This document shows, piece by piece, positions 1 through 64,000 of a DNA stretch of 64,000 bases. The first letter of the stretch is position 1, and each line of letters begins with the position of its first letter. Origin of the DNA: Owenia fusiformis. Its lineage: Eukaryota > Annelida > Polychaeta > Sabellida > Oweniidae. The DNA is taken from assembly GCA_903813345.2 (NCBI GenBank), contig CAIIXF020000001.1:43493366-43557365 (forward strand), read 5' to 3'. Position numbers and translations under genes: made by a program. The notes under the pieces were generated by a model that saw only the letters and a program-made list of their open reading frames with translations, was not told where the DNA came from and made no database searches.

Positions 1-3000
1 ATAATAATAGACTTTGACATCATTTTACATAGGAATTCAAATTTCATTTTCATTTTATTTCAGTGTAAGAACTTTAACACGGAACATAAAATATAAACCT
101 CTTCACAGGTAAACTGGAGTAATTATATACCTGTTATTAACAGATCCGAATAGAATCTTTTACAAAGCTGAATATCTATGATACAAGGTACCATATAATA
201 TTGCCAAAAAATCAAAAGAATTACAATAGTATTATGATGAGATCATATCAGTGATCATCCTGTAGTGTACCTAGATACCCGAGCCCTTCTCTGTACAAAT
301 AAGTAGCAATCATTTCCATCTATAATATATCATCAATAAAGGTTATCATCTCAACTATGAAGAGGATAAAATCATAGGAGCTTATATTAAGATTAGTAAT
401 AAGTTGAATTAATGGAATGTCACTTATCATTTAATTCAATTTATCCTGATAAATTCTTATAAACTTAACATTAAAACCAATGTGTGATTGCTGCAATACT
501 AAATCTGAGGAACTATTTTAGGGTAAATGCAATTGTACCCCAGGACCCTATTCCCTATGTAACTCGATCTCCGTCCAATTAGGCTAAACACAGTTGTTTT
601 TGAGAATTCATTTCCAATTGCATGTCAGTTGGGGATAAGTTAGGTTGAACAAAAAACTACGCTGCTTGTAGAATAAGCACCACTATTCAAAACCCTTTCC
701 ATTAGTTTTGTATATTGTCTTCTCACTTTGCTTCTTAAAAGAGAGCTTCATCTACACTTTTAACTAATTTATCACCCTCCTTATCTAACTTGACCTGGGG
801 TTGGGATCTGCCTACATTATGACAGATCAGATCAACAAAACAGATGAGGAGTAGATAACTCCTGTAAGAGAAAGTTTGGCTACCTAATTATCTAGATATT
901 AATAAAGGCTCCAAATATCAATGCCAAATAGATCTCAGCCTTGATAGCATAATCCTTAATAAGTACACAGTCAAACTATTTGGCGGAAATATTTGGAAAT
1001 CCTCCCAAAATCATTGTTCAATATGTTTCATTCATATACTAAAAGTACTTACTTCTTTACCTTGTTATTATCCTTAAATATTTGATGACCATTAGTGATT
1101 AAAATACCAAATTGATAAAATCAACAGGCCTTGTAAGCCCCTGGTGGTATGTAGTCAGTTATATATAATATTTTCATATTGTATTTATAACATGAATATT
1201 TACAACTGTTATGCATTCAGTACATGATTTATGTTGGCAGAATATTTGATGTCAAGTGTGGAAAGTTTGATCTTCAATTGAAAGATAACTGACACAGACA
1301 TGTACCTATACATGTTCCAACTAAACCGAGATGCAGGAGTTTGCATTGAATTTACCAATAATATCCAACAGTGTTATGAATATCATTCTGATACTCAGAC
1401 CATCTCTGCTATGCACAAGAAGGAAACTGAGAGAAGGCTGTGATATCTCACGATGTATGAATATAGGCAATCACATAGAATGGTGCCATCATAACACCTA
1501 ATACCACAAAAAGCATTCAACGTTATACTTCAGATCAAGTCAACCTTTTAGGAAACAAAGAAACAGTTTTCAGAGAATATGAATCGCCTAACAATGCAAT
1601 TGTGCTAGTCTTGCATCAAGCCCCCAAGTTGTCCCTTACTCAATGGAAAATATATAACAGATGGCCAGACACTTGGTGCAAGACTACTATTTTATGTCGA
1701 TTGTATCATATATACCCAAAATACAAAGAGAACAAAAACATCTTCAAAATAAGATATCACAGCACAGGTGATACACCAGATTAGAACATATTTGAAGTAT
1801 ATGTTCACCTAACTGTGCTATAATCTAACACAGCGATACCAACTGAGCCCAGCTCATCTTGTAGGTCTCATATAACCCTTCATGTATATCATGATTAACC
1901 ATGTCATCTCCTTCCTTCTTTGTTACCAGTTGATGGAAAGATGGGAAGTTTCAGAAAGCTGAAAAACAATGTCTATCCATCATCACCTCAGCTTCCATAC
2001 TTTTAATTTGTAGAATGGTCCATATACATTATATGTATATTGACTGGCCTTTATCATTTATTATTCTCTGTACTAGGAAACCCAGAAGCTAGTAGTAAAT
2101 TAAGCTCTATTTTAAAGTTTTAAGGTGCATAATCAAACTTTTGAAAAGTTAATTCTCTGAGGATTCCTGAGATGAACAACACATGGTTAGGACCTAATTT
2201 TACATAGAAATGAAGTACATGTATTGTTGAGAAAATGTGGCAGACATCAATGTTAAACCTACTTGGCTGACCATATCATTACAATAAGATAAATCAAACT
2301 TCAAGCATAAAATGCCTTACTTTATGGCTATGAGAATAATAAAAATGGCACTGATGAATAAACATATACACTGTTAATTTCTTTAAGAATTTTAACAAAA
2401 CTTACCACTTACCACTTAACATATTTGTTTCTGTGATATTTCATTTTGCACGAAATAAGAAACAATCCAGGAAGTGACTAAAAATGAGATCGTCAAACTA
2501 TTGAATGATGACTCTCAGATTTACTCCAATTTTTACTTAAACCAGATATTTTAAGCTTTTAATAGGAAATGATCCATCAAGGGCTCCTACAATGATACAT
2601 GCCAGACCTACAATATTATACACAATGTTCCCTGTTTATCAAAAATAATCCAATCTGCTTATAGATTCAGTATTTCATTATTTTCCACCTCGATCTAATT
2701 TACCTAACATTTCCTATGAGTAAACTGTAGTTCCAGTTCATATTCTTCCTTGAAAACTCCTCTGTTGTCAAAGTTCATGTATTTGAGAATAGACTTGTGT
2801 ATAGGTATATCATCCCTGAATTATCCTATGTATAAAAGTCTGAGATGTGAGGATCAGAATATATGTAAATGTAATTGAAACAAGCATCCTTCAGTATCTA
2901 TTCCTTATTATAAAATATCAGATATCCTCTTCCATGCTATAAGAAAACACAACGTGAGGTATACTGGGTACTGTACTGCTGTCTCCCAAATGTAGGTACA

Positions 3001-3249
3001 TAGGAATATGGGATTGCATGGAAACTGGATCTCTTGAGTTTCACCCTGCAAAGAGGCGCCAAAGGTAAATAGCTCTTACAGTTAATCATACTCCCTTACC
3101 AGTTTGATTATAAAAACTTCATACCTTGGTAATCCAAGATGATATATAATACCCTTTGGAAAGAATTCATGTTTGGAGGTTGTGGCTAAATGATGGAGAT
3201 TCTGATTTCAACCTGTGTCAGCCTTTTATTTATTACTTTGTTTCAAATA
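1..3249. other. No gene recognised
   Basis: AT-rich sequence without long ORFs, convincing exons or clear repeats. It could be intergenic DNA or the intron or 3' untranslated region of a gene lying to the left. Confidence 0.5.
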
Positions 3250-4018
3250 CAGTAAAACCTGTACACAGTGAACACCTCTCTATAGTGAACTGTGTTTAGT
3301 GAGCACCACTTCAAGACACAATTACATTGACTCCTGTATAAAAAAACTCTCTTTTGTAAACACCAACCGACAGTGAGCAGCTAACGAACCACAAAAATGT
3401 GTTCACTGTAAGTAGGTGTTCACTATAGAGGGATTTTATACAGAAGTCAGAGTATATGCTCGAAAGTAGGGATGGGACGGTTCGTTTCGGTTCGTTTCGG
3501 TTTTTCGGATCATCAGCCGTCGGTTCGGTTTTTTCGGTTCGGTTCATTCATTTTAAGGATTTGTATTGATTGACATGATTAGCTGCTTAATTGATACAAA
3601 GATTTGCGGAAATTTATATTTTATAGATGGAATTTTATGTTATAGTATTTCATGAACAATACATATTATTTAGAATACACGACTTAAGAATATAGTACCA
3701 GGGACCACATGATTGATTACCGAGGGATACGAATACGCAGATACGAAACGAATCTAGTAAACAAGTGAGCTAGCAACAGACAAGACAGACAAGGTAGGGA
3801 CTAGGAATATAAAAAATGTTGCTGTAAAACAGTGTTTTTAACTGTTTTATTGATACTTGACCAATGAAATATTAATCCGAAAACGATCCGAAAAGCTGAT
3901 CCGAAAGTAGGGCTGTGATCCGAAAACCGATCCGAAGGCTATGAACCGCGGTTTTTCGGTATTTCGGTTATCCGTCCAACCCCTACTCGAAAGGGGTGTT
4001 CATTAAGATAGGTTTGTA
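3250..4018. mobile_element. pogo/Tigger-like MITE (interrupted)
   Basis: The element begins CAGTAAAACCTGT after a TA and contains repeated GTGAACACCTCTCTATAGTG motifs. The matching right end is degraded (AGGTTTGTA near 4018). The hAT MITE at 3467-3985 splits it. It is the same family as the copies at 7653, 14780, 17952, 21810, 23230 and 50575. Confidence 0.65.
3467..3985. mobile_element. hAT-type MITE nested in a pogo/Tigger-like MITE
   Basis: The ends read TAGGGATGGGACGG and CCGTCCAACCCCTA (imperfect inverted repeats), flanked by the 8-bp duplication CTCGAAAG at 3459-3466 and 3986-3993. The site fits the hAT target pattern nTnnnnAn. The interior near both ends is rich in TTCGGTT repeats. 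It has no coding capacity. Confidence 0.88.
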
Positions 4019-4048
4019 CCTAAAGAAATTTCCAAACTTCAAGCCCTC

Positions 4049-4377
4049 CAGTGGCGGATCCAGGAATCAACAAGGGGGGGCCCAAATTGTCGGTAATAGA
4101 AAAAAACTTCCGCGCGTGCGGGAAAAAAAATTTTGGGCCCCTAAAACCGAAAAGTGGGCCCAAATTTTGAAAATTTGAGGCCCATTTTCTTCAAACTTTG
4201 GCCTGAAATTAAAAAATAAGGCCTTAGAAGGCCTAGTAATGACCAAAAAGGCCCACTTTTTAGTGCCTGAAGGCCTTTTTTGGCCCAAAATTTTTTGGGC
4301 CCAATTTTTGTTTTTTCTGGGCCCAACCTAGGGGGGGGGCCCTGGCCCCATGGGCCCCCCCCCCGGATCCGCCATAG
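4049..4377. mobile_element. DNA transposon fragment with GGCGGATCC ends
   Basis: The ends read CAGTGGCGGATCCAGG and GGATCCGCCATAG, inverted relative to each other, with G or C runs just inside and repeated GGGCCCAA motifs in the interior. No clear target duplication could be read. It begins about 30 bases after the end of the interrupted pogo-like copy. Confidence 0.6.
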
Positions 4378-7300
4378 CTCTCTCAATGAAAAATATGAAC
4401 TCCCCTTGCTAAAAGCGGGCACTGAGCAATCTAAAAGCACACTGTTCTAGTGCCCTTCTACCAGTATACATATATTCCATTCATGAAATCCCTTGTTGAT
4501 AGACCAGAATTGTCTGGTAGTAAGAAACTCACACAAAATAAATCAAGTCCATCATCCAGAATCTAAACAAAGGTACCCTTAGATACTTAGCAGGGTGTTG
4601 AGATTTTAATCTGAGCAGTCTGACTCATGAATTCATGTCTCTCAGCATTTACTACCAGGAAAGTCCCACATGGAATGATGTATCTTAAATAATACATTTC
4701 TACTTCCCTAAAACATACTTACAAGATTAAAAGAAACCATGAAAACACATCTACCAAAAAGTGAAGGAGTTATTGAATATTGACAGTTCTGTTTACACAT
4801 AAAATATAGATGTTGTAAAGTATTTCTAAAACAGAGTACTTTTCTTCAATGTTACAAGATTCTACCATACCTACATCAATCATCATTAATGCCAGTAATT
4901 AGGGTAATGCATGACAATACGCCATACCCAAGCAACTAAATATTTCTATAACCAGACAGAAGAAAAAATCAAGCAACGTGAGTGTCTCAAGATCACACAA
5001 AATAGGAAAGTGGTAACATATGGTTCTCTTGAGAGAGATGGAGAGATTCTTCTAAGATCAATATACACTACTATATACTATCCAGTCCAGAATGAAGGTT
5101 TGGTGCCTGAATAGGCCAAAATGGTTTGGAAATTGGAAGGCCCTGCATCTAGATTTCTGGATCCTCCATATAACAGCAGAGACATTCTACCTGTGAACAA
5201 TATAGCTCTAGTTACCTGTAATTGTGTTGTTTCCATCCATTCAACTAATTGATTACCTCTTCAAACTACCTACTCATTTCCCTTAATTAAAAACACACAT
5301 TAACAAAAGTGTGCCTGATAGCAAACAATAGTATAACAAGGTAAAAGAGGATTAGTGAATTTGAGCACACTTTTGCACTGCATCTTCCCAGTATATTTCT
5401 TACAAATATGATTTCAAGTTGAATAGTTTAGTTAATTTGGGAATATTGCATTGTTGGTTCCACAGCCTTTCTTTTTTCTGAAGAGAATGAGCTACAGATA
5501 TAAAGAACTCTAAACAATAAGAATGGGGAAACTGACAATTTACATTTTGACTGTTATTTCCTTTTCTGATCAGTATATTAGTATATAGGTGGGGTTCATT
5601 TGTAAAATATATGTAGTATGAATAATTCCAGTTTGTGTTATTTCCTCTGGCTTGAGTTTCGGACAAACCAATTTCTAATAAAATGGTAGTTTGGAAAAAC
5701 AGACATATCTTGTTACTTTTATATCAGAAAACTAATGAAGTGAGATAAACACAGCAATGGTAGAAATATCAAACTTATCAGTTATTGACTTTAAACATAA
5801 GGGTGGGCCTTTATTTTGGATGCCATAGACAACCAGACCCCTGGTACACCATAGGAATGTGAATATGTGCAAGTTTGCAAGTTTAAGGGAATTTATTGGA
5901 TAAAATGTACATTTGAAGAAATGGCAGCAGCGGGAGCATTATTCTACAAATATTGCTATTTCCCAGGGCCAAGCCATCAAGATAAACCATGTCATCTCAT
6001 TTCTTCTCAGCCCTGAGAAACAGGTGAAACAGAAAGATGTAATGAGTATCAGAATGGGGCCAAGCTGATTTATTCCAAAGTTGACTACTTTTCAGCTTAG
6101 CAAAAAAACATAGTTATATTTTGGGAAAAGTTAATTAATCACTCTAAGGGCAAGGCAAACATCACATGTTTTACGTAATCTGACAATCTTGAGTTTAGGC
6201 TGACATTTCTGATATTCAAACCAATATTTTCCAATCATGCATTAAGCAGGAAATCTTTGACAGCTACACTGCGATCTTTGAATCTGGTTCTCATTTATGT
6301 TTAAGGCCAGATGCTCTGCTATATTCCATGAAAAATTATAACGAAGATCAATACAAAATTATTCCAGGTAGAACGTTTGATACTAAGAAGGATGAATAAA
6401 CTATTATTTACCTTACTGACTTGTTGAACCATATAAACATAAACAAAACAAATCCCTTAAATAATATAAACATTTAATATCCTTCAATTCATAGTCTTGC
6501 ATCAAATATCTTTATCAAACTATAGGGGCGGGAAATATAGAAGGGAGACTTCACTCAGAACTGGCCCATTAACTTGCTGAACCACATACTGTATATAATA
6601 AGACACCATATCTACATCTTCATCATTTAGAAGAGAGGTGTGTGTATCAGTGTATGATGGGACCGCAAGAATTTAGACCGACCAACATGAAGGTCAACAT
6701 ATATGAATTTTGATTAAGATGCTACAAATGCAGACTTTATCTTGCCTAAAATGTTGGTAATGACCCTAAGAAGCCAAAAGTAGAAGACTTAATTAACTGC
6801 ATACTTTACAAAACAAATATGCACCTAGATTTTTGGTAAGTGTTTCTGACAATTTTAGATATCAGTCAACCTTGTATATAGGTGCCATTAATCATGTATA
6901 TATCTAGGTAATTGCTGAGTATACTTTATGTAAATATTTGGAAAAAGCACAGAATCTGAAGTATAGCATCATAGATTTAATTTGATGTGGGTTAATGAAT
7001 CCGTTAATATTAAACAGTCAGGAATTACCTCAAGCCTTTTGCGGAATATATTCATAAAACCTTCATTTTCAGGTACCTTTATGAACCTCAAATCGATGAG
7101 ACTTGTTTGCTATACATTGACATTTAGTTTAATATTTAACCTAAGTAGATAAACATGTTTAGCAATCTTATTCAAAATGATGTAATCCAAATATAAAAGG
7201 AGTACAAGGCGAGATATAACGAAAAAATGGCATCATTTAATGGGATTAAGATTGTATAAAAATTTGGTAAAGTGGGAGCCAGTGGTATAAATGACAACTT

Positions 7301-7652
7301 TGCAAATGATGATCTAGAATTTGAAAGATGGGGAAATATTCCAGCCTGTATGACGTTAAAGTGATTTAAGCCTTAAGAGTAGTAAATTGTGAGTAGTTCT
7401 GAAGAATTCAATTTTCATGTCTGGTTGTATAACTGTAGTAAACATAAGAAATGCACTGATTTTAACATCTGATCAGGATCTACTCTAATCCCCATCAGGT
7501 CTAACACTGGGAAGCTCTTCTAGTTTCAGGTACATGTCCTTCTGCCTCTGCATGATTTGCTAGCTGAGGCATGTGCTCCATGCCTCACAGTCAGCAGTCT
7601 ATTGGTGCCATGTTTCAATATAAAATTGTAAGAGTTATGATATAAAAGGGTA
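4378..7652. other. No gene recognised
   Basis: Non-coding sequence with stop codons in all frames. Short ORFs here (60-90 codons) have no domain-like features or splice-site support. Confidence 0.5.
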
Positions 7653-7829
7653 GTAAAACCTGTTTTAGCAAACACCTCTCTCTAGTGAACACCTGTGTTT
7701 AGTGAACACCATTTCAACACACATTTTACATTGACTACTGTATAAAATTCCCTCTCATTAGTGATAACCTACCTACAGTGAACACTTTCTTTGGCTCTAT
7801 AGGTGTTTCACTAAATACAGGTTTTACTG
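7653..7829. mobile_element. pogo/Tigger-like MITE
   Basis: About 177 bases flanked by TA. The right end is ACAGGTTTTACTG, the left end GTAAAACCTGTTTTAGC, with internal GTGAACACC motifs in both orientations. Confidence 0.75.
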
Positions 7830-8329
7830 TACTTGGTTTAGGTTCTTTGATAGTTTTTCAATTCTATCTGATTCAACCATATATATGGAACCCACTCCTT
7901 AAAGTGTTTAAAAAGGTGCCAACTAAAACCATAAAAAATATAGCAGAAAAATTCCACATTGCAGAGACAGATGTACTTTGACATGTTTAAGAGGTCCCAC
8001 ATCACAGGAAATTTCAAGCCATATCATATTTTCAATGTGAACGGAAGTAGAATGGTAGAATAGTCAAGCTGTAAAGGAACAAAACTAATAAACATAAAAG
8101 TCTATATTATGAATAGTACAGACAGATAACAAAGCCTACAGAGTAATTAGATAATAAAATAAAAAAGTATTATCAAATGACAATTAGGTTGTTTATTGTG
8201 AAAATTATTGTAATGTATTGTTAAATCAAAAGGAATAAAGTAAATCCACTATTCATGTATATGTTGATATTCCGAATGATGACAACCTATCTTTGTGAAC
8301 ATTTAACTCAGTGCTAACATTTTTCAAAT

Positions 8330-9008
8330 CAGTGACCTCCCCAGCATTAAAGCAGGTAGGCTACCCACTAGTGTTGTCGCGATTAATCGATACATCGCGA
8401 TATACATCGCCAAAGCTGGTTCTGGCGATGCATCGATGTCTGAAACAAAACATCGATGTTTTTAAATAAAATTAATTTGCTAATAATCGCCCTTTCTTAT
8501 CTTATTTTGACGCAAATTGCTTACCTTTTTTCATGTCTTATTTCATTTTCAAATGTTTTCTGATATTCTTTCGCTTTGAAACTGTTTTAGCTAGTCGAAA
8601 TGAACCATTAATCTAAAAAAATTACTTTACTTTCATTTCACCGATCACTATGTTCCCGGATGTACCAGCATACTCTTATTAATTTGTTCTGTTCGATATT
8701 TTAGTGCATTAGCGTTCGGTATTTCAGTGCACTTTTCTCGAACTTTTTCTCGATGTACATCGCGATGTGCATCGATGTTTACTACTGAAAATTGCCGATG
8801 CATCGATGTACGATTATGGCACATCGCGACAACACTACTACCCACCTGAGATTTTGATAATAGGCTTGCAACCATCTGAATGTCCATTTGCACCCACTTG
8901 AAAATGAGAAAAATCATGAAAATTGGCATATTTTGACCAATTTTGGTCTGATTTGTGAAAATTAGAATTTTGCACCCACTTGAGAAAAAAATTCTGTGGA
9001 GATCACTG
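8330..9008. mobile_element. MITE with CAGTGATCTCC ends, interrupted by a hAT MITE
   Basis: The ends CAGTGACCTCCCC and GGAGATCACTG are flanked by CAAAT on both sides (8325-8329, 9009-9013). Removing the 469-bp insert and its duplicated target leaves about 202 bases, close to the related copy at 16136-16351. A 5-bp duplication with CAGTG ends fits hAT5-type elements. Confidence 0.82.
8369..8837. mobile_element. 469-bp hAT MITE, copy 1
   Basis: The terminal repeats are TAGTGTTGTCGCGA and TCGCGACAACACTA, perfectly inverted. The 8-bp duplication CTACCCAC is at 8361-8368 and 8838-8845. Subterminal regions are full of CATCGATG and ATCGCGAT palindromes. The copy at 41756-42224 has exactly the same length. 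Confidence 0.95.
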
Positions 9009-9026
9009 CAAATATATACAATTTCA

Positions 9027-9233
9027 GCAAGTCTCAACACTGTCTACTTGAGACAAGTTTCACTGTATAAGGTTCAATACACTACTGTGTATTAAGAAGC
9101 AAGAATGACATAATTTACAATGTTCCATAATTTGAGCAAGTCTCAACACTGTCTACTTGAGACAGGTTTCACTGTTTAAGGTTCAATACACTGCTGTGTA
9201 AGAAGCAAGAATGACATAATTCACAATGTTCCA
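9027..9233. repeat. Two-copy tandem duplication, period about 109
   Basis: A segment beginning GCAAGTCTCAACACTGTCTA is repeated twice head-to-tail with few differences. It includes the motif TTTCACTGT seen at the ends of the pogo-like elements. It lies directly after the interrupted MITE. Confidence 0.85.
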
Positions 9234-10439
9234 GATAACCTCTGCCATAACATTGTTCAGTTGAACCCCTGATTACCAACTTATCACAATCATTGTGACA
9301 TCACAGTTCACAGAGGATCAATCTTTCAAACAAAATAACCAACCCTTTCCTAAATATTAACACTATGTTATCAGATAAAAGATGCAAAAATATGTTACTC
9401 ACCAAATATAGAAATTAGATATTTTACCAATGCTGTCTCTTATAATAACCCAACAAATGGAAAAAAGTCAATATTCCGTCTTTTTCAGTGTAGCTATCCT
9501 TGGGCAAGAACTTGAAATGACATCATTGGTTTTTCACAACTCGCCTACAATTCCTCAATAAAACAGTTAATACCTATATCGTTCCAGCGTGGCTGACATT
9601 GATTTCTGTCTATAGATGCACTAGCACAGCTATAGGCTCCCAAGTCTATTCTGGCACGTGGATGAAATGATGAAACAGCATCCATTCACTGACTGAGATA
9701 ATCCACAGCTATGAATCATCTACATGTATATTCTGAATTCTGGTCCAGAAAGTATCCTATCAAATGATTGCTTTACTCATATGATGGCCCCTTAAATCTT
9801 AATAAATGATAAAATGAGTACATTATTTTGGACCTCATTCGGTTTTATAATAATGATATGTGAAGTCATGAATTTGCTGTTTTAGCTACCATAATCTGTA
9901 TTCGTTATATCCTTCATTGTGTGAAATTCACCACGAAAACATAAATATTTGTAGGAATTATCACAAATCCCAAAGGTGGGATAATCCAGGTAGGATTACT
10001 GAGAGAGGGATTAATAAAACTAGCTAAATCTCTATGGCACATTGACTGAATTTTCAGAATGAATTGTTGAGAACCTGAGTTGACAACATCATAAGACGAT
10101 GTATTTTATTAACTAGTATAATATTCCCTATTAAAGTGGAAGGCTCTACCAGCAGATAAAAATACAGAACCTTTCACAAATGACAAGAAAATATAGGTGA
10201 CTTCAACATGTTCAAACAGGCTCCTTTTATTTACAAAGCCAAAATATTGTTTAATTCTGAATATGAATCATTCACATTTTGCAATGGTTTACTTTCATTC
10301 CAATTGTTTTTTAATGAAGATTTGAACTGAGCTCATAATAATTTTAATGGTTTATGTATAAAACAAATCAAAATTAGTATTTTTACAAGATGATCATTTT
10401 TTAATTCCATGTATCAATCTCATAGTCTGAACCAAGGGA
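9234..10439. other. No gene recognised, upstream of the SMG8 promoter
   Basis: Non-coding. No divergent first exon was found on the minus strand that would make the 10.5-kb promoter bidirectional. Confidence 0.45.
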
Positions 10440-10608
10440 AAGATCAATACCCGGTGATTTCAGTGGGAAGTGGCGTTTCGTTCAGTGGATGAGCTGCGCG
10501 CGCACGCATAAATGTGATTATCCAATATAATTAGGGGAGGGCTATTTGAAATAGTTTTTGGTCTCAGGCGCGACCCAGGGCTGTTGTCTTAAGGACATTT
10601 CGTTGAAA
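10440..10608 (+). promoter_or_regulatory. Probable SMG8 promoter and 5' UTR
   Basis: The 170 bases before the proposed SMG8 start are unusually CpG-rich for this window, with alternating CG around 10491-10508, and contain a CCAAT box at 10522-10526. The inferred start codon at 10609 is followed after 23 bases by a consensus donor (GTAAGA). No TATA box is obvious. This assignment stands or falls with exon 1. Confidence 0.45.
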
Positions 10609-13600
10609 ATGAGCCATTCGGCTGATAATTGGTAAGAGTTTGCGATCTTATAATGTATAACTGTTACTCAGACACATATTTTGACACGATTCTGTTGGAA
10701 ATAAGCATTGAACCGAGAGATATTCACGATTGATATGCACATTTTTGATTGTGCCATTGCTTTTCCATTGCACAATCCATGTATTGATAGAAGAAACATT
10801 AATAATGCAGATTGGTTTACCTTCAATACATGGCAGACACTACATATCGGTCTATTAATACCAGTTTCTGCCTTAAATAGTTTTATATTTCCATCCACGG
10901 CCTGGAGCCTGGGTGTGTTTGTCTCTTATGTGTATGCTTGTGCATGGACTTCTAATCACTAGCAGAATTTATCATGATGCAAACTCGACATTATAACTCA
11001 TGCTGTAACATTTTGACTTCGCTGGAAAACAATAGGAATTATTTTTCTTGCCAATCAATCATGAATCACAATCAAAATTTCAGAATGAGCAATCAGGCAA
11101 TGATCCAAATCAAGTTATAACATTATATGATATTCAGCAAGAAGTCCGGTAGAAATACAGAATATTTAAACATCAAAGCTGAAAGTTAAAAGCTAATCTG
11201 TCAATTTTCTGTCTGCAAAAGAGCGTTTACATTTGACACAATAACAGACTGAGGCTTTGAAATCTAGGATTCCCCAGGAAAATATGACGTCATACTAATT
11301 AGCATAAGGATTTCCCTATTGGTTTGGGTCGAGCCTTGTTCGAAAACACAATCCATAAATACATGCTAATTTCTAAGGAGATAGGAAGTGTATAACGTGT
11401 TTATCGATTTTGTTTAAATATTTAATCAATTATCAAATTGTTTAAGTGGATAAAGTGGTCACACTTGCTTCAATTCATAGCGAAATCGACGGATAGAAAC
11501 TGACCGAATTCCCGATATCCTACCCCGTATTACTGTAGGCTATAAGCACAGTGACCTACAGAGGGCGCTATCACAAACAAGTACTGCACGAACCGATAAA
11601 TTCCCGGGTATTGTAACGCCCTTGTCTGAACCTCCATCTATACATAACCATATTTGGCAAACAGTGCGAGTAGAGACAAAAGTTAATCCCCCAGTCATTA
11701 AGGCAACTGTACAGAGGCTGTAGCTTCTCAAAATTAAGAGAAATATGCAGCATAAAATATAGGGATAAGCAGTATGATGATCAATTCTGTGATGCTACAG
11801 CCCATACAGCGCTGTAGAGCAAATGTAGAAACCAAAAACAAGCAAGAAACCAATCAGGCCAGTGACCAAAATCAGCCCCCCCCCCATAGAATCCATACTG
11901 TAAAACCAGTGTATTCCTTCAATCATGTACCTCCATGGATAGAATCAGGTTAACACTGAAACCATCAATGAAAGAAATTAGCGTTCCCTAAGTTGATGAG
12001 ATTACTCTTAATCCTATAAAGCCACAAATAGGTCAATACGTATGTTTTCCACAATATTACATAGTTTAAAGCCCTTCCATATGCACAACAAGCTCATGTT
12101 CTTAGAGCTTGCTGAATGAAATCCTGAATCAGCCATGTAAAATATACTAAACTGGATGATATTGTGTTAGATTTATGTATGTAAATAACAGCTTAGTCTA
12201 TTAAAATGTTCTCATTGACATCTATAACATAAATCTATAAAACATACTAGTACAATATATAAATATAATTTACAATGATAGATCCATAAAAATATCACAG
12301 TTGATACAAAACTGAACAGACTAAAGACAGGACTGATCCTACATAAAATGAAATAAAATAGTTTTGAATTAAATTACAATGTTATAAACATAACCTGGCC
12401 AGCATATCTAATCTTCGTATATAACATGTTAGGGGGTCTGGTTATTTTATTTATTTTAAGTTACTAATGCAATCAATTACATTTCATGGGTTAATAAGTC
12501 TGAAAAAATATTGACATGTACATCTCATCAGGTGGGTTATATACAAATGATGAAATGTTTAAGTATTTTATGTCACGAGTAATAATAAATTGCCATTGCT
12601 TTTGCCTAAAACATAAGAATGCTGATGGTTGAATGGATGGAACTTATACATTTACAGTGGTATATACATGTATACTATGTATCATAACAACACTTGCACG
12701 TTGAAAGTAAATATACAAAAAAAGTTTTTTATTCTTGTCTTATCAGCAATTTTTCTATGTGGCTGATCAAAGTGATGTAAACTCAGAGAGGCTGTCAGAG
12801 GCGTGAACCTAGCAAATTGAGGTGAAATATGTTTATTCAACTCATGTACAGTTATCACTAAATGTTTCACAGACACTGCTACCCACCTATTACACAGACG
12901 TATCGTCGGTGTATCATGGCGGAACTTCCTCCGGGACTAGGTTTCGGTAAGATTTTTTATTTCCCGATTTACACCTACTTATAAGTCACGTTGTAGATAA
13001 TAATTTGGCTCGAAGTTAAGGAAGATAGTCTAGTTTGAGAATAGGTCGATGGTTTTAGGTTTTATATGTTAACAAAGACACAATTCACGTATTTAGTCCC
13101 TCGCTTTTCTTACACTGACGAACGACCAATATCTGTGTAATATTGGCAATATTAATGCCGATCGTCAGTGTAAGAAAAGCGAGGGACTAAATACGTGAAT
13201 TGTGTCTTTGTTAACATATAAAACCTAAAACCATCGACGCATTCTCAAACTAGACTATCTTCCTTAACTTCGAGCCAAATTATTATCCACAATGTGACTT
13301 ATAAGTAGGTGTAAATCGGGAAATAAAAAAATCTTACCGAAACCTAGTCCCGGAGGAAGTTCCGCCATGATACACCGACGATACGTCTGTGTAATTAGGT
13401 GGGTAGCAGTGACAGAGCCTTAGGTCAAACCAATGGTTCCCACTTCAGCCCTGAACATTACTGCTAATTTATGAGAATGCCCCAAAACAGAGAATGTGTT
13501 TAAATGGAAAATAAAATGAATTCAACTGTAATTGATCTAATAAAATAGGAATTTTTACTTTTATCAAAGGGACAATTTTACTATCAAATGAAGGTTTATG

Positions 13601-16600
13601 AGCATTTAGGGTGTTCTAAATTCATCATCAGAACACTCTGTTTAATGAATGTATCAAATATATGGGTCCATACTGAATCAATGAGCAAATAATTACAGTA
13701 ATATGAAGTCTTACTCTCTGTCGCTATAAGGACTTGATCCAAAACTCAAAGCCAGAATTAACAAACTGAAACTTCTCCCAAATACAGGTACGGGAAAAAA
13801 ATCTGTCAGTAAATATTGCTTGGACCAGCTGAAGTGTTCGTATTATAGTTGTGTTCACATTATAAGGATCCTTGTTAATTTTGACAATGAAGTCATTGGA
13901 ACAAAATGGGACAAATTATATCCAAACTTCAAGTTCATCTTGATTCACAATGTTTCTCTTTAGGCCCAGTAGAAAGCAATGGTGCTTCAAGCTGCTAACT
14001 TTAGACTAGTACAAATACAAACACTAGATTGGTAATTAATTATGTAATTAGGAACCGTTCAGTGGAAGAGTGTCCCAATGCCTACATTGGATCACTAATC
14101 TCAATTAATAATTCTATAACAGTTAAAACATTCTCAATTTCAGATTAAAACTCGTACATGTAAATCAGCACAGATGGATACACATTATATTTCCAGAAAC
14201 AAAGATTAAAACAATGAAACAATTATATCATTGAAGGAATAAGAATGGCGAGAGGGTTTTAAATGTTCAAAGCAATCTTCAAATATCTTACCTAACATTA
14301 GTTACACTTTGATTACCTGAAATTGTTTTAATATGTATCAGTATCTTCTTGGCTTTCTTGAGATGAAATTGAATCCTTATGTATGTTAATATATAAATTA
14401 TTCAAAATCCAAACCAGTCAGACTGCATGACATTGGCTTTAAAAATTTGAAGATATAAAATGTCAAGAAAAAAAACAAGACCTAACAATGATCTTAGATA
14501 ACACTAGAAAAGCACCCAGAATGGTAATATCATGTTCTAGGACCAGATGTTGATCTAATTATGTCTTTAATATATCTACTGTCAGGTCAAGTTGTCCTGA
14601 GTCCAAAGACCAATACTTTTATTGATTCCTTAACAAGATATCACAAAACAACTTCAGTTAAACCTGAAATGGAACACTGCTGAAACCAGATAAACATGGA
14701 ACCAGAAAATGGATTGAAAACTATTTATATAAGACTGTTTGCTTTGTAGAAGAGTTCAAATAAGTGATATTAAGAGATACAGTGAAACCTGTCTAAGTGG
14801 AACACCTTTGGTACCTCTTAAAGTGTTCAACTTGGAAGGTGTTCAACTTTGAGGTTCATTTAACATTAAGTCGGTTGGTCTTGGGACTCTGAGAAGTGTT
14901 CCACTAACAAAGGTGTTTCATTTCTAGGTGTTCAACTTTACAGGTTTCACTGCACATATATTAAAAGAAACATTTAAAACTTAACACTCACAACATGATC
15001 CATCTTAATACTTATCACATCTTTTTCTTCCATTAGTAACATCAGTCTAATGACAGGGAAGAAAATGAGATGTCACAGTTTATCATGATGACATGAGCAG
15101 TCTCATTAAACTGTACTATTCTTTCCAGTTAATTTTAAATGTTAACTGATTATTTATTTGTTATACCTTTGTTATTTTAATTGTGTGTTGTCCAGTTGGT
15201 AATATCTAAATTCTTCTCCTTGGTATAATTTTATATAAGGATCACACAACAAAACACATATGTACTCACTGTACTTTTCCTATTGGCATATTACTTTACA
15301 AATATTGGCTGACATGTTAAAGAATGGAGTGTAGGGGAATAGGGCTTATGTTACAAGTGTTGACACTTTGTGTTATTAAGATCTTAAAAGTATAAAATAA
15401 GGATAAAGTATTAGAATACCTACAGGTGCTTAGAAACCACTTCATCCGAGGGTTATATGTGACACTACATGGCATGTCTAAACTATACAAAATCATGGTT
15501 TAATTGCTTCACATGCATGGCAAATGAATATGAATGCTGAATTTGAAAATACTTCATTTTCTATGAAATAGTCATGTTATTTATAACCGGCCATTATATA
15601 GCTTCAATATTCTTGAATAACAGTTCCTGGCAAGAATAAACATGGAGCTTAGCAATGTTTACATTTTCTAAAGCTTTTGTAGGTTAAGACACACACCATC
15701 ATAGAAATCTTGACACAGTTCCCCATTCTTACAGGGAATATAGAATAAATATGAACCTTTTATAGCTCTGACATGAAGAACGTCTTGTTAACATTTCACT
15801 CACCACTAGTTCTTAACTTTGTTTAATAAAGAATAGTCTTAACTCATTTATCTCATGGATTAAAAATCTAATGAAGCATAAATTATATACACATCTCATC
15901 CATCTCCGATTGCTCCACAACACCCTTTATAGGGTCACCATAAATAAATGACACCCTTTTTGCTGAAGTGAGGATTTCCCATGTTAAAAGAAGAAAATTT
16001 TCATACATCAGTTCAGTGGTTGAGATATACAAAATGTAAAATATACAAAATTTAAGGGATATTTATCTAGACATTACAGGAAAGTATGAGGTCTCAAATC
16101 ACCATGTCTGAGAATGGTGATAGAAAATCAAGATGCAGTGATCTCCCCATGTAACTTTTACCAGGGGCTCCCCCTACTTGAAAACAAAGGCCCCCAAGTT
16201 GGCACCCAGTTGGAATCTGCACTTCAACTTCTGATTTGAAAAATGAGTGAAGTAAGCACCTACACTGAGATATTGTGAGCGTAGCGAGTGCTGATTTTTT
16301 CAGACTTGAAATCTTGCACACAGTTGAAAATTTTTTTTGAGGAGAACACTGAGATGCCATTTATTCATGGTGGGCACTGTACTTTTATGTCTTCATCGAA
16401 TTGGAAAATAAGAAGGATCAGATGGGAAGAAACCCCTCGCTTAATTTTGAATGAAACATGATGATTCTTGTATTCCTTATAATATTGCCAGATCTAGATT
16501 TCTACAAATTGTTCAAAACTGCCTGTCAAGCTTGCATTGGAAAGTGAAAAGTCAAAATGAAAGTCAATATTTGCTAAAAATAGTGAAAACTAACCTTAAA

Positions 16601-19600
16601 ATGTATACAATTTGGGTAGAGACTATACTTTTAACTCCGAATTCAAGTTGTTGTCAATTCTGTCGTACTTCCTTGTCTATTATCCTGCGAAATCGTGAGT
16701 TATAACCAACGGAATTTCGAACTTCCGAAATGAGTGAACTCAGAACAGGAACTGGGACTGGCAATCAATTACGCATGCGTAGTAAACTTTCAAGATGAAT
16801 AAAGATGTCACTAGTGTACATGGGATTAGCCCAATGTTCAAGCCTTGAGCTCAATATAAGCACAGTATGCTGTTTATAGGAGATCAAACGTCATGCTTAT
16901 TAGAAACTTGCTGTTTTTCAATATATATATATACGTATAAAGTTTTGAATGAAGGAAACGTTTCTTCACAGCATTTTCCTGTTTAGATTTATGGCGTAAT
17001 CCGGTAGAATTGACCTACTTTTGAAAAATGTCCAGAAATTTTACATTTCCAATTAATTCAACAGTTCTCAAGTAAGTATGATATATTTGATTAAATAAGT
17101 ATTAATACTGATTCAATGCTTGCTACCCGTAGCCATGTCATGTGGTTTTTTGTATCCATTGACTGCCCCCAAAAATGTGGGGATATTTTTTTTCATTTTC
17201 AAACCCCACAGGTTTCCAAAAAACCTTGGTATCACGGGAAAATTCGAGGTATTGTTAGACTTTTCCAATATATATCACCACATCGATTATATGAATGCGT
17301 CTAATTTGAAGTTTCAATAAAGAAACCATATAAGATACAGAATTATTGAAGATCGTCCGACAATGCCCCGTGTCCAAGATTACCCCTATGTCTTAGAATT
17401 TAGCTCATTGTGACAACTTTTGATGGTTGAGGTTTAATAATGTCTCCAACTGTACAGCCCATTTCATTGCTTTGTTTCATCAGTAAAACCCCAAAAATGG
17501 GAAATCAAAGGATCATTGTGCAATAATATATGGAAAAATATATTCCTATTGTACATAAATGACATTTGTTGGATTGCTTTTACAGTAAAATTTTAAATGT
17601 TTGGAACTAGTTTGAATCTAAAAAAAGCAATTAAAGGATCATATTGAAACAGAATATGTAAAAATAGAAACATTTATACATGTCCTAACTTTTGTATATT
17701 TTAATTTGCTTTGTAGTTTAGCTATCATATCTGTGGCCTCTTATATTTTGATGCTTCTCTGCTGTGTTATTTAAAAAAAAAATTAACATGGCTGAAACAA
17801 AATTACAAAAGGCCACAGCTTTGCTGCACAAGTTATTTGAAACTATCTATCTATCTGAAATATACAAAAGTTAGGACTTGTACATATATTTCCATTTTTC
17901 ATATACTGTTGCAATATAATCATTTGATTGCTTCTTTTTAAATTCAAAGTACAGCAAAACCTGTCTAATCCGAATGCCATTGGGATCGGATAAAAGCATT
18001 CAGATTAGGAGGTGTTCACATTTCAAGGTTTTTGCATTCGCAATATTGGAGTCTGAAGAAATGTGAACACACATACTCAGTAAATATTTATACTTCTTTT
18101 GACCACATAGCTTTATGACATTCCAGAAATTTGAAAATTTGATTCAAATGAATCTAGTCATGCTGGAAAGCCCCATTATGAATGAGACCATTAAAGATTA
18201 TGTCCCAAAGTTTTGATATCATGACAAAATTTGAGCAATTTTGTATGAAACATCAGAAATTTTATGAAAAATGTTCAGATTAGACAGGTGAATTTTGGCT
18301 GTTTATGACTGTTCACTGAGCAAATTGGGAGGTGTTCACATTTCAAGGTTTTTTAACATGCGAGTCAATGGGAGGAAAAATGGGACCGAAAAAAGTGTTC
18401 AGTTTGTGAGGTCTTCGGATTAGCCAGGCGTTCAGATATACAGGTTCTACTGTAGTTCCAAACATTTAATGGCTAATGTGGCTTCTTATATTTTGATGCT
18501 TCTCAACCATAGTTTTTTCAAAAAGATTAACTTGGCTGAAATTCTTTTAATTACAAGAGGGCAAAACAAATGTCATTCATGTACAATATGAATATACTTT
18601 CCCATATATTATTGCACAATGGTCTCCTGATTTCTTATTTTTGGGGTTCTAGTGACGAAATAAAGCAGTGAAATGGGCTGTAGATGTCGGCAAAATTCTG
18701 ATTTGTAGTAGAATCAGAAGCTCAATGAATATTCCACAAGATGAGACACCAATTTTAAAATGACGATTGTGCAGCAATTTCACAAAAATATGAGACAAAT
18801 CATACCTCATTCGAAGTGTCTTGTTATTCTATACCTCTCTGATTACTAATAATGGTAGACAAGCCATCCTGCGATGACACACATAATTATGTCTCTTGCT
18901 TACCACCTTCGTTTGTTCAAAAAAAAAATTCACCCGCTAGTTTCCAAAAACATATCGACTGTTTCTTTATCTTATTGTGAAATAAGAAACTATGATATTG
19001 GTTAACATGCCAGAAATGAACATAATATCTAATTATAATATTTGCGATGACCAATACCAGAGATTGAGACAATGATCCAGTCAAAAATTGAGATGACAAA
19101 TAAATTTAACATACATGTATGGTATAGGCACGAGAGAAGAATGAGACAACAGTATTTCTACCATTTCCAACCTTGGATTAACCCACTTAAGCGTATTCAT
19201 CAAGAGAAAACTGTCTAATGTGACCTGCAAAGGTTTATATTTTACAATGAGTATTTATATTTTCAGTAACTTTCCAAAACTAGATGACAAAGTATGTGTT
19301 GTATCTATTATTGGAAAAAGTCGTTACAATCTGAACTCATCTAAGGCATCCATTCTCAACAGTAATATAAATATAGATGCATTCAGGGTAAGTATTATGA
19401 TGTAATTTTATCGATTTAAAACTTGAATAATTTCATTTTCATACTTGAGATTGTCCTGTTATGATGGATCAAACATTATTTTATTAGCGATTTTCAAATA
19501 AATAATTGTAGATGAAGTACAGTGATTGAATGTATTATGTCAGTAACTAGAACTCATGTCTGTATGTCCCATTATTAAAATAAATTCTCCATTTGAAAAT

Positions 19601-22600
19601 TTAACATTCTTAATAACAATGTGCACTGTACTTCAAGAAATGAACATTTTGTAACTGCTTCGGTTAAACAATATGCTACAGAGAAAAAATGAATTTTCTG
19701 AATTGCTAAAATTCGCTCTCTAATTTCACTTTTGTCATTTTTATGTTAACAGGGGTGGAATGAAGATGACACAGATACATCAGTGGATCATACAGTAAGT
19801 TCATTGCATCAACAACGTTTAGATTCATTACTTTTAGCACTTTTGAATTTTATTTGTACAGGTTTCAAAGTTTTCTGTTTATTGAATCTCAAGAGTTTCA
19901 GAATAGATTAGAAATCAGTCCCTGTAAGGAATCTTGGACACCAGAAAATATATTCAGTCCTTTTGTAAGCAATACATCAGAAAGTATATACTATTTCAGA
20001 TTAATATGTTATTTCAGCTACATGTATATTTAGTCTCTAGATTAGAAAAGTGAACTCATTTGTAAACCTGCAATAAGAGATAATTTAACAATGTGGGAAG
20101 AGATTCAGCTGGTTGAGATTTGATGGGACATAAAATATTGTACATTAGCCTAAGAGTAATTTTAGACTGTTTTAGTGTCTTAAGGTCTTAAGTTACCATT
20201 ACACTCTAAATCTTGGACATTCTATATGAATTCAGTATTCAAACATGACTATGCTCTAATTGAATTTCTCAACCAATCAGAATGCAGCATAGCCAATCCT
20301 GATCATTCTCTATTTCGCCATACATGCACAACCATGCTCTATTCAATCATCCGGTTATCTATATATTGTGACATCACACCTATGAATGGCGAAAACAACA
20401 AGTTTGGTTATTTTATGGACCCATTCTGAATTCTCTGAACAATGTTTTTATTTTTATGTTCAAATTGGAATAAATAATGGTAGGGCATTCAATATGGTGA
20501 AATTCTACACTGGTTGGACAGAAAGTCAGTACAAATGCACTCACCTTCAGTTTGTGCTTTTAGTCTATTTGTACAACATTCTGTCCAACTCATGCTGAAT
20601 TTCACCATATTGAAATCATTATTTATTCCTTAATTTAATAATTTCAGTGCCACATTGAAGGGTTCTATGATGATGCCAACCATGTGATCTATCTCCACTT
20701 CCTGTCAGCCTATGATACATGTTCCCTGGCCAATGTCTGTGAGAGTGTTCACAAGAGACTCACAGAACATGGATATTGGCAGTTATGGCAGGACAGTGAG
20801 CATAAGCATGCCAGAGCTCTTCTCTACTTATTCTCAGTCTCACATATTATCATGGTAAGGTTACTACTAAATACTAATTGATTAACGTACATTAATGCAT
20901 AAGGTTAGAAAAAATACATTTGTCTGTGATATAAGAGCAAGTTGGAATGGGTCTGTCTTTATATTCAATGAATTTTCATTTAAAAGGTGATTAGTTCAGC
21001 ACGCCAAAAAAAACGCCACTTTTTTTTCAAGACACTACAACTTTTTTATTTTCCAACCTACATACCCCAAATTTTGCAGTTATATAGTGTCAAGGGTTCT
21101 TAGTAATAATATAATGTAACAGGTCCTTCAACTTTGATTATATTTGATCTAAAAGGGGAGTTCAATTGGTCTGCCACCCTAATTAATGATATATTTTAGT
21201 CTTAGTCACCTTGCTGATGTTGCAGTATCAATGAAATGTTAGCTAAGTTTTTTTCAACCTGTCTTAATTGCCAGCTTTAGTTGAGCAATTTTCTAGATGG
21301 GGTGCCTTCATACAATCTCCTGGAGACCTTCCCATACCCTATACTCACTGGGATTTGCATCAGGGCTATTAGCTTAACGATCATCAGGCCGTATCAGTTC
21401 AGGAACATTTTGCAAATTATGCTTATTTCTCATGGCACACCACATGTTTAAGTGAGACGCTGGGGACATATTTTATTCAAGTAAAAGATTTAATTTATGA
21501 TCCATGTCTAGATAACAACCTCAAGTTTCATTTGGTATGCAAATTATGATTTAATATCAAAAAATAAAAAAGTTATAGCATTTTGAAAAAAAAGTGGCGT
21601 TTTTTTGGCCCACCCTGTATATAAATTAGAGCATTATTCATTTTTACTAAACAGATTGAATGTCTTCACAACACATCCTAATTATGTGGTAAAATGTAGA
21701 ATAAATGTAGAATAGATGTATAATGCTTATGCAGCCCATTCTTTCGATATTTCGCACATCAGTGATACAAACAAGAAAGACTGGTAAATCAGGATGGTGT
21801 ACATGTATACAGTAAAACCTGTCTGATGGAACACCTCTTTGCATAGAACACCTGTCCACATTAAACAATTTTCATAGAGAGCATTCCATATACTCAGATT
21901 TGACTCTATATATTTTGTCATTATTCTAGATGACACAACCTGGGAGTTCATTGGACATCACATGTGTGAGACTATTCAGGATCCTAGATGAGATTCGAAA
22001 GAAGCTGCAGATGGCTGTGGGGGACATACTCAAAGACCTTGGAGCACCTAGAGAATGGTGCCTTGCTGCCCGGCCATGTTCACCCAGGGTGCTGTTTGTC
22101 TTCGAGACATGCTTGCTCACAGAAACACCTGGTAATGATAACAGTGCTTTTAATAGGCCACGGACACAGGTTAGTGCCATGTTCTATGCAGTAGTGCTTC
22201 CACATAATAGAGCCTGAATCACACATCAACTTGTTGCCAATGATCCAACTACATGTGCATATTCCTAAGTATTCATTGCTTATCCTCATATGATGCTATA
22301 ATTGAGAACCACATTGTTGTTATACATGATTCTCAGAAATGTATCACCTTATATCAGTTGTATAAATGCTTTTAATATGATATTATAGAGAATTTGAAAA
22401 ACTGTTTCAGGAAAGGATTTGCATTTATTTTCTTTCAGAAAATCTCTCCTTTAAAGAAGCTACAGCATTCAATAGAAGATCAGATATATAGAATCCTCAG
22501 AAAAGCAAGAATCATCACCAATATAAGGTTAAATAACACATTTCTGATCTGTATCTTATCTAAACATGAAATACCATGATACTTCAAATAACAATGATTT

Positions 22601-25600
22601 TATTTAGTTGCCACTAAAATCTTCATAGTAAGCTGAATGTATGATATTCAAATGTCATTTTCCAAATAAATTGATATTATGAAAACAGTGCAGACTGAGA
22701 TTACTTACATTATATGACATGAAAATAGATAGTTAACCATTTTTACTGAATCCAGGATTCAGTGTAGCGTATAATGCTTTCAGACAGTTGTTTAAGATGT
22801 AATTATTTAAAAGGAATTTCATTTTCAGAGTAGTGATATGCTTTTTATAGCTCACATGGTGAGCTTTGCAATTACTCACTTGTAATTTTTTATTTCAGCA
22901 ACAATTCATTGTTTGCAGTGGCAGCCAACCAAGAGTTTGTCTATGTCTGTAGCAATAGTAGCAAGTCTGTGGCAGCTAAAGACTCACTTTCATTCTATCT
23001 TACACAGCTCCACAATACATGTGCAATACCTAAAGATTCAGGTAAACTTTGTGAATTTGCTTCTGCTGTTCTATCTTAGCAATGCACAAGCTCCTATGTT
23101 TTAGCCAGATGTTTTTACTTAAATATGATTTGCAAAACATAGAACAAGTGTACCATACTAAACTGATATTCCATGTGGCTCTTGCTTGATTATGCAAGTG
23201 TTTTATAGTGATAATTGTTATATGCTGTACAGTAAAACCTGTCAGATGAAAAACCTCTGTATAAGGAACACCTCTCTATAAGAAAAAGTATCTAAAAGTT
23301 CCAAGTTCCATTGACTTATCTGTTTATGGACTATTTTTGTAAGAAACACCTCTCTATAAGGAATGATACTGGTCAGTAAGTCGAGTTTTCTATAAAGTCA
23401 GTTTTACCGGATGCGGATTCTTTCTCTCAACAATAAATTAAAATTTGATATGTGTATTGTACCACTTTTTTGTTATTTTAAAACCAAACATTTCTTTATA
23501 GTAGATTAGAATTGTATGAATCTCCCATCCACTTCCAATTTTCAGACAATCCTCAAAGAAGTCATGGTTACCAGATGAATCGCCATGGCAACCAGAAAGT
23601 CTCTGGTCTAGTCACACTTCCCACAGAGATGTCCACCCTCCCCAAAGGGAATGATTTCTCATCTTTTCTCAAGCAGCATGTGGATCTTGCCCTTGGCAAA
23701 GGATTTGATGATAATGTTGGAAGGAACCCTGTTCCAGCACTGTTTGAGGTATGATATTACTATGTATGATTTACTTCAGCTGACCGTGCTTCAAGTTTGC
23801 CTCCTTCCCTCTTCACACGAGCTACAACTTGTTACAAAGTGGTAGTGGTATTTCTAGTATGCAGGACTAGCGTATATTGCTGCTGTCAATCTTAAAATAA
23901 TGATCACAACGAAATACTTATTAAGGTGATTTATACCTATATTTATTAGACTCAATTAAATCAATGATCACTTGGAATAGAAGTACATGTAATTCAGCAT
24001 AGATTATAGACTGTATTCTTAAAATTCATTTTCTCTTGGAATTATCTCATCTGGGCTATCAGTTTATATGGTACAGGGGTGATCAGATCAAAAAGACGCC
24101 TTGGTAGTGACTCTAATGGTGGAGGTGAACCATCAATTGCCTCAGGAATGAATTTGAACTCCTGTAGTAGGGGTGTTACATACAGGAACATCCACATTTT
24201 GGCCACAGCCTCACCTGGACAACGTCTTAACCCTGGAATAAGCAAAAAACTGATTAACTAGGACCTTCTGCAACCTTAATCTGATGATTTTTCAACCTTG
24301 GCCTGTTTTAGCCTTATCTGGGCCTGATTTAAACTCAATCTGGGGTCTGTTGCATGGATCACATTTCCTAAATTTCTGCTGTCTCAATTCAATCATGTCC
24401 TATCTGTTCATTAAAAGATGCAATTTTCGTTGGAGTCTTTTCAATTTGTCCTATTTGAGTCAATTCCTATTTTCTCTTCAATTTGCGCCACTGTCTGAAC
24501 ACAATTTGTACTCACCAATAGAGAAAGGTACAAATGCTGCTGGTGTGCCAAATCTTATCCCATCTTGGAAACGTTCTGGGCGATACTCTTCAGGCTTTTC
24601 CCATAAATGTGGGTCATTGCTTACTTTCCATAGGTTGGGCACTACAGTGATATTAGAGGGGATGTTGTAACCATGGAGACAAGATGGTGCATTGGTTCGT
24701 CGCTTGATTGCTGTGTGTGGACTGATACGTAACACTTCCAGTATGCTACCTTCTGTATAAGGCAAGATATGGTTCAGTTGATCTTGGCCATTTGCTGCTC
24801 TTCCTTTTAGGTACTGCAAGCACAACATATCACACAAAAGGGACAAAGAGGCATTGTTCATCTTAAATGGTAGTGAACAACACAATTTATAAAATATAAA
24901 TAAATGATCAGCGAAGATTGGCTTCCATATTCCCATAAGAAAAAAGTGAAAGTGATGAGTTGCAGAATTGCAGAAAGTACATATTAAGAAAATGAAATGG
25001 ATGAATCCAAAGTAGGCATGGTTTGATTAATGTTTGAATATTAAAGCCATTCAAATAATTTTAGCTCAAAAATATCTTGAGGGACTGATGCCCCAAAACT
25101 TCTTAGCCATTCAAAAATTAACTCAGAGGGATTTATACGATTTAAAGTATGGTCTACAAGAGATAGTTATGCTTAAGACAGTTTTAATTTTGATAGTATT
25201 TACACGTAACTACCATTTCCATCGGATAAATCTGGAATTGGAACAAAGGGAAAATGGTTTAAATGTAGTGATGTTCCAAAACAGATTGACAGATTGTTTT
25301 GAGTGCAGATGTACCTACCTGATCTATCTCAGATTGTACTTTACTCTGAACTGCTGGATAGTTGAGCATATATAAGAAATACCAGTTGAGATTTCTAATT
25401 ATCCCAGGAACTGTTAATTGCAGGAGGTCCCATATTACAGCTGTGAGCTCATCAAATGTGCATGTGTCCTCTCCCTTTGCCTCTAAGCGTTGTTGTATAT
25501 TCTTTCTCAGTTTGTCTGCTAGTGCATTTCCAATCCCTAAATTCAATTATAAGAATTTTTGAGATATTTTTTTACATACATGTTGTTGTAGCCACATCAA

Positions 25601-28600
25601 GTTTTCTCTGTTTGGGAGTTAAAGTAGAACAATTAAATCTGTAATTAAATATCACTTAGCTGCTTATACAACAATCACCTAAACTCGGCCATTTTGGAAA
25701 TCTATCATGGTGAGATCATTCTCAGCTCACTCAAAAAAGCAAGGATTCGTACAGTATAGGTTAAAAAATTAGGAGGAAACTTTCATGACACAAATTTTTT
25801 TTAGAAACACTGTTTTTAAACCATTTGACTTACCATTTGGCTTTTTCATGAAATGTGCCTGGATCATAGTTTTCAGCACTGACAGAATCTTCTTTGTGTT
25901 CTCAATATAAAGTTTCACAGGTTCTGTTTCTCTTTTCTTTGGCTCCCAGTCTGCATCTATTACTTTTGGGCGAAGTGTTAGAGATGTCACAAAGAGAGGG
26001 ATTATTTTCTTGTCAATATCATCTGTGAAGTCAGTAAAACTTGTGCCAAATATCATAAAAAAGAAGTTTCTCAGTAAAGGTCTGGCTAAGACTTGACCTG
26101 AAAAAATCATGAAATCACTGAATAAATTTCTTTTTGTGATTGCCCATTTTTGTGTACATTCCCTCTTGGTGTACAATATTGTTTGCAATTTTGAATCAAT
26201 TTGCGATAATTTGACATGATATAAAAATCTAATATACAGTGCACATCAACAATAGATAAAAGCTTATTTATCATTTTTGAGAATGCTATGGAATATGGAA
26301 CTAAATTGGAAAAAAAGCAGGAATATTATAGGAATATCCTATGGTTTTGAAAAAATATCATTTATATCCATGAGTGGATATTGATATCTTCATGAGTGAG
26401 CGCAGCGAATGAGTGAAGATATTTGTATCCATGAGTGGATATGATTGATATTTTTGAAAAACCATAGGATTGTCCGTTTATCCCATGGGAAATCATCATC
26501 AGCGAAAAAGTTGAAAAGTATAATTTGAGAAAAATTTGAAAAAAGTGAAAAAAACATTTTTTTTTGAAATTTTTAAAAAATATTTTTGACAATAATAATA
26601 ATAATGATAATTAAAAAAAAAGTAAAAAGAATTTTTTTTGAAAAAAATCGAAACCATTGAATATCACTTTTCAAACCATCGAATATCACTTTTTAAGACG
26701 TGATATTCGATATTTTAAAGTGATATTCGATGGTTTGTGAATTTTTTGATAAAATATGATATCTTGATCCACATATCAAATATATCTTCATGTGATATTC
26801 GATCTATATCCTTGCAACCATGGGATAAATGGGAATATGTATATATGACTCACTGATATCCAATTTAGCACCAGTCTTTAATATTCCCCTTAAATAGTCA
26901 AGTTCAGCCTTTATTGATTGCTCAAATCCAATTGGCTGGCGTATAACATTGTTGGAGTAGTACCTCATGATAATCTGTCGATAACTCTTCCATGTTTGTC
27001 CAAATGGTAGATTGAAAAAACCTTCATCAAAGAAATAAAAAATCTAAAAGATGGAAACATTTTAACAGTTCGAAGCAGTTTTGAACTTTTAAAACATTGG
27101 GGTATTTTAGCATCACAGTTGAAGACTTAGTCACTTTAAGCTCACACCGGAATAGCCTGACACAGTAAAGTCAGATGCCGTTGTCACAAATGGCGGACGC
27201 TAATTCTGTGCATGTATCAAGCTCTTGTGATGATGTATTATATGAAATCCCAATTTAATAACAAATGCAGTCGTGAATCACCACAATATAGCATCTTCGA
27301 TATTGTCAATGACAATGGAATCTGAATTTGAAATAACTTACAAAGACAACGGCATATGGTAAGATGTGACAACAGACTATGGTGGATGTATTGCATTGGA
27401 GCATAGGAAAATGACAACAATATTACCATTGTGACAATGTGTGAAGCTAGGATGAAGAATATATTTCTGGTTTTGATAGTTCATTTTATCAACAATGAAT
27501 AACTTCAAAACTAACCTCTTTGCCCTTGAACTTCATTTGTTAAATAGTCAAAGGGTCTATCTCCATATGTTCGTATTTGATGTACAAATGCCTCATATTG
27601 AACATCATATTGATTCAAAATCAGCAGTGGTCGTATTCCTAAATTTCCCTGAAGGAGACTGGCACTTGTGTTGGCCAGGTCTCTATATGGTTCATCTCTA
27701 GTTTGTAGTAAGGCTGGGTTCAAGACTGGTGCTGCTTTGTTGTGTGGGCACCCTGGGTGATCAAGCTTACCATCTCTGTTAAGGTCAAGAGAATCGGGTA
27801 CTCCATCATTGTTCTCATCATCACTACCAGCATTATAAGCATCTGTAGAATGAACATTTTCAATTGCTAGAATTTTAATTTAATAAAATTTTAATTTTAA
27901 TTTCTTTTTAATTAAAATTTTTAATTTTAAATCAAAAAAATCAAATATATTCACCTTGTCAACTAAAAATTCTTATTGTATTAAATACACCTCTACATCT
28001 CAATCTTAAACTTTAGATACTGTACTGCATATTGAATTCAGAAAAAAGATTGCCAAAGAAAATCTCTTAGATTTAGGCCTGTTGAACTGTTACCTATTTA
28101 AGCACAGAAAATGTAATATTAAACTCCATGAAACTCCATATTAATATTTCAGAAAACTCAGAAAAGCCCATATGAAGTTACAAAGATATATGTACTTACA
28201 TTTATATATACTGGTGACCCCCGGTAAAGCAATGAACAAGACAATGGCCAGTTTAAGGACCACTGACATTATTAACTGCTAGAAAACACAATGCATCAAT
28301 CAGTCAATTATCAATGTACCTGTATGTCCTGTAAGAAGAAGTCGCATGATATAAAACAAATTGAATAACGATCTCCTTTCAGGGAATATAATCAAAATGT
28401 TTAATTATGCTATGATATATTTTGCAACAAGATGACATAATTAATTAATCATACAAATGGGTTTAGGCTCTTATTTAGTGCCTTTGTTTATTATGCAATT
28501 TTAACAATTGATGGTTTTTTTTAAATTTATTTACTGAACATGTTTGTTTGGCAATACATGGCACTTAATACAGTATAAATTAATTGTATAATTTTAACAA

Positions 28601-31600
28601 TAAAATAATCTTATTGTTTAACATCATGAAAAGTATTGTAAAATACCTTCCTTTTAATTCTGGACGTGGCAAGCCAGTATAAGAGGGGGTAGTTTATTTT
28701 GAAACCAAAATGGTGTATTTGGGTCTTACTAAAACATGAAGGGTAGTTGTAGGGATCTCAAGCTAACAAATCCATAAAATGTGAACATGAGAAGTTTGAA
28801 GACTTTGAAGACTGAATGAGGGTGTTGAAGACTTTGAAGACTGAATGAGGGCGTTGAAGACTTTGAAGACTAAATTGAGGAGTTGAAGACTTTGAAGACT
28901 AAATGAGGGCGTTAAAGACTTTGAAGACTAAATGTAGCAAGTGAAGACAATTTGAGAAATTATTGGTAAAATCTAAACTAATTGCTTAAAAAGCAAAATA
29001 AATGGTCGGACTGAATTGATGAACACTCGTAACACCTTAACACACATGATAAGACCAAAATTGAAGTCTTGAAGGCAATTTATCAATTGTCCTAACAGAC
29101 AATCTATCCATGCCGTGACCTTGGCTATGAAAGTTAGAAAAACACCCTACCACGTCAGGAAAACCCCAGCAGCACTGCTGGGAGCTGAGTAAAAACCTGA
29201 TATTTATATGAAAAGTTGAATACCAAACTCACAAAAGTAATGTTTAAATAACCAATGAACAGCCAGCAATGCTGAGCAGTTGCCACATAAATAGTTGTCA
29301 ATAGACACACTTAAATGCATATACACATAAATACATGTTGCTGTTCGATTTAAGCAAAGAGAGTAAGGTTATAGTACATGGAGCTTGATGAACATAAACA
29401 GCAGTTATTGATATACAATGGGGGTTTGCTACAGTATGAATGACAGCCTAGAAGATGGCTATACTATTGAAGCATTCAGGAAACTGGGCAAATAGTTCTG
29501 GTGTATTCTGTAATTTTTGTTATCCCACCTAACCAATTTAGAGAGGTATATAGAGAAGCTGTCAGTCCATCTGCCTGTCTCTTCGTTCATTTTTTAATCT
29601 GTCCAGACAATAACTCAAGTAAATGATGGATTGGATATCTACTGAAGAAGGAATTTTCAAACTGAAAATTAGAGATACAAGATGCTTTGGGTCTTTGAAA
29701 AGATTTTTGAGATAGACATGGCTGAATAGACCTCTTACTCAGATTGTGGTCTTCATTTAACTGACACCAGGGTATATTGTTTCAGACTGAATCCTGTGAG
29801 CTGACACTGCAGATCTGTGACGCCCTGTATGAGTTCTTCATGATAGACCCTATGGGCACAACTGGCAAACTACATTTCAACACATTAAAAACCAAATTGG
29901 AAGTTGATCTCAGGTTCTCAGAAGGGTAAGCAGAAGCAAGTAATGTACACCATGCAAACAGTCAAAACTGCCATAGGGCCATAGTGTAGCTACAAGCCCC
30001 TATGACCCCCCTCCCCCCCCCTCCTACTACTCGACTACACATGTGTGAAAATATGTTTCGGGAGGTGTGTATTGAGAGCACAAAGGGTTGAAACTAAGAG
30101 TACACAACAACATCTGTAAATTGAATACCTTGCAGTGGGAGCTTTTATTCAGAGTCAAAGTGTTCCATTTGATGTAATGTTAATTGAACCTCTGTAACAT
30201 GAACAAATGTGAAGCTTTTTTAGAAAAAAATCAAATGTGTTCCACTGCACTTACAATTCCCAGTTTCAATGTCAGCTGAAAAATTGAATTTCAATTGAAG
30301 TTCAATATTTTGAAATGGAATAACAGGATTATTAGATGGTAACTATGAAGTGAATGGGACAGAGACTTTATGCAGGGCTGTTCAACTTTGAAATTCTCTT
30401 CCAGACGATGTGGTAAGATCTTACCTTTGGCAGAAAATGCTTATGCAGAGGGACTCCCACAGCATTATACGCGAAGCTACCACCAACAGAAGGTAACACA
30501 TCAGTATTCATTGTATGGTGAACCAATATGGGTAGAGTCCCTTACTTATACTTCTTATTAGTCAATTCATCGAATGGAGTATTTTAGAATTGGTTTTTTG
30601 ATTTTTAAATTAGGACAATTACGATTATTTTTGTGTTCAAATCTTCCTGGGCAATGCAGTAAGATTTTGACAAATTTTTGAGCTAGCCTATCTGGCATTT
30701 AAAAGTTGATTGATGGACTCCCAAAATATATGTTCTTTATAGAAGGAGCTTGTATGACTCGACCCTGAGACATCTAGGCTATAACATCTTCAACTATCTT
30801 GATGTGCCAGCAACCTAAATATGCCAAACCTGCAACCCCTTTAACATATTCAGTTTCCTTTTCTATCCCTCATCAGCTGGCAGCTGCTAGAAGGGTTCTG
30901 AGCCAACATGCTAGAGGACCAGCCAGTGAGAAATATCTGAAGCAGCTAGAAGAGGAGTGTACAAGGATCTGGAAGAGTGGGAGAGAGCTTTGTGAACAGA
31001 CGAGTCTCACTGGGAACCATTGTACAAATGCAGTAAGTTTCATGTTAAATTTCCACCTTCGTAAATAATATGAAAATATTTCAATAGGCTAATACTTTTA
31101 GTAGTGTTTAGTACTATTAGAAACCCTCTTCATCTCATGCCCATGAAAGGCACATACTGAGGTATCTAGTTGTCTGAATGACACACATCATATATCAATG
31201 AAGTCATTTTCTAAAACCTCTGGAATTCGCAATTCGCATTTTCACCCATCTAAGTACCAATCTTGTAAGGAAAGCCATGATAAGGAAATCTGCCAGTACA
31301 AGTGACCCAAAGGGGTAATAACTGTACTGTTATATCTATTCAGTGATATTATCTTGTAGCTGCATAGACTCAGTGAAGATGAAGATCAGAGTAACAACCA
31401 AGGTGTTAAGTTACCTGTATTACCACATGCCAGCCAGGTGAAAACAAAGTCTACCTGTAACTGTGGGAGGAAACAATCTGAAAGAGAAGATCCATTTGAT
31501 CATAAGGTATGCTGAATAAATTAGTTCATGTAGTCCTACCCTACCTCAATTCAAGTAATGATAATTAAGTAAAAATGTGCAGTCAAGTTTACAGACAAAA

Positions 31601-34600
31601 CAACTGTAACATCTTAATAACTGTAATACAGTACATTTATTAAACCAGCTTTGTTCATCTAACCTCTCTCAAACTCCAATTATTTCATGATAAAATACAA
31701 TATCGATGCAGCTGGTATACCTTTTTGAAATCTCACTCTCCAAATGATATAACCAATAATGTCTTGAAATTTTATTTTCAGGCTGCTAATTTTGACTTCT
31801 ATGACCAATTAAGAAAAACATGTTGTGATAAGTTGGAAAATATAGAACTACCAGTATTTAAACCAAGCATTGCTGAAGTAAAAAGTTCTCCTGCTAAACC
31901 AATTGTTGAAGAGGCAGAAACACCTATAGCTAATAAAGATTTATCACGACTAGACATAGTCTCCGGAATGTCAAATTTGAGTCTCACTATGAGTTTAGGT
32001 GAGTTGAAATATTTTATTCAGGTCCTTAATGGTACTTTAGGATATTACACAGTTTCATATTCATGTTATTCTCTTGTTTCCAAAAATGTTAATTTGGAGG
32101 TAATTCTAGTTCTCTTCAAGGATGAAGGATATGTGTGTGACTTCCTAAAATGACACCATTTATCCCTGGTATAATTTTGGGGAATTCTGATGTTTAAGCT
32201 AGAATCAGAGATGTAGAGGCTGGCAATATTGCAAGCAATGTTTTAAATAAGATGTATGATATGTCACATGGTTATTTGAGACCACAAGACTGAATATAAT
32301 AAGAATGTTGCTCTTGATCTGATACTGCCTTAAACTATTCATAGTTTCAACATTCAATAAGCCTATAATCTCACAATAATATGCAATTATAGTTGAATCA
32401 GAGGCCAGTGATTCCATGTACAGCCATGGTCCCCAGGGAAGTTTCACCACAGAACCACAACTTGAGCAACCACAACATGCAAATACAGAGCAAGGCTCTC
32501 AGAGAGATGACAGTCCAGAAGCTCTAGGGACTGAAGTTGAGGTATCCCAGCAAGCTACAGGTAAAACACATTGATGTAGACACATTGATACAGAAGAGAC
32601 ACATTGGCACAAATGAGACACATTGATACAGAAGAGACACATTGGCACAAATGAGACACATTGATACAGACGAGATACATTGATTGAAAGGAGAGATAGC
32701 GATACTAGATCAGTTTAAATGATACCTACATTTAAAGAAATGATTGATTCATTATATATATCTAGTATTCATTGGTTAACCAAGATTAATTCTAGCTACA
32801 TCCTATGTTGTAAGTATTATTTGTATAAAAAGGTTGAAATGATGACTTTATACATGAAACATTATCAATGATTCATTATTTTCAAATGATTGCAGAAAGA
32901 CAGCATTCCACTACAGAGTATTTAGCAGGGATGCTCCATAGTGTTAGTCCACCTGGTCTCCTGCCACAATTTCCTTCATGGTCCCTTGTAGGGTTGTCTA
33001 AATACAATGCTTACTCATATTCACAAGGTAGGGGATATGGCTTAATGGTGCTGTAGGTTGAGACGAATGAGTAGGCCTAATCAAGACAGATTGCATGAAC
33101 CTGCATTTTGAATTGCATCCTGACTTCTCCGACTCTAGCTTAGATAAATAGTCAACAGTTTTGTTTCTGAAAAGAAACTGACATGACTGATGTAGCCTTT
33201 TGTAAGAGTTTGAATATGAAATAAATGCCACCTATTCATGAAGTAATAATTTTATGTTCCACACTGTCGCAACGCATTTGTTAAGTAAGTTGTTCAGTGA
33301 AAGGAAAAGACTGCATGCAAACGTGTTTTATTCTACTATCAGGTCTTGACCAGCCTGGGTTCTTACATGGTGGAAACTTTCTTCTTCCCTGGGACCTCAA
33401 TGGGAAAGGGGACAAGGAGAAATGGCCTACTGTAGCGGAAATGTCAACCAAAAAGGGAAAGTCAAAGCGAGGACAAAAAGGTTAGTGATGACATTAATTA
33501 TATACAAAACCTAAACCGAGTGTCATTTTTATGTTCATCACCAGAAGTGGTGACATACAAGTATTGTTATAGTTTTGTGGACGGTGTTTTCTGGACAGTG
33601 TTTTGTGGTTGTTGTTTGGCATCTGTAACAGTGTTTTGTGTCTGTAACACTGGTCGGCATCTGTAACAAATGACAGGTTGTGACATTTTGCATGTTTAAA
33701 ATGTCTTGTTTTTTTATTTTTTATTATTTAACTGTGAAAAAATCATGACTATTTGAAGTGCTTTTGAGAAATGTTTGAGAATCTGCAAAAAAATTTGAGC
33801 AATACTAATTTCCACCCAATGTTAATATTCTATAAATATTCCAGATCAAGCTTCTGAAGTGAATGCAAAGATCTATCTTGGAATTGAATATGAATGCCCC
33901 AGGGGCCACAGGTTCTTTATCACATCCCCTGACAAGATTCTCAAGCTCCCCAGTGGTGCAACAGGGCCCCCTAAAGAGAACGCTGCAAAGTTATTGAACA
34001 CAGATTTCCCACTATACACAGCCTGCCACTGCAGGTATGTTAAAGGGGTACGGGTAAAAGGGATGAATAAAGTGCAACTTTTTCTTGAATTTCTTCACTC
34101 TTACTTTAAGATATGTTGATAACCCTTTGAAATAATACCCAAGTTGACTTGAAACTCATAAAGTGAACACCTGGAGAAATCTTGAGATTTTAGTCAATAT
34201 CTGTAACCATGGAAATGTATAACAAAATGTGTTATAAAGTAGTCAGCCAGATTTGAAACAAATATACTCTACTACTACTACTTCTCATACTCCAGTATTG
34301 TGTGCAACCAGGTTGTGACAATTTCTCATGTTATTGAGTTTAAAATATTTGTTTCAGGAGTGCAAAAGGCTACATAGCTCAGTTGATGCGTGTATTTGTT
34401 GCTGTCCCTGAGGGTCCAGTAGAGGTGTCTCTCACTCCAAGGGTACAACCAGGACCTCCCCCATGCCCTGTCTTCCACCCTGGAACCACAAGTGCTGTAC
34501 CATTACCCAAGGGCAAAATATGGGTCCTTAGACTTCCGTATCCTTTAATAAATTTACACCACCAACAGTAAAAGCTTTATTCAAATCACAATAAATTTTT

Positions 34601-34911
34601 TTAAATAATCACTGAAGTTTGCATATCCAGTATTATCCACATATGTGTTCTGTGTCATGGATGAAGTACTGCATATACATGTAATTGTTAAGTGTGATTT
34701 GCATGTTATGTGACCTGTATTTGACCAGTCGCAGAATAAGGAACATGATGAAACATGATGATCATATGATTATTGTTATACTCCTTTACTCTAGCATAGA
34801 TTTATATACATTGGTGAAGATGGTCCAATCTTACCTCCAACTGACTCACAACATCTCAATTCTTGTAGACTACTAAAGGGACTGTTCACAATAACAGAGG
34901 ATTCATCATGA
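10609..34911 (+). CDS. SMG8: SMG8, nonsense-mediated mRNA decay factor (19 coding exons)
   Basis: SMG8 is the subunit that, with SMG9, binds and restrains the SMG1 kinase, which phosphorylates UPF1 in nonsense-mediated decay. Coding exons: 10609-10631, 19267-19387, 19753-19794, 20648-20854, 21930-22169, 22439-22527, 22899-23041, 23510-23748, 29786-29925, 30405-30492, 30877-31032, 31360-31506, 31782-31998, 32393-32560, 32896-33027, 33343-33480, 33845-34034, 34358-34537, 34800-34911. All join in phase to 923 aa (human 991). Family landmarks seen: VCVVSIIGKS near residue 25, LLYLFSVSHI near 120, GFDDNVGRNP near 355, the Cys motif CNCGRK at 529-534 followed by EDPFD, and VQPGPPPCPVF at 856-866. 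The acidic middle is shorter than in vertebrates. Exon 1 (MSHSADN plus two bases) is an inference: it fits the phase of exon 2 and sits in a promoter-like stretch. The last intron is U12-type. Confidence 0.93.
12874..13411. mobile_element. Foldback transposon with near-perfect 250-bp arms
   Basis: The arms 12874-13121 and 13162-13411 are inverted copies with only a few differences, separated by about 40 bases. The ends read CACTGCTACCCACC and its complement. The element is flanked by the 5-bp direct repeat ACAGA at 12869-12873 and 13412-13416, so it moved as a unit. Five-base duplications suit hAT5-type or Transib-type elements. The near-identity of the arms implies a recent origin. Each arm contains a start-codon-plus-donor segment described in the findings. 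It lies in SMG8 intron 1. Confidence 0.92.
14780..14952. mobile_element. pogo/Tigger-like MITE
   Basis: About 173 bases between CAGTGAAACCTGTCTAAG and ACAGGTTTCACTG, preceded by TA. The interior repeats GTGTTCAACTT and AGGTGTTCAA. It lies in SMG8 intron 1. Confidence 0.8.
16136..16351. mobile_element. MITE with CAGTGATCTCC ends, copy 2
   Basis: 216 bases. The ends CAGTGATCTCCCC and GGAGAACACTG are flanked by AGATG on both sides (16131-16135, 16352-16356). It is related to the interrupted copy at 8330-9008, sharing the pattern of a capped TTGCACCCA or TGTGTGCAAG segment. Confidence 0.82.
17513..18624. mobile_element. Foldback MITE family F, copy A, with internal pogo-like insert
   Basis: The outer arms are inverted: a segment beginning ATTGTGCAATAATATATGG at 17515 and its complement ending near 18616. 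An inner inverted pair (CCTAACTTTTGTATAT / ATATACAAAAGTTAGG) lies at about 17682 and 17860. The pogo-like MITE at 17952-18452 sits inside. Copy B is at 61676-62412. No protein is encoded. Confidence 0.7.
17952..18452. mobile_element. 501-bp pogo/Tigger-like MITE
   Basis: The ends CAGCAAAACCTGTCTAATC and CAGGTTCTACTG are flanked by TA on both sides (17950-17951, 18453-18454). The interior repeats AGATTAGGAGGTGTTCACAT. It is longer than the other copies. Confidence 0.82.
20467..20629. mobile_element. Small foldback MITE in SMG8 intron 3
   Basis: About 160 bases folding back on itself: GGAATAAATAATG at the left end, its complement at the right end, and CAATATGGTGAAATT and GGTTGGACAGAA matched further in. 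No clear target duplication. Confidence 0.65.
20997..21617. mobile_element. Tc1/mariner-type MITE in SMG8 intron 4
   Basis: The ends are CAGCACGCCAAAAAAAACGCC (degraded left) and AAAGTGGCGTTTTTTTGGCC followed by CACCCTG-TA. They are inverted repeats of the mariner form CAGGGTGGGCCAAAAA. TA follows the right end. No transposase is visible. Confidence 0.72.
21810..21880. mobile_element. pogo/Tigger-like MITE fragment
   Basis: Begins CAGTAAAACCTGTCTGATGG after TA, with the GAACACCTCTTT motifs. The right end is not recognisable. It ends 50 bases before SMG8 exon 5. Confidence 0.55.
23230..23408. mobile_element. pogo/Tigger-like MITE in SMG8 intron 7
   Basis: Begins CAGTAAAACCTGTCAG after TA. 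It contains ACACCTCTCTATAAG twice and ends in a degraded GTCAGTTTTACCGG. Confidence 0.65.
23944..23949 (-). terminator. Candidate P450 polyadenylation signal
   Basis: On the minus strand this reads AATAAA (within the forward stretch tatttattag), about 95 bases after the P450 stop codon and 200 bases clear of SMG8 exon 8. Position is to within a few bases. Confidence 0.35.
24042..28269 (-). CDS. Atypical cytochrome P450 nested antisense in SMG8 intron 8
   Basis: Seven exons, read on the minus strand: 28269-28200, 27842-27516, 27021-26854, 26097-25834, 25536-25319, 24813-24516, 24232-24042. All join in phase to 511 aa. A hydrophobic signal or anchor covers residues 2-20. P450 landmarks: C-helix WKSYR at 143-147, K-helix EVLR at 375-378, YRPERF, and the heme loop FSIGLRRCPGE with ligand Cys453, an exact FxxGxRxCxG match. 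Two things are odd. Residues 31-55 read like thrombospondin type-3 or dockerin calcium loops (NNDGVPDSLD, NRDGKLD) where the proline-rich hinge should be. In the I-helix, the usual AGxDT is replaced by LTVPGI at 317-322. General similarity is to the CYP2 clan. The missing acid-threonine pair occurs in P450s that rearrange substrates rather than use O2, so a non-monooxygenase role is possible; substrate unknown. Confidence 0.92.
26340..26840. repeat. Palindromic low-complexity element in P450 intron 3
   Basis: The stretch holds several nested inverted repeats: TATCCATGAGTGGATA twice, ATATTCGATGGTTTG in both orientations, and ends reading CCTATGGTTTTGAAAA and CAACCATGGGATAAA. A CACTCATTCGCTGCGCTC motif (minus strand) recurs in similar form near 16270. 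It looks like a decayed composite of foldback elements. Confidence 0.5.
28797..28947. repeat. Minisatellite, period about 31-35, five units
   Basis: Repeats of GTTGAAGACTTTGAAGACT followed by A-rich GAATGAGGG or AAATGAGGG. It lies in SMG8 intron 8 about 530 bases upstream of the P450 start. No splice sites were seen around it. Confidence 0.85.
32569..32690. repeat. Short tandem repeat after SMG8 exon 14
   Basis: Alternating units of GACACATTGATACAGAA and GACACATTGGCACAAAT, about 17-18 bases each and a composite period of about 35-36. It starts nine bases inside the intron, right after the donor GTAAAA. Confidence 0.85.
34538..34799 (+). other. U12-type (minor spliceosome) intron, last intron of SMG8
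   Basis: The donor is GTATCCTTT at 34538-34546, matching the U12 consensus RTATCCTTT. A candidate branch site TCCTTTAC lies at 34782-34789, about ten bases before the acceptor AG at 34798-34799, the short spacing typical of U12 introns. A competing AG at 34793-34794 does not restore the frame. Joining 34537 to 34800 gives LRLP-FIYIGEDGP, which aligns without gaps to the vertebrate C-terminus. Intron phase is 2. Confidence 0.85.
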
Positions 34912-35071
34912 GGAGGAATCTAAATTATTGAAAATTAATGTTGATGTAGATGGAATGAGATATATTAAGAACCTAGCTTGAGGACGCCAAAAAATAAGGA
35001 TTATATTAGTATTTGAGGACTCTGGCACATAAATGAAGATTCTGAGACTATTGTTAGACTGTTTTGAAATG

Positions 35072-35077
35072 AATAAA
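35072..35077 (+). terminator. Candidate SMG8 polyadenylation signal
   Basis: This is a canonical AATAAA, 161 bases after the SMG8 stop codon and before the next transposon at 35252. It is the first such hexamer downstream on this strand. Confidence 0.45.
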
Positions 35078-35251
35078 ATCTGAAAAGTTATTGAACCATT
35101 AGTTTTTAAGTTGTTACAAAAGCCAAGTCTGGGGTTTAATCCCAACTAAAAAAACTTTATCTTTTCATTTATATTACAGTTCTATTATATATCTATTTAA
35201 ATCAATAACATTATTCAGAAAATCTCTTCATTCAGAATATGTGTTGATTAA

Positions 35252-35853
35252 AGGAATATTCCTTGCCAGGCCCTTTCTCTCTTGATATGGTAGCTATAAT
35301 CATATATATAGTTTCCATATTTAGCAAAACATGGGAAAATGTTTTAATGTGGTCAATATTGATCATTTAAAAATCTAGTGCTTATTTCCAGTGAGCTGCC
35401 ATCTTTTAAGATTTCTTGCAGGAAGTGATGTCATCAACTCTCAACTTCTATAACCTTGCCCATAACAATATAGGAAAGTAGCACAAAATCACTTCTAGAT
35501 AAGTGATCATTACTTTCCGTGCAAAAATATTTTCAGGGCTTGTCAACTTAGAATAAAAGAAGAGATTTTCAGAAGGATTAAATAAGATACAAAGTTGAAA
35601 AAGAATATTTAGCTGGTTTTGTAATTCTTAATAGCTCCTCACCTAATGCTATATGCAAAGTTGAGAGTCGATGACATCACTTCCTGTGTGAAATTTTAAA
35701 AGATGGCAGCTTACTGGAATTGAGCATCACATTTCTAAGTGATCAAATTTGACCATATCAAAACATTTTTGCGTGTTTTGCTAAACATGGCAAGCATATA
35801 TATGATTATAGCTACCATATGAGGAGAGAGATGGTTTGGCAAGGAATATTCCT
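35252..35853. mobile_element. 602-bp foldback MITE flanked by TTAA
   Basis: The ends are AGGAATATTCCTTGCC and GGCAAGGAATATTCCT, flanked by TTAA at 35248-35251 and 35854-35857. The arms extend about 200 bases each as imperfect inverted repeats (for example GATGTCATCAACTCTCAACTT). TTAA duplication fits piggyBac- or Kolobok-type elements. It is 340 bases downstream of the SMG8 stop codon. Confidence 0.88.
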
Positions 35854-36169
35854 TTAAGGATTATCACCTGTACATTTTTGGAATGGTTTGGGATCACCTT
35901 GAATGTTGGGAACTCAATTTTTCAACTACTGTAAATTGCTTTAATTTGATTTCCGTTTTTTTAATGTGGCTGATGGATGGAAACCACCAAATTAAGTCTC
36001 CGCTAATTTTTTAAAAAATGAAATCCCTAGACATGTTTTCGTATAGTGCTTTTTCCATGTCTTACTTAGCACGATTTAACTTTGGTGAAAATCTTGACTG
36101 AATCATGGATGAAATGTCAATTTTAAACTATTTCCGAAGACCTACAGGTTCAGATAAAACAATCTGATA

Positions 36170-36330
36170 CCAGGAGAGATAATTAGAGGTTATGTCACTA
36201 TCGTTGCATATATGCCCGAGGGTTTCAGTGATATATGGCCCGACTTTGGGAGGGACATTGATCACTGAGAACCGAGGGCATATGTGCAACTATAGTAACA
36301 TAAACGATTTATAACATACCTATGATGATC
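36170..36330. repeat. Short inverted repeat, CATATGCCCTCGG type
   Basis: GTTGCATATATGCCCGAGGG at about 36204 is inverted at about 36273 (CCGAGGGCATATGTGCAACT). TTATAACATACCTATGA at about 36311 is inverted again near 36558. It is probably another small foldback element; its ends are not clear. Confidence 0.45.
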
Positions 36331-36865
36331 TAGTCTGGTCAGAGAGTACCGTTTTCTTTTCTAATTGACTAGCAGTGGTTCGGTAATGATGATTTATTCC
36401 CATGTTTGTATCTTACGATATGTATGAGTCACATTGACCTAGGCCTAATGTATGACGTAGTCCCAGCGCTTGACCAATCAGAAAGTTAGCGGGCGCAGGC
36501 TTTTCAAAAGTTATATTGGCCCGCTATCTTGTGAACAGTTTACACTATACATCCTCATAGGTATGTTATAAATTATGTTATTGGTGACGAGCTGTGAACT
36601 AAGTTATACGATTGATGATGGTCAATCCACCAAATTAAACAGAAGCCAAAATTTGAAAATTTGCCCAATCCGCCAAATAAAATAGCGCCAAATTGAAGCA
36701 ATTTACAGTACATGTCCAATCCATTCTTTGAATATAAAAAATATTTTTAACTTATTTGATAATCTTTCAGAAGAGTTTTAAAGGGGCAAAAAGTGCTTAG
36801 GGTGCTTATAAATTCAGGAATTAGATCTTTAATCCAGAGATATCACAGAAATTATTTGTGGTTGT

Positions 36866-37953
36866 AAAGAAATATCAATTTAAAAGTTTAATCTGAGATG
36901 ATGCATACCTCAAGTATGTTATTTCCAGATTTCAGGCTTCATGAATTTTGAATCTTGATCAGTATTTAGTTTAAGACTGAAGATACACCAAACTCAAAGG
37001 TCCATGTGCAGTATGGCAAGTGATTTTAGATAGTCATATCTTTAACCATGAGTAATTTCTGGGCATGTGTTTTTTATTAAAACAATATGTTTTCTTTCAA
37101 GTGAAGTACCCATAATGATGTCATGTCATCATTTTTGTCAAATTGTTGAACCTATTTACTCAAAAGAATCTTCTTTTTCTGCATGAAAAGATTATTCAAC
37201 AAGGGGTCTTAAACTTCTTCATAAATAGAATGGTATTGAAAGTCTAGTTTTGAAGATATCCATTTTCGATGACCAAAACTATGCTGAAAACTATGGATAG
37301 CACGAATTTTCCCTATGGGGGAATAACATGGGATATGTGGTTTTTAACTTTAACACATTTCAATACACATCCCCTTTTCAGGAATTGTTAATATAGTGTA
37401 GAAGGAAAGAAAGAAATATCAATTTAAAAGTTTAATCTGAGATGATGCATACCTCAAGTATGTTATTTCCAGATTTCAGGCTTCATGAATTTTGAATCTT
37501 GATCAGTATTTAGTTTAAGACTGAAGATACACCAAACTCAAAGGTCCATGTGCAGTATGGCAAGTGATTTTAGATAGTCATATCTTTAACCATGAGTAAT
37601 TTCTGGGCATGTGTTTTTTATTAAAACAATATGTTTTCTTTCAAGTGAAGTACCCATAATGATGTCATGTCATCATTTTTGTCAAATTGTTGAACCTCTT
37701 TACTCAAAAGAATCTTCTTTTTCTGCATGAAAAGATTATTCAACAAGGGGTCTAAAACTTCTTCATAAATAGAATGGTATTGAAAGTCTAGTTTTGAAGA
37801 TATCCATTTTCGATGACCAAAACTATGCTGAAAACTATGGATAGCACGAATTTTCCCTATGGGGGAATAACATGGGATATGTGGTTTTTAACTTTAACAT
37901 ATTTCAATTCACATCCCCTTTTCAGGAATTGTTAATATAGTGTAGAAGGAAAT
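36866..37953. repeat. 544-bp segment duplicated head-to-tail
   Basis: Copy 1 is 36866-37409 and copy 2 is 37410-37953. They differ at only a handful of bases, so the duplication is recent. Part of the unit occurs a third time in inverted orientation at about 38086-38212, which makes the whole 36.8-38.2 kb block look like a foldback element with a doubled left arm. A diverged relative of the GATATCCATT...ATGGGTGACCAAAACT part is at about 52020. Confidence 0.93.
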
Positions 37954-38212
37954 TTCGATATGTTCAAATTGAGAAAAACGAGATCCTCTTTTTAGAAAAT
38001 AAGCCTAACATTTTTAAAAAAAGTGCCAAGGTGGGGTCCTAATCCATAATTTTTCAGAGAGTTGGATTGATATTTTACTATCATGGGGACTTCACTTGAA
38101 AGAAAACATATTGTTTTAATAAAAACCACTGTATTGATGGCCAGAAAGTACTCATGGTGAAAGATATGACCGTCTAAAAACACTTGCCATGCTACACATG
38201 GACCTTTCTTTC

Positions 38213-39770
38213 ACAGGAATTTCATCTGATGTTTCTTGATTTCCAAAATATTTAACAAAGCAAGGTAAAAATACATATTTCATAATTTGTTGGAGAAATG
38301 AACAATTTGCAAGAATAATAGAAAAGGGACCAATTTCACGAGATTTGAATTTCCGTTTACCCGCCAGTGTCTGTCCAATAGACTGTTTTGGAAGTATGGC
38401 CAACTGCTAACAATGAACAAGAGTCACAAAAAATGTAGACTATAACAATATGTCACCACATTCACAAATTCAGTAGCCTACCATTCAAAATATCCAAAAA
38501 TAAACATGCACATAAAATGTAAAATTCACTTTGTAAATACATTTACATTAATATTTTATTTCCATTAACATGTACACCTATTTAAATTATCTGGAGAATT
38601 GAGTAAAATATTATATATTTTGATGATCATTTTGTACACAATACACAATGTGCTATATTGAAATGTAAGGGTTTCATTTACAATACATGTAAAATCATTC
38701 TCACAGAGGCTAGTAGTCGAGTATACATGTACTATCTTTGGCTGTATGGCATTAAATGACTTCATTCACAATACAAAACATATTTCATAGGCCAAATACG
38801 ATTTTGAAGATATTGAATTATGATAGTGTCCTTCCTATGGTGACATACACCTCCAACATCAATTTTACACAATGTGCATTGATATTTTACCAAAGTAGCT
38901 CTGCGGTTGTTAATTAATAATAAAACTTGAGAAACCATGGCCATTCCTCAGGTAGACATGTGTCACAGAAAAGAAACTTACAGAACCTGTAAGTTTTGAA
39001 ATGAAATGGAACAAGCTTTTAAACCTCAAATGGCCTTAGGTTTTCATCAATACATTTATCTTTAAAATGGTAAAACTGCCAAATTCAGCTAAATTGTATA
39101 AATATACAATTGGATTTAATTAGTTGTAAATGCAGAAACAAAGTCAAAGGAAACTGCCTGATTGTCTTCCAATCTCTTGAATAATAACATTCTTCAGATT
39201 ATATCTTACGTCTAATTGATTTCCATGTTTTTTTTAATCTGCAAAAATATTTTAACTGACTGACAGTAAGTCATCTGTTCATATTTAGACAGATTTTTTT
39301 TTATCTTAAATTGTCACTGCCTTTAGTTCTGGCTTAGTATTCTGTAATAATCTAATGAACATTGCAATATTTATGATTAGCAATTAGGTGAACTTTGAGC
39401 TGCATTTTGGAGAACTCCAGCAAAATCAACTTTGAAGACTTCCTTTATTGAGGTAGGTTGTCCGCATAGAGAGTAGCCTAGTGGTGAATTATATTCCATG
39501 CTGAAGAGACCCATGAAACAACAGAGTCAATATAACATATTAGTCTGCATAAAGTTCAGTATTCAAGGTTTTTGTACTTTTTGCTTTTGGGCTAGTCTAA
39601 AGCCAGTCTCAGTGTCATTTAGTTGTTGTTGAAAGTAACGAAAGGGAATAACTGTCTCTCATACCTATGCCCATGGGCTCTATCAGGTGGTAGATCCCAT
39701 GCTATGCCATATAACAATGGATGGCAAACGTCTTATCCTGATATCCATCATCTCTGTTTTAGAAACAAAC
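38213..39770. other. Non-coding; includes SNRNP27 3' UTR
   Basis: The part just below 39771 must be the 3' untranslated region of SNRNP27 (minus strand). An 83-codon minus-strand ORF at 38152-38403 overlaps the inverted repeat copy and has no recognisable features. Nothing else is supported. Confidence 0.4.
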
Positions 39771-40244
39771 TTATGCAATGAAGTCAAGCGGTCTGTTAAA
39801 GCCTCCCCTTCTGTTCATGTATTGTCTATATTTTCTTTTGTGAAGAATGTTTGCGACATATGTATCATTACCATCAACTTTTTTGTTTTTAGTTGTATCG
39901 AAATTTCCAAAACCCATCACCTTCATCATTTGGATCTCCTCCTCAGATTTCCCTTCGAAATCTGCTTCTGAGAGCTGAGGAGCGTTACTAGCTTCTTTGG
40001 ACGACGATGCTTCGCTTATCTCTTCCTCATACCTATCGTACTCTCTTCCGCGCTCATAATCTCTGCCCCTGCTATCCCGACGTTCTCTGTCGGGTCGATC
40101 TCGCCTCCTTGGTGAATTGGATCGAGACCTACGTCTTCTTGGAGACCTCGAACGTCGTCTTCTTCTATCCCTGTCTCGTGAACGGGACCGTGAACGTCTT
40201 CTTTTATCTGCTCTTCTGGGAGAGCGACTTCGACTCCTTCCCAT
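39771..40244 (-). CDS. SNRNP27: SNRNP27, U4/U6.U5 tri-snRNP 27 kDa protein
   Basis: This is a single-exon ORF of 157 aa (human protein 155 aa). The N-terminal half is an arginine-serine repeat region, starting [11 protein letters not shown]. The C-terminal half is the conserved SNRNP27 core: [20 protein letters not shown], then [20 protein letters not shown] near the end. The protein belongs to the U4/U6.U5 tri-snRNP of the spliceosome and acts in 5' splice-site handling. The start is the first ATG of the RS domain and matches the human start. The vertebrate gene is split by introns, so an intronless intact copy suggests either intron loss or a retroposed copy that kept function; I saw no poly(A) tract right after the stop. 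Confidence 0.95.
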
Positions 40245-40822
40245 TTTTCGAATTTACTCTTTGTCATCTATTATCGCCCACTGACGCAGTATTTATGCGA
40301 CCGTCCACTTTTTTAAACGAAAGTTTTTCCAGGGTGACCAGTGGCTACAGAACGTCTCCAAATACAAAATATCCGAATGTAACTCGTAATTTATAATAAG
40401 AAAGACCAAACAAACTGTATGAAATACATCAATGAAAAGTATCAATCATCTAAAAGCACAACCAATCGTTAGAAATCAAATTAATAAATTGCACGTTTGT
40501 TTTTACAGTGTAGTTTCCGGTTTCTAAATTTTTGACATTTTTAAAATGTTAAGTTTTTAAGTTGCTGTCTAGGCCTACTACCACTCTAATGAGAGGTGAT
40601 ATCAAGTGAAGGTATGTTTATAAAAACTTTAGCTGATCCAAGCCTCTTTGGTTTGATTTTAGGCTTTTGCATCTTCAAAAAGTTTCAGTTGAGTGTGACT
40701 GTGAGTGTCTTTTATGATTTTTATGACACATGTCCAAAAATAGGCTACAGTCATTAACATTTCCTCGACGACTTTGGCCCTGGAAAATAAGAAATTTATA
40801 TAGTATTCGCAATGGGTCTACT

Positions 40823-41365
40823 TTATCCCGTTCCCGGACTATAGTCCTGCACTGATCGCATTCATTTGCCTGTACGATTACAACTTGGGAGAATTATCTA
40901 CGCCCCTTACACTTAAGATACCTACCTCAATGCATTGTAGAACTCAAGATGTAACTTCTAATATATTGGAACCACCGATTGTCTGGGTATATCGGCAGAA
41001 CGGGAACATTTTCTCTTTTTCATCGAGAGAGATTCCATCACTTTTCAAAATGGTTGGATTTAAAAGGGGAATCCCCCGTTTGGCTGTCCCGGATGTAGCC
41101 CGGAAGTACCAATATGGAGGAATTTGACGGTTGAAATAAGTTAAAAGTTACACGCAAATATTGCGATCAAAAACGAAAATGTCTTTGTTCTGCCGATAAA
41201 CCCAGACAATTGTGGATTCAACTACACGAAAAGAATGCTAAATTACCAAGGAATCTATTGAAGTAGGTATCTGAAGTGTAAGATCAGTAAAAAATTCTCC
41301 CATGTTGTAATCGCACAGGCAAAAGATTGAGATGTTCACAGGACCATAGTCCGGGAACGGGATAA
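40823..41365. mobile_element. 543-bp foldback element with 8-bp target duplication
   Basis: The ends are TTATCCCGTTCCCGGACTAT and its near-complement ending GGGAACGGGATAA. They are flanked by GGTCTACT at 40815-40822 and 41366-41373. The inverted similarity runs deep into the element (GTCTGGGTATATCGGCAGAAC against GTTCTGCCGATAAACCCAGA). An 80-codon ORF inside has no recognisable features. Superfamily uncertain; the 8-bp duplication allows hAT, P or Merlin. Confidence 0.88.
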
Positions 41366-41755
41366 GGTCTACTTACCAGTAATGTTGCAAGTCCTTGTAC
41401 GCCCAAAGATAACCAATCAAAACCATGGGCTTTCACTGAGTGTCATTTTTATGATTTTTATGACACATGTCCAAAAATAGGCTACTGTCATTAACATTTC
41501 CTCGACGACTTTGGCCCTGAAAAATAAGAAATTCATTCGCAATGTGTCTACTTACCAGTAATGTTACAAGTCCTTGTATGCCCAAAGAAAACATCTTCAA
41601 AATAAGCAATCAAAACCATGGGCTTTCACTGAGTGTCATTTTTATGCTTTTTATGACACATGTCCAAAAATAGGCTATAGTCATTAACATTTCCTCAACG
41701 ACTTTGGCCCTGAAAAATAAGAAATTTATATAGTATTCGCAATGTGTCAACTTAC

Positions 41756-42224
41756 TAGCGTTGTTGCGATTAAGCTATACATCGCGATATACATCGCCAA
41801 AGCTGATTCTGGCGATGTATCGATGTCTGAAACAAAACATCGATGTTTTTAAAAAAAATTAATTTGCTAAATATCACCCTTTCTTATCTTATTTTGACGC
41901 AAATCGCTTACCTTTCTCATGTCTTATTTCATTTCCAATGTTTTCTGATATTCTTTCGCTTTAAAACTGTTTTAGCTAGTCGAAATGAACCTTTTATCTA
42001 AAAAAATTTACTTTACTTTCATTTCACCGTTACTAGAAGTTCCCGGATGTACAAGCGTACTCTTATTAATTTGTTCTGTTCAGTATTTTAGTGCATTAGC
42101 GTTCGGTGTTTCAGTGCACTTTTCTCGGACTTTTTCTCGATGTATATCGCGATGTGCATCGATGTTTACTACTGAAAATTGCCGATGCATCAATGTACGA
42201 TTATGGCACATCGCGACAACACTA
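41756..42224. mobile_element. 469-bp hAT MITE, copy 2
   Basis: This is a second copy of the element at 8369-8837, same length, with ends TAGCGTTGTTGCGA and TCGCGACAACACTA. The 8-bp duplication CAACTTAC is at 41748-41755 and 42225-42232. Confidence 0.95.
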
Positions 42225-42493
42225 CAACTTACCAGTAATGTTACAAGTCCTTGTATGCCCCAAAGAAAACATCTTCAAAATAAGCAATCAAAACCATGGG
42301 CTTTCACTGAGTGTCATTTTTTATGATTTTTATGACACACGTCTAAAAATAGGCTACAGTCATTACATTTCCTCAACGACTTTGGCCCTGAAAAATAAGA
42401 AATCTATATAATTCGCAACATGTCTACTTACCAGTAATGTTACAAGTCCTTGTACGCCCTAAGAAAACATCTTCAAAATAAGCAATCAAAACA

Positions 42494-43181
42494 ATGCCAC
42501 CACCATTTGTTAGATGCCAACCGCTGATCGCTGACTGCCATAACATAAAAACGGAGACCATAACAATATGTTACCATTTTTTGGTGGTGACATAAAAATA
42601 GACACATATGTACAAGACCTAACTTTTGTATATTTCAATCAATTTTGGATAATGTGCAGCAAAGCTATGGCCTTTTATAATTTAGGGAGTTTCAGCCATT
42701 TTGATTTTTTCGAAAATAACATGGCAGAGAAGTTTTGTTTGAATTATTAATCTTACGATTCATGCTTGTTTTGTTTTTGTTGGTTAGGTAACACGTCAAT
42801 TAGCCTAAAATTGTATCAAAGATTAATTTACAATCAACAGTGAGTTTGGTTGTTGATGAAGTAACAAGTGACTGATGTCACAACAGATGATTACTTCAAA
42901 TAGTTCCCTTCCCTTCACAACTTACCCTAAAGATACAGTAATTTTAGGTGGGCTTGTGAATGGTCCAAACACAATCCATAGAACGAAAAGCTTTGTAAAA
43001 ATGTCATCAATTTTTCATCCATTAATTACGCTATATGTATGAAGTTTGATTAAGATTGGGCATCTTTTACATTCTTGTTGAGCCCCTAAATAACTGATCA
43101 CAGACCTTTAGTAAATACAACTTTATTTAAAGTGGGGCTGAAAAGGGATAAACCTTCATCTATCATTTTTCTATGTTGCAG
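42494..43181. other. Upstream region of the LRR gene
   Basis: Contains a single-arm relative (about 42600-42740) of the inner part of the family F foldback at 17.5-18.6 kb (CCTAACTTTTGTATATTTCAA, ATAACATGGCAGAG). A good acceptor (TGTTGCAG) ends at 43181, so a non-coding first exon should lie further left, but I could not place it. Confidence 0.4.
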
Positions 43182-43251
43182 AAAAAAAGTGGATCGTCAT
43201 TATGTGAATTTCACAAAAATCATCATAGAGTATAAACAGGGAAAAGGCAGT

Positions 43252-46200
43252 ATGACCAGTACAGTGTTGACAGCCGAGTTTATAGAGAGACATCTATCAT
43301 CACTTGTGGATCCACCATCAATATGGGAGATTGAGAGAGGGCATTTTTACAAACTTGATTTAAAAATGTGTCAGATGAAGTCCCTGCAGTATGGATTCTC
43401 TTGGGGAGATGAAAGGTAAATTAAAATACAGAGCAGTAGGGGGTGACAATGCAATGCAACCAGCATTTACAATAAATTGAGCAACCAATGTATTTTTACC
43501 ATAAAATAAGTAATATTGATGTATTTTGGATAAGCACACAAATCAACTTAAAATAATTAACAAGTTCTTTTCATTTTCAAATTCATTTGGTACACTTCTC
43601 CATATTTGGCATTACAAGCATTATACACCCTTGCATTATGCATAGATACCTTTCAGATTTTATTTTTTTGTCTCCATATGTGTTTTTATCCCATTTTGAA
43701 AAAGTGCTATATTGTTCTGTATTTTCAGAGTATAACTGTATAAAGAGTAAAAAGCAATGCACATATTTTCAATATATTCATTACTGGTAAGTGTTTTAAT
43801 ATAACTTGTCATAAACTACATTTATAAATGTACAAAGATATTTTTGTATCTAGGACCCCCAAGCCCAAAGTGGTGTCTGTAGTGGAGACTCCATCTAAGA
43901 TCCTCTACATGGATATCTCCCTGAATGACTTGAGTGAACTGGACCATGCAGGGTTGGCTCCTCTGAGAAACCTTCGTGCATTGAATGCCTCGCTGAACAG
44001 AATAACTAGGTAGGATGTATACAGTAATTCAAAGGAAAAACAGATTTATTCAATGACAGTGATTTAATTGCCCCATATGGCGTAAATATCATATATTCTG
44101 TATTTTCACGCTTTGGGATACAGAGGATACATTTTACATCATCATATCCCAGGCTTTGATCTCTAATAATCAAATAAAGTCATTGCATAACTTGCATTGA
44201 TTTTGTAATCAAATTTTTATTTTAGGTTTGTTGGTGTTGAAATATGTAAACATTTACGCTACCTTAACCTCTCTCACAACAACATACAAAATATAGAGGG
44301 CATTGCAAACTGTACATCACTGGCTGAGTTAAACCTCGCTATGAATGACATTGAGGATCTCACCTACGTGCCATCTTTACCTAACCTAACAGTGTTACAC
44401 ATAAACAACAATAAGGTAACAATGCAATATAAATATAATATTATTTCTTCAAAATCTACCAGAATCATCTCTAGTCACCACATTCTTTTATAGAGTAAAA
44501 TCATTTAAAACTTGCATGAAACACACAAAATTAAAATTATGTTAAATTCAATCAAAAATAGATTGAGTAAAGCAGTTAAGTCATGGTTTATGCAATTTTT
44601 GAATTCATTATTATGATAAATCATACTTTTTTCTTGAGCTTAACTCCCTTTGACCATTTTTGATATCAAAGTATTTATTCACTGTATGAACTATGCATAT
44701 ATATATGTTTATATTAAAGAGGACTTTTCATTCCAGTTGAAATCATTAAATGGTATTCAGGCATTATCACACCTAAAGGAATTGCATTGCCAACGCAACA
44801 AATTGGTAAGTCATGATATAGTGTAAAAGCAATTTGTTTTTACTGGGAATGTTTTCTTTGCTCATGTCGCAAGTTTTACTCTTTTGTGGACGTTGTTTGG
44901 CATCCGGCGATTATCATTCGGAATTTGGCATCTGTAACAAATGGCACGTGATGAATTTTGCATGTTAATGATATTATGGCACTTATAAGAAGGCATTTAC
45001 ATAACAAATGTCACCATTTGGAATCACAGTGTTACAGAGTGAGACATCTAGTAAGTCCCTTAAGATTGTCCATTGTACAACAGTTTTTTCATTTCATGAG
45101 TGAAACATTTTGTTTTTAGAGAGATGTGATTCCCATTGCTAGTTCATTTCATCTTATAATGCTGAATGCTGCTGAAAACCAAATAGAGTCTCTGCAAACA
45201 ACTGCTGATATACTCAAAGGCCTTTCTCACCTAAGGACACTTAACATGTTTGTAAGTAGACTCTGTTATGCTGCTTAATAATTAGGGAGGCTATTTTTAA
45301 AATCATTTTTTCGAGAAAAGTGTGAAACTTTTTTATAATATTGTCAAAATGCATTATGAATTTTAAATTCAGGAACATTGTAATCTACAAGTTTTCGGGT
45401 CAATAGACCTCAGGATCAGAGCCCCAGTGGCAAAGCACATAAATACAAATAAACCATGTAGACTTGCCAATGAAAATTGTGCAAGTTGAAGCAAAAAACA
45501 AATTGAGATTGTCGAACAAGCAAACACCACTATGTCACATGATCAAAATGTCATACATATAGGTGTTGGTAAATATCACATTAAATAGACATAGCTAGTG
45601 TCATGAAATAGTCCAGGCTGTTTTGTACATGTAAGAGATTCTACCTGTGCATAAATATATCCATGTTCATACAGTAAACAGTTTACTCATGCTGTGAATG
45701 AGCTAAATGAAATAGAACCTTCATGTCCATATATGTTATTGTTTGTAGAACAACCCAATAGAGAGAGAGTCAAGCTACAATTCTGTACTTACTGATACAC
45801 TTCAACTGCTGACACTTGACAACATTAGCGTGCGTTCACACAGAGATCAAGTAAGTTAATGTTTTATGTAATAGCATCAGTGTGTCAATGAACAGCTCAT
45901 ATACAGTGTCTAAGTACTTAGGTGGGTCAAAAAGTTTTGCAGTTGATGCCATAACTTCAAGGAAAATAGGACTTTTACAATGAAACTTGGTACACATATG
46001 TGTTATACATTTATACATTATATGTCAAAATTTGGGACCTCAATTTTGATTGGTTCTTGAGATATGGTTGCTATGGTAACCAGAGTGGTGGGTACCATGT
46101 TCAACCCGAAATTACGTTTTTCCAAATAGTTTTCTTGCTTGAATAAACTCTTTGTAAAGTAGCAATTAGCATGTGTAAGTGTCTTTGGGTGGCTATTTTT

Positions 46201-48557
46201 CTTCAAATTCAAAGGACAGACATATTTCATTAGAGGAAATAAGTGATTTACTGGATATATCTAAGGGGTCCTATCATACAATTGTCACAAAGATCTTGAA
46301 AAAGCGGTATGTTGCAGCAAAGTGGGTTCCAAAGTTCCTCACAGTGGAGCAAAAGGAAGCACGTCTTGCAGCATCTAGGCAATTTCTGGATACGTTTTGG
46401 CATCATTTCCAAATGCTCCCTGAACCAGTTCATAAGTCTCTTGCAAAGTCTTGCCATTTTGAACCATGCACTGTATCAGATTTCTATGCTTCCATTTCAT
46501 CAATTTGGTTGGTGTGGAAACATCTGCCATTTTGAAAATTTTGGAAAAAAAATTCAAAATTTCCTCACTTTTCCATCTCAATTTTTCAACTGGGTTTTGG
46601 ACAGTATACATCACAAAGGAACTTATCGTGTCTCTTGTCTATTGTGATGTCATAGACACAATTAGAAAAATTGAAGAATTTGAAGAAAAATAGCCACCCA
46701 AAGACACTTACACCTGCTAATTGCCACTTTACAAAGAGTTTATTCAAGCAAGAAAACTATTTGGAAAAACGTAATTTCGGGTTGAACATGGTACCCACCA
46801 CTCTGGTTACCATAGCAACCATATCTCGAGAACCAATCAAAATTGAGGTCCCAAATTTTAACATATAATGTATAAATGTATAACACATAATTATGTGTAC
46901 TAAGTTTCATTGTAAAAGTCCTATTTTCCTTGAAGTTATGGCATCAACTGCAAAACTTTTTGACCCACCTAAGTATTTAAGTAAGAGTATGGTCAGCCAC
47001 AGTTTCGGTATGGTACGGTATGATTCTCAGTTCTTGCCTCTCGATGAGGAAACTGATAAGTACCTACTTACACCTTGGTAATTGAAGTCATGGTATCTGA
47101 ATTTTGAAGGCCAATAACATTCCAGAGAATATTTGTTAATGACATTTTTTTACTATTTTAACAACCCTTCACCCAATGATTGGGTATCAGTAAGTATTGT
47201 TACTCAAATAGAAAATTAAATAATTTACTTTTCAACTTCAGACTGTCGGATACTACAAAAGTGGCTCAAATAACAATATTTCTGGCTTGAAGGAGTCTGC
47301 AAGAGCAGCCTTTCACGAGAAGATCAAAATCCAAAAAGATAAAATGGAAGAAAATGTTAGATTTCTTCAGAGAAGAATTATGTAAGTTCTTGTTTTTTCA
47401 GTGAATAGCTAGTCTGATTTTCTCTCAGCTTGATGAAAATTCTAGATTAATTTAAAATTGTTGAACAAGCTGGTAAACATTTCAAGAATTTTCCTGATTT
47501 TCAAAATCCTAGACTGGATGTAAATAAAATAAAACAAATTGGTATTCTGGTGTCTCACATCCTAAAGCAATATTTTGTTTCTTATGCCTATTGTTTGGTA
47601 CCCTGCGCGCAGAGTCTAGTTATAAACTACCCTCGGCCTAGTATCTGAGTATAGACTCTATATTATTATTATTCTCAACCAATGATCGAATTGGAAGGAA
47701 CACATGCTAAGGGCGAGCTCATTAACTGCACAATTACATGAATTATGTCAGAGAAAATGACCATATATAGGAAGTCGTCCGTTTTCGATGACGAACTCTG
47801 ACTCACTCAGTGAGATCAGAGATTTATTGTAAATTGAAAGAGTGAAGACAAAGCTCTCTTTCAAGAAGTGAAGTCAAACAAATGAAAAGGGTAATCATTT
47901 GGATACTGAGATATCATATATTGAATCAGTCACATATGTTTTCTATTTCTAAAGTTGTTTTCCTCATTTGACAAATGTGACATCATTTTGTTCACTCTAC
48001 CTTATACACTTATAGAGATGTCCAGGAAGAGTACAGGGACTATGAGGATAGGATGAAGAAAGATATGGAATCATGTCTTAGCTACCTAGATGGACTTTCT
48101 CTAGACCAAGCAAGGAACTATGACACTAATGCTATCCGGGGAAATATTGGTTCTCCTGCACCACCTTGGCATGTGAGTGTTTCTTAAAATCTTGTTTTCT
48201 CCTTGAATGTTACTCATGAATATAACTGTGATTTTCACTTTTTTGATACTGAATGTGGATTGGTTTGATCAAGAGGAGGCTGCAACTGGCAACTTTTCCA
48301 AGTGGAGAATGAAAGTCTTTACTGGTATTCTGTCCAATTGTGCCAAAATGTATATAGATAACACAAGGCCTGTTACAGCCATGTCCTCTTCATGTCAATA
48401 AAACAATGTGCTGTTTCCATTGCAGCCAGGACCAAGCTACCATTCAGACAGGACAATCAAGGATAAGAAGGACTACAGTGGCATAAAATCAGCTGATGAA
48501 GTTTTGAGACTTGCAGTCAATGAACTCTCCAAAGAACAGGCTAAATTATCTCAATAA
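43252..48557 (+). CDS. Leucine-rich-repeat protein with C-terminal coiled coil
   Basis: Nine coding exons: 43252-43415, 43854-44009, 44226-44415, 44737-44805, 45120-45251, 45749-45850, 47242-47381, 48016-48172, 48426-48557. They join in phase to 413 aa. Residues about 70-270 form five or six SDS22-like leucine-rich repeats (LRYLNLSHNNIQNIEGI, LTVLHINNNKLKSLNGI), closed by a cap-like NNPIERE stretch. Residues about 290-335 are charged and likely coiled coil. The rest is an uncharacterised tail. No signal peptide is seen. SDS22-class proteins of this shape are common in cilia and centrosomes, but I do not recognise the orthologue. The first exon has a good acceptor at 43181, so a non-coding exon lies further upstream. 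The frame is open from 43182 before the chosen ATG, so a longer N-terminus is possible. Intron 6 carries a mariner derivative. Confidence 0.88.
45917..46973. mobile_element. Mariner derivative with long inverted arms, in LRR gene intron 6
   Basis: The ends are CTTAGGTGGGTCAAAAAG and its complement, flanked by TA (45915-45916, 46974-46975). The arms are about 285 bases each and nearly identical. The centre (about 46200-46690) holds two decayed pieces of mariner transposase DNA-binding region in opposite orientations: plus strand 46215-46390 (ISLEEISDLLDISKGSYHTI, then RYVAAKWVPKFLTVEQKEAR), and minus strand 46375-46530 (RNLIQCMVQNGKTLQETYEL, then VQGAFGNDAKTY). No catalytic DDD region is present, so it cannot move by itself. 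Confidence 0.88.
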
Positions 48558-48921
48558 CGTTCCAATGGAACACATGTGCTCAGATAATTCTCAATCAATA
48601 GACAGCAGATATCCAAAGTGATCCAATCCGAATGCTCATCTAACTTCAGCTGTATGTCGATGTTGTATAAATTCTGTATGTTTTGCTTGCTCAATATGTT
48701 TGTTCTTTTGGATGTGACATAGTCAGCAATTGCTGGTGCAATCTTTTGTAATCATTAAACTGACACGGATCTGTAAAGTTTTATGCTTGGTTCTTCAATG
48801 CATGGAAACTTCTTCTGACAGCATACATGCTTGGGTTTTCCCTTACTCTAAGAATGAAGCTGATCTAGTCAAATTTTTTTGCTACCTGTTTTGCCCCAAG
48901 CAAAAATTGGAGTGAGTGAAG

Positions 48922-48927
48922 AATAAA
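48922..48927 (+). terminator. Candidate polyadenylation signal of the LRR gene
   Basis: This is AATAAA, 365 bases after the stop codon at 48557. No earlier canonical hexamer was noticed on this strand. Confidence 0.45.
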
Positions 48928-50574
48928 AATGTGAAGACAGTATATTGCATAGAACATTGCTTTATTGGATCTCTGATATGATTGAAAAATTGCGATTGCC
49001 ACTGCTTGGTTTCAGGTTAATCTTGTCTTGCTTCTTCAAGAAAATCATTGATTTAATACTTTGTGTTGTATTCAAACCCAGGTCACAGCACTTCTTGTGA
49101 TTTGTCTTTGACCTATGACTGCTGACCTATACCGGCGATTACTAGAGTGCTGCTGACTCGATAAAAGGCTGGCGCTGGCTAGAATTGTCTATGGTTCTAG
49201 CCAGGATAAAAATACCAGTTCTTCAACTCGACAATGGGAAGAACTGCTCTACCTTAGTGACTAATATGTCATGATATGACATCTAAAGAGTCGATAAAAG
49301 ATATATATATATGGTACATCAACATTCCAGTTTCTATTAAGTGCCAAAATTGAAAATAGGGTATAACACAGATAGGTCCTTACATTTACGCTTATATGTG
49401 TTTCAATATTATGAGCAAATATTACCAGAACACATTTGCAGTATTTTCTGTCCAAAAGTCAGTTTCAAGATGGATATTTTAAGTTTTTAGTCAAGGTAAT
49501 TTACCTTTTCATCTGATACATTTTTAATGAATATCCATTCCATTAATACAATTAAACACGGGTACATTTTGATATAGTTTTCTTAGAATAATTATAATTG
49601 ACTAGACTTCTTTGAGCTACCTGGTGATGAAATGCGTATATTGTAATAAGCACCGGCATCTAAGTAATTGCTCATTATAAATCATGTTTAAAGATGTGTT
49701 TACTCAAAAATATGCGACTCAATGTTTGTATAGTCTAGTGTTATGTTTATATTAAAAATTATATTTTTAATATTGTTTGTTTATTAGTACTTTTGTTTGT
49801 TTTAACTGTCATTTGTCATTTGAAATAAATAGTATATTGATTTTTAAAAGAAGTAAAATAGTTCAGTATTACTGGTTGTTTTTAGCCAATTATCAATATG
49901 TCAACAGAACATCACTAGGCAATATAAACTCACTGCCCATCGCCCATCATATTCCACGATGCTAGTCCCACACGAGACATGGTTGAACTTTTGTTGGATT
50001 TTCATATTTTACTTCTTCCATTATAACTCGATTCTGTGAAATTGTATTATCGTTACTTTCATGCCCCATTTATGCATCAGAAACATTTTGACCGAATTTT
50101 TTAACAATATACAAAGCAAGAGATTATTATCATATCATGATGACAATAATTTTACAAAAGAGTTGAAACTGCACAAAAGTGTCAGATATTGCACCAAAAT
50201 GCACCCAGGTTCATTTCGGAGATACCTGGCTTTTATCATTGAGCACTTTTGAAATAAACTTCAGTTTCGTATCTATTCATACAAAGGCCACCAGCAGATT
50301 AATCTTGTTGTTTGCAAAACTGATTTTTTGAAAGGACAAAATTGATCAGAATGTTTTTTTATTCTTATTTTGTGACTGGCATTCAGCATTGGTGACAGTA
50401 TTCTACTTTTGTAACCATGTACAATACTGTAACTTTGGAGGTGGTGACATTTTGTCATGTTAATTCCTTGTTTCAAATTGCTTAAATTAAGTTTTTCCTG
50501 AGATGAATAACAACAAAGCATTTTACCAGAATAGTTTTAGATTGACCAGTTTGGCACTCCTAGTCCCAAAATTA
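48928..50574. other. Non-coding, between convergent LRR gene and eIF3i
   Basis: No gene or clear transposon ends. The GTGACATTTTGTCATGTTAATTC motif near 50443 resembles segments at about 33680 and 44940, suggesting an older dispersed repeat. Confidence 0.4.
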
Positions 50575-51090
50575 CAGTAAAACCTGTATATCCAAACTCC
50601 TCCCAGTGTGAACTTCAACACCGTCTCAGTTCGGAAAAGCAAGCCCAATGTCCTGTTTAAGATCCTCTATTCTTACTTTTGAAAATGGATTCTAGCAATA
50701 CTAACCCACATGAATCTACTTGTTGAGACTCGATCAACTTGAGTTCTGAGAAAATGAGGATTGTAGAAAGGGTGCATTGACTCAACATGGGGACATACAC
50801 CATTAACCATTGTGGTTATACCATCAGGTATGTCACCATGTAAGGTCAATGCACTCTTGCTGAAATCCTCATTTTCTCAGAAGAACTTTGATCGAATCTC
50901 AACAAGTAGATTCCTGTTGGATAGTATTGCTAGAATCCATTTTCGAAAGTTAGAATAGGGGTTCTTAAGTAGGACATTAAAACTTAACTAAGGGCTTTTT
51001 GAAATTTTTGTTTAGTATGACTCCCATTGACTCATTTATTAAAAAAACTTAAAATATGAACACCTACTCATCCGAACATGTTTGTCCAGT
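50575..51090. mobile_element. pogo/Tigger-like MITE with an internal foldback
   Basis: Starts CAGTAAAACCTGTATATCC after TA. The right end is degraded near 51090 (CACCTACTCATCCGAACA). The centre, about 50660-50960, is an imperfect palindrome (TTTGAAAATGGATTCTAGCAATACT against AGTATTGCTAGAATCC). It lies between the tail ends of the LRR gene and eIF3i. Confidence 0.6.
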
Positions 51091-51229
51091 CTCAGTGGCA
51101 GTTGGAAACAAGGCATTAACATGACAAAATGTCAACATCTGTTATTTGTTACAAATGCTTGTAGTGATGACATAAAATTGACTATTCTAAATAACCAAAT
51201 GAACACCATAATTTCCTATTTTGAGACCA

Positions 51230-51235
51230 TTTATT
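51230..51235 (-). terminator. Candidate eIF3i polyadenylation signal
   Basis: The minus strand reads AATAAA here, about 170 bases after the eIF3i stop codon. Confidence 0.4.
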
Positions 51236-51405
51236 TTCACTCAAGATTACTATAAATATTACGTAAAATACAATTTTTCCCGGGTGAAAATGCCTCAATG
51301 TCTCTTCATTATTCCGTACATCCATATTAACTCAATGTCTTAAGAAACATTCAACACCAAATGACGAATGTGTCTATTCAGTAATCGTATGCACTATTAA
51401 ATAGC

Positions 51406-54400
51406 CTAGTATTCAAATTCAAATTGGAAATAAGATTCGTCAAATTTATTGTGCACTCTAACATATCCATCTTCTCCACCACTGCTGTACCTGCAATCAG
51501 AGATTTGGGTAATATTAAAAATTAATTGAAAAAAACCACTGATTATATGTTTGCAAAAACCTTAATACATTTACATTTTTCAATTTTAAATATTTTTGGC
51601 GACTGAAAAGTTCCATTAATAAATTTTCTTGAAGTGTGTGAAAATCTACATATATTAATGTTGTGTAGATAAGCAAAAAATCAAACAACCATTCACAAAG
51701 ATAGATACCAAAATTTTTATCGAAAAATGAAAGGAGGAGGGGAAGTATCGCAACAGACTTTGGAAGGTCATATGTTGGATTTTCTCAGGATTTAAACCAG
51801 CGCATATGTTAGGCCAATGCATTATCTCCAGGAAAGCACTCATAGAGATGATAAAATAATTTCGTCTTTGAGACAGGGAAGATGCAAACAACCCAGCCAC
51901 GTTTTTCTGAAATGCTTTTCAAACCACCCCTGTTTTTCCAATTTTTGTTGCATCGATATGTTGCATTTTGACACACAGTTAAACACTTTAAAGGAATACG
52001 TAATTCCTTCAGGGGTTTTAAAGATATCCATTATGGGTGACCAAAACTAGCTGAAAGCAATGGATGGCATGAGTTTTCCCTCTGGGAAAATAACATGGGA
52101 AATATTGTTTTCCACTTTATCGAAGAGTAATCACCGACTCCTTTAAAGGGGTTAACCATGTCTTAAAACGCAACATATCGATGCAACAAAATTGAAACAG
52201 CTGGGGTGGAAGGGGTTGAAAATTAGGATAACATTTCAGAAAAAACATGTGGATGGGTTGTTTGCATCTTTCCTGTCTCAAAGTCAAAATTATTTTTTCA
52301 TCTCTTTAAGTGCTTTTCCTGGAGATAATGTATAAGTCTCACATATGCACCTGTTTAAATCTTAAGAAAATAGCCAAAATCCAAAATATGACTGTCCGAA
52401 AGCTGTTGCGACACTTTCTCTCCTCCTTTACCCAGCATGCCCAAAACCTGAGATCTTGGCATTAGTCTGCTGAAAAATTTATTGTTCAACAAATCCTTAC
52501 CCTTTTCCATCAGGATGAAAAGCAACGCTGTTGATTGGTCCGAAATGACCTTTAACCCTGCCAAATTCATCCTCAAGAACTATATGAAAGAACCTAGCGT
52601 CAAATTTTCCAATCTTGGTTGAGGTGGTAGTTACATCCATGGCCTCTTGACCACCTCCCAAAACAACCTATATATGAAACAGAATGTTCAAATAAAATTT
52701 TTACAGTGACATGTGCAGTGCCCATTCATTCTAAACAATATGTAATAATAGTACAAATAAATAATCTAAAGTGTAAAATAGATAGTAAATGAAGCTGTTA
52801 CTACTTTTGCAAACTTTACATATATTTCCTTACATTATCTATGACTCCATTAGTGTGTATCATGCATGACTTCATATCTCTCATTTGAAATGGTATGAAG
52901 ACAGGGTATCAATATGCACCAAATTTAGCACCTTATAAAGGCTGTTTCTTTCAATTCAGTTGCGAGGGGTTTGCACAATGTGTATCTATTGGTTTGTGAA
53001 TTATATTTCATCTTCTATAAACAGTGCACTTACATGTGGTTTGATGGGGGAGATTGCAGCAGAGTTGACAGGTCTTTCAGTTTTATAAGTCTTCATCTTT
53101 TCTAATGTCCTTACATCAAAAAGCTGCAAGATAAATTAACAAATTTTATTCATATAAATGAAATGCATATCATGTATGTATATACTACTGCAACCACTAC
53201 TTATTTTCACTAAATACAAAAATGACATATCTGTATGAAAGAAAATTGAATCATCTGATCCTACATATATACTCATCTTATTCATATCACACACAAAACT
53301 TACCTTAGCGGTGGTATCTTTGGATGCAGTGATAATCATAGACTGGTCTTTTGTCATCTGGATATCATTGATTTGTTTACTGTGTTCTTGTACAACCTTG
53401 GTGTTATCCCCAGTCTGGAAAGCATTCAAATGTGTGTACAATCATACCATATAGTTTTCAGAATCTTAGACGCAATCTTGGGAATCATTTATTTACATCA
53501 GATAATCATTGGCCATGTCAATGAAATAGACCCGGCTCATAGAATACATGTATAGCATTGAGTGTCTCATACATGTATCTTTCAAATCTTCAATGTGCCA
53601 GCTCTGTTATAAATGCCATTGATTTACAAATAATGCAAATATAAAACAAGTCACTCAGTGAACAATTCTGTACCTAAAATTCAAAATGGTTATCTTGATA
53701 TTTATCCAGCTTGCTCAAAAATGAATCAGTTTCAAATTTTCATTCATAAAAATTTCAAATCAATCTGAGCAGTTTGTTTGGAAATGCAAACAAGAAAAAA
53801 AAAGACACCCACTGCCCATAATCGATCAACCTAACAACAGAACTGTCCCTTTTTTAGGCACAATTGTAACCCCCTAGAAGATATCTGATAGAATCTTACA
53901 GCTAAATCCCATTGGCAAAGATCTCCATTCTCATGTCCTGTGATGATCATGTTATCCATTGGTCCCCAGATGGCGCTTGTCACCTTTGGTCCATGGACTG
54001 GCATTATTGCTACTGGTTCACTAAAACCTGCAATGATATAAAATTGTGCATCAATTGATGAATGTGCCTATTTTTGCACCTACTTTTTCCACATGATTAC
54101 TTGCTCCCTATATGTTGAATATGATATAGTAATAAGAATGAAGATGACACAATATTGGCCAAAAGTGCCTGTTTCTATAATCTTAGTTACAGTGATCATA
54201 AACATGTATTTGTATTTCACAAGGATGCTTCATAGTTTTTTCTGTAGTGAACATAAGTTAAAAACTTACTGTTAACATCATATATGTGTATTTCACAAGG
54301 ATGCCCCATAGTTTTATCTGTAGTGAACATAAGCTGTTTGCCGCTGTATGAGAACTGACAAGACCTCACTGCAGTGTTGGTTGTAACTTCAGATATTGTG

Positions 54401-57400
54401 CTCCCTAAAAGTAAAGAAGAGATCAACGATTAAAAAAATGAAAACTGAGTTTGGAAGTAAAAGTATTAAATTGTGTACAATTGTGTATTTTGGAATTTTG
54501 CTTTTCTAATGTGTCAAGAACACTAAAGGTCAGGTGGCTCAGATTCGGAACGCATTTCTAATAAATAAACAATGGGTTTTTATGTATAAATAGACAGGTC
54601 TTGGTTCATTTTTAAATTCTGTGTTATTCACTTATTTCAGTTCTAATGTCGTACCTGTTTCACAGTCCCATAGTCGCAATGAGTTGTCTGCAGCCCCTGA
54701 GAGAAACCTTGATGTATCCCCTTATACACAGTTAGGGAAAAGTAATTTCATAACATTATAAAATGGGTTTCTGAGTATTGGTTTTCGCTTGAGTAATGGC
54801 TTTGAGAGTATTTGATCATTTTGATGTACTCCAAACAAGAATAGGTGATGACTAAAGTAGCTCCATCTTTAATTCTGATCGTAAAGTTCCCTTATTCAAA
54901 ATAATTATATAAAAAATCATAACAATCTGTAACTTGTAACATCATATATTATTCAAACATTTTTTATAAATATCAAAGCTTGGGAAGTCTCATTAACAAG
55001 TGAATTCTAGAACACACACCGCACATTTTTTTTAATGCTGCTTACAAGACATTCAGAAAATGAGTTTGTATCATAGCCAACCACTAATGCTACAGGTTGC
55101 TCATTATTATTCTTTTTGGGGAATTATTTGATTACTTTTTTCAAAGGATACAATTGACATCTATGCACCACACGGCGCCATTGTGTCCTTTAAATGATCC
55201 TAGTCTCTCTCCATTGAGAGTGTACCATACATTGGGCTGTGCATCCTTTGCAGCTGAGAACAATAAATCACCTTCTCTGTTGTACTTGATCTGGGTTATC
55301 GACCTCTCATGGCCGTGTAACATTATAGGCTTCTGAAATCATAGTAAAAATACACAAATAAAATGAATATCACATTATAAAAAGAGCAGGCAATGTTTGA
55401 AAACTGCAACAGATTTTGACTGTTTCAAGCAATATAATAGGCACAATTTCTGAAAGAATCTGTTTGGTGACCTTTCTGAAAAGACGACTATTTCAGTCAC
55501 ATTAGTTGATCAAGGGTCAAGGGGATTTCAAGGGTCATTCTGACCATGACTATTGTGATCCTGGTCATGTAAATGATATATAGGAGTAGTAAAACTGACT
55601 GAAGGTCAAAGCAGAACTCTGTTATCTAAGTTCAAAAAATTCAAATATCAACAATGAACATGTGTTTTTTTATTTCCTGTTGATTGTAAATTTCTGATAA
55701 CTTTCCCAAGTCTTTCACACCTTTTAGATTCGTCCTCATTATTGCACGAGTCATCCTTAAATTTTACTTCTTGCGCATTCACATTTATTATAGCAGAAAT
55801 AGAATTTTTTTAAAGTTTTAAAGGAATTCTCATCGAAGGAAATGACAAAATATTGCTTCTGGGACAAGATCAAATGACTTTGACATATTCTTTTCCCTAC
55901 CTATATTGTAATTTACAATCAACACAAATATTCATATCATATTTAAGCATCCTCCTAAGCAGGTATCCAGAATCCGTACCTCCTCCTTCCTCCTGCTCTA
56001 ACCAATTTGGAAGCGCCTGATTAAACTGAATCACGTGACCTAATTATGCGCAATGACTTATACATGATTTCTGTCGCAATCAGATTGCGAGTTCTTAATC
56101 GGGGAAATGCTAACTGCTTATCGCAGGGGGTAAAAAGAAAGAATATATTCTGGATTTTGAAGCCCTGTGATCGGAGGATGTATTTAAGCAGATATTGGAC
56201 AAAGGACGATTCTCGGTTTGGAGAACAGTCTCCTGGGCTAATAATTTTTTCATGAAAAATATAGAAATATTACCCAAATTAAACTATGAATATTCGAAAG
56301 AGGACATTTAAATCTACAAGATGTAAAAATAACAAATTGGTCTGAAGCAGGGATAACGCTCAATTTGACCGATTCAATAAAATACAAGTCTTGATTTGGG
56401 GAAAGAAGTTCATCAGTGTACTACGCTAATATTTTTTTGCGAAAAATCTAGAAATATTACCCAAATTAAATTATGACTATTCAAAAGAAGACATTCAAAT
56501 CTATATTATGTAAAAAAATCAAATTTGTCCGAAGCAGGGATAATGCTCATTTAGATTGATGAACTTCGTTCTCCAAACCGAGAATCGTCCTTTATAAAAA
56601 AAATATTTTTGATCAATAAAATCATTGATTATAAACCGTAAGTGTCTTTGATGTCCATGAAGAAAACATATAAAGATTTCTACTTTGAATGGATCTTCAT
56701 GTATATTTTGAAATAGGTTCAATAGAGAAGGTGTTAGACCAGGCAATCATGTCTAAAGCCAGAAAAATGTTATTTTCAAACATTTTATCCTTTATAAATC
56801 TCAATGTTCCTTTAAAAAAGAAGATATTTTTGTAAATATATGGATAAATCATTATGATTGGGAGCAATGATGTTATGGTGTCAGTTACACTATTTTAGAA
56901 GAGGTATGTGCATATCTTAGCTACTTAGGACAATCGTGTAATAATTAGGACCGTGCGATAATTAGGACCATTTTCCCTACTACACAAGAAACAATTGCAT
57001 CTGAAATATGAAAAGTTGTGCACCTAAAATGTATCATTTTCCATATAATATTGGACTGTGGTACTTTGATTGCTTATTTTTGGATTTGAATGCAACCAAA
57101 CCCGTCTGGCCCAGTTATCTACTCCTGACGTCAGGGTTTAGATTTGAATGATGAACAGAAAAATGAAACTCCACAGCTCTTGTGATTCCATTAGCGAAGA
57201 TGACACTTTCCCATAAAAATTAAGGAAGTGATTGACCTAACTCAAACATCAATAGAAAATAAATATCCAAAATAAAATCCAGATAGAAAAATCATTCACA
57301 TCGACATTGATTGAAATTTACTCTACCGAGCCGACAGAAGCCAGCTGAGACAGCTGTGTTCAGTGGCCTTCAATAAATTGAAATATTCATTGAAAAAATC

Positions 57401-57561
57401 ATACATGTCAAACATGTGTTGCCATAAAAATACTAATCCTACAAATTACAGACAAAAGTAAACCCCGAAATTCACATATGGTATAGAATGCTATGTGACT
57501 ATCATATCATAATAACATTTGCTTTGATTTCACAAACGTAAAGCCATCAAATCCTCACCAT
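51406..57561 (-). CDS. EIF3I: eIF3i, translation initiation factor 3 subunit I (WD40)
   Basis: Nine exons on the minus strand: 57561-57559 (start codon only), 55332-55152, 54720-54655, 54404-54270, 54027-53900, 53414-53304, 53123-53034, 52667-52501, 51490-51406. They join in phase to 321 aa (human 325). The protein is a WD40 propeller; [46 protein letters not shown] and [16 protein letters not shown] are nearly identical to human. It is a peripheral subunit of the eIF3 complex on the 40S ribosome. The first intron directly follows the start ATG, and intron 2 is U12-type. The tail ends in FEFEY. Foldback elements lie in introns and a partial copy of exon 4 lies in intron 4. The gene is convergent with the LRR gene. 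Confidence 0.96.
51729..52430. mobile_element. Foldback element in eIF3i intron 8
   Basis: The arms about 51729-51968 and 52165-52430 are inverted copies with modest divergence: GCATCGATATGTTGC at the inner end, CATTATCTCCAGGAAAGCACT in the middle, AAAGGAGGAG at the outer end. The loop contains a sequence related to the 544-bp repeat at 36.9-38.0 kb. It fills most of the intron between the last two eIF3i exons. Confidence 0.72.
54211..54258 (-). pseudogene. Partial tandem copy of eIF3i exon 4
   Basis: This 48-base stretch in intron 4 repeats 54287-54334 of exon 4 (about 76 bases apart) with four or so differences. It carries no acceptor of its own and would not splice as an exon. It is a small local duplication of coding sequence. 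Confidence 0.8.
54721..55151 (-). other. U12-type intron, intron 2 of eIF3i
   Basis: Read on the minus strand, the donor is GTATCCTTTG (complement of 55142-55151). The branch site TTCCCTAAC (complement of 54731-54739) differs by one base from the U12 consensus TTCCTTAAC. Its branch adenosine lies 11 bases before the acceptor. The splice restores [18 protein letters not shown] in phase 1, matching the human WD repeat. There is no strong polypyrimidine tract next to the acceptor, as expected for this class. Confidence 0.9.
56200..56600. repeat. Inverted and direct repeats in eIF3i intron 1
   Basis: AAAGGACGATTCTCGGTTTG at about 56200-56225 is inverted at about 56568-56592. Between them, a segment starting AAATATTACCCAAATTAAA at 56264 recurs at 56452 (period about 188). 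The shape is that of a decayed foldback element with a duplicated interior. Confidence 0.6.
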
Positions 57562-57650
57562 TTTGCTAATATTTTTGTGAATATTTCCCGGTTTCTGGAA
57601 CGGATGTACTAACCAAGCATGCGCAAAATAAACGGTCTCACGCCACAGTT
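57562..57650 (-). promoter_or_regulatory. Probable eIF3i promoter
   Basis: Directly upstream of the eIF3i start codon (minus strand) is a stretch with an NRF1-like palindromic site, GCATGCGCA at 57617-57625, and an ETS-like CCGGTTTC, in an otherwise CpG-poor region. Such sites are typical of housekeeping promoters in animals. The transcription start is not determined. Confidence 0.4.
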
Positions 57651-57653
57651 TCT

Positions 57654-58935
57654 AAATCAAATCGGCAAAACAGGGCACTTTGGCCATCCCCGATCCCATC
57701 CCTTGATATGTTCAAGTCCAAGTGAATATGTGAGCGCAAGTGCTAAGTAACGGGAAGACACCAAAAATGGTTACAGAACATAGCAAGAAAAAGAAAAACA
57801 TCTAAGTACACCAAATTAAACCCAAAGTGTCCTTCATAACAACCCAAAGAAATTGAAAGAAAGGTGTGCTAAATTCAATCCCTCTTGTAGGAATCGAACC
57901 TGGGACCCTTGGATCCAAAGACTTATGCTGTACCGACTGAGATATAAAGGCTTAAGCCACTTCAGCTGTCCCGTTGTAGCAACTTGGTATCCAGAGGTCC
58001 ATTTCTCCAAATAGACACCAGGATCGTTACTGTAACGGATTTGGGTCTTAGTATGTATAATTTCTCAGTTATCTCTGTATTTACATAGAGGCTGGAGGTC
58101 ATAGTATTGTGGTCAAACTTTACTGGCATCGTCAACCAATCATGTATCGGTATCTAGTTTTAATTCTGGGTATCTTATAGGCTAGTGGCTTTCAGTTAGT
58201 AGGGACACTTCCATTTTTCAATTACATTATGGTAATCTTCAGTCCACTTTTTGGTTAGTTTTGGTGCAAGCAGTCGTTTATTGTGGGATATTCTCAGTAC
58301 CAGCTGCATTCACATAGCCAATCATTTGTCTTGGTCAGTTTTTAGGTTTGTCCTTTAGTCTTTTAGTGTTCAAGTTAACCAATCAGTTGGCTTCAATGTC
58401 TCAGTCTCTCTGTACAAGTTGCACTTAGGTTCACAGGGGTGATGTTCATCATCAGAACCTCAGTCTCGCCCCTGACTCGTTTCAGTTAAGGCCTTCAGCT
58501 CCTATGCTCTCTTTGTGGATATTTGGACTAGAAATCAATTAAGGAGTCCAGTTAATCAATTAATTTGAAAAAATTGTCACCATCTTGGATATTTAGATGG
58601 ACCACAGGAACTTGGTTGTTTAGGGTGATTTATTATGCGTATTATTTCCATGTATTTTGAACACATGATTTGTTGACTCGATTTTATAATTGCCAGCCAT
58701 CAGTCCAGGTATTTTACCTAAGATTTAATAAGTATTGAGGTTACATGAGTTGTACTTGTATGCATATCTTATTGTTATGTAACATGTTCATGTATTTTAT
58801 TACTTAATATTAACATGATAGTAATGTTGATTGTTGTTCACCTCAAACTTATATGTTTGTTTGATCCTTATTATTAAATCAACCCCAACGATACTGCACA
58901 ACCCACAATACAACACTTAGGGTCATGACATTACA
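57654..58935. other. Upstream of eIF3i; SINE-like head, otherwise nothing seen
   Basis: Apart from the tRNA-derived head at 57880-57953 no coding sequence or repeat was recognised. T-rich pyrimidine stretches are frequent between 58000 and 58900. Confidence 0.4.
57880..57953 (-). mobile_element. tRNA-derived SINE head (minus strand)
   Basis: On the minus strand the RNA polymerase III boxes are intact: TATCTCAGTCGGTA (complement of 57931-57944) and GGTTCGATTCC (complement of 57890-57900). The tRNA fold is only partly kept: five acceptor pairs remain, the anticodon stem does not pair, and the T stem has mismatches. This is typical of the tRNA-like head of a SINE. The body may extend toward 57720, but its end is not clear. 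Confidence 0.6.
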
Positions 58936-58937
58936 TA

Positions 58938-59812
58938 CACTCCCCTCCATAAGTTTGGCAACCTTTTTCCCCCATTGAACTACGTGTTAAAGCCTCTTTA
59001 CCTTTGAATTTTTATTTACTTAACCTGCGATGAAAATACTTATACTATTGATGGAAACGTAATTTGACTTTAATTCCAATACCTCTAAATTTTCTCAATT
59101 TTTTTCCTCAATTACAATAGGTCGAAAATTTATGATAAATTTGATGAATTTTTGAAAATCGACATTCCCATGTTAACCAATGGGAAATGGTAGGTTTGCC
59201 GCAAGTCATATGACAGAATATCCATCCATCCGAGTCCTTGCAAAAAATACGAGTTAGGCAGGTAATTGAATTTGCTAACTTTATTTAACAAAAAATTGAT
59301 ATGTTTCTTCAGGTTCAACAAAGTTATAGGGCTTTAAAGTCAAAATTGTTTTTCAAAAAAACTCTCCCATTGAAATAACACAGGAGGCGAAAAATAATTT
59401 TCAAAAATGACTTTGAAGCGCTGTAACTTTAATATTCATCAAATAAACTAAACACTTAGTGTTCAAAAAAGTTAGACAATTCAATTTCCTATATAAAAAT
59501 ATTTTTTGCTGAATCTTTTACTGAAAAGATATCCTGATTTCTGATTTGCCCCGAACCCTCCATTTCCCATTTGATTACATGAGAATGACGATTTTCAAAA
59601 ATTCATCAAGTTTATCATCAATTTGCGACCTATTTTAATTGAGGAAAAAAATTGACATAATTTGGAGGTATTGGAAATAAAGTCAAGTTACGTTTCCATC
59701 AATATCATAAGATATTTCTTCGCCGGTTAAGTAAATAAAAATTCAAACATAAAGAGGCTTTAACACGTAGTTCAATGGAGAAAAAAGGTTGCCAAACTTA
59801 TGGAGGGGAGTG
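58938..59812. mobile_element. 875-bp Tc1/mariner-type foldback MITE
   Basis: The ends are CACTCCCCTCCATAAGTTTG and its exact complement, flanked by TA (58936-58937, 59813-59814). The arms are about 270 bases (for example TTACGTTTCCATCAATA inverted). The middle also folds back. No transposase remains. Confidence 0.88.
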
Positions 59813-60038
59813 TAACCAATGTTCTATGTTAGTTCCATGATTCTTGAAAAGCACAACTTGAAATAGTTCCTAAACATTCAAGACCAAAGTAATGGCAGCA
59901 GATCAGAATGTAGATTCTATTGCAAATCTAAGAAACAATAATACAATTGCATGAATCACAGTTACAAAGGGAAGAGACTAAAATTCTTAAAGAAACCTTG
60001 CAAGAAAAGCAAACTCTAAGGCTGCATTTTTGAACTGC

Positions 60039-60431
60039 CTGCGGTGCAAGTCAATTGCAAAATTTAATAAGTTTTTGTCTAGGTATCACGGAAAAGAACA
60101 ATACTGAGCCACTGATGTGCAAATTGCATTGTCACAAGTTTTCAACTAAAAAGACAGTTCATCCAAGCACACTTATACCACTAATTACAATGTGTCAATC
60201 TTGTCGACTAACCATGTGTGACAATTGCGTCGGCCGTTTTTGCCAGTGCACTACAGGAGGTTGATTGCAATAAACCATGATGTCTTTCAAAAGATGATTC
60301 ATGTGAATGTAAGTGCGCTTGGATGAGCTATTTTTGATGTAACGAGATGAGCACTGCATGATTGTTCTTTTTCGTGATACCTCGGTGAGAAAACTCATTA
60401 AAATATTACGCAATTCACTTGCACCGCGGGC
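60039..60431. mobile_element. Foldback MITE with CGGTGCAAGT ends
   Basis: The arms about 60039-60170 and 60300-60431 are inverted copies (CGGTGCAAGTCAATTGC, GGTATCACGGAAAAGAACAAT) with roughly 15 percent divergence. It lies 420 bases upstream of the NUDT3-like first exon. Confidence 0.75.
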
Positions 60432-60851
60432 ATAAGAAAAATAGACCCTACATAATCCCAAAACCATGATCTAACCCCCCTGGCAAAAAATTCGTTAGAA
60501 ATCATGCAGTTTTTCATCATTCTGAGGACTTTTTAAGTGATTTAAATTGTCAAAAGCGAACACCCCCTGGAATTTTTCAAAAAGTGAACCCCCCCCTCCC
60601 GTCCCTCGGGCCCGCCCTCGGGGCCCCCTCGGCAAATCCTCTTCATTCATACTAAAGTCATTACAATATATGATAAAGATGGCGCAAATATCGTCCAAGA
60701 CACAAGGTCTTCACATCTTCATTTCATATTCAGGTAGATTACTTTGAAATTGTGGTGTGAGCTTCAGCCTACACAACATGGAAAAAGCGATGTAAGAACT
60801 TCTGGAATATTTTGCCACTTATCGTTTATTTGTGGCCGTATTTCCCAAACC
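60432..60851 (+). promoter_or_regulatory. Upstream region of the NUDT3-like gene
   Basis: A locally GC-rich block at 60585-60640 (C-run, then CCCTCGGGCCC-type repeats) stands out against the AT-rich background and lies about 220 bases before the start codon. It may be promoter-associated or the end of another element. Transcription start not determined. Confidence 0.35.
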
Positions 60852-60950
60852 ATGGTGAAGGAAAAGCCAAATTCTGTTAGGACATACGATGAAGATGGAT
60901 TTAAAAGGAGAGCAGCGTGCCTGTGCTTTAAAGATGAAACGGAACAAGAG
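60852..60950 (+). CDS. NUDT3-like diphosphoinositol polyphosphate phosphohydrolase, first exon
   Basis: This is a 33-codon first exon, MVKEKPNSVRTYDEDGFKRR followed by AACLCFKDETEQE, ending at a GTAGAT donor in phase 0. It matches the N-terminus of human NUDT3/NUDT10/NUDT11 proteins (TRTYDGDGYKKRAACLCFRS). These Nudix hydrolases remove phosphates from inositol pyrophosphates and from diadenosine polyphosphates. The catalytic Nudix box is not in this exon, and no continuation was found up to 64000, so the next exon lies more than 3 kb away, beyond the window. The start has a purine at -3 (ACCATGG). The ORF runs only three codons past the donor, which supports splicing there. Confidence 0.82.
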
Positions 60951-61675
60951 GTAGATGTCTAAGCTTACAAATATTTTTTCCCGGTTTCTGTTCAGATTTA
61001 TTTTTTCATCATGATCATTCAAGAACGGGGTGATACTAGCCTATCTATAGTCAGAAATTTTTTGAAATTTGGAATGAAAATATTCAGACTGACTTCAGTG
61101 TGTCGTATACAGACTACAGTCATATGAGTCTGTTTTCTACACTGCTTCAAAGGCAAGCAGTTGAACCTGAAAAATAAGATATACTATAGGCCTAGACTTA
61201 CTTCGGTCCAAAGCCTTCTCTATATTCCGGCTTTGAGGAGGAAGATTGAGCTGCCTTAGTATTAAAATTTTGTAAATCATTGTGTCACACGCACAGTAAA
61301 TATGGCATAATAATATGAAATATACCTTTATGTATAGATTTGAAGAACATCGGCTCACATCCCCGTCTGAATCTATTGTTATATTTGATTTCTTTAAGCG
61401 AGAATAATTTCAAATGTTATTCACGTCCAGAACCGGAAGCCATTTTTAGCTACAGCGAGAAAATTTCACCATGTGTCAAACTCCGAAATGAAATTTTGAA
61501 ATATCTAAATCCAGACAAGCAATGCTTCATCCTAAATATGATTAATATTCTTAAAAATATTTATAAAATTTATTAAAAATGAGTTCTAGGTGCGTGTAGG
61601 TGCGTGTAGCACAGTACATACGAAATCAATGAAGTTTCGTCTAGCTGTAAGCTAGAGACTCGAGTAAGCCTAGAC

Positions 61676-62412
61676 CATTGTGTCATAATATATAGAAAAA
61701 TATATTCATATTGCACACGAATGACATTTGTATATTTCAGATTATTTAGTGTTTAGTGCATTAAAGCTGGACTGCGCTCCGAAACGCAATCTTTGGTTGT
61801 TTCGGGGGTGAACTTTACCATTTTGAGCCTAATGAAAGATTATAGAATGATGAACAAATGGGGCAAATCTTGTGTAGAAATACTTACGATAAATGTGTCA
61901 TTTCAAAGATTATTCATTGAATTGCTTCGATCGGCGCCGACGATATGATTTTGGAAAAGTTTCTAAATGAAGAACGTAACGTCACTTCCGAATCATAGCA
62001 TTCAAAATAAGAAGCGTTTAATTACTTTCAACATTCATAAGAAGACTGTGGTCTAGGGGTACAACTCTCGCTTAGCACGCGGGAGGCCCGGGTTCGAATC
62101 CCGTGTTCGCCTTTTTATTTTTTTAACTAAATGATTGTTCTTTGATATAACGCAGAAAAAAACAATTTTTATTTACATAAACTTTATATTAGAGCTTAAA
62201 AATGTAAAAACAATATATGTCAACATATTGCGTTTTGGAGCGATGTGCAGGTTTAAGCCTGGGCCCTCTTGTAATTTGAGGTCTGTCCGCCATGTTATTT
62301 TTTTTATAAGAAGTTACAGACTTTATGAGCCAATTTACAAATAATCCAACATATACAAATGTCATTTGTGTGCAATATGAATATATTTTTCTATATATTA
62401 TTGCACAATATT
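61676..62412. mobile_element. Foldback MITE family F, copy B, carrying a tRNA-like sequence
   Basis: The terminal arms (left from about 61678, right ending about 62410) are inverted copies of the same ends as the element at 17513-18624: ATAATATATAGAAAAATATATTC, ACGAATGACATTTGTATA. The interior is different and contains the tRNA-like sequence at 62042-62111. Confidence 0.65.
62042..62111 (+). pseudogene. tRNA-like sequence, anticodon loop AGC, acceptor stem lost
   Basis: The A box TGGTCTAGGGG (62049-62059) and B box GGTTCGAATCC (62091-62101) are intact. The anticodon arm CTCGC-TTAGCAC-GCGGG pairs fully, giving anticodon AGC (alanine by reading), although the D arm and anticodon stem resemble tRNA-Pro(AGG). 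A T-run follows at 62112. The 5' strand of the acceptor stem does not pair with the 3' strand (GTTCGCC). It is therefore a tRNA pseudogene or SINE head rather than a working tRNA. Confidence 0.65.
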
Positions 62413-64000
62413 ATTTAGATTTCTTATATTTCAGGTTTAACTGCTTGCCTTCATGCCTTTGAAGCATTGTAACAGACTAGGGGTGATACTAAAATACACC
62501 TAGGTGTAATTGTGTTGTTTGTCATATCCAAAAAACTGATCTCTAATACTCCAATTCGCGATCAGAGTTCTGGTGTAATTAACATAAATATCTCCCATGA
62601 TGTATCGCTTTGGAAGGGACAACTTTTCATTGGCCCGCCGAATGAGTCAATTACTCTGAATGAAACATCCGGAGATTGCAAAGTCAAAGGTCATAATCCG
62701 CTAATTTCATTGCTCGATGATAACATCATAGCGTATGTATAGCATCAAAATGGCGGACGATTACAGATCAAACAAAATTTCAACTAATTCTGATAAAACT
62801 AGCGTGAACCTTGACAAAATGGCAGTTTCTCAACTTCCGATCTTACATCAGCCCTCAAGCATAGTTATATGATCCAATCTGTTCAATAATCAGAAAGATA
62901 ATCGTAGATTCAAAGTTACATTATTTATATTTTTTTGATCTTCAATGGCGTCTGAGTTATTTTTGGGAAATCAGTGACGTCACTGGAATTTGACGGCATT
63001 TTTAACTTCAGATTTCTTCGGTTTTAGGGTTTATAGTTCAAAAAGCCTTGTTGTATATCTTATTACAAACATATCTATCGTTTGTGCAAATGCAACTCTA
63101 CATAAATGTTTAATAAAGCCTCACTCGGCATTGAAAATCGCACCCCTGTATGAGAGCTCTTCAAACAGGAGGTAACTAAACTGAATCGCGTATTGGAGTA
63201 TTGACTCTTTAATGTCATTACAATTACCTATTTACTTGTGCCATATTGTATGCTTGGTCAAAGGCCATATCAAAAAATTACCACAGATTTACTAAATGTT
63301 TGAATATCACCATCTTTGTAATATATTTTCTAGTTCAAGAGTTATGATCCAATTTCTTCAAAATGCCTTTATTATTATAAGAACTTATTTGACACTGCTT
63401 CTGAAAAAATCTACACTTTTAGATGTCATCATTAATTGGGTTAGATCTCAATTTTTTAAAATATCAAAATTGGAATGTTAATGACACATTTGCACACAGT
63501 TTATTGAAAATATAACTTTCAATACTTCACTTATTTAACATTTACTCCCAATCTGAAATTGTTAATTCAGCCTTTTTTTAGTCTTTATTTTATTCTGTAT
63601 CTATAAATAGTTTATTTACTTTCTACTTGAATAATAATAAATGGGAAGGTCAAAGTTGTTTCATTAAGATAAAATTGTTAATTATGATTAAAAGATCAGC
63701 TCTCATATTCAAAAGCTTAATCATAAAAGTAGGTTCGTAAATCAAAACAAATTGTCATATTTGAACTTCATATTCTTGAAAACTGTGAACTTTATATTAT
63801 GACAGATAAGTCAGTCACTTATGTTTCACTGATGAGGGGTGATATAAATACTTTATGATAAATGATCATAAACTATTGTTATTATAGTCACATACAGTAT
63901 TTGTATTAAGTATTTCCAGTAACAATATACCAATAAAATATTTATGTGAATACACTTTAACTGCTCTCTGGTCGGACAGTATAATACATGTGTGAGTCCT

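Follow-up and report, generated by a model that had tools for sequence, protein, structure and literature searches.

Within a 64,000-base window of the Owenia fusiformis genome (contig CAIIXF020000001.1), we found a cytochrome P450 gene of seven exons on the minus strand (28269-24042), nested in an intron of a gene that resembles SMG8. All its splice sites are GT-AG, the exons measure 70, 327, 168, 264, 218, 298 and 191 bases, the introns measure 283 to 756 bases, and the 511-aa product contains no internal stop. The features discussed below are as follows, with positions counted in the window, that is, the whole stretch of DNA that was analysed:

23749..29785, plus strand: SMG8-like host intron of 6,037 bases, with the whole P450 gene inside it on the other strand
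28200..28269, minus strand: exon 1, encoding the leader MSVVLKLAIVLFIALPGVTSIYK (hydrophobic core at residues 7-18) and ending in phase 1
27516..27842, minus strand: exon 2, with the loop module first and then the start of the P450 fold
27784..27819, minus strand: first loop, complete and of EF type (DENNDGVPDSLD, residues 32-43)
27745..27786, minus strand: second loop, incomplete (DLNRDGKLD), then HPGCP; together residues 43-56
27516..27726, minus strand: P450 part of exon 2, from residue 63
26854..27021, minus strand: exon 3, which holds the C-helix WKSYR
25834..26097, minus strand: exon 4
25319..25536, minus strand: exon 5, which holds the I-helix WDLLQLTVPGIIRNL at 25432-25388
24516..24813, minus strand: exon 6, with the K-helix EVLR, YRPERF and the start of the heme loop
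24042..24232, minus strand: exon 7, with the heme-ligand Cys453, the C-terminus YKLIAQMR and the stop codon

The initial annotation, which had been made from the letters of the window, had recognized a P450, and Pfam confirmed this identification: the full 511-aa protein matched p450 (PF00067) over residues 76-490 (profile positions 26-448 of 462) with an E value of 8e-57 and 193.4 bits against a cut-off of 22.8. The heme-ligand motif FxxGxRxCxG is present as FSIGLRRCPG with Cys453, one of four cysteines in the protein, and ExxR is present as EVLR at residues 375-378; the meander YRPERF and the C-helix WKSYR are also kept. By phmmer, the closest solved structure in sequence was CYP2R1 (E 5e-39 over residues 90-509), and the solved relatives, ordered by molecule, were CYP2R1, CYP1A2, plant cinnamic acid 4-hydroxylase and CYP2D6. 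Going by the best solved-structure matches, among which a plant CYP73-type enzyme ranks fourth, the P450 body appears to be clan-2-like. With clan-2 P450s such as CYP2R1 it shares the heme loop, EVLR, YRPERF and WKSYR, but it differs from them in that the loop module replaces the PPGP hinge and in that the I-helix reads LTVPG, not AGxDT.

The host gene was recognized from SMG8-like exons on both sides of the P450 gene, the upstream one ending at 23748 and the next starting at 29786. When the two flanking pieces were joined, they matched positions 282-345 of the Smg8_Smg9 profile with 36.9 bits (28.3 bits for the first frame alone), and three more downstream pieces matched the same profile. Genes that have changed their place or stem from a duplication are commonly found nested in this way.

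We then considered the loops at the start of exon 2. Residues 32-43 (DENNDGVPDSLD) fit D-x-N-x-D-G-x-x-D-x-x-D at every position. The second loop starts with residues 43-51 (DLNRDGKLD), is followed by HPGCP at residues 52-56, and has Gly54 where position 12 needs an acid. Of the two D-x-N-x-D-G-x-x-D loops described in the initial annotation, both are thus present, the second without its final acid. The same annotation had placed the loops and the start of the P450 in one open exon, and exon 2 (27842-27516) bears this out. Since the loops and the P450 start lie together in this single open exon, a wrong exon join cannot have made the junction between module and P450, as had been argued.

DxNxDGxxDxxD is the pattern of thrombospondin type-3, dockerin and EF-hand loops, and the loops described here have this pattern in common with them. 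The suggestion that they are of thrombospondin type-3 or dockerin nature did not hold up, in that neither family was among the hmmscan matches with E up to 10, a list from which the HMMER filters discard most weak matches. An EF-hand_5 match (E 0.08) and a calcium-binding domain match (E 0.032) were both below their own cut-offs. Membership of the loops in the thrombospondin-3, dockerin or EF-hand families was therefore rejected, no Pfam match being above cut-off. A search of solved structures with an alignment of the loops returned eight sequences at E up to 10; the best was SCaMC-1, an EF-hand carrier protein, at E 0.0019 without any single passing stretch, and the other seven had E values of 0.1 to 3.4. 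In contrast to established loops of the three families, the module is therefore below cut-off in Pfam, and its profile matches to solved structures consist of short loop stretches only. From its residue pattern alone, the loop module is predicted to bind calcium, which we consider probable. When exon 2 alone was folded as a single sequence, the pLDDT was 40.6, which is too low to interpret. A pattern search for relatives in viral contigs yielded seven stretches that fitted the pattern, and none of these was confirmed.

To place the module among related proteins, we searched the whole genome of 498,259,871 bases in 525 contigs, in which all matches encountered fall on contigs C1 to C12 and counts are lower bounds where families are large. 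With a 67-residue query taken from exon 2 we obtained 28 matches, namely the P450 gene and 27 others, and a second, mixed query, which was dependent on the first, gave the identical 28 places. The 27 other matches span 21-34 residues at 57-83% identity, with E values from 2e-5 to 0.4 (below 0.001 in 21 of them). Reading their surroundings within loci of roughly 3 kb, we found that all 27 modules sit in frames rich in Gly, His, Tyr and Ala (G/H/Y/A-rich), with tails in which these four residues make up 48-83%; merging tails with identical first 60 residues left 26 distinct ones. None of the 27 frames had the look of an EF-hand protein or an enzyme. The recurrence of the module 27 times in one kind of reading frame indicates that the loops are more than a chance resemblance: judged by sequence, they are a module common to secreted-type, G/H/Y/A-rich proteins encoded elsewhere in this genome. 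From the composition and the signal peptides we infer that the family consists of matrix proteins, perhaps of a tube or cuticle. Its members, with modules like DENRDGVPDSLDANRDGKVD, were seen at loci L031-L049, L065-L067 and L079-L081, and many of them also carry a VGPNGAVVKSPSGLIVGDNGGYI repeat, for which there were 22 matches with E no higher than 1.

Some of the module genes have a single exon, in which an in-frame signal peptide (MLKFVCLFALVAIACAAP) is followed by the loops. Among split genes, a signal-peptide exon was present in nine of the ten module loci scanned, with none for L079. Because this first-exon scan considered phase-1 donors only, the acceptor provides the independent sign of phase. 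Read by eye in 12 split-gene contexts, which include second or third module exons within genes on C2, the acceptors before the module fit phase 1, L080 allowing more than one acceptor. The P450 gene has this common layout, with a hydrophobic leader exon that ends in phase 1 and an exon 2 in which seven residues precede the loops. It resembles the G/H/Y/A-rich module proteins in having the same signal-peptide exon, phase-1 intron and module in the next exon, but where those proteins continue into repetitive G/H/Y/A-rich tails, here the module is followed by an enzyme. Given this likeness in layout and sequence, the P450 leader and the 5' ends of the module family are likely to share a common descent.

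We also compared the module at the DNA level with six of 20 distinct copies, comprising five of the six copies in the C2 cluster and one of C7/C8/C5 type. Over 63 bases, 52, 52, 51, 52 and 50 were identical in the C2 copies and 46 in the C7/C8/C5-type copy. Identical codons, set against recoded controls, gave p values of 0.0043, 0.0060, 0.039, 0.0046 and 0.099 for the C2 copies and 0.26 for the C7/C8/C5-type copy, uncorrected for the six tests. The codon excess is thus strongest for the three C2 copies with 52 of 63 identical bases (p 0.004-0.006) and weaker or absent in the other three. This supports, but does not prove, descent of the P450 module from a C2-type copy. Alternatively, the loops could have arisen independently in the P450 and come to resemble the module through a short calcium-loop motif; in favour of this, the DxNxDGxxDxxD core is short and common, and the codon excess is not significant for every copy. 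However, the similarity extends over 21-34 residues, all 27 other matches are in one kind of protein, and the intron phase is the same and the distance from intron to loop nearly equal. We regard such convergence as quite improbable.

On C5 (L029:8141-8362; C5:12554640-12554861), the P450 portion of exon 2 recurs on its own, without the loops. This lone copy is 63% identical to the P450 gene in amino acids over residues 64-133 and 77% identical in nucleotides over 226 bases, and the similarity begins just past the end of the module and extends 45 bases into the next intron. We take this copy to be a fragment, because no convincing further exon was found in the 9.9 kb read around it and the genome search revealed no other exon near its level of identity. 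Over the 69 codons common to the copy and the P450 gene, dN was 0.24, dS 0.67 and dN/dS 0.36, which, for a sample this small, suggests constraint on at least one of the lineages. The lone copy shows that a piece of the gene was duplicated elsewhere, and one might suspect that the P450 gene itself is a decaying or unexpressed copy, or that its 5' end is mis-modelled. Against this stand the 511 intact codons, the seven exons with GT-AG sites, the conserved heme motifs and the dN/dS value on the comparable codons; moreover, in a simple scan of 27500-36000 neither another anchor-like first exon nor a stretch resembling PPGP turned up. We therefore consider a decaying or mis-modelled gene quite improbable.

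For the anchor and the hinge, we used a comparison set of six distinct P450s read whole (L001-L006), drawn from 106 P450-profile matches and confined to single-exon genes. In all six, the N-terminus is hydrophobic and a P/G-rich hinge is present (QGPLQLP in L005). In the P450 under study the module sits where the hinge lies in these six and a Pro-rich hinge is missing, in agreement with the initial annotation. The 19-residue hydrophobicity of exon 1 is 2.34, compared with 1.89-2.45 for the six P450 anchors and 1.55-2.02 for six signal peptides of the module family. Because the value falls within the range of the genome's P450 anchors, exon 1 may be either a cleaved signal or an anchor. A mechanical charge-difference count was 0 for exon 1, inside the anchors' spread of -1 to 5 and not decisive for topology. 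Signal-peptide cleavage follows a -3/-1 rule, and Val18 and Ser20 occupy these positions before residue 21. The C-terminus YKLIAQMR has no KDEL-like end. There are two N-glycosylation sequons, at Asn81 and Asn403; since two of the six comparison P450s carry four each (the others have none), sequons alone are uninformative on location.

The acidic flank, the common exon layout, Val18 and Ser20 at -3/-1 and the absence of a KDEL-like end favour secretion, and on balance we lean slightly towards a luminal or secreted product. The earlier suggestion of such a product was thus a reasonable inference, tempered by an exon 1 whose hydrophobicity matches that of the P450 anchors in this genome. Such a value is equally what an ordinary ER P450 would show, one in which exon 1 stays on as an anchor, the heme domain faces the cytosol and the acidic module is an unusual linker that takes the place of the Pro-rich hinge, and the intact heme loop, ExxR, C-helix Trp/Arg and meander motifs are in line with it. 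Such an enzyme is harder to reconcile with the sequence after the hydrophobic stretch, which has one Lys, no basic cluster, no PPGP hinge and acidic loops, and with an exon layout that is the same as in the genes of secreted-type proteins; we consider it possible but unlikely.

By ungapped alignment, the position of AGxDT in the I-helix is occupied by LTVPG (residues 317-321). AG is kept in all six single-exon P450s and the full AGxDT in one of them (L002). Six partial P450 loci span the I-helix; [AG]Gx[DE]T is present in L021, L024, L025 and L026 and absent in L022 and L027. The last of these (C1:44516478-44517122) is a P450 on the contig of the gene described here, at a distance of about 1 Mb, with the I-helix DLLEQVPSTLKW. 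According to the CYPome paper of Capitella teleta, conservation of the I-helix is poor in 13 of the 84 full-length CYPs of that species (PMC4229089). A review of the CYP152 peroxygenases gives Arg-Pro in place of their acid-alcohol pair (PMC5818669). The P450 under study likewise has no I-helix acid-alcohol pair and, like CYP152, has a proline in that stretch. In contrast to CYP152, it has no Arg there and its sequence is closest to clan-2 enzymes, so that the likeness is a resemblance only. Since departures from the motif also occur in further P450s, both here and in Capitella, we did not accept the altered I-helix as a strong sign of a peroxygenase and retain it as weak support for peroxide chemistry. 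LTVPG in the I-helix allows peroxide-using or isomerase chemistry, and peroxide chemistry as such remains a tentative suggestion, which we would sooner doubt than accept.

Taken together, we consider it probable that the gene is a chimera between the 5' end of a G/H/Y/A-rich secreted-type gene and a clan-2-like P450 body, with the leader routing the heme domain to the secretory pathway. A secreted-protein 5' end, consisting of the leader exon, the phase-1 intron and the loop start of exon 2, would have been fused to a P450 whose usual anchor and hinge were lost. With this leader, the heme domain would enter the secretory pathway and end up in the ER lumen or outside the cell, and the module, if calcium-folded, would keep it beside matrix proteins with the same module. 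Animal P450s are membrane enzymes that need reductases on the cytosolic or mitochondrial side. Because the cytosolic P450 reductase would be out of reach and the I-helix acid-alcohol pair is missing, a chimeric enzyme of this kind would most likely use peroxides, as a peroxygenase or hydroperoxide isomerase; its substrates, more speculatively, would perhaps be Tyr/His-rich proteins bearing the same module. Carried to its end, this would be a secreted, peroxide-driven animal P450 of the extracellular matrix, with a leader captured from a tube- or cuticle-type protein, which is held in place by its calcium module and oxidises or cross-links Tyr/His-rich module proteins, a scenario that we put forward as a long shot.

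At the level of titles and abstract starts, and with subscription journals poorly covered, we found no P450 with calcium loops of the EF-hand, dockerin or thrombospondin type in the literature; equally, work on P450s that are luminal or secreted, or that come from annelids, contained no such architecture at that level. The initial annotation's remark that no described P450 family is known to have this layout is consistent with both results. The words "calcium", "membrane" and "N-terminal" are absent from the CYPome paper on Capitella, as far as its main text goes (PMC4229089). In a phrase search for secreted P450s, the passages retrieved concerned fungi and no animals. They report 30 predicted secreted P450s in one fungal genome (PMC5870257) and secreted P450 oxidases in another fungus (PMC10106355). 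The former is also a point against our preferred reading of a secreted chimera: prediction alone can mislead, and those 30 P450s are described as predicted to be secreted (PMC5870257).

If the chimera is real, exon shuffling would have moved a P450 to another compartment and possibly altered its chemistry, and the gene provides a concrete case for asking whether animals have extracellular P450s. The source of the module, the altered I-helix and the nesting in SMG8 go beyond what the initial annotation had described. Elsewhere in the window, a match to SNRNP27, a protein of the U4/U6.U5 snRNP, lies at 39771-40253 on the minus strand (Pfam E 5e-29). Intron 3 of the P450 gene contains an AT-rich stretch (26330-26830) in which, by eye, GATATTCGATGG-like words are repeated on both strands, and this stretch may be an inverted-repeat element.
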